Part shown: positions 1 to 64,000 of the stretch, one piece after another
How positions within the stretch are numbered: the first letter of the stretch is position 1
How the letters are laid out: each line of letters begins with the position of its first letter
Origin: Collinsella aerofaciens
GTDB taxonomy: Bacteria > Actinomycetota > Coriobacteriia > Coriobacteriales > Coriobacteriaceae
Length of the DNA stretch: 64,000 bases
Reading direction: 5' to 3'
Assembly: GCF_902364945.1 (NCBI RefSeq)
Contig: NZ_CABJFS010000003.1
Coordinates: forward strand, 62,001 to 126,000
Translations under genes and position numbers: made by a program
Notes under the pieces: model-generated
Told to the model about the DNA's origin: nothing
Databases searched by the model: none
Seen by the model: the letters and a program-made list of their open reading frames with translations, nothing else

Positions 1-399
1 CGCATGCAGCAGGGCATCTTGCTGCGACTTCGAAAAGCGATGGATCTCATCGATAAACAGAATGGTGCGGCGGTCGTAGGTGTTCAGACGGGTCTTAGCC
101 TCATCGATTACGCGGCGCAGGTCCTTCACAGTGCCCGTCACGGCGCTGACCTCGACAAACTCGCTCTTGGTATGGTTGGCGATAATGTGGGCCAGCGTCG
201 TCTTGCCCGTGCCAGCCGGGCCGTACAGAATCACGCTCGACAGCACGTCATGCTCAATCGCGGCGCGCAGCCACGAGCCCTTACCGACGGCCTTTTGCTG
301 GCCCACATACTCGTCGACCGAATTGGGGCGCATACGCACCGCAAGCGGCGCATTTTTAAAGGAGCGCTCGCGCGTCGAAGCAGAAAAAAGGTCGTCCAT
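1..399 (-). CDS. rarA: Replication-associated recombination ATPase RarA (partial, C-terminus outside window)
   Basis: The first about 133 codons of an AAA+ ATPase of the RarA/MgsA family, which acts at stalled replication forks. Visible are a Walker A motif (GPAGTGKTT), a following segment on DNA-end or fork recognition typical of the family, and a Walker B motif (ILFIDEIHRF). The N-terminal pattern of proline and VGQ residues before the ATPase core also fits. I chose the ATG at 399 (MDDLFS); in-frame ATGs at 405 and 414 are possible. The gene leaves the window at base 1, so the lid and C-terminal oligomerisation domains cannot be seen. Confidence 0.9.
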   Translation of the reverse strand, partial: MDDLFSASTRERSFKNAPLAVRMRPNSVDEYVGQQKAVGKGSWLRAAIEHDVLSSVILYGPAGTGKTTLAHIIANHTKSEFVEVSAVTGTVKDLRRVIDEAKTRLNTYDRRTILFIDEIHRFSKSQQDALLHA

Positions 400-459
400 A
401 GCCATCCCGTGCATTAATCAAAATCGTTGTTGACCAACAGTATACCGAAAGGATACGAA

Positions 460-1707
460 CTACCGTTCGTTAATATACGTGCGGTGCGGAAACTTTAGAC
501 CTGGGAACAATTTGCTCGTCAGCTCGCAGAAATAACCATCCGTCATGCTTGCGATGTAATCGACGACGGCCTGATCCTTGTCGTCCTGCCAGGCATAGGT
601 GCGATCGTAGTAGGAAAGCTGCTGCTCAATGCGCGAAACATGATGCTTAAAGATGTAAGAGGACTCGTCCCCTTTATTTAGATCCTGCAGGCAACGGTCG
701 TAGAGCTTTTCGAAGGCCTCACGCAACTCTGCCTCGGAATCGCCTTCGATACCGCCCTTGCTATAGATCTTCTCGTAGTTCTCGCGCTTCGCCCGGCGGA
801 TCTCCTCAAACAGGTCCTCGCTCATCTCGATACGCGGTTTGCCATAGCTATGCTCAACGATATCGATGGAAGCGTGCGTGAGAATCCAGCTGTTATAGGC
901 GCCGCCCCGACCATCGTCAAAAGCGTCGGGCGACAGCAGGCCCGCCGCAATGGCGTCCTGACGATCACGACCGACGTAGGCGAGGATATCCGAGATACGC
1001 ACCACACAGCCCTCGAGGGTCATGGGGCGCAGGTGCTCGATCGCGCCATAGCCCGCGGCAATGCTGTCCTCGACGGTACGGTCGAACTGGTCAAACGACG
1101 CTATGTCCGAGAGTTCAAAGACACGCTGCTCGTACTCGCCGTTATGGCACAGCACGCCGTCGAGCGTCTGGAGCGACACGTTGCGGCCGTACAGCGCGTC
1201 GAGCACGCGGACGGACTGCACGTTATGGAAAAAATAACGACCCGTACGCTCGTGATAGATATCGTTGAGGAAACGCTCGCCGGCATGGCCAAAGGGCGTG
1301 TGGCCCAAATCGTGGCCCAGGCCAATCGCCTCGATCAAATCGCAGTTGAGGCCCAGGGCACGGCCGATATCGCGGGCAATGCGCGAGACGAGCTGCACAT
1401 GAAGGCCGCGCCGCGACAGGTCGTCGTTACTGCGAAAGCTAAAGACCTGCGTTTTGCCGGCATAACGCGTGTACGCAGGAAGATGAAGAATCTTTTCGGT
1501 ATCGCGCATAAACGCCGGACGCATAAGCGTGCCTTTGTCGGCAGCGCGATCTATACGACGAATGACCTGGTCGTCGCAGCATCGATAAGGATTAACGACA
1601 CCCGAGGCGCGGTCGGCGGCGATACGCTCGACCAGCTCGGGCGACAACGCCGCGGGAATGCGGTCCATGCGCGCCTTAATGACGGCCGTTTCTTGATTAG
1701 TTGCCAT
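460..1707 (-). CDS. dgt: Deoxyguanosinetriphosphate triphosphohydrolase-like HD protein
   Basis: A 415-residue HD-superfamily phosphohydrolase, predicted to cleave dNTPs to nucleoside and triphosphate. The metal-binding residues are visible: His near 103, the HD pair near 132-133 within GHDLGHTPFGHAGE, and a later Asp in SDILAYVGRD. The ATG at 1707 is chosen because AAGGAG lies 6 bases upstream; an in-frame ATG further up at 1734 has no such site. In many actinobacteria dgt lies near dnaG, but here it sits beside a prepilin peptidase. The length fits the shorter Dgt-like (not E. coli hexamer) class. Confidence 0.9.
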   Translation of the reverse strand: MATNQETAVIKARMDRIPAALSPELVERIAADRASGVVNPYRCCDDQVIRRIDRAADKGTLMRPAFMRDTEKILHLPAYTRYAGKTQVFSFRSNDDLSRRGLHVQLVSRIARDIGRALGLNCDLIEAIGLGHDLGHTPFGHAGERFLNDIYHERTGRYFFHNVQSVRVLDALYGRNVSLQTLDGVLCHNGEYEQRVFELSDIASFDQFDRTVEDSIAAGYGAIEHLRPMTLEGCVVRISDILAYVGRDRQDAIAAGLLSPDAFDDGRGGAYNSWILTHASIDIVEHSYGKPRIEMSEDLFEEIRRAKRENYEKIYSKGGIEGDSEAELREAFEKLYDRCLQDLNKGDESSYIFKHHVSRIEQQLSYYDRTYAWQDDKDQAVVDYIASMTDGYFCELTSKLFPGLKFPHRTYINER

Positions 1708-1738
1708 GGCATGCTCCTTAAAAAGGATGCGCAATCGG

Positions 1739-2161
1739 TTACAATGTCCAGCCCACGACCTCGATTATGGCAAATATCGGCACCAAAAACGGGAGCAATG
1801 GCAGGGAGCGCGATTTTGTGAAGAGGCAGGAGAGGGCCAGGACCAGGAGCGCGACGGCAAATGCCACGATGCCGCCCAGAGGGTCGAGCGTGCAAAGCGC
1901 GAAAAGTGCCTTAGCATCTCCCATGCCGATGCCGGGGGCCTGGCGGAAACGCCGCCAAAGCGACTCGGTCAGCACAAGGGAAAGGTACACGATAACGGCA
2001 GGACCGGCGTGGTCAAGCGCCGTGTTCAAGCCCCTGTCCAGCCAAACGCCTGCAAACGCCGCCACGGCGCATGCGGCGGCAAGCGCGTTGGGAAACCGCC
2101 GTTCACGGACATCAATCACCGCACCGGCAAAGGCGCAGATCCAAAAGGGAATATAGACCAT
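1739..2161 (-). CDS. Minimal A24-family prepilin peptidase (catalytic domain only)
   Basis: A 140-residue integral membrane protein with about five hydrophobic segments. It keeps both aspartates of type IV prepilin/preflagellin peptidases: Asp17 in VIDVRERR and Asp82 in the GMGDAK version of GxGD. The N-terminal methyltransferase domain of full PilD is absent, as in many Gram-positive and archaeal forms. ATG 2161 is preceded by GGGAGGTG. No pilin or secretion ATPase gene lies in the window, so its substrate is not evident here. It ends 31 bases before dgt on the same strand and may share its transcript. Confidence 0.85.
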   Translation of the reverse strand: MVYIPFWICAFAGAVIDVRERRFPNALAAACAVAAFAGVWLDRGLNTALDHAGPAVIVYLSLVLTESLWRRFRQAPGIGMGDAKALFALCTLDPLGGIVAFAVALLVLALSCLFTKSRSLPLLPFLVPIFAIIEVVGWTL

Positions 2162-2193
2162 TGAACACCTCCCGTGGCAGTCACTCAAAAGCA

Positions 2194-2234
2194 AAAACCA
2201 CCACAAAGGTGCCTGTCCCCTTCGTGGTGGTTTT
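2194..2234. repeat. Palindromic intergenic repeat, CCACCA-arm family, copy 1
   Basis: Arms AAAACCACCA and TGGTGGTTTT enclose a loop containing GGTGCCTGTCCCC. A second copy lies at 9831-9871 with its core in the opposite orientation. It sits between the glycosyltransferase and the prepilin peptidase and could also act as a terminator of the glycosyltransferase gene. Confidence 0.75.
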
Positions 2235-2242
2235 GGTGGTGG

Positions 2243-3538
2243 TTATTTAGCGCCCTGCATGACCTCGTCGAGGGTAACGCTGACGGCATGCTGCGTCGGG
2301 ACCCAGTCGACCTTCAGGAACAACGCAGCCACCGTGATGGGGATATAGCTGAACATAAAGATCGGAAAGGTAAACAGGTTGGTCACCAGGCGCCACTTTT
2401 GCGCACAATGAATGTGCTTGTACTCGAAGATGGTCGTAAGTAGAGCCAGGATAAAGAAGGTCTGATACATCATCGCGAAGGTCATAATGAGCGAGGCGGC
2501 ACAAGCCTGCATCTCGACCTCGGTGGCCAAGAAGCCATGCGAAAGACCGCCAACGATGAGGAAGGTCGCGTTGGCGAGCATGGAGATCAGGGACAGCAGC
2601 ATACCCGGAGCAATCGTCATAAACATGTCGTAGGCGGCAAAGCGGTGATAACGGAAGGTCGACTTGACCAGATGCTTACCGTAGGTAAAGAACACCTGGT
2701 AGAAGCCCTTGGTCCAGCGCATACGCTGCTTCCAGGACGCTTTAAACGTCACGGGTTGCTCGTCAAAAAACTCCGCCGGCGCATAGCCAATACGAATGCC
2801 GTGAATGGCGCAGAACGTGGTGAACTGAATATCCTCGGTCAGCGTATGGAACTGCCAGCCGTGCATGCCCTCAATAACGCTCGCCGAGATAAGGTAGCCC
2901 GAACCCGATACGGCGCAGGACGTCTTGCAGATGTTGCGCGCGTTGTTGAGAAAACGCGCCTCGCGCAGATACCAAGTGGCATTCGCTGCCGAGATCCACG
3001 AGCTTCCGAAGTTCTTGGAGTTACGATAGCTCGTGACCACATGGAAGCCCTGGTCAAAGGCATCATTCATCTTGGACACGTAATCGCGGGCGATAACATT
3101 ATCGGCATCGAAGATAAAGTAACCTTCAAAGGTGTCGGGATACTCGTTAAGGATACGGTCGAAACCAAAGTCCATGACCCAGCTCTTGCCTTTACGGGCC
3201 AGGTCGTTTCGCTCGTACACGACAGCGCCCGCCTCGCGCGCGAGCTGCGCAGTGTTATCGGTGCAGGCATCGGCGACGACAAAGACCTCGATGAGCTCGG
3301 ACGGATAATCCTGGTCCTTGATGGAGCGAACGAGGTTGGCGATAACGGCCTCCTCGTTGTGTGCTGCAATAAAGAAGGCATACCGGTGGAGTTTTTTGGC
3401 CTTGGGAGGCGCGACCTCGCCGCGGAGAGCACCGATGACAAAGAAGACCACCTGGTACAAGAAGCAGACCGTGAGCAGCGTGACGACAATCTGGTTGAAG
3501 ATCACGATGGGTGTGTTGGTTTGTAAAAAGGCGAGCAT
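2243..3538 (-). CDS. Membrane-bound family 2 glycosyltransferase
   Basis: A 431-residue processive-type glycosyltransferase. An N-terminal membrane segment (about residues 10-38) precedes a GT-A domain with the substrate motif AAHNEE, a DAD metal-binding motif (Asp144, Asp146), TED at 234-236 and QRMRW at 271-275, the Q-x-x-R-W signature of cellulose, hyaluronan and poly-N-acetylglucosamine synthases. Two to four further membrane helices follow (about 305-415). It probably adds sugars from a nucleotide sugar to an exported polysaccharide or lipid; the sugar cannot be read from sequence. No other polysaccharide genes are adjacent. Confidence 0.85.
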   Translation of the reverse strand: MLAFLQTNTPIVIFNQIVVTLLTVCFLYQVVFFVIGALRGEVAPPKAKKLHRYAFFIAAHNEEAVIANLVRSIKDQDYPSELIEVFVVADACTDNTAQLAREAGAVVYERNDLARKGKSWVMDFGFDRILNEYPDTFEGYFIFDADNVIARDYVSKMNDAFDQGFHVVTSYRNSKNFGSSWISAANATWYLREARFLNNARNICKTSCAVSGSGYLISASVIEGMHGWQFHTLTEDIQFTTFCAIHGIRIGYAPAEFFDEQPVTFKASWKQRMRWTKGFYQVFFTYGKHLVKSTFRYHRFAAYDMFMTIAPGMLLSLISMLANATFLIVGGLSHGFLATEVEMQACAASLIMTFAMMYQTFFILALLTTIFEYKHIHCAQKWRLVTNLFTFPIFMFSYIPITVAALFLKVDWVPTQHAVSVTLDEVMQGAK

Positions 3539-3620
3539 GCAGGCTCCCAGGAACGTGTTACGTAAACAACCGTATATCTTACCGCAGGCTTACCGAGTTC
3601 AAGAAACCACCTAATACTGG

Positions 3621-4634
3621 CTAGGCTTCGAGCAGACCGAGCTGAGGAACGATCTCGTCGCCGGCAGCGGTGCGACCAAGCGAGCGCGGGGCCAGGTCGT
3701 CAAGAACCGCAGCGAGATCCCACGGCAGCTCGTCGCGGCACTCAATGCGTTCCCCCGTCACGGGATGGTCGAATGCGACGCGCCAGGAATGAAGGAATTG
3801 CCTGGTCAGACCCTGATCGGCGCGTGCATCGCACTTGCCGTAGAGTGGATCGCCCACGCAGGCGTGGTTGATATGGCGCATATGCACGCGTATCTGATGC
3901 GTGCGGCCCGTAAACAGGTGGCACTCGACGAGCGTATAGCCGTCGTCAAAACGCGTGGAATCGAAGCGCTCGAGGACCTTAAAGGTCGTAATGGCCTGGC
4001 GCGCGAAAGGATCGTCCGAAACCGCCATCTTGACACGGTCACGCGTAGAACGGGCAATGCCGGTGTTAATGGTGCCCTCATCCATAGCGATATGTCCGTG
4101 AACGAGCGTAATATAGCGGCGGTCGAGCGTGCGCGTACGGATAAGATTTTGGAGCGCGCGCTGGGTGTCGTCGTCCTTCGCCGCAAGCATAAGGCCCGAA
4201 GTGTCGCGATCCAGACGATGCACGATGCCGGGGCGATCCTCGCCCTGCACGGTGCCCAGATGGTCGATACCGCAGTGATAGACCAGGGCATTCGCGAGCG
4301 TACCGCTCTCATGACCATGCGCAGGATGGCACACCAGGCCGCGCTGCTTGGAGAGCACGATAAGGTAGTCGTCCTCGTAGCGAATATCGAGGGGAATGGC
4401 CTCGGGAATCACGTCGGTCGGGTCGTGCGGCTCAGGCAAATCGACCGAAATACGGTCGCCGGCTCGCACGGCGTACTTTTTGGACAGGCAGGTCTCGCCG
4501 TTGACGGCAACGGCGCCGCCCTCAATCAGATGCGCGCAGGCAGAGCGTGTGGGACAGCCGTCGTTGGCACCCAGATAGGCGTCGAGACGCTGACCGGTAG
4601 CATCGTCGGCAACAAGAATATGGATATCGGCCAT
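3621..4634 (-). CDS. RluD-family 23S rRNA pseudouridine synthase
   Basis: A 337-residue RluA/RluD-family enzyme that isomerises uridine in large-subunit rRNA. It has an N-terminal S4 RNA-binding domain (about 12-70) and the catalytic motif HRLDRDTSGL at 139-148, with the nucleophilic Asp at 142. A later RTHQIRVH block is the usual C-terminal signature. Its start codon overlaps the lspA stop by one base (TAATG), so the two are probably translationally coupled, an order common in Gram-positive bacteria. Confidence 0.92.
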   Translation of the reverse strand: MADIHILVADDATGQRLDAYLGANDGCPTRSACAHLIEGGAVAVNGETCLSKKYAVRAGDRISVDLPEPHDPTDVIPEAIPLDIRYEDDYLIVLSKQRGLVCHPAHGHESGTLANALVYHCGIDHLGTVQGEDRPGIVHRLDRDTSGLMLAAKDDDTQRALQNLIRTRTLDRRYITLVHGHIAMDEGTINTGIARSTRDRVKMAVSDDPFARQAITTFKVLERFDSTRFDDGYTLVECHLFTGRTHQIRVHMRHINHACVGDPLYGKCDARADQGLTRQFLHSWRVAFDHPVTGERIECRDELPWDLAAVLDDLAPRSLGRTAAGDEIVPQLGLLEA

Positions 4635-5233
4635 TAGCGCTCATTCCTTTCGCGAATCTTGCGGGCGCGCTCCCCACGCTGCTTGGCTTTGCGTTTGGCG
4701 CGGGCCTCGTCACGAGCGTTGAGCTCGGCGGTCGCATCGACCTCGCGAGCGGCGGGACTTAAGAACATATAACCGATGAGCGCCAGCACGACACCGACCG
4801 TAATGCCGATATCGGCGACGTTAAAGACGGGAAATTCGATGAAGGTGGTGGCGATAAAATCAGTCACGAAGCCAAAGACAAGGCGATCGATCGCGTTGCC
4901 GATGGCACCGCCCGCGACCATCGCCATACCAACGACCTCCAGACGAGCGAGCTGAGGCGCACGAACCAGGTACACCGCGATGGCAACGATGACGACAAGT
5001 GCCAGCACGGCAAACGCTACACCATGGCCCTCGCCCATGCTAAAGGCAGCTCCGATATTGCGGACAAACAGAAAGTCAATCACACCGGGGATAACGGTCA
5101 TGTGCAGAGCATCGCCCACGGCACGAACCGCAAGCTTGGTCAGCTGGTCAACAAGCAGCACGGCAAGCGCCATCCCACCAGCAACACCCAACCGCCAACG
5201 CAAAGACGGCGTCATATCCGCACCACGACCCAA
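4634..5233 (-). CDS. lspA: Lipoprotein signal peptidase (signal peptidase II)
   Basis: A four-helix membrane aspartyl protease that removes signal peptides from diacylglyceryl-prolipoproteins. The catalytic aspartates are in GNAIDR (Asp116) and FNVADIG (Asp141). The start is probably the TTG at 5233, with AGGGGA upstream; an ATG at 5215 is possible but has only a weak ribosome site. The last 35 residues are a highly charged Lys/Arg/Glu tail on the cytoplasmic side, longer than in most LspA proteins. It is upstream of and coupled to the pseudouridine synthase. Confidence 0.92.
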   Translation of the reverse strand: MGRGADMTPSLRWRLGVAGGMALAVLLVDQLTKLAVRAVGDALHMTVIPGVIDFLFVRNIGAAFSMGEGHGVAFAVLALVVIVAIAVYLVRAPQLARLEVVGMAMVAGGAIGNAIDRLVFGFVTDFIATTFIEFPVFNVADIGITVGVVLALIGYMFLSPAAREVDATAELNARDEARAKRKAKQRGERARKIRERNER

Positions 5234-5349
5234 AGAAATCCCCTACCCTCAAGACTCAAATTACGTTTAGTGCAAGTAACCATCTTATATTGCCATACGC
5301 AGAGCGCACGACATATTCGCTAACGTCAGATAAATAACCAGCATAAAAG

Positions 5350-5382
5350 AAAGCGGCATTCCGGATAACGGAATGTCGCTTT
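5350..5382 (-). terminator. Rho-independent terminator of ileS
   Basis: A stem of AAAGCG(A/G)CATTCC-type arms around GGATAAC, followed on the minus strand by a T-rich tract, lies 70 bases after the ileS stop. Confidence 0.75.
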
Positions 5383-5451
5383 TCTTCAGCGGAGCAAATG
5401 GGCCGAAGGCGTCAAATTCTCCCTATAACTAAAATGCCGACTTACCGTGCC

Positions 5452-8253
5452 TTAAAGGGCATTCGAGCAGCGCTTGCAAATGTGAGCGTGGCCGTTGTAC
5501 TCGCCGACGGTGGTGCGGTAGTTCCAGCAACGGTCACAGCACTCGCCCTCGGCAGCCTCAATAGCAACGGAAAGCTCCTCGCCCTGGGTCAGCTCAACAT
5601 CGGAGACGATGTAGAACTCGGCCAGGTCGACGGCCTTGTCGCCGGTCAGCAGCGCATACATCTCGGCGGGTACGACCGCCTTGACGCGGACCTGCTGGCT
5701 CTTGGTGAAGGTGCCGGCAGAACGGGCATCCTCAAGGGCCTTGGTCACGGCGCTACGGAGCTCGAGCGAAGCCTCGAGCACGCCCTCAAACTCATTGGCC
5801 TCGTCAACCGTGATGGGCGACTTGTACCAATCGAGCAGCGCGGCGTACTTCTGGTGATCGACGCAGCCGGCGGGTGCATAGGCCATGGCCTCGTCGACCG
5901 TGTAGGACAGGATCGGCTGCAGGTCGCGCATGAGCATCGAGAAGAGCTCGGCAAGCACGGTCTGGGCGCTGCGGCGCTCGAGCGAACCGGGCTTGTCGCA
6001 GTACAGACGATCCTTCAGGGCGTCGAGGTACACGTTGGAAAGCTCGGTAACCACGAAGTCGTAAAGCGCACGGTAAGCGCGCGGGAACTCGTAGCAAGAG
6101 TAAGCGTCATCGACCTCGGCCTGGACCTGGGTCAGACGGGCAACCATGAGCTTGTCGAGCGGCAGCAGGTCGGCAAAGGCGACGCCGTCGGTTTCGGGCT
6201 CAAACTGACCCTCGAGCTCGGAGAGCAGGAAGCGCAGCGTGTTGCGGAAACGACGGTAGGCATCGGACGTACGGGCAAGGATCTCGTGGTCGATGGACAC
6301 GTCGGAGCTGGTATCGACGGAGGCAACCCACAGGCGGATGATGTCGGCGCCCATCTCGTCGCAGACCTTGTTGGGGTCGATGACGTTGCCGAGCGACTTG
6401 GACATCTTACGGCCCTGTCCGTCGAGGGTGAAGCCCTGCGAGACGACCGCCTTGTACGGAGCGTGGCCGTTGGCGCCCACCGAGGTGAGCAGCGAGCTCT
6501 GGAACCAACCGCGGTGCTGGTCGGAGCCCTCGAGGTACACATCCGCCGGATACTCCAGCTCGGGACGGTACTCGCAGACGGCCTTCCAGGAGACGCCGGA
6601 ATCCCACCACACGTCGAGGATGTCCTTATCGGCCTTGAGGTGATGGCCACCGCACTTGGGGCAGACGCAGGCCTCGCCAAGATAGCTCTCGGGAGCGTCG
6701 GTGAACCAGGCGTCGGAGCCCTTCTCGTGGAAGAGCTTGATGACGGCGTCGAGCGTGGCGTCGTTCATGACCTTCTCGCCGCAGTCGGCGCAGGTGTAGC
6801 TGGGGATAGGCACGCCCCAGTTGCGCTGGCGGCTGATGCACCAGTCGGGACGCTGCTCGACCATGGCACCGATGCGGTTGGCCGCGTGGGCCGGATACCA
6901 CTTGACGTTCTCACGGACCTCCTTGCCGGCCTGCTCGCGCAAACCGGTCTTGTCCATCGAGACAAACCACTGGTCGGTAGCACGGAAGAGCACCGGGTGC
7001 TTGCAGCGCCAGCAGTGCGGATAGCTGTGCGTGATCTTCTTCTCGAGGACCAGGGTGCCGCGCTCGCGCAGGAACTCGATGATGTGCGGGTTGGCCTCGT
7101 CGGTATCCATGCCACTGAAGGGGCCACCGGTACCAAACTCCTCGCCGGTGTAGAACTTGCCGTCGTCATCGACCGGCATGCAGATGTCGGTGATGCCCTC
7201 CTTGAGGCAGGCAAAGTAGTCATCGACGCCGTGACCGGGCGAGTTGTGGACGATACCGGTACCGTCATCGACACCGACGTAATCGGCCAGCAGCGCCACG
7301 CCCTCAACGCCGTCAAAGATCGGCTGCTTGTAGTGGATGTGGTGGAAGGTCTCGGCAGGAACCACGTAGGGCTTGCCGTCGACCATGACCGGGGTGTACT
7401 CCCAGCCAAACTCCTCGCAGCACTTGGGAGCCAGGTCTTCGAGCATGACCTCGGCACGGCCCTCGTGTTCAACGGCGACATAGGCGGCGCCGGGCTTGAG
7501 GGAAACGGCCTGGTCGGAGGGGATGGTCCACGGCGTGGTCGTCCAGATGATAAAATCGACCGGGCCGTCGAAGTTCTCGAGGCCGGCGGGCTTGGAGGTC
7601 ATCTCAAAGCGAACAAAGATGGAGGGACTCGTCTCATCGGAGTACTCGATCTCGGCCTCGGCGAGTGCGGTGTGGCAATGCTTGCACCAGTGAACCGGCT
7701 TGTGTCCGCGATAGATCATGCCCTTATCGAACATGGCCTTGAAGACCTCGATGTCGGCGGCATCATGCTGGTGATAGAGCGTCAGGTAGGGGTTATCCCA
7801 GTCGCCGAGCACGCCCAGACGACGGAAACCGGCCTTCTGCAGCTCGATGTTCTCGACGGCGAACTTGTTGCAGAGCTCACGGATCTTGGCCGTGGAAGTC
7901 TGGTTGAACTTCTCGGTGCCGAGCTTCTCCTCGACCTTGTGCTCAATCGGCTGACCGTGGCAGTCCCAACCGGGGACATAGGGAACCTCATAGCCCTGCA
8001 TCATCCAGTAACGGTTGATCATGTCCTTGGAGATCTTGTTCATGGCGTGGCCGATGTGGATCGGGCCGTTGGCGTACGGAGGGCCGTCGTGCAGCACGAA
8101 CTTCTTGTGACCCTCGTTCTTCTTCAGAACCTGCTCGTAGACCTTGTTGTCCTGCCAGTCCTTGAGTCGCTTGGGCTCGGACTTGGAAAGACCGGCACGC
8201 ATGGGAAAACCGGTCTTGGGCAGATTCATCGTCTGCTTGTACTCGTTTGCCAC
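5452..8253 (-). CDS. ileS: Isoleucyl-tRNA synthetase
   Basis: A 933-residue class I aminoacyl-tRNA synthetase charging tRNA-Ile with isoleucine. HIGH is at residues 66-69 in PIHIGHAMNK, KMSKS is near residue 600 (GRKMSKSLGN), and a C-terminal zinc finger has CDRC and CKRC pairs. The GTG at 8253 is chosen because AAAGGGG lies just upstream; reading further back would enter the T-box terminator. Expression is probably controlled by the T-box leader at 8297-8595. It is the eubacterial (mupirocin-sensitive type) architecture by length and by its C-terminal zinc finger. Confidence 0.96.
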   Translation of the reverse strand: MANEYKQTMNLPKTGFPMRAGLSKSEPKRLKDWQDNKVYEQVLKKNEGHKKFVLHDGPPYANGPIHIGHAMNKISKDMINRYWMMQGYEVPYVPGWDCHGQPIEHKVEEKLGTEKFNQTSTAKIRELCNKFAVENIELQKAGFRRLGVLGDWDNPYLTLYHQHDAADIEVFKAMFDKGMIYRGHKPVHWCKHCHTALAEAEIEYSDETSPSIFVRFEMTSKPAGLENFDGPVDFIIWTTTPWTIPSDQAVSLKPGAAYVAVEHEGRAEVMLEDLAPKCCEEFGWEYTPVMVDGKPYVVPAETFHHIHYKQPIFDGVEGVALLADYVGVDDGTGIVHNSPGHGVDDYFACLKEGITDICMPVDDDGKFYTGEEFGTGGPFSGMDTDEANPHIIEFLRERGTLVLEKKITHSYPHCWRCKHPVLFRATDQWFVSMDKTGLREQAGKEVRENVKWYPAHAANRIGAMVEQRPDWCISRQRNWGVPIPSYTCADCGEKVMNDATLDAVIKLFHEKGSDAWFTDAPESYLGEACVCPKCGGHHLKADKDILDVWWDSGVSWKAVCEYRPELEYPADVYLEGSDQHRGWFQSSLLTSVGANGHAPYKAVVSQGFTLDGQGRKMSKSLGNVIDPNKVCDEMGADIIRLWVASVDTSSDVSIDHEILARTSDAYRRFRNTLRFLLSELEGQFEPETDGVAFADLLPLDKLMVARLTQVQAEVDDAYSCYEFPRAYRALYDFVVTELSNVYLDALKDRLYCDKPGSLERRSAQTVLAELFSMLMRDLQPILSYTVDEAMAYAPAGCVDHQKYAALLDWYKSPITVDEANEFEGVLEASLELRSAVTKALEDARSAGTFTKSQQVRVKAVVPAEMYALLTGDKAVDLAEFYIVSDVELTQGEELSVAIEAAEGECCDRCWNYRTTVGEYNGHAHICKRCSNAL

Positions 8254-8296
8254 GGTACCCCTTTCATGTCGTGGGCGCGCACGCCCTCTGGGCACC

Positions 8297-8595
8297 AAAA
8301 AAGCGCCCGTCCCTACAAGCTGGGACGAAGCGCCACAAACGGACTGCACGCCCGCAAAAGCTCTTCGCTTAACCACCCAGCTTAGATGCCCTCGCCCGCG
8401 TATTCGCGCGCTCGCATCCGTTACTCGGCTGGTCTGTATCGACGACCATCTCGGCGATGTCTACTAAGACGAACCTACGCGGCACGTCCGTTGGGACCGC
8501 AGCTCCGGGGTGATTTTCATCGGTCGCATGCACGGGTTCTCAGCGCTCCCCGCTCTCTGTAGCATGCGGACGGCCGACTACTCGTCCCCATCAAC
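8297..8595 (-). promoter_or_regulatory. T-box riboswitch leader of ileS, isoleucine specifier
   Basis: Reading the minus strand, the leader shows a stem I start (GGGGACGAGTAG), an AGAGAG motif, a specifier region GAAAATCACCCC in which ATC is an isoleucine codon, then the T-box core GGGTGG near 8374-8380. It ends with a hairpin of about 31 bases (8303-8333) and a T run at 8297-8302. That order is the transcriptional antitermination layout: uncharged tRNA-Ile would stabilise the antiterminator. The core GGGTGGTTAAGCG deviates from the consensus GGTGGNACCGCG. A structure search with the Rfam T-box model would settle the exact limits. Confidence 0.88.
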
Positions 8596-8738
8596 GCTTA
8601 TGCGGAGTATGCTAGCACGTTCCGCACCGGCGAAAAACCCTCAACACTGGTTTTATACGTTCGAAATTTCTTGCGGCCGTGGACCTTCTCTTGGAGCAAA
8701 ATACCTGTAAGCACTTTATCGAACGAAAGAAGATTGCT

Positions 8739-9821
8739 ATGCGCACGATCGGAATGAGCGACTATACCGTTGGCGAAGACTGCTTTGACGAGCTGCACGG
8801 CGCGTTGGCCGAGTACGGAGCAACCAAGGTCGCCATCATTGGTGGTAAACGAGCACTGGCCGCAGCACTTCCCGGTATCGAAGCTGCGCTGGCAGGTACC
8901 GACGTCGAGATTCTGGAGACGCGCGTCTACGGCACCAACAGTACGCGCGCAAATATCGCCAAGGTCGTAAACTCCCCTGCCTGTCAGGAAGCCGACGTGC
9001 TCATCGCATGCGGCGGCGGCAAGGCGCTCGACACCGTGAAGACCGCTGCCATTGAGCTCAAGAAGATCGTCTTCACCGTCCCGACGATCTGTTCCAACTG
9101 CTCCGCCGCGACCGCCATTGCCGTTGTCTACAACGACGACGGCTCGCTCGAGGGCTATTCGTACCCTAACCGACCTGCGCATATCTTTATCAACCCCAAG
9201 ATCATCGCCGAGGCTCCGGCGGAGTACTTCTGGGCCGGCGTGGGTGATGCCCTGTCCAAGCAGCCCGAGGTCGAGTACGCCACGAGCGCCGGCAACCTGG
9301 AGCACACGGCAGGCCTTGGCCTAGCACTCGCCCACACCTGCTCCGAGCCGCTGTTTGCCTTTGGCGTCCAGGGTCTTGAGGACGTGCGCCAGGACCAGTC
9401 GACCGAAGCCGTCAAGCAGATCGCGCTCGACATCGTGGTCAACACGGGCTACGTCTCCAACCTGACCAACCAAAACGATTACTACTACAACTCGAGCGTG
9501 GCGCACGCGTTCTACAACGCTTCCTGCAGCATTCCGCGCGAGGGCTCCTACCTGCACGGCGAGGTCGTAAGCCTGGGTGTGCTGGTACTGTTCGCCTATA
9601 CGGGCGATACCGAGAACCTTGAGCGCTACGCCGCCTTTAACAATCAGATGGGCCTGCCCGTGACGCTTGAGCAGGTCGGGCTTTCCGAGGCTGATATCCC
9701 TGCCCTGTGCGAGTACGCGCACGCCACCAACGAATGGAAGCAAGGCAACCCGGAGCCCTTCACCGACGAGAAATTCGCCGCCGCCATCAAGGCCGCCAAC
9801 GCTTACGGCCACACGCTCTAG
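8739..9821 (+). CDS. Iron-containing alcohol dehydrogenase, glycerol dehydrogenase-like
   Basis: A 360-residue NAD-dependent dehydrogenase of the glycerol dehydrogenase/DHQ-synthase-like fold. The dinucleotide loop CGGGKALD (about residues 90-97), the TICSNCSAATAIAVV block after it, and metal ligands near GVGDALSKQPE (Asp), HTAGLGLALAH and SYLHGEVVSLGV (His) are all visible. ATG 8739 was chosen; the upstream sequence AAGAAGA is a modest ribosome site. It is transcribed away from ileS and is followed by a palindromic repeat with a T run. The substrate could be glycerol, 1,2-propanediol or a related hydroxy compound. Confidence 0.85.
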   Translation: MRTIGMSDYTVGEDCFDELHGALAEYGATKVAIIGGKRALAAALPGIEAALAGTDVEILETRVYGTNSTRANIAKVVNSPACQEADVLIACGGGKALDTVKTAAIELKKIVFTVPTICSNCSAATAIAVVYNDDGSLEGYSYPNRPAHIFINPKIIAEAPAEYFWAGVGDALSKQPEVEYATSAGNLEHTAGLGLALAHTCSEPLFAFGVQGLEDVRQDQSTEAVKQIALDIVVNTGYVSNLTNQNDYYYNSSVAHAFYNASCSIPREGSYLHGEVVSLGVLVLFAYTGDTENLERYAAFNNQMGLPVTLEQVGLSEADIPALCEYAHATNEWKQGNPEPFTDEKFAAAIKAANAYGHTL

Positions 9822-9830
9822 GACCGACCC

Positions 9831-9871
9831 AAAACCACCACAAAGGGGACGGGCACCTTTCTGGTGGTTTT
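9831..9871. repeat. Palindromic intergenic repeat, CCACCA-arm family, copy 2
   Basis: Arms AAAACCACCA and CTGGTGGTTT with an inner GGGGACGGGCACC, the reverse complement of the core in copy 1 (2194-2234). It begins 9 bases after the dehydrogenase stop and is followed by a T run, so it probably doubles as a terminator. Confidence 0.75.
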
Positions 9872-10335
9872 TTATTGCTCCAGCATTCAGTTCGTACTCG
9901 AACCCGATTCTTTACGAGAAAGGGTTCGGGTACGTTTTTTGTTTATCGGAAATTCTGCGGAAGGACTACTCGGAACGGTAAACAGAAACGAACAGAGGGA
10001 GGGTATCATCGTGGTGATGGTATCCTGCCTTTTGTTTTGCAGGATCAAGGTCGCTTTATGCGAACTTGATCGCCACTTATATGGCGCATTGATGGCAATT
10101 GCTTCGTACGTGCATACCGGGAGCCTGTACACCTCTGGCAAGGCGTAGCACACTAGACTTTGTTCCAAAGTCCGTGTGCTAAGGGGGCAGGCCCCTTAGA
10201 ATTCCTGTGGAGTGTGTACGCACGTACGCAGGAAAACGGCAAAATTTCGCTATATCAGGGCGTTCTTTCATTGGAGAGTATGGTATACACGGCTTAGTTC
10301 AACAAATAAGAATTTATATATAAAGGAGAATACTG
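9872..10335. other. Gene-free interval with several hairpins ahead of an AT-rich import
   Basis: No convincing gene. It holds a terminator-like hairpin at about 9898-9941 (CGAACCC and GGGTTCG arms plus a T run), a GGTATCATC/GATGGTATCC hairpin at about 10004-10027, the hairpin at 10145-10181 and a CTAAGGGG/CCCCTTAG palindrome at about 10180-10200. Base composition falls sharply after about 10200. Confidence 0.5.
10145..10181. repeat. Near-perfect 37-base hairpin at the edge of the AT-rich segment
   Basis: Arms TAGCACAC-GACTTTG and CAAAGTC-TGTGCTA with a 3-base loop. It directly precedes a CTAAGGGG/CCCCTTAG palindrome and marks the start of foreign-looking DNA. Confidence 0.6.
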
Positions 10336-10938
10336 ATGAAACTGTTTTTATGTTCTCACTTTTCAAGTGTAGGAAGTCTGATTAAGGAAGAAGTTGAAAG
10401 TAAAAAAGTCGCATTTATTCCAACAGCTTCGCTGCGTGAAGGCTACACCGGTTATGTCGGCTCGGCTCGAAAATTATTCAAAAAGTTGGGAGCAATCGTA
10501 ACTGAAATTGATATTTCAACGGAGGCTTATTCAACGATACAGTCTCTTTTTGAAGATGCGGATGTGATCTATTTTACCGGCGGAAATTCTTTTTTCCTTA
10601 TAGACCAGCTCCGTAAAACGGGAACGGATGAGCTGTTGAAGAAAGAATTGGCAAAAGGAAAACTGATGATTGGTGAATCGGCAGGTGCGATTGTATGCGC
10701 TCCAAGCATCCAATATATCGAGCAAATGGATGAAAAGCCGGAGGACTACTCACAAGAAGATGATGCAGGGCTTAATTTGATTGATTTCTATGTTCTTCCG
10801 CATTTTCTTACAGCACCATTTAAGAAAGTTACCGAGAAAATAATAACTGAGTTTTCGGATTTGAATCTATGCCCAATTAACAATCGTCAGGGAATTGTAA
10901 TTGATGGTGAAGGTTCAAAGGTTATTTGCAAAGAGTAA
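10336..10938 (+). CDS. Peptidase S51 (peptidase E-like) protein
   Basis: A 200-residue protein of the S51 dipeptidase family, with the nucleophile elbow GESAGA (Ser115), a TGGNSFFL block at 81-88 and a possible catalytic His at 156 in VLPHFL. Related enzymes hydrolyse Asp-Xaa dipeptides; some family members act otherwise (cyanophycinase). A strong ribosome site AAAGGAGAA precedes ATG 10336. The gene is clearly AT-rich with Firmicutes-like codon use, unlike its neighbours, and lies between a hairpin cluster and transposase/recombinase remnants, so it was probably acquired horizontally. Confidence 0.82.
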   Translation: MKLFLCSHFSSVGSLIKEEVESKKVAFIPTASLREGYTGYVGSARKLFKKLGAIVTEIDISTEAYSTIQSLFEDADVIYFTGGNSFFLIDQLRKTGTDELLKKELAKGKLMIGESAGAIVCAPSIQYIEQMDEKPEDYSQEDDAGLNLIDFYVLPHFLTAPFKKVTEKIITEFSDLNLCPINNRQGIVIDGEGSKVICKE

Positions 10939-11052
10939 TTTAAAATTCCAGTTTGCTGCACTCGTTCCTAGCAGGGTTTGGGGCAGGCACGCCCCAACAA
11001 GAAGCCGTCCCAAAGGGGCAAGAATGGGGACTGCGGACGATTTCTTGGACCG

Positions 11053-11280
11053 TTACGCGGCCCTTCCCAGCGCGGAGCGGAACTCGGCCGGCGTGCGGCC
11101 GCCGAGCGCATCGCTGCGCCTCTCCGTATTGTATCGGCCGATCCAGCCCCCGAGTTCCTCGATGAAGCGGGCGGGGGTCCAGTCCGACCAGTCCCTGCCG
11201 TGCCAGAACTCCTTCTTGAGCAGGCCGAAGAAGCCCTCCATCGCCGCGTTGTCCGGGCTGCAGCCCTTGGCGGACTGGAT
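11053..11280 (-). pseudogene. IS3-family transposase (OrfB) C-terminal remnant
   Basis: About 75 residues of a DDE integrase end: AKGCSPDNAAMEGFFGLLK, then RYNTERR and the terminal GGRTPAEFRSAL. These match the last part of IS3/IS150-type OrfB, including the region of the catalytic Glu (MEGFF). Upstream the frame meets a stop at about 11290 and the catalytic core is missing, so this is a truncated insertion sequence. Confidence 0.8.
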
Positions 11281-11381
11281 TGGCTACGCTGATGTGGACA
11301 GTTCCGGGAGAGGCACAAGAGACGGGAAGGCCGTGTGCGCGTTCCTGCGCGAGGGCCGTGGGGAGGGGCTGCCTGGGTACG

Positions 11382-11528
11382 GCGCCTGTCAACTCGGTCT
11401 ACGTCTTTGATGACCGGGTCGTACTCAATATCAACTTCACGGATGATACCAAAACGGTCACCCGTGAGGAAGTGTTGGGTTCGAGTGCTGTGGACAATGT
11501 TCCAGCATGCTGGGATCGAACTCGCTAG
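11382..11528 (+). pseudogene. Large serine recombinase C-terminal remnant
   Basis: The plus-strand frame reads NSVYVFDDRVVLNINF, then TKTVTREEVLGSS. That is the usual end of TnpX/Ccr-type large serine recombinases (pattern VYVYDDKIVL, then TKTI and a short acidic end). Everything before about residue 35 of this frame is unrelated, so only the tail remains. Its 3' part overlaps the end of the DUF523 gene on the other strand. It probably marks the edge of an integrated element that was later deleted. Confidence 0.6.
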
Positions 11529-11949
11529 CCGGAATCACACGGTACCCGTGACGCAGCAGCAGATCGACAAAAACACCATTGCCCGCGGTGAGCGTACCGC
11601 TAAAGGTGCCATCGTAGACGTGACCCGTACCGCACGAGGGGCTGCGGTCCTGCAAAATGCACGCAACGATCTCGGACGGGCCGCCCGCCTGCTCGCACAT
11701 ATCGAGCGCGCGCTGAGCACCCTGGCGAAACTCGCGATCGACCGAGATGCCCTCGCAGGTACAAACCTCGCCATTCACAATCTCGGACGGCTTGCGCGGT
11801 GTGGGCAAGCCGCCAAAAACCTCGGGGCACACCAACAGGACCTCGGTCCCTGTGCGTTCGCAGGCCTCGACCAACGCGCGATGGTAATTGTCGAGCCCGT
11901 TATATTTGCAGCTCTCTCCCATCAAGCAGGCACTCACCACGATCTTCAT
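11458..11949 (-). CDS. DUF523 family protein
   Basis: A 163-residue protein with the family features: an N-terminal SACLMGESCKYNG with two cysteines, CPEVFGGLPTPR, and a SPSCG motif in the second half. The cysteines suggest a metal or Fe-S site; the function of the family is unknown. ATG 11949 has GGGAGGGATATGT before it. The last about 15 residues run into the recombinase remnant on the opposite strand, so the native C-terminus may have been replaced by the insertion. Confidence 0.85.
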   Translation of the reverse strand: MKIVVSACLMGESCKYNGLDNYHRALVEACERTGTEVLLVCPEVFGGLPTPRKPSEIVNGEVCTCEGISVDREFRQGAQRALDMCEQAGGPSEIVACILQDRSPSCGTGHVYDGTFSGTLTAGNGVFVDLLLRHGYRVIPASEFDPSMLEHCPQHSNPTLPHG

Positions 11950-11969
11950 ACATATCCCTCCCAAACAAA

Positions 11970-12004
11970 ACGCCCCATTTGAGATAGAAACTCAAATGGG
12001 GCGT
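11970..12004 (-). terminator. Rho-independent terminator of ftsH
   Basis: A 13-bp perfect stem (CGCCCCATTTGAG and its complement) followed on the minus strand by TTTTG, 20 bases after the ftsH stop. Confidence 0.85.
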
Positions 12005-12024
12005 TCGACGTTGTGCAACCAGCC

Positions 12025-13932
12025 TTACTGCTGCTTTGGCATCAGCGGATTCTCGCGCGTGAGGAGATTCATGAACTCCTCGCCCGTGATCGTCTCCTTC
12101 TTGTACAGATAACGAGCCAGCTCATGGAGCTTAAACTTGTTCTCCTTGAGGATCTGCAGGGCGCGGTCATGTGCGTCCTCGATCAGCTTGGCGACGATCG
12201 CGTCGACGCGCTCGGCCGTACCGGGGGCACAGGTGAGCGACGTGTCCTGGTTGAGGTAGGCATTCTGAACGGTACCGAGCGCCATCATGCCAAACTCTTC
12301 CGACATACCAAAGCGCGTCACCATGTTGCGGGCGAGCTTGGTGGCCTGCTCGATATCATTGGCCGCGCCAGTCGTCATCTCACCAAAGATGAGCTCCTCG
12401 GCAGCACGTCCGCCGCAGTAGACAGCGAGCTTGTCGAGCACCTCCTGGCGCGTGGTCAAGAAGCGCTCGTCCTCCTCGACCTGCATGGTGTAGCCCAGAG
12501 CACCGCTCGTACGCGGCACGATGGTGATCTTCGTAACCGGCGCAGAACCCTTCTGGCGGGCGGCAACGATGGCATGGCCGATCTCGTGATAGGACACGAC
12601 CTGTTTCTCGTGATCGGACAGCACCGTGGACTTACGCTGCTGGCCGGCGATGACGACCTCCACCGACTCCTCAAAGTCATCCTGCGTGGCGCGCTTGCGA
12701 CCCTCGCGGACGGCGCGCAGGGCGCCCTCGTTGATGATGTTGGCCAGGTCGGCACCCGAGGCGCCAGGCGTGGCGCGGGCGATCGCGGTCAGGTCGATCG
12801 GCGGCTGCGTCTTCACGCTCTTGGCGTGCAGTTCAAGGATATTCTTGCGACCGGTCAGGTCGGGCAGCTCAACGGGGATGCGGCGGTCGAAGCGGCCGGG
12901 GCGCAGCAGGGCCGGATCAAGGCTGTCGGGACGGTTGGTCGCAGCGAGGACGACGATACCCTTGTGGTTATCGAATCCATCCATCTCGGTCAGCAGCTGA
13001 TTGAGCGTCTGCTCGCGCTCGTCGTTGCCACTAAAGCCGCCGCCATCGCGCTTCTTGCCGATGGTATCGATCTCGTCGATAAAGACGATGCACGGGGCCT
13101 TTTCCTTGGCCTGCTTAAACAGGTCGCGAACCTTAGCGGCGCCGCGGCCGACAAACATCTCAACAAACTCAGAACCAGAAATACTAAAGAACGGCACGCC
13201 CGCCTCGCCGGCCACAGCCTTGGCGAGCAGGGTTTTACCGGTACCCGGAGGGCCGACAAGGAGAGCGCCGCGTGGCAGTTTGGCGCCGATCTCCTCGTAG
13301 CGCTGCGGCTTCTCCAGAAAGTCGACGACCTCCTTGAGGGACTCCTTAGCCTCTTCCTGGCCGGCGACATCCTTAAAGGTCACGCCCACGTCCTTGGAGG
13401 CGATCACGCGCGCGCCGGACTTGCCCAGTCCGCCGCCGCCAAAACCACCGCCGCCAAAGTTCATCGACGGACCGTCATCACCCATGGCCTTCTTCATGCG
13501 GCGGTTGAGCCACCAGCCAATCAGGAAGAAAATCACCATGGGAAGAATGAGGGTGAGCAGGTAGTAGGTCATCAGGCCCGAGTTCTTATCGGGAACGACC
13601 GACTCAAGCGAAGCACCGGACTCAAGCACGCGATCGGTAAAGCCCGCGTCATTCGGCACACCGGTCGTCTTGTAGGCGATATTCTCGTCCTCGCCCTTCT
13701 TGGTGTAATAAATCGTGTAATCGTCCGTGTTGTACTCGACCTTGTCGACGCTCTTCTTATCGAGCGCTTTGACAAACGTCGAGTAATCGGTCTTCGTAAT
13801 CTGCTGCGTGTGACCGATGTTGGGGAACAGAACGGTCGAGAGCACGAGGTAGACGACGAAGGCGATGAGCACGTAGAGGATCATATTCCGTCTACGTTTA
13901 TTGTCATCCATCTCCATCTGCTTGAACTCCAT
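12025..13932 (-). CDS. ftsH: ATP-dependent zinc metalloprotease FtsH
   Basis: A 635-residue membrane-anchored AAA+ protease that degrades misassembled membrane proteins and regulators. Two membrane helices (about 17-35 and 122-142) flank an extracytoplasmic segment, followed by a glycine-rich linker (158-172), Walker A GPPGTGKT at 227-234, FIDEID, the second region of homology near 333-350, and the zinc site HEIGH at 449-453. ATG 13932 is used; in-frame ATGs at residues 6 and 8 are as likely, because the best purine-rich site (GATGGAG) precedes them. Ends in a strong terminator. Confidence 0.96.
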
Positions 13933-14018
13933 CTACTGGGGTTGATAATTTTTTCTAGAATACCCAACCCGGACGGCGATAAACCGACGCCGGGCACGAA
14001 AGGACAGAGAAGGCATCA

Positions 14019-14495
14019 CTGGGAGTCGGCAAGGTTCAAATCTATACGGGCGACGGCAAGGGCAAGACGACGGCTGCGCTGGGGCTTGCGCTGCGCGCCA
14101 CGGGCTATGGACTTAACGTACTCATGCTTCAGTTTGCCAAGAAGCTGCACTGCGCCGAACACGATGCCGCGCCGCGCCTGGGACTGCGCATTGTACAGGC
14201 CGATCGCGACACGCCCGAGGCTTGCGCCGAGCAGATCATGGAACTTGCACGCGAACAGATCTCGCAGGTCGACGTGCTCATTTTGGATGAACTCGGCGAG
14301 GCCATGCGACGGGGCTTTGTGACGCGCGAAGATGTCGAAGCGTTGATCGCGATGAAACCAACCACCACGGAGCTCGTGCTCACCGGCCGCGGTCTGCTGC
14401 CCCACGCCAATCTGGCAGACCTGGTCACCGAAATGCGCCCCGTCAAACACTACTTCGACGAAGGCCTCCTAGCCCGCCAAGGCATCGAATACTAG
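14019..14495 (+). CDS. Corrinoid (cob(I)yrinic acid a,c-diamide) adenosyltransferase, CobA/BtuR type
   Basis: A 158-residue P-loop enzyme that transfers the adenosyl group of ATP to cobalt in corrinoids. It starts with VQIYTGDGKGKTTAALG, the family-specific P-loop (about 11-18), and has VLILDELGEA as Walker B. The reading frame is open from a TAA at 13980 but contains no ATG, GTG or TTG before the conserved N-terminus. The best candidate is CTG at 14019, five bases after AGAAGG. No cobalamin synthesis genes are nearby, so salvage is the likely role. It converges on the MATE gene, and both stop codons lie in one hairpin. Confidence 0.85.
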   Translation: MGVGKVQIYTGDGKGKTTAALGLALRATGYGLNVLMLQFAKKLHCAEHDAAPRLGLRIVQADRDTPEACAEQIMELAREQISQVDVLILDELGEAMRRGFVTREDVEALIAMKPTTTELVLTGRGLLPHANLADLVTEMRPVKHYFDEGLLARQGIEY

Positions 14496-14521
14496 CCATT
14501 GCGGACGTCCCCAATGGCTAG
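14492..14521. repeat. GTCCCC-loop hairpin repeat that supplies two stop codons
   Basis: Arms CTAGCCATT and AATGGCTAG around GCGGACGTCCCC. The TAG in the left arm ends the adenosyltransferase gene and the CTA in the right arm is the minus-strand stop of the MATE gene. Similar hairpins occur at 34884-34945. Confidence 0.75.
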
Positions 14522-15867
14522 GCAGTGGCGCGGCCTAGCCAGTTGCCGCTGTGATGGTAGACAGTGAACATCGCGGCGGTGATTACCCAGGTTACGGGGT
14601 AGACCAGCAGCAGATGCTCGAGCGAGGGGTCGAGCGGCATAATCGCGAACACCCACGCCACGCGGAGCACGACCGTGCCGAAGATCGTGAGCATCATAGG
14701 CTGGAAGCTCACGCCAGCGCCGCGGATGGAGCCAGACGCGTTTTCGATAATCGAGAAGATCGCGTAGAACGGCGCGATGAAATGAAGAATCGTCGTGGTG
14801 TAGGCCGAAATCGCGGCATCGTCGATGAACAAACGCGACAACGGACCCGAGAACACAAGCAGCACGGCAGACAGGCCACCAATGAGCATAAACGACAGCA
14901 CGAGCGACGTGTGGTATCCCTTTCGCATGCGATCGTAATTGCGCGCACCAAAGTTCTGCGCCGAGAACGTGGTGATCGACACGCCGAGCGCCTCGGTCAC
15001 CATCCAGATAATGCCGTCCAGGCGGCCGGAAAGGCCCCAAGCGGTCGTGACATCGGCACCAAACGAGTTGACCGACACCTGAATCAAAACGTTGGAGATC
15101 GAATACGCCGCAGACTGAACGCCCAGCGGAAGACCACACGAAAGCATGCTCTTGCAAATGCCGCGATCGATACCGAGCTTGGATAGCGACAACCGCCACG
15201 CACCCGGAGCGCGCATCATACGAACCAGAATCATCGAGGCATTGGTGCAGATAGTCAGCACGATCGCGATGCCGCAGCCCAGCGCTTCCATGTGCAGCAC
15301 GGCGACAAAGAGAATGTCGAATGCCACATTGACGAAGCAGCCGGATGCAATAATAACCGCCGGACCGCGCGTGTCGCCCACGGCGCGCAACAGCGCCGTC
15401 CCCATATTGAGCAGCAGCGCCGCAAACATGGCGGCAAAGTAGCAACGGGCATAGGCCACACCCTCGGCCAGCAGCTCATGCGGTGTATTCATCAACACAA
15501 GCATCGGCTCGACAAACACCATGCCCAGAATGGAAATGACAATGCCGCCCACCAGCGCGAGCGTCATAGCCGTATGGACCGATCGGCTCAGGCGCTCATC
15601 ATCGTGCCGACCAAAATACTGACCGGTAATGACCGCGCAGCCAGCGCCAACGCCAACGCAAAAGCCAATGCAGAGCTCGGTGAGCACCATCGTGGCTTGA
15701 ATGCCACCCAGCGCGAGCTTGCCGCCAAACTGGCCAACGATATACGTACCAATAAGCGTGTAAGCCTGCTGAAAAAACGAGCTAAAGAAGATAGGGACGC
15801 ACAGCGACAGCAGCTGTTGCCAAATGACACCCTGCGTTACATCGATAGCCGTAGATTTCTTAGCCAC
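14518..15867 (-). CDS. MATE family efflux transporter
   Basis: A 449-residue membrane protein with twelve predicted helices in two six-helix halves, as in the multidrug and toxic compound extrusion family. The N-terminal half carries the usual GQFGGKLALGG-like loop after helix 2 and a TALLRAVGDTRGP block between helices 5 and 6; the second half repeats the pattern (SGSIRGAG). It probably exports drugs or metabolites using Na+ or H+. The GTG at 15867 is chosen for its GGGGAGG site; an upstream TTG at 15900 has none. Confidence 0.88.
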   Translation of the reverse strand: MAKKSTAIDVTQGVIWQQLLSLCVPIFFSSFFQQAYTLIGTYIVGQFGGKLALGGIQATMVLTELCIGFCVGVGAGCAVITGQYFGRHDDERLSRSVHTAMTLALVGGIVISILGMVFVEPMLVLMNTPHELLAEGVAYARCYFAAMFAALLLNMGTALLRAVGDTRGPAVIIASGCFVNVAFDILFVAVLHMEALGCGIAIVLTICTNASMILVRMMRAPGAWRLSLSKLGIDRGICKSMLSCGLPLGVQSAAYSISNVLIQVSVNSFGADVTTAWGLSGRLDGIIWMVTEALGVSITTFSAQNFGARNYDRMRKGYHTSLVLSFMLIGGLSAVLLVFSGPLSRLFIDDAAISAYTTTILHFIAPFYAIFSIIENASGSIRGAGVSFQPMMLTIFGTVVLRVAWVFAIMPLDPSLEHLLLVYPVTWVITAAMFTVYHHSGNWLGRATA

Positions 15868-15992
15868 ACGCCCTCCCCACCAGCGTACGTCAAACAACAA
15901 AACGGCAATTTAAGACCAAAGCCAATACCAGCTTAGCACCGACCGACGTCGGCCGAAACGCCCCGAACCAGAGCCCGGTGCTAACTATCTGC

Positions 15993-16907
15993 CTAGTGAT
16001 ACAGCCCCGGCTGGTAGTGGTACTCGTTGCTCACATGCGGGCACAGCTGCCAAAAGGCAACAGCGCTTGCCGCGGCCACGTTGAGTGAATCGACCCCATG
16101 TGCCATCGGAATACGCACGGCGCGGTCGCAGCCTGCAATGGTCTTGGCGCCCAAGCCAGCACCCTCGGTGCCCATAAAGATTGCCAGGCGGTCAATCTCC
16201 TGGAGCGCGGGATCGTCCAGCGACACCGAATCATCCGTCAACGCCATAGCGGCACACGAAAAGCCGGCATCGTGTAGCGCCGCCAGCCCATCATGCGGCC
16301 ATACGCGCGCTTCGCTGCCAATGCGTGTCCAGGGCACCTGGAACACCGTGCCCATGCTCACGCGGGCCGAACGACGGTACAGCGGATCGCAGCACGTAGG
16401 GCTCACCAAAATGCCATCGACGTTCAGCGCAGCCGCCGAGCGGAAAATCGCGCCGACGTTGGTGTGGTCGACAATGCCCTCGAGCACGCACACGCGCACC
16501 GGGCGTTCCCCCGCCGCATCGACGACGCCACCCAAGAACTCGGCTACCGGAATCTGACGTGGACGACGGAATGCCGCGAGCGCACCGCGCGTCACATTGA
16601 AGCCCGTCAGCTGCTCCATAAGCTCCATGGAGGCAACGAACACAGGAACCGGACCCGCGCCCTCGCGCACAATCAGGCGCTCAAACAGCGGCATCATCTG
16701 GTCGAGCCAGCGCTCGCCCAAAAGAAAGCTCACCGGCTGGTATCCGGCGCGAACCGCACGCTCGATGACCTTGGCACTCTCGGCGATAAAAATGCCCTTC
16801 TGCGGCTCCAGCACGCAGCGAAGCTCACGCTCGGTCAGTCGCACGTAGGCATCGAGCCGCTCGTCCTCGAGCGAATCGATTCGCAGCACCTCAACGGCAT
16901 CAGTCAT
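15993..16907 (-). CDS. TrmH/SpoU family RNA 2'-O-methyltransferase
   Basis: A 304-residue SAM-dependent methyltransferase of the SPOUT (alpha/beta knot) class. The three SpoU motifs are in order: NVGAIFRSAAAL near 160, IFMGTEGAGLG near 255 and IPMAHGVDSLNVAAASAV near 280. The N-terminal domain resembles the substrate-binding domain of TrmH-like rRNA methyltransferases (ESAKVIERA). The target rRNA or tRNA position cannot be told from sequence. ATG 16907 is preferred over an ATG at 16940 because GAAGGG precedes it. Confidence 0.88.
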   Translation of the reverse strand: MTDAVEVLRIDSLEDERLDAYVRLTERELRCVLEPQKGIFIAESAKVIERAVRAGYQPVSFLLGERWLDQMMPLFERLIVREGAGPVPVFVASMELMEQLTGFNVTRGALAAFRRPRQIPVAEFLGGVVDAAGERPVRVCVLEGIVDHTNVGAIFRSAAALNVDGILVSPTCCDPLYRRSARVSMGTVFQVPWTRIGSEARVWPHDGLAALHDAGFSCAAMALTDDSVSLDDPALQEIDRLAIFMGTEGAGLGAKTIAGCDRAVRIPMAHGVDSLNVAAASAVAFWQLCPHVSNEYHYQPGLYH

Positions 16908-17016
16908 AGCAGCCAGCCCGCACCCTTCTTTACAGCACATCTATACCAAACGAGGCGACGCTAAGCGCCGCCCCATGCATTCAAACAACCCGATGATACC
17001 GTTCACGCCAGACGAT

Positions 17017-17535
17017 TTACGCCTCAACGCGACGATACGTCACGAACTCATAATCGAGACCCTCGTCACCCTCGCCCGCGGCAATCGTGGCAACACCGCA
17101 ACGCCGCGCAATCCCCCACGCGGGATCGGCATCCAAATCGGGAAAGTACGTATCCACGTCATGCACGCAATGGTCATGCGTAACCTCGGCCTCCACGCAA
17201 TACGGCAAAAACTGCCGATACACTTCGCCGCCGCCGATCACCCACGCAATGGGTTCATCGGCCACGGCGGCCAAGGCCTTGTCAACGCTATGCACCACGT
17301 CGACGCCCACGGGGGCAAAGCTCTCGTCGCGGGTGAGCACGATATTGCGACGGTTCTTAAGCGGACGCCCGCCGGGAAAACTCAGCAGCGTCTTGCGTCC
17401 CATAATGACCGGACAGCCTTTGGTGCACGCCACAAAATGGCGCATGTCGGCACGGTTGGACACCACCATGTCGCCCTCGCACCCAATACCCCAGTCATCG
17501 CACACGGCGACAATGGCTGAAAGCTTACACGTCAT
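17017..17535 (-). CDS. folA: Dihydrofolate reductase
   Basis: A 172-residue NADPH-dependent reductase regenerating tetrahydrofolate. Visible features are AVCDDWGIG at the N-terminus (Met20-loop equivalent), the cofactor motif IMGRKTLLSFPGG, and WVIGGGEVYRQFLP. ATG 17535 follows TAGGTGA, placed in the tail of thyA; an upstream GTG at 17544 would also be in frame. It follows thyA by about 10 bases, the common folate/thymidylate pair in which FolA restores the tetrahydrofolate oxidised by ThyA. Confidence 0.95.
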   Translation of the reverse strand: MTCKLSAIVAVCDDWGIGCEGDMVVSNRADMRHFVACTKGCPVIMGRKTLLSFPGGRPLKNRRNIVLTRDESFAPVGVDVVHSVDKALAAVADEPIAWVIGGGEVYRQFLPYCVEAEVTHDHCVHDVDTYFPDLDADPAWGIARRCGVATIAAGEGDEGLDYEFVTYRRVEA

Positions 17536-17544
17536 ACGCGTCAC

Positions 17545-18393
17545 CTACACCGCAATGGGGATGTTCTTGACCTGCGGGCCGTGTTCATAGCCCTCGACGA
17601 TCAGGTCGTCGGTCGTAAACGCATAGAAATCATGCACATCCGGGTTGAGCGTTACCTTGGGCGCGGCAAACTGCGGACGCTCGATAAGCTCGCGGACGAT
17701 ATCGACATGACGGTCGTAAATGTGGGCATCGGCGATCACATGCAGCAGCTCGCCAGCGATCATATCGACCGACTGCGCGACCATCATCAGCAAAATGGCG
17801 TACTGGCACACATTCCAGTTGTTCGCGGCCAAAATATCCTGGCTACGCTGGTTGAGAATCATGTTGAGCGTCGGCTTGTCGTCCTGCGGACGCTGCGTGA
17901 CGTTATAGGTCACGCTGTAAGCGCACGGATACAGGTGCATCTCGGACAGGTCGCTAAACACATAGGTGTTCGTCATGATGCGGCGACTGTACGGCGTGTG
18001 CTTAAGATCGTACAGTACGCGGTCCATCTGGTCGAAATCGCCCTCGGCATAATGGCTCTTCTGGCCAATCTGGTACCCGTACGCCTTGCCGATGGAGCCG
18101 GTCTCGTCGGCCCACTCGTCCCAAATATGGCTGTTGAGGTCATGCACGTTATTGGACTTCTTTTGATAGATCCACAGGATCTCGTCCATAGCGGACTTGA
18201 GCGCCGTACGACGCAGCGTAAGCGCGGGGAACTCCTCGCGCAGGTCGTAGCGCGCCGTGACACCAAAGTTTTTAATGGTATAGGCAGGGGTGCCGTCCTC
18301 CCACACCGGGCGGACCTTTTGGCCCTCGGTCGTGGTGCCATGGTCCAAGATATCGCGGCACATGGTTACAAACTGTTGATCAGCCTTGCTCAT
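17545..18393 (-). CDS. thyA: Thymidylate synthase
   Basis: A 282-residue ThyA-type enzyme methylating dUMP with methylenetetrahydrofolate. The active-site cysteine is in HLYPCAYSV, the PCAY form known from some Gram-positive ThyA proteins instead of PCH. Further signatures are SRRIMTNTYV (phosphate-binding arginines), LNQRSQDI and the dUMP-binding HIYDRHVD near the C-terminal third. The start is ATG 18393 after GGAGG; the open frame reaches further upstream without a ribosome site. Confidence 0.95.
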   Translation of the reverse strand: MSKADQQFVTMCRDILDHGTTTEGQKVRPVWEDGTPAYTIKNFGVTARYDLREEFPALTLRRTALKSAMDEILWIYQKKSNNVHDLNSHIWDEWADETGSIGKAYGYQIGQKSHYAEGDFDQMDRVLYDLKHTPYSRRIMTNTYVFSDLSEMHLYPCAYSVTYNVTQRPQDDKPTLNMILNQRSQDILAANNWNVCQYAILLMMVAQSVDMIAGELLHVIADAHIYDRHVDIVRELIERPQFAAPKVTLNPDVHDFYAFTTDDLIVEGYEHGPQVKNIPIAV

Positions 18394-18477
18394 TGACCCT
18401 CCTGTCAGTCGCCTACAAGCGAGATTCATTGTAGCCCAGGCGCACGCGGCCCCACAGCCCAAACATAAGCCCTCATT

Positions 18478-18545
18478 TTCTGACATATGCCAGAAATTCC
18501 TTGCGCAAATCTACACGTTCGCTATCCTATTGTTGACATATGTCA
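18478..18545 (+). promoter_or_regulatory. Promoter with two CTGACATATG palindromes (operators) for the DUF134/NifX gene
   Basis: A possible promoter has TTGCGC at 18501-18506 and TATCCT at 18523-18528, spacing 16. An 18-bp imperfect palindrome TTCTGACATATGCCAGAA (18478-18495) lies just upstream of the -35 box, and the perfect palindrome TGACATATGTCA (18534-18545) covers the expected start of transcription. The two sites share TGACATATG, which suggests one regulator binding both, possibly the encoded HTH protein itself. Confidence 0.6.
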
Positions 18546-18559
18546 GATAAGGAGTGCGC

Positions 18560-19324
18560 ATGGCAGGAAGACGCGAAAAACTGCGCCGTGTTGGGATCAT
18601 CCCCGAATACCGCGGCTTTACCCCTGACGGCCTAGCAAGCGGAGAGGCCATCGACATGACGGTCGACGAACTCGAAGTCCTGCGCCTGTGCGACCTGGAA
18701 GGCCTTAACCAAGAGGCGGTCGCACAGCAGATGGGTATCGCGCGCGCCACGGTGGCGGCAATCTGCAGCCGCGCGCATCGCAAGGTGGCAAGCGCGCTGG
18801 TCAACGGACGAGCGCTCATCATCGAAGGCGGCAATATCGTGTACTCCCCCATCACCACGACAACGGCCGCATGGCCAGCAAAGGAGGTTGACACCATGAG
18901 GGTGGCAACTACGTACGACAACGGCAACATCTTTATGCACTTTGGCCGCAGCGAGCTGTTCAAGATCTACGACATTCAGGACGGCAAGGTGCTCAACGAG
19001 CAGGTCGTGGGCACCGGCGGCACCGGCCACGGCGCCCTGGCGGGCCTGCTCGCCAACGGCGGCGTGGACACGCTCATCTGCGGCGGCATCGGCGGCGGCG
19101 CTATCAACGCGCTTGCCCAAGCCGGCATCACGGTATACGCAGGTGCCCAGGGCAGCTGCGATGCTTGCGTCGAGGCCCTTATCGCCGGTACGCTCGCACA
19201 GAACGGCGAGGCCACGTGCGACTGCCACGGCCATGACCACGGCCACGCCCACGAACATGGCGAGTCCTGCAGCTGCCACGGCCATCACGAGCACGAGGGC
19301 CACGAGGGCTGCAGCTGCCACTAA
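18560..19324 (+). CDS. DUF134 HTH domain fused to NifX/NifB-type cofactor-binding domain with His/Cys tail
   Basis: A 254-residue protein in three parts. Residues 1-95 are a DUF134 helix-turn-helix domain (DELEVLRLCDLEGL, NQEAVAQQMGIARATV). Residues 113-220 resemble the dinitrogenase iron-molybdenum cofactor family (VATTYDNG, HFGRSELFKIYD, GGIGGGAINAL). The last about 35 residues are a metal-binding tail of repeated HGH/HEH and CSCH. ATG 18560 follows AAGGAG. In many anaerobes these domains are separate neighbouring genes. A second ribosome site inside the gene (18878-18898) could yield the NifX part alone. The role is probably metal or Fe-S cluster sensing and handling; no nitrogenase genes are near. 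Confidence 0.82.
   Translation: MAGRREKLRRVGIIPEYRGFTPDGLASGEAIDMTVDELEVLRLCDLEGLNQEAVAQQMGIARATVAAICSRAHRKVASALVNGRALIIEGGNIVYSPITTTTAAWPAKEVDTMRVATTYDNGNIFMHFGRSELFKIYDIQDGKVLNEQVVGTGGTGHGALAGLLANGGVDTLICGGIGGGAINALAQAGITVYAGAQGSCDACVEALIAGTLAQNGEATCDCHGHDHGHAHEHGESCSCHGHHEHEGHEGCSCH
18878..18898 (+). promoter_or_regulatory. Internal ribosome binding site and in-frame ATG
   Basis: AAAGGAGGT followed nine bases later by ATG at 18896, in frame with the fusion gene and exactly at the N-terminus of the NifX-like domain (MRVATTYDNG). It is a better ribosome site than that of the full-length gene. Confidence 0.65.
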
Positions 19325-19387
19325 CGGCACGGCACCACGAGCTCGGGGCGCGACGCCGAACGCAACCCAACAATCAAAGCCAACAAC

Positions 19388-19419
19388 AAAGGCCACCCGG
19401 CAGCTTCCGAGTGGCCTTT
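19388..19419. terminator. Bidirectional terminator between the fusion gene and ffh
   Basis: Arms AAAGGCCAC and GTGGCCTTT around CCGGCAGCTTCCGA between convergent genes; A and T runs on both sides let it serve either strand. Confidence 0.75.
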
Positions 19420-19444
19420 GCCATATCAAGCTGGAATTACAGCC

Positions 19445-20920
19445 CTATTTCTTATTGCGCATCTGCGCTTCCATCTGGCGCAGCAGCTCCATATCGGACT
19501 TGGGACCGCCCGTACCCAGGCCGCCCATGCCGCCCAGACCCATAGCGTCCAGGCCAGGGATATTGGGCATGCGCATTTTCTTGCCCTTCTTACCCTTTTT
19601 GCCCTTCTTGCCGCCGGCCTGTGCCTGATTGGCTATCGTGCGCATGCGGCCCATCATCTTATTCATCTCGCCCCACTGCTTCATAAGGCTATTGACCTCG
19701 GTGGGGGTTACGCCGGCTCCCTTGGCAATGCGGGCGCGGCGCTGGCCGTTGATGATGGAGGGACGCAGGCGCTCCTCCTTGGTCATCGACATGATGATGG
19801 CCTCGTTCTTGTCGAAGATGCCCTCGTCCAGGTTGCCGCCCATCTGGTTGAGCGCGCGCTGGCCACCGGGGAGCATGCCCAGGATACCCTTCATGCCGCC
19901 CATCTTCTTGACGGCTTTCATCTGGTCGAGCATATCGTTCATGGTGAAGCCCTCGCGCAGCATACGCTCGGCAGCTTCAAGCTGCTCTGCATCGGCTGCC
20001 TCCTGGGCCTTCTCGATGATGCCGACGACGTCGCCCATGCCCAGAATGCGCTTGGCCATGCGATCGGGATAGAACGGCTCCAGCGAATCGGGTTTCTCGC
20101 CCATGCTCACAAACTTGATGGGCTTGCCGGTCACCTGACGCACCGAAAGTGCGCCACCGCCACGGGCGTCACCGTCGAGCTTGGAGATAATCACACCGTC
20201 AAAGTCGGTGCGATCGGCGAAGGTCGAGACGACGTTGACGATATCCTGGCCGGTCATGGCATCGACGACCATCAGCACCTGATCGGGCTTGACGGCCTTC
20301 TTGATGTCGACGGCCTCCTGCATCATCTGTTCGTCGATCTGAAGGCGACCGGCGGTATCGACAATGACCACGTCGCGCAGGTGGTCGACGGCCTCTTGGA
20401 TGGCGCCCTTGGCAATGTCGACCGGGTGCGCGCCGTCACCGCGGAAGACCGGCACGCCGATCTCGCCACCAAGCGTGGCCAGCTGGTCGGCAGCGGCGGG
20501 ACGATAGACGTCGCACGCGGCGAGCAGCGGCGAACGGCCCTGCTTCTTGAGCAGGTAGGCCAGCTTTACGGCAGCCGTGGTCTTACCGGAGCCCTGCAGG
20601 CCCACGAGCATGATGACATTGGGGATGCGGTTGCTAAAGACGAGCTTGCTCTCGGTTGAGCCAAGCATCTCGGTGAGCTCGTCGAGCACGATCTTGACGA
20701 CGTTTTGCGCCGGCGACAGCGACTCCATGACCTCGGCGGTCATGCAGCGCTCCTTGGTCTTGGCGACGAACTCCTTGACGACCTTGAAGTTAACATCGGC
20801 CTCGAGTAGCGCCATGCGAATATCGCGCATGGCCGAAGTAATATCGGCCTCGGTCAGCTTACCCTTACCGCGCAGGCGGTCAAATGTGTCGTTGAGGCGA
20901 TCGCTCAGGGAATCAAACAC
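19445..20920 (-). CDS. ffh: Signal recognition particle protein Ffh
   Basis: A 491-residue SRP54 GTPase that binds signal peptides on ribosomes and delivers them to FtsY. An N-terminal helical domain precedes the G domain (GLQGSGKTTA near 106, DTAGRLQ, TKLDGDARGG). The methionine-rich M domain follows from about 300. The C-terminus is unusual in composition: a run of Gly-Lys-Lys repeats and then a Met/Gly-rich tail ending EAQMRNKK. It follows ftsY by 10 bases, so targeting factor and receptor are coexpressed. Confidence 0.97.
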   Translation of the reverse strand: MFDSLSDRLNDTFDRLRGKGKLTEADITSAMRDIRMALLEADVNFKVVKEFVAKTKERCMTAEVMESLSPAQNVVKIVLDELTEMLGSTESKLVFSNRIPNVIMLVGLQGSGKTTAAVKLAYLLKKQGRSPLLAACDVYRPAAADQLATLGGEIGVPVFRGDGAHPVDIAKGAIQEAVDHLRDVVIVDTAGRLQIDEQMMQEAVDIKKAVKPDQVLMVVDAMTGQDIVNVVSTFADRTDFDGVIISKLDGDARGGGALSVRQVTGKPIKFVSMGEKPDSLEPFYPDRMAKRILGMGDVVGIIEKAQEAADAEQLEAAERMLREGFTMNDMLDQMKAVKKMGGMKGILGMLPGGQRALNQMGGNLDEGIFDKNEAIIMSMTKEERLRPSIINGQRRARIAKGAGVTPTEVNSLMKQWGEMNKMMGRMRTIANQAQAGGKKGKKGKKGKKMRMPNIPGLDAMGLGGMGGLGTGGPKSDMELLRQMEAQMRNKK

Positions 20921-20930
20921 TGGTTACTCC

Positions 20931-21848
20931 TTAGTTGGACTCGCCCACCAGGGCGCGGCAGAAATCTTTGGCGTTAAACTCCTGCAGGTCATCGACCTGC
21001 TCGCCCACGCCGATGCGCAGGATCGGGAGCTTGAGCTTCTCGGCCACGGCCATGGCGATACCGCCCTTAGCCGTGCCGTCGAGCTTAGTCATGATAATAC
21101 CGTCCAGGCCCAGCGCCTCGTTAAACTCGAGCGCCTGGTTCAGACCGTTCTGGCCAGTGGCGGCATCGATCACAAGCACGACCGAGACAGGCATGGGACC
21201 GGCGGCCATATTGGCGGCGCGCTTACGGGTCACATTGACCACCTTGGCGAGCTCGCGCATGAGCTCGGGGCTCGTGTGCAGACGGCCGGCGGTATCGATG
21301 AGCACCAGGTCGCTGCCGCGCTTATCGGCCTCGTCGAGCACGTCATAGCACACGCTCGCCGGATCGGAGCCGCGGTCACGCTTGATTACCGGTACGCCGG
21401 CACGCTGGCCCCACACATCGAGCTGCTCGATGGCGGCGGCGCGGAAGGTGTCGGCCGAACCGATCACCACGTTCTTGCCGCGGGCGGCCATGGCACTCGC
21501 AATCTTGCCGACCGTGGTGGTCTTGCCGGCGCCGTTGATACCGACAAACAGCACGCAGCTCGGCGTATCGGAAAACGGGTCGCGCTCAACAGGCACAAAA
21601 TGGCCCTCGAGCTGCTCGGCCAGGGCGCGGCGAAGCTGCGGGGCGGTCTTGAGGTTCTTCTTTGCAGCGGCGTCGCGCAGGTCATCGGAGACCTGAATGG
21701 CGACCTCGGCACCCATGTCACCCATGACGAGGGTGTCCTCAAGGTCCTCCCAAAAATCCTCGTCGACCTCGCCGCCAAAGTAGAAGACCTCGTTGAGGGC
21801 CTCGCGGCTGCGCTCAAGTCCGCGCGAGAGTGCGTCAAAGAATCCCAT
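20931..21848 (-). CDS. ftsY: Signal recognition particle receptor FtsY
   Basis: A 305-residue SRP-type GTPase. The G motifs are GINGAGKTTTVGK (near 110), DTAGRLHT and TKLDGTAKGG. The long acidic A domain of E. coli FtsY is missing, leaving a short N-terminal helix, as usual in Gram-positive forms. Its ATG overlaps the smc stop codon by one base (TAATG), so translation is probably coupled. Confidence 0.97.
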   Translation of the reverse strand: MGFFDALSRGLERSREALNEVFYFGGEVDEDFWEDLEDTLVMGDMGAEVAIQVSDDLRDAAAKKNLKTAPQLRRALAEQLEGHFVPVERDPFSDTPSCVLFVGINGAGKTTTVGKIASAMAARGKNVVIGSADTFRAAAIEQLDVWGQRAGVPVIKRDRGSDPASVCYDVLDEADKRGSDLVLIDTAGRLHTSPELMRELAKVVNVTRKRAANMAAGPMPVSVVLVIDAATGQNGLNQALEFNEALGLDGIIMTKLDGTAKGGIAMAVAEKLKLPILRIGVGEQVDDLQEFNAKDFCRALVGESN

Positions 21849-24800
21849 TATGCATTCACGACCTTTCCGGTTTCGCGATCGAGTTTTTGCGAGACGACGC
21901 GACTGACGCCGTCGGCTTGCATCGAGACGCCGTAGAGAACGTCAGCATCCTCCATAGTACGGCGCTGATGCGAGATTACCAAGAGCTGCGTATCGGAACG
22001 CAGCACATCGAGGGCGCCGATGAGCTTGGACAGGTTGGCGTCGTCGAGCGCGGCCTCGACCTCGTCCAGCACATAGAACGGCACCGTGCGCGTGCGATAC
22101 ACGGCAAAGAGCAAGGCGAGCGCCGTCAGGCTCTTCTCGCCGCCCGACATTAGCATCATCTTGGTGATGCGCTTGCCGCGCGGCTGCGCCACGACCTCGA
22201 TGCCCGTCTCGGCCGGATGCTCGGGGTCGGTCATCTCCAGATGTGCCTGGCCACCCGGGAACAGCATGGCGAAGATCTCGCGGAAGTTCGCATCGACCTT
22301 CTCAAAGGTCACCAGGAACGCCTTGCGCATCTTGCGGTCGATGGCCACGGTAATCTTGGTGAGCGCCTTGCGTGCGCTCTCCAGATCGGCCAGCTGCTCC
22401 TCGATGTAATCGGCACGGCGCTTGAGCTGCTCGTACTCCTCCATGGCGACTTGGTTCACAGGGCCCAAGTTGTTGATCTGGCGCACGAGTTGGTTGAGCT
22501 CGCGCTCGGCGGCGTCACGGTCGGTGGGCGCCGGCAGCATGAGCGCTTCCTCGAGCACCGTGGTGCCATCGGCGGTGATGGCCTTGATGGCAGCCTCGAC
22601 CTGAACCTCGAGCTTGCCGCGTGCGACCTTGAACTCATTTTGCGTCGTAGCGGCAACATCGACCCTCTCTTTGGCGCGGGCGACCTCGGTCTTGGCGTCC
22701 TCGATGGTCTTCTTAAGCGAAGCCGAGTCCGCCTCCTCAAGCGATGCCTGATCGCGCAGGCGCGCTGCCCAATCCGACGCGCGCTCCAGCAAGGCCGAAT
22801 AGCGCTCGTGCATGGGGTCGACACGCAGGCGCAGCAGCTCGAGCGAGCGTGAGGCCTGACGCGTCCCGCGGATACGACGGTCGATACCCTCCAGGCGATG
22901 CTCAAGATCGGGCACGCGGCCCTTCAGCGAACGCAGGCGCTCGCTCGTCTGGGCCAGACGCACCTTAGCGTCGGCGAGCTTACCGGCGGCCTCGGAATCG
23001 TCACGGCGCACGCGATCGAGCTCGTCGTTGGCCTCGGCAATCTGCAGGCCTAAGTCGCTCGCCTGCGCACGAGACTCGTCACGCGAACGGGTAAGTTCAT
23101 CCACACGCGGACGTGCGGCACGAACAGCTTCAGCTGCCTGCTCGCGGCGCTTGGAAATACGCACGCGCTCGACCTCGGCGGTGTTGGCACGCTGCTCCAG
23201 GCGGCCGATCTCGGAGAACAGTGAGCGGCGCTCGCCCTCAAGACGGGCAATCTCGCCAGCGGCATCGCCCTCGGCGGCGCGCGCCTCCTCGACGGCAGCA
23301 TTAGCCTCGACGACCTGATCCGAAACACGCTCAAACACGGTAGCAAGATCGGGCTCCAGGCCTTCCAGCTCGCGGATACGACGCTTGCGCTCCAGAGCGC
23401 CCGAAGCCTCGCCGGCATCGACCCCCACGCGAACCAAGCCGCCGCAGGCAACGCGTGCGCCATCGGGAGTCACGTAGGTCACACCATCAACGACGGGCGC
23501 GGCCAGGGCGGCAGAAAGGTCATCGACCACGTAATAGCCGCCGAGCAATGCCTCGACGACCGGACCGTAGCCCGCACGCACGGACAGACGATCAACAAGA
23601 CGGGTACCGGCGGCACCCTCGGCAGCCGCAGAGCCACTCACGCTGCGCGCCACCAGCAGCGCCTCGCCCGAGGCCTTCTTCTGGTCCAGGGCGGCGCGAC
23701 CGGCGCGCTCAAGTGCGGCAGCGTTATCGAACAACAGGGCATCGATATCGCCGGCGAGCAGCTGCTCAACCAGGCCCTCAAGCTCACGAGGGGCCTCGAG
23801 CACATCGCCCAGACGACCCGAGACATCGTCGCCCAGCGCGCCCACCAGACGGCTTACGAGCGGCGAGCTGTCGGCCATGCGAGCATCAAGCTTCTTTTGG
23901 CTGGCAAGCTCCGAGCGCACCTCGGACAGCTTGTTGCGTGCCTCGCTCTCGCGGGCACGCAGGTCCTTGAGGGCAGCGCGCGCCGTCTCGGTGGCCTCGC
24001 GCGCATCGCTCTGGGCCTGACGAGCCGCCTCAAGGGCGCTCTCAAGCTCCTCAGCACGGTTGCGGCGGCTATCAAGCGATGCCGTGACCTCCTCGAGCTG
24101 CTCATCGATCTGCTCCAGGCGCGAGGCATACATGTTGTCCTCGACCTCGGCGTTGCTCAGCGAGTCCTTCACCTTGGCGAGCTCGAGCGCAGCATTATCG
24201 GCAACGCGCTGCACATCGCGCTGTTCGCGCGTGAGCTGCGAAATCTGATTGTCGAGCGCAACGCGACGCTCGTGGAGCTCGGCGGCGGCAGGACCAGCGG
24301 CATCAACGTCCTCCTGGGCCTGCATGTGCGCACCGGTAACTTCCTCAAGCTGGGCACGTGCATCCTCGAGCTCCTCGACCACGCGACGGCGCTGATGCTC
24401 GGAGCTCGAGATCTGGCCGCGCATGTCGGACAGGCGCGACACCATGTTATGGCCCTTTTCCTCGAGCAGACGCATGTCTGAGTTAATGCGACCGACCACA
24501 TCTTGCATATGGCGGCGCTGCTCGCCCAAGTCGCCCACAAACAGGCCCTTTTCTTCGAGCATAACTTGGAGCTTCTCGAGCTCGCGCTCCTTTTCGCCCA
24601 GGCGGTACTGCGCAAGCTCAAGCTCGGCAGCGCCCTCCTTGGAGCGGCTCTCCAGGTCGTTCCACTGCGACTGCAGCGAACGAAGCTCGTCGACGGCCAG
24701 CATCTGCGTAAGCTCGTTCGCGCGCGAGGACAGCTCTTTGTACTTGCGCGCGCGATCGACCTGACGCTCCAGCGGTCGCAGCTGACGGGCGATTTCCTTG

Positions 24801-25384
24801 TTGATATCACGGGCACGGGTCAGGTGCTCGTCCATCGATTTAATCTTTTTGAGCGCACGTTCCTTGCGACGCTTGTGCTTGGAGATGCCGGCGGCCTCCT
24901 CAATGAGGGCACGGCGCTCCTCGGGGCGGCTCTGCAAAATGGCATCGAGCTTGCCCTGGCTGATGATGGAATGCGTATCCTTGCCCAGTCCCGAATCGTG
25001 CAGGATATCCTGGATGTCCATCAGGCGGCACGGGCTCGAGTTGATGAGGTACTCGCTTTCGCCCGAGCGGTACATACGACGGGTGATGGCGACCTCGTCA
25101 AAGTCGACAGGCAGCATATGGTCCGAGTTATCGAGCACCAGCGTGACCTCGGCCACACCCACCGGCTTGCGCGCCGACGAGCCCGAGAAGATGACGTCCT
25201 CCATGGCCTGGCCGCGCAGCTGCTTGGCGCTCTGCTCGCCCAGGACCCACAGAATCGAGTCGGAGATGTTCGATTTTCCCGAGCCGTTGGGACCGACGAT
25301 GACGGTCAGGCCCGGCTCAAACGTCATATGGGCGCGGTCGGCAAACGACTTGAACCCTTTGAGCGTGAGGGACTTGAGATACAC
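21848..25384 (-). CDS. smc: Chromosome segregation ATPase SMC
   Basis: A 1178-residue structural maintenance of chromosomes protein. The N-terminal Walker A is GPNGSGKSN (32-40), followed by a coiled coil (about 165-500), a hinge (about 510-660, with VTYVTPDGARVACGGLV), a second coiled coil and the C-terminal MSGGEKSL signature with LDEVEAALDD. It compacts and separates chromosomes with ScpA/ScpB, which are not in this window. It lies between rnc and ftsY, the order found in mycobacteria and Bacillus. Confidence 0.97.
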   Translation of the reverse strand: MYLKSLTLKGFKSFADRAHMTFEPGLTVIVGPNGSGKSNISDSILWVLGEQSAKQLRGQAMEDVIFSGSSARKPVGVAEVTLVLDNSDHMLPVDFDEVAITRRMYRSGESEYLINSSPCRLMDIQDILHDSGLGKDTHSIISQGKLDAILQSRPEERRALIEEAAGISKHKRRKERALKKIKSMDEHLTRARDINKEIARQLRPLERQVDRARKYKELSSRANELTQMLAVDELRSLQSQWNDLESRSKEGAAELELAQYRLGEKERELEKLQVMLEEKGLFVGDLGEQRRHMQDVVGRINSDMRLLEEKGHNMVSRLSDMRGQISSSEHQRRRVVEELEDARAQLEEVTGAHMQAQEDVDAAGPAAAELHERRVALDNQISQLTREQRDVQRVADNAALELAKVKDSLSNAEVEDNMYASRLEQIDEQLEEVTASLDSRRNRAEELESALEAARQAQSDAREATETARAALKDLRARESEARNKLSEVRSELASQKKLDARMADSSPLVSRLVGALGDDVSGRLGDVLEAPRELEGLVEQLLAGDIDALLFDNAAALERAGRAALDQKKASGEALLVARSVSGSAAAEGAAGTRLVDRLSVRAGYGPVVEALLGGYYVVDDLSAALAAPVVDGVTYVTPDGARVACGGLVRVGVDAGEASGALERKRRIRELEGLEPDLATVFERVSDQVVEANAAVEEARAAEGDAAGEIARLEGERRSLFSEIGRLEQRANTAEVERVRISKRREQAAEAVRAARPRVDELTRSRDESRAQASDLGLQIAEANDELDRVRRDDSEAAGKLADAKVRLAQTSERLRSLKGRVPDLEHRLEGIDRRIRGTRQASRSLELLRLRVDPMHERYSALLERASDWAARLRDQASLEEADSASLKKTIEDAKTEVARAKERVDVAATTQNEFKVARGKLEVQVEAAIKAITADGTTVLEEALMLPAPTDRDAAERELNQLVRQINNLGPVNQVAMEEYEQLKRRADYIEEQLADLESARKALTKITVAIDRKMRKAFLVTFEKVDANFREIFAMLFPGGQAHLEMTDPEHPAETGIEVVAQPRGKRITKMMLMSGGEKSLTALALLFAVYRTRTVPFYVLDEVEAALDDANLSKLIGALDVLRSDTQLLVISHQRRTMEDADVLYGVSMQADGVSRVVSQKLDRETGKVVNA

Positions 25385-25394
25385 GGCTCCTCGC

Positions 25395-26120
25395 TTAAAC
25401 AGGCTTCTTGTTCAGAATCACGCCGTTGGTGGTGTAGCCCATGCGGTCGAGTGCCTCGAGCGCAGCGGCTCCCTCGGCTTCCTTCTTTGAGGAGCCGGAG
25501 CCGCGGCCCTGGCGGATACCGTCGATGAGCACCACGGCGGTAAAGGTGGGCGCATGCGCGGGACCCTCGGAGCCGACCAGCTTATACGCAGGAGGCTCGT
25601 GGCCGTCTGCCTGCACGCACTCCTGTAAGAACGATTTGGGGTTCGCGGGGTGCTCGGCACGCTCGGAGGCCAGGTGCGGTTTGAGCGTACGATGGATAAA
25701 GTCCGCCGCAACATCCCAGCCGGCATCCAGGTACAGCGCACCCACGAGCGACTCGTAGACGTTCTCGAGCGCCGAGTGCAGGCCGCGCGCGCCGGTACCG
25801 GTCTCGGAGGCACCAAAGATGATGATGTCGTCGATGCCCAGCTCATGCGACACCTCGGATAGCGTAGCGCCCGAGACAAGCGACACCTTCAGGCGCGTGA
25901 GCTTGCCCTCGTCAAACTCGGGATAGGACTCAAAGAGCGAACGGGCGACGACGGCGCCCAAAATGGAATCGCCCAAGAACTCAAGGCGCTCATAGCTGGC
26001 AGAAACCGGCTGGCCCTCGACTGCCGAGGGATGCGTAAGCGCCGCGCGCAGAAGCACCTTATTATTGAACTCGTGGCCCAGAATTTCCTGGGCACGCGTA
26101 AGTCGTTCAGACAAAGCCAA
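25395..26120 (-). CDS. rnc: Ribonuclease III
   Basis: A 241-residue double-strand RNA endonuclease that matures rRNA and some mRNAs. The RNase III signature ERLEFLGDSILG is at about 44-55, the second catalytic acidic cluster is ENVYESLVGALYLD (about 116-129), and a dsRNA-binding domain fills the last 70 residues (KSFLQECVQ, GSGSSKKEAEGAAA). The start is TTG 26120, with GGGAGG in the end of acpP. It sits between acpP and smc, as in Bacillus. Confidence 0.95.
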   Translation of the reverse strand: MALSERLTRAQEILGHEFNNKVLLRAALTHPSAVEGQPVSASYERLEFLGDSILGAVVARSLFESYPEFDEGKLTRLKVSLVSGATLSEVSHELGIDDIIIFGASETGTGARGLHSALENVYESLVGALYLDAGWDVAADFIHRTLKPHLASERAEHPANPKSFLQECVQADGHEPPAYKLVGSEGPAHAPTFTAVVLIDGIRQGRGSGSSKKEAEGAAALEALDRMGYTTNGVILNKKPV

Positions 26121-26123
26121 GAC

Positions 26124-26366
26124 CTAGGCCTCCCTGGCGTTTTCAATCGCGTCGACGGCGTCGGCGACAGAGTTGAGCGAGAGCAGAGTCTCGTCATCGA
26201 TCTCGAGGTTGAACTCGTCCTCGATAGCCGTAACCAGCTGCAGGCGCTCGAGCGAGTTGGCATCGAGATCGTCAAAGGTGGTCTCATCGCTAATTTCGGC
26301 AACATCGACGCCCAGAACGTCAGCAGCGACCTCGGCGATCTTGTCGAAGATTTCGGAGCGGTCCAT
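26124..26366 (-). CDS. acpP: Acyl carrier protein
   Basis: An acidic four-helix protein of 80 residues that carries acyl chains on 4'-phosphopantetheine. The modified serine lies in DLDANSLERLQ, so the usual DSL motif reads NSL. ATG 26366 follows AGAGGA. It is placed between plsX and rnc, as in other fatty-acid/RNase III clusters. The longer open frame upstream has no ribosome site and is not used. Confidence 0.93.
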   Translation of the reverse strand: MDRSEIFDKIAEVAADVLGVDVAEISDETTFDDLDANSLERLQLVTAIEDEFNLEIDDETLLSLNSVADAVDAIENAREA

Positions 26367-26490
26367 AGCGCTTCCTCTCATAGTGCATGAATACCAAAAG
26401 AATGGTACCGCCCGGGCGGTACCAAGACACGGTTCTGATTCTACCCCACGAAGCAGGCCGCGAGGCACATAACAGCGCTCTAACTCGCTC

Positions 26491-27510
26491 TTACAAAACG
26501 ATGCCGTCCATGGAGTTGGCGACATTCTCGACCAGCCCGGCGCGCACGGCTTCGGCCGCCGCAAGCGTACCGTTTTTAACAGCTTCGACCGAGGTGGCGC
26601 CATGGCCGATCAGAACCACGCCGCGCAGGCCCAAAAGAATCGCGCCGCCCTTGGCGTCGCCAGAGAGCTTGGCCTTTATCTCACGCATCTGCTTTTTAAT
26701 GAGCAGCGCGGCGATCTTGGTGCCAAGCGAAGACATAAAGACGCCCTTGAGCTCCTGCAACAAAAACTTGGCAGCGCCCTCGGTGGCCTTGAGCGCAATG
26801 TTGCCCGACATGCCGTCGGCGACCACGACGTCAAAATTGCCCGACGTAAGATCGGTGCCTTCGCAGTTACCCACAAAGCCGGGAACCGCGGCTTTCATGG
26901 CTGGGAAGCAGGCCTTGGTAAAGTTGGAGCCCTTCTCGTCCTCGGTGCCATTGGCAAGCAAGCCCACGCGAGGATGCTCGATGCCCAGGACAACGCGGGC
27001 ATAGGCGCTACCCATCTGGGCAAAACGCACCATGTCGTCGACCTCGACATCGGGGTTGGCGCCCATATCGCACAGCACCGTCAGACCGCCGGCGCGATTG
27101 GGCAGCGCATTGGTCAGACAGGGGCGCACCGGCTGCTTCTTGCCTTCGGCCATATATCTAAACGGCGTGACGTAGGCGGTCGCGGCAGCGGTCATGGCGC
27201 CGGTGGAGCCGGCGGAGAAAAACGCGTCCGCGTTGCCCTTTTTGATGGCGCGGCAGGCAAGCACGATCGAGGACTTGCGCTTGGTCATCACGGCGCGAAT
27301 GGGATCGTCATCCATGGCGATAATGTCAGGGGCTTCCAGAGCCTCCACACGCGCATGGGCCGCGGCAAAGGGATTGACGATTTCGGCGGGACCGACTGCC
27401 AGGACCTCGATATCGGGATCGGCGGCAAGCGCAGCCTCGATACCATCGAGAACAACCTGAGGTTTCTCGTCTCCGCCCACAACGTCTACACAAACGCGAA
27501 CGTTACTCAT
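26491..27510 (-). CDS. plsX: Phosphate acyltransferase PlsX
   Basis: A 339-residue enzyme converting acyl-ACP to acyl-phosphate for phospholipid synthesis. Family features are DVVGGDEKP at the N-terminus, AFFSAGSTGAM, CDMGANPDV and LLANGTEDEKG, with VVADGMSGNIALK in the C-terminal half. ATG 27510 follows AAGGAG. It lies downstream of rpmF, from which it is separated by a hairpin terminator, and upstream of acpP. Confidence 0.95.
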   Translation of the reverse strand: MSNVRVCVDVVGGDEKPQVVLDGIEAALAADPDIEVLAVGPAEIVNPFAAAHARVEALEAPDIIAMDDDPIRAVMTKRKSSIVLACRAIKKGNADAFFSAGSTGAMTAAATAYVTPFRYMAEGKKQPVRPCLTNALPNRAGGLTVLCDMGANPDVEVDDMVRFAQMGSAYARVVLGIEHPRVGLLANGTEDEKGSNFTKACFPAMKAAVPGFVGNCEGTDLTSGNFDVVVADGMSGNIALKATEGAAKFLLQELKGVFMSSLGTKIAALLIKKQMREIKAKLSGDAKGGAILLGLRGVVLIGHGATSVEAVKNGTLAAAEAVRAGLVENVANSMDGIVL

Positions 27511-27526
27511 ATACATACTCCTTATA

Positions 27527-27556
27527 CAAAAATGGCCGACTCATTGAGCCGGCCAT
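27527..27556 (-). terminator. Terminator or attenuator between rpmF and plsX
   Basis: ATGGCCG and CGGCCAT arms with a T run on the minus strand, ending only about 10 bases before the plsX ribosome site. It would allow rpmF to be made in excess of plsX. Confidence 0.7.
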
Positions 27557-27597
27557 TGTGGTTCCATTTGGAACGGCATCGCATCCAGAGTATACCG

Positions 27598-27777
27598 TTA
27601 CTCGGTAACGATAACCTCGCGGTCCTTGTAGAAACCGCAGCTGGGGCACACGTGGTGCGGAAGCTTGACAGCGCCGCAACGGGGGCACGTGGACTGAGCC
27701 GCAGCCGAGATCTTCATGTTGGCGGAACGACGGGTGTGAGTGCGGATACGACCCTGCTTTTGTTTAGGTACGGGCAT
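27598..27777 (-). CDS. rpmF: 50S ribosomal protein L32
   Basis: A 59-residue protein starting MPVPKQKQGRIRTHTRRS. It carries the zinc ribbon CPRCGAVKLPHHVCPSCGFY of L32, with four cysteines. It is short but unmistakable, and in the usual place between the DUF177 gene and plsX. Confidence 0.96.
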   Translation of the reverse strand: MPVPKQKQGRIRTHTRRSANMKISAAAQSTCPRCGAVKLPHHVCPSCGFYKDREVIVTE

Positions 27778-27841
27778 AGTGACCTTCCTTATGAACTATC
27801 CAGTGTGGCGATTACGCGCAAGTAGCGATACTACCACAGTT

Positions 27842-28396
27842 TTACTCGTCGAGCTTGAGATTCTTCAATGCTGCAAATGGATTTTCCGTGGCAGCGGCCC
27901 ATTCTGCCTCTGCCTGGGCGGCGCAATCGCATTGCTCGACGTTGAGATTGCAACCGCAAGTGGGGCACAGGCCGCGGCAATCGGGCTTGCACAGAACGAC
28001 AAACGGCGTGTCCATGACGACCGCGTCGTTGATGGGCTCACCCAGATCGACGATGCGGTCCTCACCCAGGAGCTCGTAGCCGTCCTCGTAGGCCTCGGGA
28101 TCCTCGGGCTTCTCGAAGAGGTAGAACTCCTCGATCTCGCCGGCGATATCAAACGAGGCAGGCTCCAGGCAACGGTCGCACTCGCCGGTGGCGTGCGCGC
28201 GGACCATGCCCGTGAGCAAGACACCGGTACCGGCATTGGTAAAGACAACGTCGTAGTCGATGCCGTCCTGTAGCTGGTACTCCTTCTCGCCCACCGTGTA
28301 GGTGGCAACATCGACCTTGCCGGTCAGCGGATACGAATCACCAGGAAACTCGAGCTGTTCGGAAAGATCGACGGTAACGCTCGGGAACTCAGCCAT
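27842..28396 (-). CDS. DUF177 (YceD-like) protein
   Basis: A 184-residue protein of the DUF177 family, linked in bacteria and plastids to 23S rRNA accumulation and always next to rpmF. A CDRCLEP motif near the middle and a C-terminal cluster CKPDCRGLCPTCG suggest metal binding. ATG 28396 overlaps the upstream stop (TAATG), so translation depends on the SepIVA-like gene. Confidence 0.88.
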   Translation of the reverse strand: MAEFPSVTVDLSEQLEFPGDSYPLTGKVDVATYTVGEKEYQLQDGIDYDVVFTNAGTGVLLTGMVRAHATGECDRCLEPASFDIAGEIEEFYLFEKPEDPEAYEDGYELLGEDRIVDLGEPINDAVVMDTPFVVLCKPDCRGLCPTCGCNLNVEQCDCAAQAEAEWAAATENPFAALKNLKLDE

Positions 28397-28893
28397 TACC
28401 ACTGACCATTCTGTTGGGCGGCACCCTCGTTGAGCTGCTGACGGCAACGGGTAACGGTGCCGGTCAGGCTCTTGAGGTTCTCCTCCAGGTGCGTAAAGAC
28501 CTGCTCTGCGTAGTCCTCGGCAGCATAACGCGTCTCGCGCTCGTACTGCTGGGCACGATCGCGGATGTCGTCGGCCTGCTGCTGTGCCAAGCGGACGATC
28601 TCCTGCTCACCGGCAATGGTGAGGGCCTGCTGCTGAGCGTCGGCGATGATGGAATCGGCCTGAGCGGCGGCGGAAGCCATAAGCTCCTCGCGCTCCTTAA
28701 GGATACGGCGGGACTTCTGCCACTCCTCGGGATAGCTCATGCGGATCTCGTCGAGGATGTTGAAGAACACGTCGGCGTCGATGACCTTGAACTGAGCGTT
28801 CTTGCCGAAAGGCGGCTTGGCTTCCTCGATCAGCCCTTCGAGCTCATCGACCAAGCTGACGATCCTATCGCCAGGAAAATTCTCGCCCGGCAT
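28396..28893 (-). CDS. Coiled-coil protein, SepIVA/DivIVA-like by position
   Basis: A 165-residue mostly helical protein: a short N-terminal segment (GDRIVSLVDELEGL), a YPEEWQKSRRILKEREEL stretch and then a coiled coil (about 75-155) rich in Ala, Glu and Gln. In Mycobacterium the gene between coaD and the DUF177 gene is sepIVA, a DivIVA-domain factor of septation, and the order here is the same (coaD, this gene, DUF177, rnc, smc, ftsY). The homology is an inference from position and coiled-coil character. ATG 28893 follows AAGGAGA. Confidence 0.6.
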   Translation of the reverse strand: MPGENFPGDRIVSLVDELEGLIEEAKPPFGKNAQFKVIDADVFFNILDEIRMSYPEEWQKSRRILKEREELMASAAAQADSIIADAQQQALTIAGEQEIVRLAQQQADDIRDRAQQYERETRYAAEDYAEQVFTHLEENLKSLTGTVTRCRQQLNEGAAQQNGQW

Positions 28894-28961
28894 CCGGTCT
28901 CCTTTCATAGGTAACATATCATCGTGCTAGTTTACCACATGCCACCAGGCAATAAAAAACG

Positions 28962-29459
28962 TCACGAAAAGCGGTGTCTGAGCGCTCCGACCACGTTGGG
29001 CGGGACAAACGTCGATACATCGCTGCCGAGCGAGGCGATTTGGCGAACGACCGAACTCGAGATATAGCCGTACTGCGGCGCACTCATGACAAAGATGGAC
29101 TCCAGCTCGTTATCCAAGCGATAGTTGAGGTCTGCCTGCTGCAGCTCGTACTCAAAGTCGGTCATGGCGCGCAGGCCCTTGACCACGGCCCCCGCCCCCT
29201 GCTCGCGAGCGAAGTCGACCAAGAGGCCGGTAAAGGGCAGGACCTCGACGCCGTCGATATCACCGAGCGCCTCACGAGCCAGCGCCACGCGCTCATCCAG
29301 CATAAACGTGGTGCCCACACCGTTTTTACCCTGCGACTCGGCGACAGCGACGATCACGCTGGGAAAGATGCGGCGGGCGCGGCGGATGACGTCGATATGG
29401 CCAAACGTGATGGGATCGAAGGTGCCCGGGACGATCACGCGGTTGATGGTGTCACTCAT
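28962..29459 (-). CDS. coaD: Phosphopantetheine adenylyltransferase
   Basis: A 165-residue nucleotidyltransferase making dephospho-CoA from 4'-phosphopantetheine and ATP. The T/HxGH motif is in GTFDPITFGH (12-21), and YISSSVVRQIA near 130 is the second nucleotide-binding segment. It overlaps the rsmD stop by eight bases, an arrangement common in many bacteria. Confidence 0.95.
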   Translation of the reverse strand: MSDTINRVIVPGTFDPITFGHIDVIRRARRIFPSVIVAVAESQGKNGVGTTFMLDERVALAREALGDIDGVEVLPFTGLLVDFAREQGAGAVVKGLRAMTDFEYELQQADLNYRLDNELESIFVMSAPQYGYISSSVVRQIASLGSDVSTFVPPNVVGALRHRFS

Positions 29460-30108
29460 GGGCGTTCTCCTGAACCGTCATGGCATCGGTGTTGTGAGCA
29501 TCGGTGCCGGCGCAATCTTCCTCACCATCGTCATCGCCGACCCAACGAAGCAGGTCGACCGAGGTAATGCCGTAGCGCTTCTCGCGCACGATCTCAAAGC
29601 CTGCCGGATGCGCGCCCGCATCAGCGGCGGCATGCTCAAACAGGGCATAAGCGCCAGGTGCAAGCAGACCCTGCTGAGCCAGGTTCTGCAGCAGTATCTC
29701 GACCGGCTCGGCACCAAAAGCATAGGGCGGGTCGAGCAGGACCAGATCAAAGGGGCCGCCCGGCACACGACCGCGCGAGGCGCTCGCCAGCATGTCGCCC
29801 GTTACCACGCGCCAACGCGCACGGTCACGGCAGAGCGACTCGATATTCTTGGTAATGAGCCGCGCGGCATTCCGATCGATCTCGAACGTCGTGAGCGAGC
29901 GGGCGCCACGTGAGAGCATCTCTAACCCTAAGGCGCCGGAGCCGCCAAAGGCGTCCAGCACGCGGACCTCGTCCAGATCGAAGTCAAATGCCGACATGAC
30001 CATAGATGCGCATGCCTCGCGCACACGATCGGTCGTGGGGCGGGTGACATCGCGACCACGGGGCTCCTCGATCTTACGACCGCGCCATTCGCCGCCGATG
30101 ATTCTCAT
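29452..30108 (-). CDS. rsmD: 16S rRNA (guanine966-N2)-methyltransferase
   Basis: A 218-residue SAM-dependent methyltransferase with motif I VLDAFGGSGALGLE (about 49-62) and the catalytic LLDPPYAFG. It begins MRIIGGEWRGRK, the RsmD signature. It overlaps recG by four bases and coaD by eight, so all three are cotranscribed. Confidence 0.93.
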   Translation of the reverse strand: MRIIGGEWRGRKIEEPRGRDVTRPTTDRVREACASMVMSAFDFDLDEVRVLDAFGGSGALGLEMLSRGARSLTTFEIDRNAARLITKNIESLCRDRARWRVVTGDMLASASRGRVPGGPFDLVLLDPPYAFGAEPVEILLQNLAQQGLLAPGAYALFEHAAADAGAHPAGFEIVREKRYGITSVDLLRWVGDDDGEEDCAGTDAHNTDAMTVQENAHE

Positions 30109-32282
30109 CCTCCGCTGACCTCCTTAAAAATGTGTCGATATCGCATGGCGACCGCATCGCGCAGGGGGCGCGTCGCCACGGAGTCAAGGTTGCAAGCATA
30201 CCGCAAGAGCTCGACCGCGTCCAAATGGGCCCACTCGATCAGCTCCTCGTCGGCATCCAGGTCGACAAAGCGCAGAGTCACACCGCCATGCTGGCGGTAC
30301 CCCAGGATTTCGCCCTCGTGGCGCAGACGAAGGTCCATCTGGGCGAGCGTAAAGCCGTCCGAGGTCTTTTCGAGCGACTGGAGACGGTCTTGCGCCGCCG
30401 AAGCGCCGCCGTTGCCCTTGGAGTGCGTCATGACCAGGCAGGTGCCCGACACGCTGCCGCGGCCCACGCGGCCGCGCAGCTGGTGCAGGGCCGCCAAGCC
30501 AAAGCGCTCACCGTTCTCGATGACCATGACGGTGGCGTTGGGCACGTCGACGCCCACCTCGACCACCGTGGTCGAAACGAGCACGTCGATCTCGCCGCGC
30601 TTGAAGGCGTCGATCACGCGATCCTTCTCCCCCGCCGGCATGCGGCCGTGAAGACGCTCGATGGTAAGCCCCGGCAACGCCAGGCGTAGGCGGTCGAGCT
30701 CGGTTGCCGTATCGTGCAGCGGCACGGGCACGGTTACGCGACCCTCGTCGTCACGGACGATACCGGGCACATCCTCAAGCTCATCGGCCGAGTCGCTCGG
30801 CTCCACGAGCGGGCAAATCACGTAGGCCTGCTGACCCTTTTCATGCGCCTCGCGGATGGCGCCATAGGCAAGGTCGCGGCTCGACTCGGTAAGCACGCGT
30901 GTCGTCACGCCAGCGCCAGGGACGGGCCGATGGCGGATGATGCTCGTGTCCAGATCGCCGTAGACCGAAAGCGCCAGCGTACGTGGGATGGGCGTTGCCG
31001 TCATAACGAGCAGATCGGCACCAGGGCCCTTCGCACGCAGGGCGTTGCGTTGGCCGACGCCAAACCGGTGCTGCTCATCGATGACCACGAGCGACAGATG
31101 CTTAAACGCCACGTTATCCGAAAGCACCGCGTGGGTGCCAAAGAGGACATCGAGCTCGCCCGATTCCAGCTGGGCATGGATCCGCTCGCGCTCGGCCGCC
31201 GGCGTGGCGCCCGTCAGGAGCGCCCAGGTCATGCCAGCCTGCAAGAGCAAGGGGCCGGTCTTATCGGCATATTGACGCGCCAGCACGCCCGTGGGCGCCA
31301 TAACGCAGGCCTGCGTGCCGCTATCGGCAGCCACAGCCAGCGCGCAGGCGGCAACGGCGGTCTTACCGGTACCGACATCGCCCAGCAGCAGGCGGTTCAT
31401 CACGCGCCCGCCATCGCACATATCGCGCAGGATATCTTGGAACGCGGCCTCCTGCTCGTCGCTCAGAGAAAACGGCAGGGCCTGCTTAAGCGCGGCCAGG
31501 TGCTCGCCCGCGGCGTGGGCGTAGGGCACCACATCGACCAGGCTGCCGTCGTTGCGCAGGCGCAGCGCCAGCTGCAGGTAGAGGCACTCCTCGTAGGCAA
31601 GCCGTGCGCGCGCGATATCGCGCTCAGCCATGCTCGAAGGAAAGTGGATCGATCGAAGCGCACGAGCATCGCTCATCAGGCGACGTTTAACGCGCAAGCG
31701 TGCGGGAATCGGGTCGAAGGGATTGCCGACGACCTCGAGCGCGCCACTTACGATGCGGCGCATCCATGCCTGGCTCACGCCGTCACTCACATAATGGACC
31801 GGCAAAATGGTGCCCGCAGCACGCCCCTCATCGAGCTTTTCAAAGTGCGGCGAGGCCATCTGCTTAAAACCGTAGGCAAACTCAACCTTGCCCATCACGG
31901 CCAGGCGGTCGCCCTGCTTAAGCTGCTGGGCAATCCAAGGCTGACGGAAAAAGGCGACCTGCAGCACGCCCGTCTCATCAACGAGTGAGACCTCGGTCAC
32001 CTGCATGCGCGGACGCGGCTTCTTTTGAACGATACGGTCGACCGTGGCGATGATGGTACACACGGTACCGATGGGCGCCATCTCGATGGACCAGGAGCGC
32101 GTAAAGTCCAGGTATCGATGAGGGATATGGAGAAGGAGGTCCCCCACCGTCCGAATTCCCAGACGGCGAAGGGCCTCCTCACGTTTACCCGAAACATATT
32201 TGAGTCGCGCGATATCCTCGTCGAGCGCATTGCTCTGGGCAAAGCGCTCCGAGACGCGCGGCACGGAGCACAGCTCGGACAT
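30105..32282 (-). CDS. recG: ATP-dependent DNA helicase RecG
   Basis: A 725-residue branch-migrating helicase acting on stalled forks and Holliday junctions. An N-terminal wedge/OB-fold domain (about 25-220) precedes helicase motifs: LLGDVGTGKTAVA (motif I, about 300), DEQHRFGVGQR (motif II with the RecG DEQH), TATPIPRTLAL, and RGRVGRGS near the C-terminus. The start at ATG 32282 is the first in frame. Confidence 0.95.
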   Translation of the reverse strand: MSELCSVPRVSERFAQSNALDEDIARLKYVSGKREEALRRLGIRTVGDLLLHIPHRYLDFTRSWSIEMAPIGTVCTIIATVDRIVQKKPRPRMQVTEVSLVDETGVLQVAFFRQPWIAQQLKQGDRLAVMGKVEFAYGFKQMASPHFEKLDEGRAAGTILPVHYVSDGVSQAWMRRIVSGALEVVGNPFDPIPARLRVKRRLMSDARALRSIHFPSSMAERDIARARLAYEECLYLQLALRLRNDGSLVDVVPYAHAAGEHLAALKQALPFSLSDEQEAAFQDILRDMCDGGRVMNRLLLGDVGTGKTAVAACALAVAADSGTQACVMAPTGVLARQYADKTGPLLLQAGMTWALLTGATPAAERERIHAQLESGELDVLFGTHAVLSDNVAFKHLSLVVIDEQHRFGVGQRNALRAKGPGADLLVMTATPIPRTLALSVYGDLDTSIIRHRPVPGAGVTTRVLTESSRDLAYGAIREAHEKGQQAYVICPLVEPSDSADELEDVPGIVRDDEGRVTVPVPLHDTATELDRLRLALPGLTIERLHGRMPAGEKDRVIDAFKRGEIDVLVSTTVVEVGVDVPNATVMVIENGERFGLAALHQLRGRVGRGSVSGTCLVMTHSKGNGGASAAQDRLQSLEKTSDGFTLAQMDLRLRHEGEILGYRQHGGVTLRFVDLDADEELIEWAHLDAVELLRYACNLDSVATRPLRDAVAMRYRHIFKEVSGG

Positions 32283-32292
32283 GGGCAGTTGC

Positions 32293-33954
32293 CTACTCGA
32301 TCGAGAAGATCACGGGATAGAGCGGCTGCTCGCCACGATGGGCGTCAATCTCCAGATCGGGCTGAGCCTCCTCGATGGCGTCGACGATCTCTTGGAAGGC
32401 CTCGTCGGAAAGCTCCTCGCCGGCCAGAATCGTCAGCGCGTCGCCCTCCTCTTCCTCCTGCATGCGGTTGATGCAATCGAGCGTGACCTGCTTCACGTCG
32501 GAGCCGACCACGTCGATGGAGCCGGCAATGATGCCCATGACGTCACCGGAGTGAATCGGCGAGCCGTCAGAGGCGCTGGAGTCGCGCACGGCACGGGTGA
32601 CCTCGCCATCGCGGACCTCGCTGATGGCGTCGACCATGGCGGCGACGGCGTCCTCGAGCTCGGAATCGGGCAGGACGGCGAACAGCGCGGAGAAGGCCTG
32701 CGGAACGGTCTTGGTGGGAACGACGGCGACCTTCTTGTCGGTGCAGGCAGAAGCGGCAGCCTCGGCGGCCATGCGGATGTTGCCGTTATTGGGCAGGATG
32801 ATGACCGAGGTCGCGTTGACCTGGTCAACGGCGCCCAGCAGGTCTGCAGTCGAGGGGTTCATGGTCTGGCCACCCGACACGATCACGTCGACGCCGAGGG
32901 ACTTAAGGATGTCGGCCTCACCGGAACCGGCGGCAACGGCGACAAAACCCAGCGCCTTGGCGGGCTCGGCGGCCTTCTCCTGGTCCTCGTGGATCTTGGC
33001 GGTACGGTCATGGGCCTCCATCTCCATGTTGTGGATAAAGACCTCATAGATCTGACCGAGCTGCAGCATGTGCTCGAGCACCAGGTTGGGGGTGTTGGAG
33101 TGCACGTGGATCTTGTAGTCGGGGTAGGCACCCACGAGCAGCTCGCAGTCGCCCATGGAGCCCAGGAACTTAAGGCACTCGTCCTCGTCAAACGGAGCGT
33201 CGGCCTTAAAGAGGAACTCGTTGCAGTAGCGGAACTCCGAGCCCTCCCAGTCGTCATTGGCCTCGATCTCAACGCGGCCAAGAGCGGCATCGCGGGCAGA
33301 GCCGGCGGAGTCAAACGTAGCGGAGAAATCCTCGACAACGGTGCTGCGACCAAGTGCTGCAGCCACAAAGTTCTCAAGGAAGATGGCAAAGCCAAAGGCG
33401 CCGGAGTCGACCACGCCGTTCTCCTTGAGGACGGGCAGCAAGTCGGGCGTGCGGGCGACGGACTGGTAGGCCTCGACGACGATGGCGTCGAGCGCGTCCT
33501 CGGCCGAGAACTTCTTCTTCTCGCACTCGTCTGCCTTGGTCGAGACGTCGCGCAGCACCGTGAGGATCGTACCCTCGATGGGCTTGCGGACGGCCTGGAA
33601 GGCAACCTTGACGGCTCGGCGGAACGCATAGGCGATGTTAGCGGACGTGATGGGCTCATCGGCAGAGACAAGGCCCTCGGCCACACCACGCAGAATCTGC
33701 GAGGTGATGACGCCGGAGTTGCCACGGGCACCCATCAGGGAGCCATGGGTGATGGCACCGGCGATGGCCTCCATGTCGGCGTCGGCAGGAAGGGCGGAGA
33801 GCTCCTTGGTCACCGAGGCGAGCGTGAGCGACATGTTGGTGCCGGTATCGCCATCAGGTACGGGAAAGACGTTGAGCTTGTTGATCTCCTCGGCCTTGTC
33901 GGAAACGGCAGCCGCAGCGATCGGAAAACAGGTGCGAATGGTCTTTGCAATCAT
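32293..33954 (-). CDS. DAK2-domain fatty acid kinase FakA-like (YloV)
   Basis: A 553-residue protein with an N-terminal DhaL-type kinase domain (KLNVFPVPDGDTGTNM, ATP/metal-binding aspartates; ARGNSGVITSQILRG) and a long C-terminal DAK1-like part (SGGQTMNPSTADLL). In Staphylococcus the homologue phosphorylates fatty acids bound to FakB (DegV) proteins; no FakB gene is visible here. It lies just after the Asp23 family gene and before recG, as is usual for yloU-yloV-recG. Confidence 0.88.
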   Translation of the reverse strand: MIAKTIRTCFPIAAAAVSDKAEEINKLNVFPVPDGDTGTNMSLTLASVTKELSALPADADMEAIAGAITHGSLMGARGNSGVITSQILRGVAEGLVSADEPITSANIAYAFRRAVKVAFQAVRKPIEGTILTVLRDVSTKADECEKKKFSAEDALDAIVVEAYQSVARTPDLLPVLKENGVVDSGAFGFAIFLENFVAAALGRSTVVEDFSATFDSAGSARDAALGRVEIEANDDWEGSEFRYCNEFLFKADAPFDEDECLKFLGSMGDCELLVGAYPDYKIHVHSNTPNLVLEHMLQLGQIYEVFIHNMEMEAHDRTAKIHEDQEKAAEPAKALGFVAVAAGSGEADILKSLGVDVIVSGGQTMNPSTADLLGAVDQVNATSVIILPNNGNIRMAAEAAASACTDKKVAVVPTKTVPQAFSALFAVLPDSELEDAVAAMVDAISEVRDGEVTRAVRDSSASDGSPIHSGDVMGIIAGSIDVVGSDVKQVTLDCINRMQEEEEGDALTILAGEELSDEAFQEIVDAIEEAQPDLEIDAHRGEQPLYPVIFSIE

Positions 33955-33981
33955 GGGTATTTGAATCTCCGTTTTCGGATG

Positions 33982-34338
33982 CTAGTTCAGACGGCTCTTG
34001 AGCGCGTCGATGTGAATGCCGATCTTAAGGCTGGCGGGATCGATCTGGGCGATCTCCTGCAGAGTGAAGGCAACGGAGCTCGAAAGATTGTGGCAGACGG
34101 ACTTCATGTTGACGCCGTTCTCGAGCACGACGTGAAGATCGACCGTAAGGCCGTTCTCGTCAGCGGAGACAAGCACGCCCTTGCGGAGGCGCTGACCGGC
34201 AAGCAGGCGCACGCTCTCGGCACCCTGGAGCTGCTCAGCCATACCGACGACGCCATAGCACGTCATCGCGGCATAACCGGCAATATCGGCAATAACGTCG
34301 TTCGAGACGCTCAGGCTGCCGTTAATGGTCTCAGACAC
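33982..34338 (-). CDS. Asp23/Gls24 family envelope stress protein (YloU-like)
   Basis: A small protein (118 residues) with the family pattern SVSNDVIADIAGYAA, then GVVGMAE and a C-terminal IDALKSRLN. GTG 34338 follows AAGGAG. It is paired with the DAK2 gene, matching yloU-yloV in Bacillus; the family is tied to cell-envelope homeostasis. Confidence 0.85.
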   Translation of the reverse strand: MSETINGSLSVSNDVIADIAGYAAMTCYGVVGMAEQLQGAESVRLLAGQRLRKGVLVSADENGLTVDLHVVLENGVNMKSVCHNLSSSVAFTLQEIAQIDPASLKIGIHIDALKSRLN

Positions 34339-34495
34339 AAGAATCTCCTTATCTGGTGCTCGCGGCACCATCTCGTGGGAGCAATCATTGCAATATTCTA
34401 CAACGACCGCGCCATGTTGAGGTGGTGGGTCGCGGGATTACATCCTCGACACGAAATGTTGATATGGTAACGTTCGCGACCGGCGATCGCGGCAT

Positions 34496-34526
34496 GAAAA
34501 AAACCCGCCGCAAAAGCGACGGGTTT
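34496..34526 (-). terminator. Terminator after the tRNA-Asn pair
   Basis: A hairpin of AAACCCG(C/T)CGC arms, followed on the minus strand by a run of seven T, just after the second tRNA gene. Confidence 0.85.
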
Positions 34527-34533
34527 AACAACC

Positions 34534-34608
34534 TGGCTCCCCGGGTAGGACTCGAACCTACAACAGCGCGGTTAACAGCCGCGTGCTCTACCATTGAGCT
34601 ACCGAGGA
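34534..34608 (-). tRNA. tRNA-Asn (GTT), copy 1
   Basis: Minus strand gives a 75-nt cloverleaf with acceptor TCCTCGG/CCGGGGA, anticodon loop CTGTTAA with anticodon GTT, T-loop GGTTCGAGTCC and an encoded 3' CCA. It is identical to the copy at 34643-34717. Confidence 0.97.
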
Positions 34609-34642
34609 ATTTAAAAGCCCAACGGAAAGGGCTGGAAAATTC

Positions 34643-34717
34643 TGGCTCCCCGGGTAGGACTCGAACCTACAACAGCGCGGTTAACAGCCGCGTGCTCTAC
34701 CATTGAGCTACCGAGGA
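34643..34717 (-). tRNA. tRNA-Asn (GTT), copy 2
   Basis: Same sequence as the copy at 34534-34608, 34 bases upstream of it in the direction of transcription. The two are read as one transcript from the promoter at 34748-34775. Confidence 0.97.
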
Positions 34718-34747
34718 ATAGGTGCGTGCTCTCAAGCAACGAAGTTT

Positions 34748-34775
34748 ATTATACGGACGAATCAGCTCAGGGCAA
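34748..34775 (-). promoter_or_regulatory. Promoter of the tRNA-Asn pair
   Basis: Minus strand: TTGCCC (34770-34775), 16-base spacer, perfect TATAAT (34748-34753). The transcript would start about 25 bases before the first tRNA. Confidence 0.65.
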
Positions 34776-34820
34776 GAACTTTTTTAAGAAATTTTCCGAC
34801 CCAACCGTTGCGGCAAGGAG

Positions 34821-34945
34821 TGTCCCAAAGTGCCGGCAAAAAATGAACGTCCCCAACTGCCAGGTTCACTCTCATTTTGCGGGCACTCATTTAAGTCTGT
34901 CCCCAATGAGTGTTAAACGACTAGTCATTCAAGAACGTCCCTAAC
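34821..34945. repeat. Cluster of GTCCC(C)-bearing intergenic hairpins
   Basis: Three units between the tRNA genes and rpoD: GTGCCGGCAAAAAATGA paired with TCATTTTGCGGGCAC (34830-34885), ACTCATT and AATGAGT around a GTCCCC loop (34884-34911), and TAGTCATT with AACGGCTA around GTCCC (about 34919-34950). The last two match the architecture of the hairpin at 14492-14521. Confidence 0.6.
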
Positions 34946-34954
34946 GGCTACATG

Positions 34955-34989
34955 AAAGCGCCCCCAAGCGGATGTGCTTGAGGGCGCTT
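34955..34989 (-). terminator. Terminator of the dnaG-rpoD operon
   Basis: AAGCGCCC(C/T)CAAGC arms with an 8-base loop, 10 bases after the rpoD stop. Confidence 0.75.
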
Positions 34990-34998
34990 CTTGCTTGA

Positions 34999-36348
<1,350 letters not shown>

Positions 36349-36458
36349 AGATTCTCCCTTCATAGTCCACAGGACTCAATACTTTAGCACACACATTGAC
36401 GTCTATACCCAAAAAGAGAACTGGATATAGGCGAGAATACGCTGGTTGACCACAACAT

Positions 36459-38567
36459 CTAGGCTTGTTCGGTGCCTGCGGCCTCCAAGCCGATCAAACG
36501 GAACGGGTCCGCCACGCCGCCGATCGACTTTTGCAGCTCGCGTTGACGCTGCGAATCCCGCGCGGCCTGCACGGTCAGCGCGCGACGGGCCTCATCGTCG
36601 AGCGAACGATCCTGGCGCAGCTTGGCCTGTGCGGCACGCATGCGGCGCTTGATGGTGTAGAGCTCGAGCGTATCGAGCATAAACACGATGTTCGTCTCGG
36701 TGGGGTGCTTGCTCGTCGCCGAGATGCGCCCGGCACTCACAAGCGTTGCCGCCTCGGGACACACCGAGCGCGCCGCATCCATGCAGGTCGCAGGATCGGT
36801 GCCCGGGGGCGTCGCCAGTACGGCCCATGCGATGGACTCGTGACGTGGGTCAACCCACTCGATGGAGCAGATGCGGTCGGCATACGTGCGGAACAGGTCG
36901 GGGTAGCTCGTGAGCATGGTCAGCAGCTCGCGCTCCCCTGCCAAGGACTTGCGTTCTAGATCGGTCAAAACCATCGGCGCCGCCGCAGCCGATGCGCTCG
37001 AACCATCAGCCACAGGCGCAGCGCCCATATCATCAGGCACATCGATCGGCGGCAAGTCGTCAACGACCTCCACGGGCGCGGCACCGTAGGCATCGAGCGG
37101 GACGTAGTCGTACGGTTCTTCCTCGACCGGCGCCGCTACGGCCGGAGTCGCGCCCGATGCCCAAGCACCGCGACCGGCATCGCGAGAACTCGATGCCCGA
37201 CCGCCCGCATTTCCAGAGCGCTCGGCCTGTGCCCGCTGGCGCTCATAGTTCTGCTCACGACGTCGTTCCGCATCCTCGCGCTTGGCGACATCGCGAAACA
37301 CGCGGCCCGAGCTCGCACGCACCGTCTCCAGATCCAAACCCAGTAGATCGGCAATCTGAATAAAGTACGTATCGATCATGTAGCTATCGCGCAGCGGATA
37401 GATGAGCGTCAGCGCATCCTCGAGCGCCTTGGCACGACCGCCCGGCGTGGTAATGTCGCTCGACTCCTGCAGCGAACGGTAGACAAAGTCCATGAGCGGC
37501 TCGGCCGCGTCGATGCGCGCCTGCAGCTCCTCTCCGCCGTGCGCCGTGATGAACTCCATGGGATCGTTGCCGTCGGGCAGCACCACGCAGCGCAGGTCCA
37601 TCGAATCCTGCTCGATAAACTGAATCGCACGGCGAGCGGCCTTTTGACCGGCAGCATCGCCGTCAAACATATACACGATGCGCTTGGCAAAGCGGGTGAG
37701 CGTCTTGACGTGATGCTCCGTGAGCGCGGTGCCCAGCGTGGCGACAACGTTTTTAATCCCCGCTTCCCAACAGGCGATGCAGTCGGTATAGCCCTCCACC
37801 ACGATGGCGGTATCCTGCGCGACGATAAACTCCTTGGCCCAATTAAAGCCGTAGAGGTTTCGCTTTTTATGAAACACGCTCGTTTCGGCGGTATTGAGGT
37901 ACTTGGGTTGGCCGTCACCCATGATGCGACCACCAAAGGCAATGTTGTGACCCTGCTCGTCAAAGATGGGGAACATCACGCGGTCGTAGAAGCGGTCGGC
38001 AAGCTGCCCGCGCCCGCGGCTCACGGCAACGTTGGCATCGATCATCTCCTGCGGGGTAAAACCCGCCTGGGACAGGTGCGACACCAGCGCGTTGCGGCCC
38101 GGTGCAAAGCCCAGGCAGTAGCGGCGGCAGACGTCGCCACCCATGCCGCGGCTGGCAAAGTACTCGCGCGGACGGCCGTCCTTACCGCGCATAAGCATGG
38201 TGTGGTAGAACTGGGCGGCCTCGGCGCACAGATCGTAGATTCGGGCACGCTTGGTACCGCGCTCGCGGCGATCTCCGGTGTCATGCAGCTCAATACCCGC
38301 GCGATCGGCCAAATATCGGATTGACTCGGGAAAGCTCAGGTTCTCGCGCTTCATGATATAGGTGAAGACATCGCCGCCTTCGCCGCAGCCAAAGCAATGC
38401 CACACCTGCGTGGCAGGGATTATGTGGAAGGACGGCGTCTTTTCGCCATGAAAGGGGCAGCAGCCCCAAAACTCATGGCCGCGGGGCTTGAGCTCAACCG
38501 TTTCCTGCACGATGGCAACTAGGTCGGACGCAGCGCGGACCTGGTCTTTTTCCTCATCGCTAATCAC
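36459..38567 (-). CDS. dnaG: DNA primase DnaG
   Basis: A 702-residue primase making RNA primers for replication. The N-terminal CHC2 zinc finger is WGCCPFHGEKTPSFH with CFGCGEGG (38-65), the RNA polymerase core includes the TOPRIM motif YMFDGDAAGQ (about 283-292), and an Ala/Asp-rich linker (about 440-550) leads to the C-terminal helicase-binding domain. Start is GTG 38567, which overlaps the end of ribF by eight bases. Confidence 0.96.
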   Translation of the reverse strand: MISDEEKDQVRAASDLVAIVQETVELKPRGHEFWGCCPFHGEKTPSFHIIPATQVWHCFGCGEGGDVFTYIMKRENLSFPESIRYLADRAGIELHDTGDRRERGTKRARIYDLCAEAAQFYHTMLMRGKDGRPREYFASRGMGGDVCRRYCLGFAPGRNALVSHLSQAGFTPQEMIDANVAVSRGRGQLADRFYDRVMFPIFDEQGHNIAFGGRIMGDGQPKYLNTAETSVFHKKRNLYGFNWAKEFIVAQDTAIVVEGYTDCIACWEAGIKNVVATLGTALTEHHVKTLTRFAKRIVYMFDGDAAGQKAARRAIQFIEQDSMDLRCVVLPDGNDPMEFITAHGGEELQARIDAAEPLMDFVYRSLQESSDITTPGGRAKALEDALTLIYPLRDSYMIDTYFIQIADLLGLDLETVRASSGRVFRDVAKREDAERRREQNYERQRAQAERSGNAGGRASSSRDAGRGAWASGATPAVAAPVEEEPYDYVPLDAYGAAPVEVVDDLPPIDVPDDMGAAPVADGSSASAAAAPMVLTDLERKSLAGERELLTMLTSYPDLFRTYADRICSIEWVDPRHESIAWAVLATPPGTDPATCMDAARSVCPEAATLVSAGRISATSKHPTETNIVFMLDTLELYTIKRRMRAAQAKLRQDRSLDDEARRALTVQAARDSQRQRELQKSIGGVADPFRLIGLEAAGTEQA

Positions 38568-39567
38568 GGACGCTCACCCCCTGCTCGCCCAAGTTGTGAC
38601 GAATATCTTCGATATTACCCTCGACGGTCGCGATCAACTCATCCAGCGAATCGAACACGCGCGACGGACGCAGCCAGCGCGTAAACGCCAGCGAAACGGA
38701 AGCGCCATACAGGTCGCCCGTATAACCAATTAAATTGGCCTCGAGATGCGCAGATGCCGCATCGTCAGCATACGTCGGCGGCAGTCCGACGTTAACGGCA
38801 GCGGGCCACACGATGTCGTTGACCAGCACCAGGCCCTCATACACGCCATCGGCAGGCACCTGAATGCCGTCGGGAACATGTAGGTTTGCCGTGGGAAAGC
38901 CCATGCCAGAACCCTCGTGACGGCCGCGAATAACACCGCCGCGCACCATATACGGGCGGCCGAGTAACTCAGCAGCAAGCTCCACATGGCCCTGTCCCAG
39001 CTCATGACGAATGCGGGTGGCGCAAATGGCCTCACCGCCCTCGCAAAGCAAGTCGTGCCCGTATACGTCAACGCCGCGCTCGGCACCCCAGGCGCGCATC
39101 TCGGCAACACCAGAAGCACCGCCACGACCCAGCCTAAAGTCGCTGCCAACGCGAATCGATCGAATGTCGACCAGACGCGACACCAGCGAGAGAAAATCAA
39201 CATGGTCAAGCGCCGCAACCTCAGGCGTAAAGGGAACGGCCACCACCGCATCGACCCCGGTTTGAGCCAGGGCATGCAGACGGTCGGCCGTCGTCATCAA
39301 TTTTTGAGCGGGCGAAGGGCTCACCACGACGTCCGGGTCGGGATCGAAGGTAACCACGACCGCCTTACAGCCATGGGCACGGGCATCACAGACAAGCGCT
39401 TCGATGAGTTCCTGGTGTCCACGGTGCACACCATCGAAAACGCCGATGGCGATGGAGGCAGCACCCAAGTGCTCGCACTCATCAAATGCATCGGCAGCAA
39501 CGATGCGAGCCTCGTCCGACTCGCCCGCGAAAAAGATACGCGCGAGCTCGCGAGCGGACAACATCAT
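38560..39567 (-). CDS. ribF: Bifunctional riboflavin kinase/FAD synthetase
   Basis: A 335-residue enzyme making FMN and FAD. The N-terminal adenylyltransferase domain has IGVFDGVHRGHQELI (about 41-55) and an RVGSDFRLGRGG block; the C-terminal flavokinase domain has GRHEGSGMGFPTANL. It overlaps truB by four bases (ATGA), the common truB-ribF pair. Confidence 0.94.
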   Translation of the reverse strand: MMLSARELARIFFAGESDEARIVAADAFDECEHLGAASIAIGVFDGVHRGHQELIEALVCDARAHGCKAVVVTFDPDPDVVVSPSPAQKLMTTADRLHALAQTGVDAVVAVPFTPEVAALDHVDFLSLVSRLVDIRSIRVGSDFRLGRGGASGVAEMRAWGAERGVDVYGHDLLCEGGEAICATRIRHELGQGHVELAAELLGRPYMVRGGVIRGRHEGSGMGFPTANLHVPDGIQVPADGVYEGLVLVNDIVWPAAVNVGLPPTYADDAASAHLEANLIGYTGDLYGASVSLAFTRWLRPSRVFDSLDELIATVEGNIEDIRHNLGEQGVSVRD

Positions 39568-40496
39568 CGAACACCGCCGATTGCCTGCGGAAACACGTGC
39601 TCCATGACAAAGCGGCCACTCTCAATGCGGGCGAGCGCCTTGAGTCCCCCATCGAGCACCAACGCAAACGGCGCCTTCGAGGCATCGAAATCCGCAAGCG
39701 CACGCTCAACGGGAATGCGTCGGCCGCAGAGCAGGTCATCGGCAAGATTGCCAGGCAAGTCAACACGCGTGGCGCCCAGGGCCGCAATGGGATCCAGGGC
39801 AAAGCCAGCCGCGGACTCGGGGGAAAGTTCCTCGACCGCATGACAAGCGCCAATGGAAACAACACCGGAGGCCGTGCGGCGCAACGCGGAAATGTGCGCG
39901 GCGCTCTCACAGGCGCGGCCCAAGTCTCGAGCGAGCGCACGGATATAGGTGCCCTTGCTCACCGAGAAAGCCACGGTCCACACACACGTATCACCTTCGC
40001 CGCCCACGGCGATCAGGTCGGCGGCATAGACCTCGACGGGGCGCGGAGGTAGGTCCACCGCATTGCCCTCGCGAGCAGACTTGTAGGCGCGAACGCCATT
40101 GACCGAGATAGCCGAAAACGCCGGCGGCACCTGCATCTGCGGACCCAGCATGGCCGCCAAGCGCTCACGGGCATAGGCAGGATCGCGCAGCTCGTTGGCA
40201 ATAGCCACCGTGCGGACCGCCTCGCCCTCCGCATCATCGGTATTGGTCTCGGCGCCAAACGAGATGTCGGCGACATAGCTTTTGGTATCGAGGGTTAGCA
40301 TGCCCAGCAAACGAGCAGCCTGGCCAACACCCACCACCATGACACCCGATGCCATGGGGTCGAGCGTGCCGGCATGGCCGACGCGACGCTCATGGAGGGC
40401 GCGCCGACATTGCGAGACCACATCGTGGGACGTGCAGCCCACCGGCTTATCGACGGCGAGCAGCATATTCAGTTGAGAAGGCGTACGACGAGCCAT
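39564..40496 (-). CDS. truB: tRNA pseudouridine(55) synthase TruB
   Basis: A 310-residue synthase for pseudouridine 55 in tRNA. VDKPVGCTSHDVV opens the protein (motif I), and GHAGTLDPMASGVMVVG contains the catalytic Asp (about 46). Motif KGTYIRALARDLG appears in the second half. It is cotranscribed with nrnA upstream and ribF downstream. Confidence 0.95.
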   Translation of the reverse strand: MARRTPSQLNMLLAVDKPVGCTSHDVVSQCRRALHERRVGHAGTLDPMASGVMVVGVGQAARLLGMLTLDTKSYVADISFGAETNTDDAEGEAVRTVAIANELRDPAYARERLAAMLGPQMQVPPAFSAISVNGVRAYKSAREGNAVDLPPRPVEVYAADLIAVGGEGDTCVWTVAFSVSKGTYIRALARDLGRACESAAHISALRRTASGVVSIGACHAVEELSPESAAGFALDPIAALGATRVDLPGNLADDLLCGRRIPVERALADFDASKAPFALVLDGGLKALARIESGRFVMEHVFPQAIGGVR

Positions 40497-40511
40497 GTAC
40501 CATCCAAAAAG

Positions 40512-41555
40512 TTAAAGCTCGACAGTCACCGAAGCGGGATCCTCCCCTACCAGTTCGGCCAGCATGGGAAGTGCCACGGTGAGCGTCTCGAGAATCGTTC
40601 CGTTGTTGGAGAAACCGGCGGCAGCGGGATGTCCGCCTCCGCCAAAGGCAGCAGCGATCTCGGACACGTTGAGGTCGCCCTTGGAGCGCAGGTTGCCGCG
40701 CACCTTGGTATCGCCCTCAATGCCCTTCAGGAACAGACAGACCTCGACGCCCATCACCGAGCGCACCACGTCAACCAGACCGTCGCACTCATCCGAGGTG
40801 ACACCGCACGCCTCAAGGTCACTCTGGTACGCGTAGCTATACGCGACGCGCCCGTGGGCCACCGTCTTAATGCGGCCCATAACGATGGACTTGAGATGCA
40901 AAAACTCAACGCGCATGCTCTGGTAGACCTCGAGTGCCACACGCGCCGGATCGGCACCGTGGGCAACCAGACGCGAGGCTGCATGGAACGCGGCGGCGTC
41001 GGCGTTTTGGTACTGAAAACGGCCGGTATCGGTAACCAAGCCACACAGCAGGCAGGTTGCAACGCCATCACGTGCGACAATGCCGCAATTGTCCAAGAAG
41101 CGGTCGATGATCATGGCGCAGGCTGCAGCTTCGACGCGCCTCAGGCTGAGCTCGGCAAACTCCTCGCGCGCCGGATGGTGATCGAAGCACACCACATGCT
41201 TGGAGCGACGAAGCACCTCGGCGGAATTATTGAGACGCTCGACGACCGGCACGTCCACCGAGATGAACAGGTCCGGATTGCCGGTATACGCAGATGCCGG
41301 TACCAGGCGATCGGAGCCTTCCATAAAGCGGTAGATACGCGGAACCGGGTCATCGTCTGCCAACAGCAGCGCAATGTCCTTGTTGGGAAAAAACTTCATA
41401 AGCGAGAGGCCCAGACCCAACACGGAGCCCAGGGCGTCACCATCGGGAGAAGTGTGTCCCGAAATCGCAATGGAGGACGCACCCTCGATGAGCTCGAGGA
41501 TGCGTCGCTGAATATCTGCAGACTCGCACGAGGCGAGGTCGGCGGAATTAGTCAT
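40512..41555 (-). CDS. nrnA: DHH-family phosphoesterase, NrnA-type nanoRNase/pAp phosphatase
   Basis: A 347-residue DHH/DHHA1 enzyme degrading short RNA oligomers or pAp. Motifs are GHTSPDGDALGS (DHH motif I), ISVDVP, CFDHHPA (the DHH triad, about residue 125) and, in the DHHA1 domain, GGGGHPAAAG. It overlaps rbfA by eight bases, as in other rbfA-nrnA operons. Confidence 0.92.
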   Translation of the reverse strand: MTNSADLASCESADIQRRILELIEGASSIAISGHTSPDGDALGSVLGLGLSLMKFFPNKDIALLLADDDPVPRIYRFMEGSDRLVPASAYTGNPDLFISVDVPVVERLNNSAEVLRRSKHVVCFDHHPAREEFAELSLRRVEAAACAMIIDRFLDNCGIVARDGVATCLLCGLVTDTGRFQYQNADAAAFHAASRLVAHGADPARVALEVYQSMRVEFLHLKSIVMGRIKTVAHGRVAYSYAYQSDLEACGVTSDECDGLVDVVRSVMGVEVCLFLKGIEGDTKVRGNLRSKGDLNVSEIAAAFGGGGHPAAAGFSNNGTILETLTVALPMLAELVGEDPASVTVEL

Positions 41556-41958
41556 CTAAAGCTGCCTCCTGGGCGGCATCCGCTATCGGATAGCCGTCCT
41601 CGTCCTTTTCGATCGCAAGCGTGGCGGGAACGTTTTCCAGCGCACGCGTGATGCGCTCGGCCTCATCGGTCGAGCGATCGATGCGAAAATCGAGCTCGGG
41701 CGTGACACGCCAATCGAGCGAGCGAGCCAACAGGCTGCGAATACGGCCCTTGGCGCTTGCGAGCGCCTCCATGACCTCGTCGTAGCGGCTCGCATCGCAC
41801 GACACGTACACACGCGCAAACGAACGGTCCACCGCGACCTCGACCGCGGTCAAAGTAACCAGGTCGAGACGCGGATCGGAAACCTCAAAGAGCAGGATAT
41901 AACCGAGCTTCTCGCGAAGCTGCTCGCCCAGACGGCGGGTTGCCTGCGTTTGCTTCAT
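41548..41958 (-). CDS. rbfA: Ribosome-binding factor A
   Basis: A 136-residue KH-fold factor for 30S maturation. It has the family opening RRLGEQLREKLGYIL, the central VTLTAVEVAVDRSFARVYVS strand-helix block and a LRSLLARSLDWRVTPELDF segment with the family LRxxL...R.P.L.F pattern. Eleven bases separate it from infB. Confidence 0.93.
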   Translation of the reverse strand: MKQTQATRRLGEQLREKLGYILLFEVSDPRLDLVTLTAVEVAVDRSFARVYVSCDASRYDEVMEALASAKGRIRSLLARSLDWRVTPELDFRIDRSTDEAERITRALENVPATLAIEKDEDGYPIADAAQEAALDD

Positions 41959-41969
41959 AGCGCTACCCC

Positions 41970-44684
41970 CTACTCGGTACGGGCAACCTGGTCGATGCGG
42001 TAACCCTCGATCTGGTCGCCGGGCTTGATGTCCTGGAAGTTCTCCAGGCCAATGCCGCCCTCGGAACCGCTCTTGAGGCTCTTGGCCTCGTCCTTGTAGT
42101 GGCGCATCGAGGCGATCTTGCCGTTGAAGACCACGATGCCGTCGCGCACCAGACGCACGGAATCGGTCGCGGCGATCTCGCCCTCTTCGACACGGACACC
42201 GGCGGCGATACCGACTTTGGGCACCTTGAAGGTGTCCAGGACGGTCGCGGTACCCGTGGAGACCTCGACCTCGGTGGGCTTAAGCATGCCGATACGGGCA
42301 GCGTCGAGTTCCTCGAGACACTTGTAGATGACGTCGTAGCAACGGATCTCGACGCCCTCACGCTCGGCGGCGGAGCGGGCCTTACCGTCGGGACGGACGC
42401 CAAAGCCGATGATGATGGCGTTGGAGGCGTCGGCCAGGACGACGTCGGTCTCGTTGATGGCACCAACGGCGGAGTGGATCGTGTTGATGCGGACCTCGGA
42501 CTGATCCATCTTGTCGAGCGAATCCTGAAGGGCCTCGATAGAGCCCTGGACGTCGGCCTTGATGATCAGGTTGAGCTCCTTGACCTCGGCGTCGGCAATG
42601 GTCTCGAAGAGGTTCTCGAGCGTGACGTGCTTCACGCGGCTCTGCTCCTCGATACGGGCCTTGAGCGAACGCTCGTCGGCAAGGGCGCGAGCCTCGCGCT
42701 CGTCCTCGAACACGCGGAACTCGTCGCCGGCGTTGGGCACGGACTGCAGACCCAGAATCTCGACGGCGTCGGAGGGACCGGCCTCGGTGACGGCGCGACC
42801 CTTGGGGTCGAGCATGGCGCGGACGCGGCCGTAGGTAAGGCCGGCGACCAGCGTATCGCCCACGTGCAAGGTACCGCGGGTCACGAGCACGGTAGCGACC
42901 GAGCCGCGGCCCTTGTCGAGCTTGGCCTCGAGGACGTTGCCCGAGGCAAAGGTGTCCGGGTTAGCCTTGAGCTCGAGCACGTCTGCCTGGAGCAGCACGG
43001 TCTCCAGAAGGTCGTCGATACCGATCTTCTGCTTGGCCGAGATGTTGACGAACATGTTCTGTCCGCCCCACTCCTCGGGGATGACGCCGTACTCGGTGAG
43101 CTCCTGACGCACACGGTCGGGGTTGGCTCCCGGCTTATCGATCTTGTTGACGGCGACGACGATGGGTACGCCGGCGGCCTTGGCGTGGTTGATCGACTCG
43201 ACCGTCTGGGGCATGACGCCGTCGTCGGCGGCGACGATCAGGATGACGATGTCGGTCACCTTGGCGCCACGGGCACGCATGGCCGTAAAGGTGGCATGAC
43301 CCGGAGTATCGATGAAGGTGATCTTGCGGTCGTTGATCATGACCTGCGAAGCGCCGATAGCCTGCGTAATGCCGCCCGCCTCGCCGGCAGCAACGCCGGT
43401 GTGACGGATGGCGTCGAGCAGCGACGTCTTACCGTGGTCGACGTGGCCCATGACGGTGACGACCGGGGCACGCGGCTTAAGGTCGGCGGGATCGTCGTAG
43501 AACGAGAAGGTGTTCTCCTCCTCGGGGGTGATGATCTTGATCTGACGGCCCAGGTCGTCGGCGACGAGCTCGACGAGGTCGTCGGACATGGACTGCGTCA
43601 TGGTGAGCGGCGTACCCAGCAGGAACAGGCGCTTGATGATGTCGTTGGCCGGAACGTCGAGTGCCTCGGCAAGCTCCTGGACGGTAACGCCCTGGGAGAC
43701 CTTGATGGCGTCGAGCTCCTCGGGGTTCACGCCCTGGGCCAACGCCTCCTCTATCTTGCGCTCCTCCTGAGCCTTGGCAGCCTCGCGCTCGCGCTTCTCC
43801 TTGCGCTTCTTGCGGCGACCGGTGGACTCACGAGAGGCCTCCTCGACGGCAGCACGAGCCTCCTCGAGTACCTTCTCGCGGCTGTACTCCTCGGCCTCGC
43901 GAGCCATACGGCTATAGTGGTCCTCTTCGTTGTTGTGACCGCCCTTGCGCTTCTTGCCCTTGCCCTGCTTGTCGGGGTTGGGGAAGTCCATGCCGGCAGC
44001 GACGTTGTTGCTGGCGTTGGTGCGATGACTGTGCGGACGGCTCTCGGAGGCGTTGCGCTCGGAGTTGTTGTCGGAGGCGTTACGATCGTTACGACGGCCA
44101 CCGCGGCGGTCGTTGTTGCCGCCACGACGGTTACCGCGCTCGGCGGCGCGCTCGGCTTTGGCCTTGTCCTCGGCGTCCTTCTTCTCCTTGAGCACGGTCT
44201 CCTGTGCGGCGATCTGGTCGAGCAGCGAACGGAAGCGCGAACCGGAGTCGGAAGCGGGAACGGCGCGGCGCTGGGCCTCGCGGGCAGCCTCCTCCTTCTC
44301 GCGAGCAAGGCGCTCCTGCTCGGCCTTCTTCTTGGCCTCGGCCTCGGCGCGGGCAGCCTCCTCGGCAGCCTGGGCTGCGGCAAACTGGCGGCGTTCCTCC
44401 TCACGTGCCTTCTCGGCGGCGATGCGCTCACGCTCGGCCTCGGCGGCGCGTGCGGCCTCCTCGGCGGCAGCTGCCTGCTCCTCGGCCTGCTTGGCGGCCT
44501 CGACTTCCTGAGCGCGGGCCTCGATCACCGAGGCGAGCTGCTTGCGGACCATGGCGACATAGGCGTCCTCCAAGGTGGAGGAAGCGGACTTAGCGGGAAT
44601 CTTCATATCGGCGAGATGACCCATCAGTTCCTTGGAGGTCATGCCGAACTCTTTGGCCAGGGTGGACACACGGACTTTTGCCAT
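41970..44684 (-). CDS. infB: Translation initiation factor IF-2
   Basis: A 904-residue initiation factor. N-terminal IF2_N domain ([18 protein letters not shown]), then a long Glu/Ala-rich coiled stretch (about 55-155) and an Arg/Asn/Gly-rich basic segment (about 185-225), then a second IF2_N domain (about 325). The GTPase has [22 protein letters not shown] and NKIDK. Domains II-IV fill the rest. ATG 44684 follows AGGTGA. Confidence 0.97.
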
Positions 44685-44775
44685 ATGACTTCACCTACCC
44701 TTTCTGGCACCTTGGGTGCCTAGAGACTGAACGAGCGTGGGAGACGCGCCGGGACCCGCCCGGCGCGACCGCGCG

Positions 44776-46023
44776 CTAGATCAGGTCCTCCGCATCATCG
44801 AAGGCGTCGGTGTCGTGGACACCGCAGAAACGGGAGCCGGGACGGGCCTGGTTGCGGCACTGGATGCCGTCCTCGGACACGTACTCGCAGCGACGGACGT
44901 CCTCGTCCTCCTCGTCACCGATCAGGTCGGCGGCGGGCTCCTCGTGAACGGGAACGTTCTTGAGGATGTCGGCGGCAAGCGTCTCGGACTTGATGTCGAT
45001 GTGCCAGCCGGTCAGGCGCGCGGCGAGGCGGGCGTTCTGGCCCTCCTTGCCGATGGCGAGGGACAGCTGGTCGTCGGGGACGATGACGCCGGCGTAGGCC
45101 TTCTCCTCGTCGATGAGGACGCGGGTGACCTTAGCGGGCGACAGGGCGTTGGCGACGTAGACGGCAGGATCGGCATCCCACAGGATGACGTCGACGCGCT
45201 CGCCACGGAGCTCGCCCACGACAGCGCGAACACGGCTGCCCTTGGGGCCGACGCAGGCACCCACGGGATCCAGACGGTCGTCGAGCGAGTGGACGGCAAC
45301 CTTGGAACGCTGGCCGGGCTCGCGGGCGATTGACTTGATCTGGACGGTGCCCTCATAGATCTCGGGCACCTCCTGCTCAAACAGACGACGCATGAGCTCG
45401 GGGTGGGTACGGGAGATGACAATCGGCGGACGGCTGTGCTCGCCACGAACCGGCTGCAGGTTGGAGTTGGGGTCGCGAACGTCGATGATCACGGCCTTGA
45501 TGTGCTGATTGTGCAGGTAGCGCTCGCCCATCGGACGCTCGTTGCGCTCGTTCTCGTAACGACGCTGATCGAAGTGCGGCAGCTCGGCCTCGACGCCTTC
45601 GCGAATCTTGACGATCGTGAAGTCGGGCGTGGACTGCAGCACGGTACCGCTGATGAGGTCACCGATGCGGCCGGAGAACTCCTCGTAGATCTGCTCGCGG
45701 GCGGAGTTACGCACGATGGCGTTGATCTCGGCCTTGGCGTGCTGGGCAGCGATGCGGCTCGTGTTCTTGGGGGTGACGTCGATCTCCTCGAACTCGGTGA
45801 AGTTGCCCTCCTCGTCCATGGAATCGTCGATCGGCTCCAGGCGGTAGACGTAGATCTTGCCGGTGGTGCGGTCGATGGTCACCTTAGCGCCCCACTCAAG
45901 ATGCAGGATCTCGGCATAGCTCTTGGCGAGCGACTGCTCCAGGCGGTCGATCAGGTAGAGCTGGTCGATGTGCTTCTCCTGGCAAAGCTCCATCAGGGCG
46001 GACATCATGTCGGATGCTGCCAT
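44776..46023 (-). CDS. nusA: Transcription termination/antitermination factor NusA with added zinc-finger-like tail
   Basis: A 415-residue NusA. The N-terminal RNA polymerase-binding domain (about 1-130), S1 domain (about 131-200), and two KH domains (about 210-345, [19 protein letters not shown] and [16 protein letters not shown]) are complete. The last about 50 residues are unusual: [20 protein letters not shown] and SRFCGVH give three cysteines and one histidine with metal-site spacing, followed by an acidic end. The YlxR gene that normally follows nusA is absent here. Confidence 0.95.
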
Positions 46024-46024
46024 C

Positions 46025-46519
46025 TTACTTTCCTTCCTTCGCGGGCTTGAAGTCGTAGGTGGGCTTCAACTTGCACTTTTTAACATCAGAAAAATCGAGG
46101 GTAACGGACTCGCCGTCCTCGAGCTCGAGGGTCACGTTCGTCTCGGTGGCGGCGGCAATCTTGCCGGCGTACTTGCGACGGCCCTCGGTGGCGGTGGAGG
46201 TGAGCTCGCAGTCCTCGCCCACAAAGCGGGCAAAGTCGCGCGGACGGCGCAGCGGGCGCGCCATACCCGGGCTCGATACCTCGAGCGTATAGCTCGAAGA
46301 GATGGGGTCGAGCTCCTCAATCACGTCGCCGATCCACTTGGTATTGGCCGTGACGTCGTTGAGCGACAGGCTCTGACCCTCGGCACCCTCGATACGCACG
46401 CGCACGCAGGGGGCCTTGGTGGCACCCACGAGCTCGACGTCGACGATGTCGACATCGTGCTGGGGAGCGACGGCCTCGAGCGCATCGATGATCGCCTGCT
46501 CGGTCTTAGTCTTGACCAT
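46025..46519 (-). CDS. rimP: Ribosome maturation factor RimP
   Basis: A 164-residue protein for 30S assembly. It shows the two-domain family pattern: DIVDVELVGATKAPCVRVRI in the N-terminal domain, then YTLEVSSPGMARPLRRPRDF, the RimP signature, and a C-terminal Sm-like domain. ATG 46519 follows GGAGGTG. It opens the nusA-infB operon; nusA starts two bases upstream of its stop region. Confidence 0.94.
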   Translation of the reverse strand: MVKTKTEQAIIDALEAVAPQHDVDIVDVELVGATKAPCVRVRIEGAEGQSLSLNDVTANTKWIGDVIEELDPISSSYTLEVSSPGMARPLRRPRDFARFVGEDCELTSTATEGRRKYAGKIAAATETNVTLELEDGESVTLDFSDVKKCKLKPTYDFKPAKEGK

Positions 46520-46539
46520 TGCGGCACCTCCATCCATAC

Positions 46540-46572
46540 AAAAAAGAAGCGGGGCCGAAACCCCACTTCTTT
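46540..46572 (-). terminator. Terminator-like hairpin in the rimP-nusA leader (possible attenuator)
   Basis: Minus strand: AGAAG-T-GGGG, loop TTTCGG, CCCC-G-CTTCT, then a run of T. It lies between the predicted promoter (46598-46626) and the rimP ribosome site, so transcripts must pass it to reach rimP-nusA-infB. Confidence 0.75.
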
Positions 46573-46597
46573 CAATTACAACTTCATTTGCAAGCAA

Positions 46598-46626
46598 ACT
46601 ATAGCAATAGCTGCGAAAACGTGCAA
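46598..46626 (-). promoter_or_regulatory. Promoter of the rimP-nusA-infB operon
   Basis: Minus strand: TTGCAC (46621-46626), 17-base spacer, TATAGT (46598-46603); the start would be near 46591. A near-consensus sigma-70 promoter. Confidence 0.7.
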
Positions 46627-46701
46627 GCACAGTACGAATCTGCAGGTCAGCGTGCGCACAGCTTCTCCACAAGAATAGGACAATTGACCGCGGCCAGGCT
46701 A

Positions 46702-46739
46702 AACAAAACGAGGGACGACCCAACCGGATCGTCCCTCGT
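46702..46739 (-). terminator. Terminator of leuS
   Basis: ACGAGGGACGA and TCGTCCCTCGT arms with a T run on the minus strand, 30 bases after the leuS stop. Confidence 0.85.
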
Positions 46740-46768
46740 CTTTTATGCGTCAGTTAAGCGCGCAGAGC

Positions 46769-49345
46769 TTATTTGACCACCAGGTTGACCAGCTTGCCGG
46801 GCACGCAGATGGCCTTGACGACCGTCTTGCCCTCAAGCCACTTGGCAACGGCTTCCTCAGCGGCAGCTTGCATCTCCTCGTTGGAGGCGTCGCGGGCGAC
46901 GTCGATGCGGCCACGGACCTTGCCGAGCACCTGGACGACGATCTGCACCGTATCCTCGATGGACTCGGCCAGGTCGAACTCGGGCCAGGCGGCGGTGTAG
47001 GCGTTGCCCTCGCAGCCGAGGGCCTCATGCCACAGTTCGTCGGCCCAGAACGGGCAGATGGGGGCAAGGACGCTCACGATATCCTTAGCCACGCCGTAGC
47101 ACAGCGCCGTGTCGCGGGCGGCACCCTCGGTGGCGTTGAGGTAGGCGCTCGCCGCGTTGACGAGCTCCATGACGGCCGAGATGGCGGTGTTGAACTGGCC
47201 ACGATCGAAGTCCTCGGTGCACTTGGCGATGGTGCGGTGACGCTCGCGATAGAGCTTCACCGCGACCTCGTCGAGCGCGGACTTGTCGAAGGCCACGTTG
47301 GCGTCGCCGGACTGGACGAGCTGCCAAACGATACGCCAGGCGCGCTTGATGAAGCGGTTGGCGCCCTCGACGGCCTTGGGATCCCAGTCGAAGTCCTTCT
47401 CGGGCGGGGCGATAAACAGGATCGCCAGACGCATGGTGTCGGCGCCGTAGGGCTCAATGACCGAGCTCGGGGGCACGACATTGCCCTTGGACTTGGACAT
47501 GGTGTCGCCGTTCTCGTCCTTGACCATGCCCTGGCACAGCAGGTTAGTGAAGGGCTCGTCCACACTCAGCAGGCCCAGGTCGCGCAGCGCCTTGGTAAAG
47601 AAGCGACTGTAGAGCAGGTGCAAAATGGCGTGCTCGATGCCGCCGATGTAGTTATCGACGGGCATCCAACGATCGGCGGCCTCACGGGAGAAGGGCAGCT
47701 CGGTGTTGTGCGGGTCGGTATAGCGCAGGTAATACCAGCTGGAGCAGGTGAAGGTGTCCATGGTATCGGTCTCGCGCTTGGCCGGGCGACCACAGACCGG
47801 GCAGGTGGTCTCGTAGAACTCCTTGCACTCGGCGAGGGTCTCGCCGGCACCCAGGTCCAGGTTCTCGGGCAGCGTCACCGGCAGCTGGTCCTCGGGCACG
47901 GGCACGATGCCGCAGTGCTCGCAGTGGATGGCCGGGATGGGGTTGCCCCAGTAACGCTGACGGCTGATGAGCCAGTCGCGCAGGCGGAACTCGACCTTGC
48001 GACGGCCGCAGCCCATGGCCTCGAGGTCGGCCACGATGGCAGCCTCGCCCTCAGAGTGCTTGCCGCCGCGCATGCCGGTGTACTTGCCCGACTGGACGAG
48101 CGTGCCCTCGGCAGCGTGGGCGCAATCCCAGTCGACGTTCTCGGCATGGAAGGTGTCGATGGTCTCGCCGCTAGCCTCGACGGCAGCGCGATCCTCATCG
48201 TCCAGGATGATCGGCACGATAGGCAGGTCGTACTTGCGGGCGAACTCAAAGTCGCGCTGGTCGCCGCAGGGAACGGCCATGACGGCACCGGTGCCGTAGT
48301 CGGCAACGACATAGTCAGCAACCCACACGGGGATCTTCTCGCCGTTGACGGGGTTTACCACGTAGCGGCCCGTAAAGGCGCCGTGCTTCTCGAGGGTGCC
48401 CTGGGCGCGCTCGACGGCAGAGATATGCTTGGAGTCCTCGACGATCTTGGTGACGGCCTCCTCGTACTGAGTGCCCTCGACGAGCTCGTGCAGGCGCACG
48501 TACTCGGGAGACAGGACAAAGAAGGAAACGCCAAAGAGCGTGTCGGCGCGCGTGGTGAAGACGGTGATCTTACCCTCGTCGCCCTCGATGGGCTCGCCAT
48601 CGGTGTCGCACAGGGTAAAGTCGACCTCGGCGCCCTCGGAGCGGCCGATCCAGTTGGCCTGCATCTGCTTGACGCGCTCGGGCCAGCCGGGGAGCTTCTC
48701 CAGGTCATCGAGCAGCTCCTGGGAGTAGTCGGTGATCTTGTAGTACCACTGCTCGAGGTCACGCTTCTCGGGCTCGGTGCCGCAACGCCAGCACTTGCCC
48801 TCGGTTACCTGCTCGTTGGCCAAAACGGTCTTGCAGGTGGGGCACCAGTTGACCGGGTTCTTCTTGCGGTAGACCAGACCCTTTTCCCACATCTTTTCAA
48901 AGATCCACTGACCCCAGCGATAGTAGTCGGGGCTACAGGTCTTAACGGTACGATCCAGATCGTAGGAGAAGCCCATGCGCCTCATCGTGGCGAGCGCCTG
49001 GTCCATGTTCTTATACGTCCAGGCGGCAGCCTGTGTGTTGTGCTTGATGGCGGCATTCTCGGCGGGCAGACCAAAGGCATCGAAGCCGATGGGGTGCAGC
49101 ACGTCGTAGCCGCGCATGCGGGCCTGACGGGCCATGGCATCGCCGATGGTGTAGTTGCGCGCGTGGCCCATGTGCAGGTCGCCCGACGGATACGGGAACA
49201 TCTCGAGCACATACTTCTTGGGCTTGCTGTCGTCGGTGTCGACGGCAAAGAGGTTGGAGTCCTCCCAGGCCTTCATCCACCGGGACTCAATGGCCTGCGC
49301 GTCGTAGGCAGGGATCTCATCCTTATGATCTGTGCAATCGCACAT
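46769..49345 (-). CDS. leuS: Leucyl-tRNA synthetase
   Basis: An 858-residue class I synthetase. HMGH is in [12 protein letters not shown] (near 56-60), a zinc-like CPTC...CWRC site lies near 180-200, the editing domain has the usual T-rich [11 protein letters not shown], and KMSKS reads [10 protein letters not shown] near 605. ATG 49345 follows AAAGGAG; the longer frame runs into a large inverted repeat. It lies downstream of guaB with its own leader element. Confidence 0.96.
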
Positions 49346-49371
49346 ATCAGCTCCTTTGTTAGCTGGGTTGG

Positions 49372-49489
49372 GGCGGGGCGTTCTTACCTTTACTCGCTGC
49401 TGCGGACAGTCCTGCTCGCACGAAGAGCACATTAAGTGCTCTTCGGCTCGTGCGGAACTTGCAGCGAGCAAAGGTAAGAACGCCCCGCC
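49372..49489. repeat. Large inverted repeat (29-bp arms, 118 bp) in the leuS leader
   Basis: Left arm begins GGCGGGGCGTTCTTACC and the right arm ends GGTAAGAACGCCCCGCC; over 29 bases only one position differs. An inner hairpin of GCACGAAGAGCAC and GTGCTCTTCG lies between. It could be a leader RNA hairpin or a small MITE-like element. No clear target duplication is seen at its edges. Confidence 0.8.
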
Positions 49490-49524
49490 ACATCGTTAAC
49501 TCGACTGATGATAGCAAATACAAC

Positions 49525-49559
49525 AAGCGAGATGCCTGCGACTTGCAGGCATCTCGCTT
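49525..49559 (-). terminator. Terminator of guaB
   Basis: AAGCGAGATGCCTGC and GCAGGCATCTCGCTT arms, a 15-bp perfect stem, 50 bases after guaB; the T run is weak. Confidence 0.75.
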
Positions 49560-49607
49560 TATCTAAATAACGTGGTTGAGGCTCAACCTTTATGTGCAGG
49601 TCTTATC

Positions 49608-51119
49608 TTATCGATACGTTACGCTCTGTTGGGAGTCCTTGACTACGACGTCGTGGGCTCCGCCTTCGACGATGGAGGTGGAGCTGACCAGGGTCAGGCG
49701 CGCCTTTTCCTGGAGCTCGGGGATCGAGAGGGCGCCGCAGTTGCACATCGTGGACTTGACCTTGTAGAGTGTGCCGCCCACGCCGTCCTTGAGGGAGCCG
49801 GCGTACGGGACGTAGGAGTCGACGCCCTCGACGAAGCTGAGCTTCGCGGCGCCGCCCAGGTCGTAGCGCTGCCAGTTGCGGGCGCGCGCAGAGCCCTCGC
49901 CCCAGTACTCCTTCATGTACTGGCCATTAACGTTGACGCGCTCGGTCGGGCTCTCGTCAAAGCGGGCGAAGTAGCGGCCCAGCATCATAAAGTCGGCACC
50001 CATGGCAAGGGCGAGCGTCATGTGGTAGTCGTAGACGATACCGCCGTCGGAGCACACGGGCACGTAGACGCCGGTCTCCTCGTAGTACTCGTCGCGAGCG
50101 CGGCAGACATCGATCAGCGCGGTGGCCTGACCACGGCCGATACCCTTGGTCTCGCGGGTAATGCAGATGGAGCCGCCGCCGATACCGACCTTGATGAAGT
50201 CGGCACCGCAGTCGGCCAAAAAGCGGAAGCCCTCGGCGTCGACGACGTTACCGGCACCGACCTTGACGTCCTCGCCGTAGTTAGCGCGGATCCACTCGAT
50301 GGTGCGCTTCTGCCACTCGCTGAAGCCCTCGGAAGAGTCAATGCACAGGACGTCGGCACCGGCCTCGATAAGCAGCGGCACGCGCTCGGCATAGTCGCGG
50401 GTGTTGATACCGGCGCCGACCATGTAGCGCTTATCGCCGTCGAGCAGCTCGTTGGGGTTGGTCTTGTGGCTGTCGTAATCCTTGCGGAAGACGATGCCCA
50501 TGAGGTGATCGTTGTCGTCGACAATGGGCAGAGCGTTGAGCTTGTTGTCCCAGATGACGTCGTTGGCAACCTTGAGGCTGATGTTCTTGTCGCCCACGAT
50601 GAGCTGCTCGCGCGGGGTCATGAACTCGGAGACCTTCTTCTGGTGGTCATCGCGGCTGGGGCGATAGTCACGGCTGGTGACGATGCCCAGGAGCTTGCCC
50701 TTGGGAGTGCCATCGTCGGTGACCGGCATGGTGGAGTGGCCGGTCTTCTCCTTGAGCTCGATGACCTGCTCCATGGTCATGTCGGGGGTCAGCGTGGAAT
50801 CGGACTGAACGAAACCAGCCTTGTGATCCTTAACGGCCTTAACCATAGCAGCCTCGGACTCGGGGGTCTGAGAACCGTAAATGAAGGACAGGCCACCCTC
50901 GGTAGCGAGCGCGACGCCCATGTCGACGCCCGAGACGGACTGCATGATGGCGGAAACCATGGGGATGTTCAGGGTGATTGCCGGCTTCTCACCGCGCTTG
51001 AAGCGGGTTAGCGGCGTCTTAAGAGAGACGTTGTTGGGGATGCACTGCGAGGACGAGTAACCAGGAACCAGCAGATACTCCGAAAACGTGTGGGACTCAC
51101 CGGGAAAGAACGTAGCCAT
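49608..51119 (-). CDS. guaB: Inosine-5'-monophosphate dehydrogenase
   Basis: A 503-residue enzyme oxidising IMP to XMP on the way to GMP. TIM-barrel halves flank a Bateman (two CBS) region at about 100-230 ([22 protein letters not shown]). The catalytic cysteine is in [18 protein letters not shown] (usual form GxGSxCTTR), and SDGGI with [12 protein letters not shown] forms the phosphate site. It ends near [12 protein letters not shown] instead of a fuller tail. Single gene with its own promoter and terminator. Confidence 0.95.
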
Positions 51120-51198
51120 GTTTCTCCTTTTTCCATGCGACCGGTCGGCTGCAGGCCTCGTAGGACCCAGCCCAACCTTGGGCGCCCAATACTGGGGA

Positions 51199-51227
51199 AG
51201 TATCTTAACGCACTTTGACTGCTACAA
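51199..51227 (-). promoter_or_regulatory. Possible promoter of guaB
   Basis: Minus strand: TTGTAG (51222-51227), 17-base spacer, GATACT (51199-51204). Confidence 0.4.
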
Positions 51228-51312
51228 TGCATGATTTAAGAAGAGCACACGAGGGTTTGACGCAGGCTTTGCGTTTGCCCAGCAAACACTTTAGCGGGGA
51301 GACGTGGAGCGT

Positions 51313-51660
51313 ATGAAGTACAAGACGACGGCAAAGTTGGTCATTCAAGCGTGCGACAAAGACCTACCGGGCGTGTTCGGCCACGGCTGCGTCTTGCTGC
51401 TGCAGGGTATTGCCCACGAACACTCGCTCAACCGTGCCGCCAAGAGCATGGGCATGGCGTATTCCAAGGCCTGGCGCATCGTAAACGAGGCCGAAGGCCA
51501 GCTGGGCTGCAAGCTCATCGAGCGCGACGGAGCCCGCGGATCATCGCTCACCCCCGCCGGCGAGCGCGCCATAGCGGCCTACGAGGAGCTGCAGGCCGAC
51601 ATCAACAACGTCATCGCCACCAAAGCCAACGACCTCATCGCCAGCATCAATGCAGAGTAG
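51313..51660 (+). CDS. ModE N-terminal-like winged-helix regulator, single domain
   Basis: A 115-residue protein resembling the DNA-binding half of ModE/LysR-type regulators: GVFGHGCVLLLQGI, SLNRAAKSMGMAYSKAWRIV (helix-turn-helix) and GSSLTPAGERAIAAYEEL. The molybdate-binding domain is absent, so how it senses its signal, if it does, is unclear. ATG 51313 is used with GTGGAG ahead; GTG 51304 is an alternative. It is alone and diverges from guaB. Transition-metal or molybdenum control is a guess by family. Confidence 0.75.
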   Translation: MKYKTTAKLVIQACDKDLPGVFGHGCVLLLQGIAHEHSLNRAAKSMGMAYSKAWRIVNEAEGQLGCKLIERDGARGSSLTPAGERAIAAYEELQADINNVIATKANDLIASINAE

Positions 51661-51715
51661 TCCTTTTGGGACTGAATTGTTGTCCACCGTGCCCTCGGAT
51701 TGAGGCTCGTGCCAC

Positions 51716-51865
51716 AAAACGGGCCCATCTACTACGTTTAGCTGAATACCCTCGACCATACCGGACATTATGAAAATAAAACCGCTGGTAGACAGCTTGG
51801 CATTTTTCGAAATAGGCGGGTATGGTCGACCCCTATGGCTTAAACGTAGAAAATAGGCCGTTTTC
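51716..51865. repeat. 150-bp imperfect inverted repeat between convergent genes
   Basis: Left arm includes ACTACGTTTAGC and CCCTCGACCATACC; right arm includes GGGTATGGTCGACC and GGCTTAAACGTAG, with AAAACGGGCC and GGCCGTTTT at the ends. The arms are about 48 bases each. No coding capacity is seen. Confidence 0.65.
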
Positions 51866-51885
51866 GTGACACACACCCCGATTAG

Positions 51886-52878
51886 TTACTTTCGGAGCGC
51901 GTTGTCCAGGGTGGACGCTACAACCAGGGGGTCGTCGGTACCGGCGAAGAGGCGAATGGTGCTCCCCTGCTTGCCGCGCGGAGCAGAGAGTCGCGTCGTT
52001 GCGCCGCCGGCGGGCGATGTGCGAAACTCCCCCGGCAAAGCATCGAACAAATCGCCCGCACTGCGCTCGATAAGGTCAAACTCAACTGCCGGACCAAAGC
52101 CGTGCTCGAGGATTCCAGTTGCAACCGCATGGTCGGGATGCGAGCTCAGTCCAGGATAGCGCACGGCGTGCACCATCTCATTGGCAGCCAAGTACTCGGC
52201 CAGCGCACGTGCGCGGTCGAAATGTGCCTGCATGCGGGCATCGAGCGAGTCCAGCCCGCGCTCCAGCACACCGGCCTCATCAGCAGGCAAATCAAGTTTG
52301 ACCAAGCCACAGCCCTCAAGCAGAGCATGCGCGCACTCGGCAGCAGCATCCACACGATGGCGCTTGAGCTGCGAGCGCGCGACCGATATGGCAACCAACT
52401 TGTGCGGAGCCTCACCGGCGCACACGCGGTCAAGTGCCTCGAGCGACAGCACGGCACCCAAGCGCAACGGATCGCACCCAAAGACACCAGCCACGGTGTT
52501 ATCCACCACGAGCAGCGCATGAGCCTCACGCGCGGCACGTCCTAACGCGCGCAGATCGGGCACGCGCAATCCAAACCCACCAATAGAGTTGACGAACCAC
52601 CACAGGTGCGGCCCCTCGACCTCAAACGAAGCATCAAAGCCCTCGGACGCAGCAGTAAACGCCGCAACCGACGGCTCCTCCACCATAGCCACGTCGCAGC
52701 ACTCAAAGCCGCGCGCAAACGCATCGGCAAAGTCATCGGCAAACGCAACCAGGCGATCGCCGGGACGTACAATCCCCAACAGAGACAGCGCCGCCGGCAC
52801 ATGCGGCGCTGCAGCAAGACGCGCCTCACGCGCGCCGGCCCTTGCAGCCCAGGCCTCTTCTAGCTGCTGTACGTCCAC
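51886..52878 (-). CDS. Degenerate Cys/Met-metabolism PLP-fold protein lacking the Schiff-base lysine
   Basis: A 330-residue protein with the fold pattern of cystathionine gamma-synthase relatives: LLVVDNTVAGVFGCDPLRLGA matches the usual VVDNTFATP block with the PLP-contacting Asp, and IRLFAGTDDP matches the C-terminal R-L-S-V-G-x-E-D segment. The expected SATKYLGGH, with the PLP lysine, is replaced by unrelated sequence (SLEALDRVCAGE). It is thus probably not an active PLP enzyme of this class, or it has a changed chemistry. GTG 52878 follows AAGGGAC. A broken epimerase gene lies upstream. Confidence 0.7.
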   Translation of the reverse strand: MDVQQLEEAWAARAGAREARLAAAPHVPAALSLLGIVRPGDRLVAFADDFADAFARGFECCDVAMVEEPSVAAFTAASEGFDASFEVEGPHLWWFVNSIGGFGLRVPDLRALGRAAREAHALLVVDNTVAGVFGCDPLRLGAVLSLEALDRVCAGEAPHKLVAISVARSQLKRHRVDAAAECAHALLEGCGLVKLDLPADEAGVLERGLDSLDARMQAHFDRARALAEYLAANEMVHAVRYPGLSSHPDHAVATGILEHGFGPAVEFDLIERSAGDLFDALPGEFRTSPAGGATTRLSAPRGKQGSTIRLFAGTDDPLVVASTLDNALRK

Positions 52879-52900
52879 GCGGCACCGTCCCTTCATAAGC

Positions 52901-52937
52901 AAAAAACCCACGATGCGGGTGTTCCCCGCATCGTGGG
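52901..52937 (-). terminator. Terminator ahead of the PLP-fold gene
   Basis: CCCACGATGCGGG and CCCGCATCGTGGG arms with six T on the minus strand. It ends the epimerase pseudogene transcript, or attenuates the PLP-fold gene. Confidence 0.8.
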
Positions 52938-52975
52938 CAACGGCTGCAGTATAGCGCCGATAGGCGACGAAACGC

Positions 52976-53712
52976 CTAGATGCTGAGCGTGTGATAGGTC
53001 ACGCTCGCACCCGGAGCGTCAACGGTCACGCCATAGGCCTCGGGTGGCCAAAAGCGTCTGCAACGTCGAGCATCTCAAAGTTGGCATCCCAGCTGTCAAA
53101 GATACGATGCACCAACACCGCGAGTTCCTCGGCACACAGCAGGGGAAACGGCGCATCTGCCGCACCCTGAAGCGCGACCGACCCGCCCGAGCATGCCTCG
53201 AACAACGGCATCAAAAATGGGTCGGTTAATGCCGGCGATGCGGTATACAGATACGGCACGCGCAGGACTTTGGCTTGGATGCCGTCGCGCGATGCATAGT
53301 AACGGCACAGGTCGTTGGCAGCGCGGGCGATAATGCCCTTGCCCGTCTGGGCCCCACTGGCGGCCGTGGCGTCGTCGTCACATCCGCCAGTGGTGCCCTC
53401 TGCACCCGCGGGCCCCGCAATAAACAGCAGCTGCACATTGCGTCCCATACAGGCACGAAACACCGAGCGCAGCAGCCCAATGTCGCCAAAAGTCACGGTA
53501 TGCGGGGTGAGGTAGGTAGAAAGGTAGACCACGCGCTCAAACTCGTAGGCCTGGTCCAGGTGCTGGAGGAGCTCTTTCCACGAAGCATGGGGCGACGACT
53601 CATCGCGGCGCGCGTCCTGCGCGGCTACGACCTACACATGGTCGCCGGGGAACGCCTTGGAGCAAAAGTCATCGTCAACATATGCGGTGTTGCCAACAAC
53701 CAGCACTTCCAC
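52976..53712 (-). pseudogene. NAD-dependent epimerase/dehydratase, broken by an in-frame stop and a frameshift
   Basis: From GTG 53712 the frame reads EVLVVGNTAYVDDDF, then meets TAG after 25 codons, then continues in the same frame through RVVYLSTYLTPHTVTF (Tyr-x-x-x-like block), QLLFIAGPAG and RVPYLYTASPAL. Near its end a one-base shift leads to PEAYGVTVDAPGASVTYHTL and a stop at 52976; unshifted, it stops at 53026. The family looks like a short-chain epimerase. Two lesions make a working product unlikely. Confidence 0.65.
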
Positions 53713-53867
53713 GGCGTTCCCCCTCCCCAAAAATCTACTTTTGCCATAGTCAAACATGCGTATTGTACGCTGTAAAAGCGAGCCAAGGCGCCTTTAAGGC
53801 TGTTTTAAGAACTTTTTAGAGGATGTGAGAGCGGCAACTCATTCGACTTAGATTCATCGAGGAAATG

Positions 53868-54320
53868 CTATTCGCTCTGAAAAGGCACATCGCAATCTGC
53901 TGACAGCTCTGCAGGGAGAATGGCAGGCAATGTAAGCGCTCCCATGGGTGAAAGTCCAGTAACAACCATCAAATAGCTCTTTGCATGGGCATATGCCATC
54001 GAAATAGCATTTGAAAGAAGGTAGTGACGCGCCTCGTCATCGGGAGAGTTCATTGGCATTTGCGCTGAAACCGAGATGGATACTGTAACGCCAGCGTGCA
54101 TCTTCTCCTGTGCACCTTCGTCTCTGTCAAGGAGGCTGCCAATTACGCACATCTTTAGACTTGCGCGTGCATCATTACCTTTTTTCGAAAGATGGACATC
54201 TTGGTAGCTAACGTCAACTTTTAATTCCATGTTATCCGAGGGCGAATCCTCGATATGGAAATCGGAGTCAACGACGAACAAATGAACGACTTGAATCGGA
54301 GCAATAAAATCCCCACTCAT
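53868..54320 (-). CDS. SecB-like chaperone of a TAC module
   Basis: A 150-residue acidic protein with the SecB-like pattern: an N-terminal beta-rich part (MELKVDVSYQDVHL), then a helix and the late ISMAYAHAKSYLMVVTGLSP with TLPAILPAEL. This resembles the SecB YAR...I/V...FPPLxLPPI end. ATG 54320 overlaps the antitoxin stop by four bases (ATGA). SecB-like proteins in toxin-antitoxin-chaperone systems bind the antitoxin and stabilise it. General SecB is normally absent from such Gram-positive genomes, which favours a TAC role. Assignment is by pattern and gene order. Confidence 0.65.
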   Translation of the reverse strand: MSGDFIAPIQVVHLFVVDSDFHIEDSPSDNMELKVDVSYQDVHLSKKGNDARASLKMCVIGSLLDRDEGAQEKMHAGVTVSISVSAQMPMNSPDDEARHYLLSNAISMAYAHAKSYLMVVTGLSPMGALTLPAILPAELSADCDVPFQSE

Positions 54321-54706
54321 GCTGCCAAACCTCCGGAAATCATCTCGAGATTCACATGCGAGGACGGACGCTCGTTCCTAAAAGACCATTGCTCTCGCAC
54401 GAAATTGTTGGATGAAAGAAACGGTAGCTCTTTAGAATAGCTAACGGTAACCTTAGGAACGATATTGATACCCAAAGCAAGCTCGAACCTAGCGATCGTC
54501 TTCAGCGTCATATTGGGCTGAGAATTCAACAGCTTCGAAAGCGACTGAAGGCTCACGCCCATACGCTTTGCCAAATCGCTTTTGCTTAAACCCAGACGCT
54601 TCATCTCGCGATGAACAATAAACTCGATATCTAGCGCGTGTTCATAAGCGCGTGTTTCGCTGGTTTCTGTATCGGCGTAAAAATCAGATAAATCTACTTT
54701 ATTCAT
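54317..54706 (-). CDS. HTH antitoxin with C-terminal extension (HigA-like, TAC)
   Basis: A 129-residue protein with a Cro/C1-type helix-turn-helix (GLSKSDLAKRMGVSLQSLSK, about 37-56) after an acidic N-terminus. About 45 residues follow (about 85-129). In TAC systems such an extension is the chaperone-addiction region, and here it holds an aromatic cluster (FVREQWSFR). ATG 54706 follows CGGAGAA. It is the middle gene between the toxin-like gene and the SecB-like gene. Confidence 0.75.
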   Translation of the reverse strand: MNKVDLSDFYADTETSETRAYEHALDIEFIVHREMKRLGLSKSDLAKRMGVSLQSLSKLLNSQPNMTLKTIARFELALGINIVPKVTVSYSKELPFLSSNNFVREQWSFRNERPSSHVNLEMISGGLAA

Positions 54707-54745
54707 TGTGTTCTCCGTTTCGAAAGCCAGGCATATATGCCAGCT

Positions 54746-55153
54746 TCAAGGCTCCAGAAGCTGACACGCAATTACGGCTAACCGCTTGGCCGGCTCAATT
54801 TCTTTACTGATATTTCCCGACCCTTGATGCCCCTTAAACCAAAATAGAAGAACGATTTTGTCTACGCCCTGACATACGGCATAAATCATCTCGCGATTTG
54901 CCCCGTCAAACCCCTTAAGTTCATAGAGGCCGATCTTAGAATCAATACATCGCATCTTTGAGGTACCACTCGCAACTTTTAACCCATAATCATAGATTTT
55001 AGAAATCTGGTCGATCATTTTACGGGCGGCAAATTTCCGTTTGGGATCTGACATCATCTTCTGAAATTGAGAGTTATCGGGAGAAGTCGTCAGCTCCCAA
55101 AACGGACGGCCCTTGGGATCCCCATATTCGACAAGATCATATCCTTCAACCAA
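54746..55153 (-). CDS. RelE/HigB-like toxin of a TAC module
   Basis: A 135-residue protein. Its second half resembles RelE/HigB/Gp49 toxins: KIGLYELKGFDGANREMIY, then KIVLLFWFKGH, then EIEPAKRLAVIA, matching the L-W-E-L-R / I-V-L-L-h-G-F / EI..A..R pattern of those mRNA interferases. The start is probably TTG 55153, with GGGAGG five bases ahead, which keeps it downstream of the palindrome; the frame is open further upstream across the operator. It is followed after 39 bases by the antitoxin gene. Confidence 0.65.
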   Translation of the reverse strand: MVEGYDLVEYGDPKGRPFWELTTSPDNSQFQKMMSDPKRKFAARKMIDQISKIYDYGLKVASGTSKMRCIDSKIGLYELKGFDGANREMIYAVCQGVDKIVLLFWFKGHQGSGNISKEIEPAKRLAVIACQLLEP

Positions 55154-55171
55154 AGGCCACCTCCCATTTCT

Positions 55172-55222
55172 AGATACACTTAACTTATAAGTTAAGTGTA
55201 TCTCTTTAAATACAAATAACAA
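55172..55222 (-). promoter_or_regulatory. TAC promoter with a 32-bp perfect palindrome operator
   Basis: Perfect palindrome at 55172-55203 with half-site AGATACACTTAACTTA. A promoter with TTGTTA (55217-55222), spacer 16 and TACACT (55195-55200) places the -10 box inside it. Binding of the HTH antitoxin would block transcription, the usual autoregulation of such modules. Confidence 0.75.
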
Positions 55223-55277
55223 GGTATAAGCTAGAATCCGCAGCCCTAAATCGATAAACAATCCAACCAAGTAGTGC

Positions 55278-55880
55278 TCAATCCGGAAGTATGCGGCAAA
55301 TTCTAGAGATGCCGACCACGCTGGATAGTGTTAACGCGTCTACCTGCGGTTTCTGTTCATGAAAAGGGCGGTGTGCTTGAGGGTTCCGAAATTTGCCGCA
55401 TACTTCCGACGGACGATTCCAGAAGTGCGGTGAAAAACCGAGATCTGCCGACCAGACCCCTGTTTTAGGCTTCCGAGACGTGCGGTTTTGTTGCCGAAAA
55501 TCCGTTTGTGCTCGGAGGTTTCCGGTTTTCCCCTCTCTTCCGAAAATAGCGATAAAAAAACCCACTGTCCCAAAGCGAAAACGTGACAAATGCCCCTCGG
55601 AAAACAGCCCCTTAAACGCAAAAACCGCCTTTCGGCGGTTTCCACGGACCAAGCCGGACGTACCGTCGCAAGGCCTCATCACAGTAGGAACATTAAGGAA
55701 AAACCCAATCTCAGTCAATCCTTTACCGGCAAGCCGCAGCGAATTAAGGCTGAGCAGCAATGCGTCAGTAAAGTTACATGTGAGCAGAAAAACACCCGCA
55801 ACTACGTCTTTCCCCAACCGAGATGTAAGTTTTGACAGGCCAAATCTTACATCCGAACAAAAAGAGGGCCGACGCATCAA
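55278..55880 (-). other. Open frame of doubtful coding value in a repeat-rich interval
   Basis: A 200-codon frame with no recognisable domain. Its DNA contains related motifs with GAAGTATGCGG-, GAAGTGCGG- and GACGTGCGG-type cores, and a 20-bp inverted repeat (CCGGAAGTATGCGGCAAATT at about 55283 against its complement at about 55390-55408). A CCGCC/GGCGG hairpin follows at about 55622-55642. I read the interval as a structured or repeated non-coding stretch more than a gene. Confidence 0.3.
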
Positions 55881-55920
55881 CCCTCTTCAGGTGTCGCCCG
55901 AAGGCTTACACCGCAATTGC

Positions 55921-56040
55921 CTATATTCTAGTCGATAGCCTTTGTTTGTCTATGGGTCCAACAGCCATCAGGACGTCATTAACGTTTTTACGTCCGCCAG
56001 CCTCAGCGCAATATAGTTTCTCATCATGAGCGCAATGAAG
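55921..56040 (-). pseudogene. Abi_2 family C-terminal remnant
   Basis: The minus strand reads CAHDEKLYCAEAGGRKNVND, then VLMAVGP and a stop at 55921. It aligns with the NICAHDERLYCAVVRGAR region of the intact Abi gene 1 kb away. Only the end after the HEPN motif is left; a hairpin starts at 56041. Confidence 0.6.
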
Positions 56041-56072
56041 AGAGGCGGCCATCCAGCAGAACAGCCGCCTCT
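56041..56072. terminator. Terminator-like hairpin
   Basis: AGAGGCGGC and GCCGCCTCT arms with a 14-base loop, at the broken end of the Abi remnant. Confidence 0.55.
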
Positions 56073-56657
56073 CCGCAGGACGTAGGCCCGTAGGTTGACT
56101 ACGTCAATACCGCTCATTTACTCTATCGCCCGGGTTCCAAGGGGTCAATTCAATTTAAGAGAGCAGTCATTATCTTTCGCGAATCTGCATGAACGCAGCT
56201 GGCTATTATCATAATCTACCCGACGAGCAGGGCAATCCATTGGAAGCGTCTTTAGCATACGGGATGAGCATCTACGTCAACTGGCTCTTACCGATCTACT
56301 GCATGCACACAGTGTGAGAGAGCGACATCGTTGCCAGCACTGTCGTGATTACCGGGCGATTAATCGAGGAGCTCAGGTGCGCCGATGGCTGGATCGGCAT
56401 CGTGCGATATGGCTGCTTTGAGCGGTTTCTACATCGGAAGACAAGCACGCCGAACAGTACATACAAGAAAAAAAGGACAACACTCTCTTGTCGAAAGCGT
56501 CGCCCTTAAAGCTCCCTCAGAGTTTTTGTATGATTACTAGGTATGCTACACCATCTCGTAGAGATGTACAGCACCGAGAATCGCTATTCCTAGCAGAACA
56601 AACACCGTGGATGCGGCGGTCCAATTACCATCAGCGTTATTGAAGCTTTCTCTACAC
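56073..56657. other. Interval without a supported gene
   Basis: A 42-codon plus-strand frame begins at about 56187 (MNAAGYYHNLPDEQGNPLEA) and stops at about 56318; beyond it a second short open stretch has ITGRLIEEL. Neither has a ribosome site or a recognised family. They may be remnants of a deleted gene. Confidence 0.4.
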
Positions 56658-57557
56658 TTAGATGTTCATCTCTTTAAACACGCTGTATAAAACATCTTGT
56701 GCAATTAGCCCACGATAAGATACAACAAGCTCACCTAAATCATCGAGCATCGCTTTCGTCTCGTCGTCAGGCAGAACACGGCAGAGCAGGGAGTACATAT
56801 CGGAAAACCTTGCCCCTCTTACGACCGCACAATAGAGCCGCTCGTCATGCGCGCAAATATTCCTAAAGCCAGATAGAACTTGAATGACGCGAAGCAGCAT
56901 TACCGGCTCGAGCCTGTGATTTCTATTTGCGGTTTGGCTGACCAACTTGCAGGCAGCATTTTGCACGCCGCGTTTTTGAAGCTGATAGAAGTGTGAGATA
57001 TTGCCAAATGTCAGATCATTCTGAAGAACCCACAAGGGCACTGCACCGCATTTATTCAAATAATGCCTCACAAATGGGCGCATACGCTGCTCGTTTGATA
57101 CCTTATCATTCAGCAGTTTTAGCAGTTCAGCAAGATTCTTCGAGTGCTGGTAACCCTTATTGCCTCGAAACGCCTTAGGCACGAGCAAATCACTAGACGC
57201 AACATAATTAGAACGATCCAGGTAGGCATCTGCAGCACGGTATTCATTGCAAAACGAATATACAACGGCGTTCTTAAGTACGGCCTCTGCTCTTGCAAGA
57301 TAGGAAAATGTAAGTTGTCTAAGTTCTCTATCGAACAAAAAGAGATCGTAGATGTTCTTGAATGAAGTGCCCTCTCTAAAAACATCATCTAACGAGGACT
57401 GCGCAGCATTTTTATCAAGAAAAGGGCCTTTGTAGCCGTTTATAACTGCGTAATAGCTTTCACGTCTCAGGCAATCTACCGTGGTTGCATCAGTCGCCAC
57501 CCCACGGCTCTCTAGGAGTTCAATTAGTGGAGCGAAAGTCTTAAACTCTTTTGCCAA
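56658..57557 (-). CDS. Abi_2 (AbiD/AbiF-type) abortive infection protein with HEPN motif
   Basis: A 299-residue protein of the Abi_2 family, whose members stop phage infection or act as toxins of type IV-like systems. It shows the family order: LESRGVA, YYAVINGYKGPFLD, LFLFDRELRQLTFSYLARAE, VPLWVLQNDLTFGNISHFY, and the HEPN nuclease motif FRNICAHDERLY (R-x4-H) near 235. The start is TTG 57557, after AGGAG. It is a single-gene unit in the defence island, with a fragment of a second copy downstream. Confidence 0.82.
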   Translation of the reverse strand: MAKEFKTFAPLIELLESRGVATDATTVDCLRRESYYAVINGYKGPFLDKNAAQSSLDDVFREGTSFKNIYDLFLFDRELRQLTFSYLARAEAVLKNAVVYSFCNEYRAADAYLDRSNYVASSDLLVPKAFRGNKGYQHSKNLAELLKLLNDKVSNEQRMRPFVRHYLNKCGAVPLWVLQNDLTFGNISHFYQLQKRGVQNAACKLVSQTANRNHRLEPVMLLRVIQVLSGFRNICAHDERLYCAVVRGARFSDMYSLLCRVLPDDETKAMLDDLGELVVSYRGLIAQDVLYSVFKEMNI

Positions 57558-57869
57558 AACAAGCTCCTAAAATCAAAGGGCCGTTGCCGGAATACTCCGG
57601 ACAACGACCCTTCTTTGTCATCGCCTCACTTAGAGTCCACGACGACTGCATCACTACTGGTATAGTACCCTAAATTAATCGCTAATGCGGTGCATACAGG
57701 AATTACATTCTATGTTCGGTTAAATCGTTCATGAATCAACCATTGACCGGGGCCAGAACGCCGAGCTAGCGGCAACTGCTAAGATTCATACAGAGCCGCC
57801 TCCTCGTTAACATGTGACAGAATTTTTCGAGCGTAAGCGACTATCTAGTCAAACATAAGACTCCGCAAC
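57558..57869. other. Spacer with a hairpin, no gene
   Basis: Contains a hairpin of CGTTGCCGG...CCGGACAACG type at about 57581-57608 that may end the DUF4238 transcript. Nothing else is recognised. Confidence 0.4.
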
Positions 57870-58769
57870 CTAAAACCCGGGCTGATATTGCCCAATTAGT
57901 CGTTCTAAGTAAAGGCGATCTTTTGCAATCAGAAACTCCCACAACCCGTCACCGTTCATCAGAATACGATTAAATGAATCGACTTCAATGGAAGACATAC
58001 GAGTAGTAGAGACACAACGTTCCTCTTCCAGTCTTTGTCTAAATACGACTGCGTACCGAGGGCTCAACGGGAAGTAAACGCCGCAAGGATTTTCATCACT
58101 CTCGTCCTTCCACTCAGCATGCACAGGAAGTGACGAGGTTATAAACTCAGAGCCTTCTGGCGCTATATAAAACAGGCAATCCATGTCGAGCAATAAGACA
58201 AGTAAATCATACATTGGCGCGCCTTTATCGAACCTGAACAGCGCTGTATCCAGACAAGCAAGCTCGACAATGGCTTCAAATTCATTCCTGTAGCCAGCCA
58301 AATCCATTTGAGAAATGTCTTTGTCAGAGAAAAAGGCGCTCGACAACAATTCGACGGAGTGAGCGCCGACGTCACCCCTCACCTTGCTCAACCATTTAGG
58401 GTGCCTCGCAATAAGCGATGCAAGCAAAAATGCCAGTCGAGAAATCAGCGCAACGCACTCTTCACCTTTTGGCAGTTTTCCGGAATCAAGGCAACTGAGC
58501 AACAATCGGTAGGTAGGTGCAAGACTGTTCTCGATTTTCCCAAGAGTATCTTCGATGGCGCCCTTCTCGATGAATCCATCATTGCCCTGGGACACACGTC
58601 GTTTGACCTCATAGAGGTATTTTTCTGCACAAACATTTTCGGGCTTTGATCGGAAAGCGGGCTTCAATCCGCCAGCATCGCGCCTCACAACACTAAGGTA
58701 GCCCAAGTCATCGGTAAACGATTTGAGATAAAAACGCGGCACGTAGTGCTGATTCTTAACCCCAGGCAC
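57870..58769 (-). CDS. DUF4238 family protein
   Basis: A 299-residue protein that opens KNQHYVPRFYLKSFTD, the signature of DUF4238, a family without a known biochemical role but frequent in defence islands. A conserved LPVHAEW and PLSPRYAVVF block appears in the second half, as usual. Start GTG 58769 with GGAGGTG ahead. It lies 29 bases after the ABC ATPase remnant on the same strand, so it may belong to the same operon as the ABC-3C-like genes. Confidence 0.8.
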   Translation of the reverse strand: MPGVKNQHYVPRFYLKSFTDDLGYLSVVRRDAGGLKPAFRSKPENVCAEKYLYEVKRRVSQGNDGFIEKGAIEDTLGKIENSLAPTYRLLLSCLDSGKLPKGEECVALISRLAFLLASLIARHPKWLSKVRGDVGAHSVELLSSAFFSDKDISQMDLAGYRNEFEAIVELACLDTALFRFDKGAPMYDLLVLLLDMDCLFYIAPEGSEFITSSLPVHAEWKDESDENPCGVYFPLSPRYAVVFRQRLEEERCVSTTRMSSIEVDSFNRILMNGDGLWEFLIAKDRLYLERLIGQYQPGF

Positions 58770-58798
58770 ATTTACACCTCCACCAAAATCAGATTGCT

Positions 58799-60518
58799 TT
58801 AGCCTGCTACATAAAAGGGGTTGAAACCAGTACGGAAGTCTGAAACAAGAGAAATATACTTATCAGGAACGATTCCCAAGGCATCAGGATCTTCCGTTTC
58901 AAACAGAAATGATTGGACATCAACTTTATCCACAAGTGAATAAAACTTCGAAATGATTGTTCCTATCGCCCCACGGCTTTCCTTATCAAATGGCGACGAA
59001 ACATGGTCAAATACAAGCAAGGGGCAAGTGGAATGTTACGCTTTGGAAGCAAGTAATGCATGAATGCAAAGTAACCGCAGATCTGCATCAACGAGTGACG
59101 AGCACGACTTCCAGTAAACAAATCAACGCTATCGTCCCTTTCGGAAAAGGTGGGCTGAAGCCCCACTCCTTCCTTTTGAAACTTGATATGAAAATCAAGT
59201 TGCTTAAAATCAGATTCAACAAAGGAGGACACCTGAGAAGCCGAGTGATACAAATCGGTTACGGTATCAGAAATGGAATTAATAGAAGCATTGTCATCAG
59301 AATGCTTAAGTTTAAGCAGCTCCCGTTTTAGACGAGAAATATCCGTTTTTACATCTTCAAGATCATCAGGCTTGCAGAGCGCCGAATACCGGGATAAATA
59401 CTCATTTGCCACCAAAACAGCCTTGCTTTTTTCATTAAAGTCTAATGGATTAAACACCACGTTTGCAGCTGTTAACTTGGCTTCAAGTTGAGCCAGCCTG
59501 CTCTCTTTGCGAGCAAGTAATTCCTGTTGAAATCAAGGTCTTTTCGGGGTATCGCCGTTTCAATTTCACCAAGTAAATTGCAAGTTTGACCCAAAAGATC
59601 TGCTCTAGAACCATCGTCAGCAATCAGCGAGTTCAACCTGTCCAGAAGGCGATACCGTTTCTCATCCTGAGCCTTTGTCCCCTTAAGCTCGCGAATCATT
59701 TGTTTCTGAGCCTTGATATCGTTTCTTAGCTGATCTGCCTCAACAACATCGTTTGCCATCAAGCTAGAAGAAGAATTAAGTTCAATGGAAACAGCAGCCG
59801 TCTCAATTAATTCAGATACGACAGCAACATTCCTGCCATCGAAACGTTCGACGATTCCGAGCTTGGCCAGCTCTTGATTAACTGCTTCTAAATAGTGATT
59901 GAAAAAGTCACGTTGAGATTCTAGCTCGCGAGCTCGCTTGCTAAGTTCCGCTATCCTGCGCTGAAGGAACACGATTCGATCTGGGTTGGTGCTAAACAGA
60001 TAATCAAATAAGGGTCTCTGCTTAACCCGATATTTAGTTTCGAGAAGCTTGCTGAAGAAGCCATTAATTCGGCCGACCGTCACTTCATTAAGAAAACAAA
60101 ATAAGGTAAAAGTCCTATATGTCAGCTCTTGGCCGACATATTCAGAGAGGTTGGTAGGGTCATCCGCCGATTCCAGAAACAACGTATTGAGGTAATTTCT
60201 ATATTCCGCGAGATCAGATACCTTGTAAGGTATTCCATCTATTACTAGTCCAAACTCATCGCCAGCCAAATCGCGATACAAGGAAAAACCATGGCCATTT
60301 AAAGAGATCTGCATCTTGGCCGCCTGTAACGACCCCTTGAACCAAGGCGACTCGGATAGCTTCTTCTTCTCAGCCCCGAGCATATAGTCGAGAAAATTGT
60401 AAAATTCGGTTTTTCCAGAGCTATTAGGACCCTGAATGTAATTAACGCCGCTCGAAAAGGAGTATCTAAACGACTCCCCAGAACAAGAGATTAGTTCCAA
60501 GCACTCAATGCTAAACAT
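58799..60518 (-). pseudogene. ABC-type/SMC-like ATPase of an ABC-3C-like system, two apparent frameshifts
   Basis: The first 348 codons hold Walker A GPNSSGKTEF (about 31-40) and a coiled coil. Near 59517 one base appears missing at TTT, and the frame continues as QQELLARKESRLAQLEAKLT and NPLDFNEKSKAV with a GSRARHSLMQICGY signature. Near 59015 a base appears missing at CCCC, and the frame continues as LLVFDHVSSPFD (Walker B) to the stop at 58799. Corrected, it would be one ATPase of about 570 residues. Both lesions are at homopolymers, so sequencing error is possible. The start overlaps the middle gene by eight bases. Confidence 0.75.
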
Positions 60519-60957
60519 TACGAATCATCTCCGACAGAACATATTTATCGTCCAGGGAAGCAACTTCACTTATCAATTTTGGAATAAACGAATTGTTAAC
60601 TCTGCAGCCCTGTGCTCGTCCTTCGTTACTGAGGCAGACGAAAGCATCTTCAATAGCAATAAAACCGCCTTCAGCGGCTATCTCAATGGCTTCAACTGAG
60701 TATTGAAGTTCATATAAGAACGACTCATAACCACCAGAAACCGCGCAGGTAGCTCTCTCGACTAGATTCTTTAAATGCCTGCCGTTCAACAGCCCGCTCC
60801 CATGAGATTCGATTGATTTCGACAAGAACATTAAAACCAACAATTTAGTAACGCTCATGCTGTCAGCGCAAGAAAGAATGGCAAGCAAATAGTCAAGATA
60901 AATACTGACCACTATTGCTCTTTGGCGAAGAAAAAGATCCTTTGAATAGCTAGTCAT
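60511..60957 (-). CDS. Middle component-like protein of an ABC-3C-like system
   Basis: A 148-residue mostly helical protein starting MTSYSKDLFLRQRAIVVSIY. No catalytic motif is visible. Size, helical content and position between the nuclease-like gene and the ABC ATPase fit the middle component of ABC-three-component systems. Its ATG lies within the last codons of the upstream gene and its end overlaps the ATPase by eight bases, so the three are tightly coupled. Recognition is by context more than by motif. Confidence 0.55.
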   Translation of the reverse strand: MTSYSKDLFLRQRAIVVSIYLDYLLAILSCADSMSVTKLLVLMFLSKSIESHGSGLLNGRHLKNLVERATCAVSGGYESFLYELQYSVEAIEIAAEGGFIAIEDAFVCLSNEGRAQGCRVNNSFIPKLISEVASLDDKYVLSEMIRNV

Positions 60958-62062
60958 TGGTTTCGTCTTTCCATGAAATTTTTTTCTCAGTAGGTGTTTC
61001 TTCCCTCGTAAGCCAAATGCAAGATCCCCATTTTTCATGATCGTTATCCGCATAGCTATTTTGGCAGCGCTTAGTTTCTATTAGCCGTCGCATTGGATCG
61101 TCTTTGCCATCAAGCTTTAGCAGGTTACACGAATCGCAAAAGTTATTAAATGTAGCGCTTTCCAAACTAGCAACAGTGTCAGCCTGACACTTTGCAAGTC
61201 TCTCATAATTTATAGAGCGATAGTATTCACAGAAATACAGATGTTGCGTAATAAATGAAGCATCTTTCCGACAAGAGTGCAGTTGTCGATATTCACGCGA
61301 TGACTCCCTGGCCTCAAGCAAATCGTCATCAGCGGCAGCCATCCATGCTGAGTAATCTGGCTCAAATCGTTTTGAAGAAATTTTTGCGCATATCTACTCG
61401 CAAAGCTGCATAAATGACTCATAGTCGATTTTATAAGGAATTGCTTTTAGCATCGCTTCGGACACATTAAACTGAATCCTTCTCCTCAACTCAGCAACTC
61501 GCTCATCAAATAAATCAACGTTCGAAGTAAGGTGAAAAATACTTGAAAGATTATCCCTAATCTCGGAATTAATTGCATTCTCGTTAATGGCGTAAGCACT
61601 CGCCTTCTCTTTGACACAAGAAAAGAGTCTGACAATGTCGTCATCATCTAAAGAGGCCTTTAGCTTCGCGGCATTTGACCTACTGGACTTTTTAGCCCTT
61701 TCATCAAGACCCTCAATAAATTGATTGGCGGTAATGGCATCAAAATGTACGGAAAGGCTTTTATCATCCGAATAAAGAAGCCAAAAGGAAGAAATCGACT
61801 CGTGCTTGCTAACGGCAAGAATCCAGTTCGTATAAATTTGGACAACATCTCGTTTAGCAACATTGGTATTTTTTACCTGAATAAGCCGAGATTCACAAAG
61901 TCCAATCCGCCCGCTTAATTCATCAAGGCTGGTAGAAGCTGAGATGTCATCAAGATATTCATAGCTGGCAACTGTATTAGGGTTTAACTCTGTCACCTGC
62001 TTCAGAAACACTTTCATCTGGAAAGCAAAACCTGCTTGCGAGAGTATTCCTGATAGATCCAT
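60950..62062 (-). CDS. Restriction-nuclease-like effector of an ABC-3C-like system, with an in-frame TAG
   Basis: The N-terminal part resembles DUF4297/Cap4-type restriction-fold nucleases: ILSQAGFAFQMKVFL, then YLDDIS and LIQVKNTNVAKRDV with a D...QxK pattern near residues 45-70. The frame stops at TAG 61394-61396, then continues in the same frame without interruption to 60950, with a C-terminal part holding several Cys (CEYYRS, NNFCDSCNLL). Either this is one gene of about 370 codons with a nonsense mutation, or a 222-residue protein followed by a second short gene. ATG 62062 is used. Confidence 0.6.
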
Positions 62063-62378
62063 ATCACACCGCCATAAAGTCACTAATTAAAACAATTCTA
62101 CTCCACCGTAGTCATTTAACTCGCATGACGGAGGGGCTAAGGCAATTTAAGTCCATCAAACTATGTCACATGATTCACTATTTAATTGCAGCCAAAATGA
62201 AATCGGTTGATATGTACAGTTCGCAGTACGTACCACGCCGATTAACCCCTTTCGGAACATGCAGCAATCGAAGGTGGCTGGGTCTTTCCCAGCTTCAAGT
62301 CACCGCTCATCTTCAAGACACCGTGCCCTTAGGTATAATTGATAGAACAGACGTACGAATCAAATGGATTGGAACGCC
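62063..62378. other. Divergent intergenic region between defence units
   Basis: Separates the minus-strand ABC-3C-like operon from the plus-strand two-gene unit, so it should hold promoters for both. GTCACCGCTCATCT-like and GGCTGGGTCTTTCCCAGC (a short hairpin at about 62277-62294) are the only structures noticed. Confidence 0.4.
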
Positions 62379-63236
62379 ATGTCAAATGAAGCCGAAATCA
62401 AAGACCTCTTTACGGTTTACTACATGAACCATTCCAAGGTTTATGAGATGCGCATGCTGCTAAACAACAAGATTTGGAAAGAGGCCACAAGCGAAGAAGA
62501 TAAGGCCGCTTCAGGCAATGCCGAGCTCCATGTAAAAGGAGAAGGAAAGGTCCCGCTCTTTTCGAAGTTTTCTGGGGACGTGGACGCAAACCTGGGACAC
62601 GAGAAACGAACAAAGCTGATAGATACGCTCGAGTACATCAACACCAAGAGCCGAATGCTTGCTGAAATCAAGGGATACTGCCTTAGATTTGACGAAAATG
62701 AGCGTAAAGAGGGCGACCTCGTCTACATCGATAATGTAAGCCTCTCACTGCTCAACGAGGACGAAGTGCGCACCCTCATTACGATCATGTCGGGAACGTT
62801 CGATGGGATTACAATCCCGGAGGCCGGCGGCCTCGATGTGGGACACCTATTCCAGTCCTTCATTAAGTCGGGCACGTCATTCAAACTCATCGGGAAAATC
62901 GAGGGCGCTAATAGCGTTATTAGCAGCAACATTATCGTGAAAATCCCCATCGATGGAACGAATCTTTTTGAAAGCGGTTACTCAGTCGATGACCTCCTTA
63001 TCGGCAAGGTCGGCATCATCGGAATTTGTAAAGGGAAAGTTCGTCCAGCGGACCTTCGTAGCTCGTACGAATTTTTTCAAACAAAGGGCAAGACAGCTGA
63101 ACCAGTGAACGACGGCTTCATAGACGGATCAGCCAAAGTACGTGCAGGCGATTCGATCAAAGAAGAAGAGGCGACCGAAGCTATCTATATCGATGTCATC
63201 GCCATCATTCAGGCGGTCAATAAAAAGAGCGAATAA
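62379..63236 (+). CDS. Unrecognised protein of a two-gene unit with an AAA+ ATPase (DUF6414-like?)
   Basis: A 285-residue soluble protein starting MSNEAEIKDLFTVYYMNHSK. No catalytic motif is seen. The segment YYMNHSKVYEMRMLLN and the split domain around DNVSLSLLNEDEV vaguely recall DUF6414 proteins, but this is weak. ATG 62379 is preferred to ATG 62364. It ends three bases before the ATPase start, so the two are cotranscribed and probably act together, perhaps as client or sensor and motor. Confidence 0.55.
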   Translation: MSNEAEIKDLFTVYYMNHSKVYEMRMLLNNKIWKEATSEEDKAASGNAELHVKGEGKVPLFSKFSGDVDANLGHEKRTKLIDTLEYINTKSRMLAEIKGYCLRFDENERKEGDLVYIDNVSLSLLNEDEVRTLITIMSGTFDGITIPEAGGLDVGHLFQSFIKSGTSFKLIGKIEGANSVISSNIIVKIPIDGTNLFESGYSVDDLLIGKVGIIGICKGKVRPADLRSSYEFFQTKGKTAEPVNDGFIDGSAKVRAGDSIKEEEATEAIYIDVIAIIQAVNKKSE

Positions 63237-63239
63237 GAC

Positions 63240-64000
63240 ATGCTAAACTTAACTACATACAGGAGAGACCAGTTCGCCCGTCTAAAGGACAGGCTTAAAA
63301 ACGAAGGATACGACTATACCTCAGCGTTATCACTTACCAGCACTGCAGAAATTGCACAGCAAGCTGGAGAGCGTAGTATGGCAGTCGATATCTCGTCGCT
63401 TATATCCCTGCCCGATTCTTCCGGCGGCAAAGCAGGCATAGTCGCAACATTTGAAGCCCTTCTCTATCAAATGCCCAAAAGCACTGTGTTTGTCGCCGAC
63501 GAAACGGCGGCAAACAAATACGCCTACGAGATGCGCACTATATTTGACGCCGTACAGCCTTGTGATATCGAGAATAATAGTGAGGACCAAGCCGTGCTCT
63601 GTGAAGAGAAGCCGAAGCGTCTGATAGACCTTGACGACTCAGAGGCAAAAGAATTGCTCGACCAGTTCGCATGCGACCTCATCGGACAGGAACTATTCAA
63701 AGGTGAATTCCGCAAACAGGTCGAGATATTCAGGCTGTTTAACAGTATCGGCGAGCAGCCGATTCTCTCCCTATTCCTGATCGGACCCTCCGGTGTGGGC
63801 AAGACCGAGACCGCAAGGATTCTCAGTAAACTTCTCGCCCCGGGAGAACCACTACCTAAGGTCAACTTTGGCAACTACAGCAGCAAGGACTCGCTCAATT
63901 CGCTCATCGGCAGCCCGCGTGGCTATATGGGCAGCGAAGAAGGTGAGCTCACAATGAAGATAGAGCGAAGCAACTCAGGCGTTATCCTCATCGACGAGTT
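63240..64000 (+). CDS. ClpA/B-type AAA+ ATPase (partial, C-terminus outside window)
   Basis: The first 253 codons of an AAA+ protein. After an N-terminal part of about 140 residues come a helix with CDLIGQELFKGEFR, Walker A IGPSGVGKTETA (about residues 182-192), a ClpA/B-like NFGNYSSKDSLNSLIGSPRG with GYMG pore-adjacent pattern, and Walker B GVILIDEF at the window edge. This is the AAA_2 (Clp C-terminal) class. The Clp N-domain and first ATPase domain are absent. A defence role is inferred only from the neighbourhood. Confidence 0.75.
   Translation, partial: MLNLTTYRRDQFARLKDRLKNEGYDYTSALSLTSTAEIAQQAGERSMAVDISSLISLPDSSGGKAGIVATFEALLYQMPKSTVFVADETAANKYAYEMRTIFDAVQPCDIENNSEDQAVLCEEKPKRLIDLDDSEAKELLDQFACDLIGQELFKGEFRKQVEIFRLFNSIGEQPILSLFLIGPSGVGKTETARILSKLLAPGEPLPKVNFGNYSSKDSLNSLIGSPRGYMGSEEGELTMKIERSNSGVILIDE

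Follow-up and report, generated by a model that had tools for sequence, protein, structure and literature searches.

Organization of the locus

Three open reading frames on the minus strand of the window (the whole 64,000-nucleotide stretch of Collinsella aerofaciens DNA that was analyzed) lay together in an operon-like array of toxin, antitoxin, and SecB-like chaperone genes. These encode a HigB/RelE-type toxin of 135 aa with a TTG start (positions 54746 to 55153), a HigA-type Xre/HTH antitoxin of 129 aa (54317 to 54706), and a SecB-like chaperone of 150 aa (53868 to 54320). This order, tight spacing, and an ATGA overlap had been noted, and the frames were found so arranged: 39 bases separate the toxin and antitoxin genes, and the antitoxin stop and chaperone start codons overlap in an ATGA (54317 to 54320). 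The antitoxin consists of a body and, from about residue 101, a tail (54320 to 54406, minus strand), a candidate chaperone-addiction region that contains VREQWSFR and has the C terminus GGLAA. The GC content was, as claimed, lower than that upstream (0.46 versus 0.57 to 0.65), but this was not a module-specific trait, as the whole region from ~53.7 to 64 kb was likewise low.

As listed, the toxin frame began at TTG 55270. Toxins of relatives had the N terminus MVxxYxLVEY, a ribosome site (GGGAGGTGG) was located directly 5' of TTG 55153, and in one related locus, L037, the equivalent position likewise had a TTG with a G-rich site; the toxin start was therefore reset to TTG 55153.

Upstream of the toxin gene, a perfect palindrome of 32 bp was present at positions 55172 to 55203 (no strand), the longest perfect palindrome in the window, and is a likely operator. 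Its predicted coverage of a −10 box was not borne out, as a promoter scan gave no consensus site. The 16-bp palindrome core was found upstream of the toxin in four of six relatives examined (two exact and two with one mismatch), and the remaining two had no match to the core even at ≤4 mismatches. The arms flanking the core were altered on both sides in step in two loci (L034 and L035), and the outer arms were asymmetric in two others (L037 and L002). The second-longest perfect palindrome of the window, of 22 bp, was located at positions 26403 to 26424.

Toxin and antitoxin

The predicted structure of the toxin had a RelE fold, in agreement with the proposed RelE/HigB-like identity of the first gene, with Mycobacterium tuberculosis HigB1 and pneumococcal HigB tied as top matches (VIA-align). 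The best Foldseek match was HigBA of Streptococcus pneumoniae (6af3 and 6af4), which shares the toxin fold at ~20% identity. To our knowledge, the pneumococcal system is a two-gene pair without a chaperone. Neither the toxin nor the chaperone had a family match in the Pfam, NCBIfam, PADLOC, or PHROGs databases, apart from one stray Pfam match (E = 0.21). The suggested link to the Gp49 (PF05973)/RelE profiles thus failed for this toxin itself but held for the toxins of two related modules, L073 (E = 4e-7) and L071 (E = 5e-8), with a Gp49 match just below the cutoff in L067 (E = 1e-4).

Residues E78, K80, and R87 of the toxin were conserved and correspond by motif to E66, R68, and R77 of HigB1, which are catalytic there together with K95 (PMC9098466). 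Lys95 had no direct counterpart, and a nearly invariant His109 was found near its place, so the active site may differ from that of HigB1. The fold of the toxin and its conserved E78, K80, and R87 point to probable activity as a ribosome-dependent mRNA endonuclease.

The antitoxin matched HTH_3 (E = 2e-8), TIGR02607 HigA (E = 8e-7, below the cutoff of that model), and PADLOC PDC-M64B (E = 3e-11). The HTH match stopped at residue 82 of 129, leaving a C-terminal extension with a tail that varied among relatives and had a higher dN/dS (~0.24) than the antitoxin body (~0.07). A Trp residue and a terminal -AA were conserved in the close full-length antitoxin relatives (P0163 to P0179), and the terminal GGLAA is, by sequence, a ClpX-type signal.

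C termini were compared across 23 antitoxins (19 from Coriobacteriia) whose genes precede that of a SecB-like protein. The terminus was AA in 18/23 and [AVLI]A in 21/23, with LAS and VAL as the two exceptions. Control genes, called mechanically by length from parts of four genomes, showed these ends rarely, both among the only 18 with an ATGA overlap (AA in 1 and [AVLI]A in 2) and among all 662 (14 and 28, respectively). The difference in [AVLI]A from the 18 overlap controls was significant for all 23 antitoxins (Fisher's exact test, P = 2e-7), with two close relatives dropped (P = 5e-7), and for the 17 modules with ATGA overlaps (P = 5e-6), although the modules behind these tests are not fully independent. 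Adding five antitoxins from outside the set, of which three lacked the [AVLI]A end (the MqsA type of L007, KEG; L064 and L066, both AAAA; L067, AAS; and L068, QAV), gave 23/28 overall. An -AA end forced by the overlap and ribosome site was also considered and was ruled out by the rarity of the [AVLI]A end in the small control set (2/18 versus 21/23 antitoxins). Trp was enriched in the last 45 residues (22/1,035 versus 18/2,400 elsewhere, P = 0.001) and was present in 15 of 23 tails, the other 8 having none.

In line with the Trp enrichment, the chaperone-bound peptide of M. tuberculosis is reported to be anchored by a Trp (PMC6377645). In the same species, HigA1 carries a Val-Ala ClpX degron (PMC8165232); CmdA is described as ending in LAA, as do other toxin-antitoxin-chaperone (TAC) antitoxins (PMC11618068). 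A degron-type signal as such was therefore already known. The occurrence of the -AA end in both HigA- and MqsA-type antitoxins suggests a shared release route.

Chaperone and comparison with known TAC systems

The 150-residue protein had a SecB fold in its predicted structure, which bears out the proposed identity, and it had no match to the Pfam SecB model (PF02556). That model was matched by only 1 of 25 chaperone relatives, at an E value of 0.094. Searches of the PDB with chaperone-family profiles returned SecB at E values of 0.56 and 1.4, the latter match ranking second to an unrelated protein (E = 0.22). The chaperone did not match the PADLOC chaperone profile for PD-T4-9, which is CmdTAC (PMC9519451), and the chaperone of a related locus, L044, matched this profile (PD-T4-9_C) with an E value of 2e-4.

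The module resembles HigB1-HigA1-SecB(TA) of M. tuberculosis (Rv1955 to Rv1957) in gene order, in both predicted folds, and in the antitoxin tail, which in either system contains Trp and basic residues and ends in a hydrophobic residue followed by Ala. It differs in that identity in structure alignments was only 11 to 19%, and in being located in Coriobacteriia and below Pfam detection. The HigB-HigA-SecB-like composition is shared with Escherichia coli HigBAC (PMC11980606). E. coli CmdTAC likewise includes a SecB-like chaperone and an antitoxin ending in LAA (PMC11618068), but CmdT is an ADP-ribosyltransferase, unlike the RelE-fold toxin here.

Distribution and distance correlations

The chaperone profile matched 21 of 396 Coriobacteriia genomes, and toxin, antitoxin, and chaperone genes occurred together in 13 of the 21 neighborhoods (12 of the HigBA type and 1 of the MqsRA type, confirmed by Pfam). 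The remaining neighborhoods comprised one with a shortened toxin frame (L051), one with only antitoxin and chaperone (L041), three decayed modules (L013/L036, L014/L004, and L017/L050), and three with a SecB-like gene by metK and no toxin-antitoxin pair (one confirmed by Pfam and two by eye). The four named relatives were from Collinsella; the nearest genome searched, G001, had no match to the chaperone or flanking DNA. The metK-adjacent SecB-like genes belonged to one genus (L078, positions 1824 to 2351; L023; L024; and L025) and lay just after metK, and a further SecB-like copy (L027) was not beside metK on its strand.

PF02556 matched 6 of the 396 class genomes, none of them among the 21 with the chaperone profile, and its cutoff was passed in only 3. 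These matches fell in seven places, six of which were behind toxin-antitoxin pairs: MqsRA (L064, L065/L074, L066, and L069/L077, with L064 and L066 assigned by eye), Gp49/HTH (L067), and HicAB-like (L068). The seventh, L063, had no such pair on its strand. SecB-like genes in Coriobacteriia are thus found behind at least three toxin-antitoxin families. In L068 (positions 1483 to 2687, minus strand), a HicA-like and HicB pair was followed by the SecB-like gene, the HicA match being below the Pfam cutoff. In L007 (positions 3 to 1287, plus strand), an MqsR-MqsA-SecB-like operon adjoined a HigBA-type TAC on the opposite strand, placing two TACs side by side.

A broader profile applied phylum-wide matched 11 of 396 genomes, including 4 from outside the class. 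The wider searches added seven modules, six by this profile and one by the Pfam SecB model. PF02556 was the search model in a previous survey of TAC distribution (PMC4257090); as it misses the branch found here, TAC modules may be undercounted in Coriobacteriia. No report of a TAC in Coriobacteriia or of a SecB-HigBA chaperone in Collinsella was found in the open-license literature. As SecB-like genes outside proteobacteria, some linked to toxin-antitoxin pairs, are already noted in that review (PMC4257090), the novelty lies in extent: the module is a further TAC of known type, in a lineage missed by the standard SecB profile.

Pairwise protein distances were compared (mirror-tree analysis) across 17 modules, 13 of them from Coriobacteriia, with mean identities of 0.22 for the toxin, 0.32 for the antitoxin body, and 0.22 for the chaperone. 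Distances were significantly correlated between toxin and antitoxin (r = 0.76, P = 0.0003), antitoxin and chaperone (r = 0.54, P = 0.002), and toxin and chaperone (r = 0.58, P = 0.0007). When only the 13 modules from Coriobacteriia were considered, the toxin-antitoxin correlation was still 0.76, and the chaperone correlations were weak (with antitoxin, r = 0.31, P = 0.07; with toxin, r = 0.27, P = 0.08).

The weak tracking of antitoxin by chaperone within the class would fit an ordinary two-gene HigBA pair whose antitoxin is independent of the chaperone, the downstream SecB-like protein having a general folding or export role, as would the SecB-like genes that occur in the class without toxin-antitoxin genes (3/21 by metK, and L063). 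Against such independence, the gene order recurs among divergent proteins, 17/23 modules share the ATGA overlap, and MqsRA pairs bear the same kind of chaperone. With the derivatives described below taken into account, this explanation is very unlikely.

The three genes very probably constitute a TAC operon, as originally proposed, with an antitoxin whose tail is probably addicted to and shielded by the chaperone; the predicted SecB and HigB/RelE-like folds and the three-part order in 13 of the 21 matched class genomes support this interpretation. Given the observed architecture, predicted folds, and terminal signal, a mechanism comprising addiction, proteolysis, nuclease activity, and a trigger may be proposed. 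The antitoxin body would bind the toxin and the upstream palindrome, and the chaperone-addicted tail, terminating in the putative ClpX-type degron (-GGLAA), would be shielded by the SecB-like protein. Titration of the chaperone, possibly onto a structural protein of a phage as in the reported cases of CmdTAC and HigBAC, would expose the antitoxin to degradation by ClpXP, and the toxin would halt translation.

Deletion and fusion derivatives

The 99 antitoxin clusters were sorted by pattern. A terminal AA was present in 32, and 36 showed a fusion, just past residue ~105, to the final residues of the chaperone; 8 are fused elsewhere, 9 stop ahead of the tail, and 14 show other patterns. All fusions (44/99) had lost both the tail and the bulk of the chaperone. 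Fusions of the common type, in which the antitoxin body reads in frame into the chaperone end, were present in L034 (positions 1030 to 1816) and L035 (4376 to 5162), and examination of the DNA of these two genomes revealed a large internal deletion in the toxin gene. The operator core was kept in both with one mismatch, and the dN/dS of the antitoxin body was 0.23 and 0.08, respectively, relative to the window and 0.11 when they were compared with each other. A distinct second loss, in which the antitoxin body and chaperone end were joined at another point (the type with 8 clusters), was observed in L036 and L004 (also L013 and L014).

The joint loss of chaperone, tail, and degron in the fusions is as addiction predicts and runs counter to an antitoxin that is independent of its chaperone. 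Such independence is more readily reconciled with L050 (positions 2811 to 3809), in which a full-length toxin frame is retained beside a tail-less antitoxin and a chaperone without its first half. This frame also ruled out the possibility that every chaperone loss is paired with a dead toxin. As deletion products that arose naturally, the fused forms provide an immediate means of testing for chaperone addiction. It is conceivable, though unlikely, that an extensive radiation of phage-sensing TACs, hidden from family databases, exists in Coriobacteriia, with the widespread Collinsella fusions retained as stable, chaperone-free antitoxins of an anti-addiction or regulatory kind.

The many fused or truncated relatives also raise the question of whether the module is itself a decaying, functionless remnant. 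The three frames of the window module are uninterrupted, the operator core has been retained, and the toxin and antitoxin showed purifying selection relative to L037 (dN/dS of ~0.06 and ~0.11, respectively, given for these two genes only, as dS of the chaperone was saturated). Decay is accordingly very unlikely indeed.

Genomic context and possible trigger

A low-GC defense island occupies positions 56658 to 63998 of the window and includes AbiD/Abi_2, DUF4238, an LmuB-like ATPase, and a PDC-M37A/B pair. An anti-phage role for the TAC module is plausible, with chances close to even, in view of these defense-gene neighbors, the PD-T4-9 match of L044, and the reported triggering of CmdTAC by a phage protein (PMC11618068) and of HigBAC by a lambda tail protein (PMC11980606).

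A true TAC could instead serve in stress response or island maintenance, a reading that concerns the trigger only and whose probability overlaps that of the TAC interpretation. The M. tuberculosis TAC has been described as stress responsive (PMC5105189 and PMC6377645). The operon DNA had no match in phage records, the chaperone had none in plasmid or phage records, and a scan of viral contigs for the chaperone gave four pattern matches, none of which was a relative. The adjoining AbiD, LmuB-like, and PDC-M37A/B genes and the two TAC systems reported to be triggered by phage proteins weigh against a stress or maintenance function, which is judged somewhat less than evenly likely. The LmuB-like ATPase of the island is 348 aa long, compared with ~600 positions in the profiles that it matched, and is perhaps broken.
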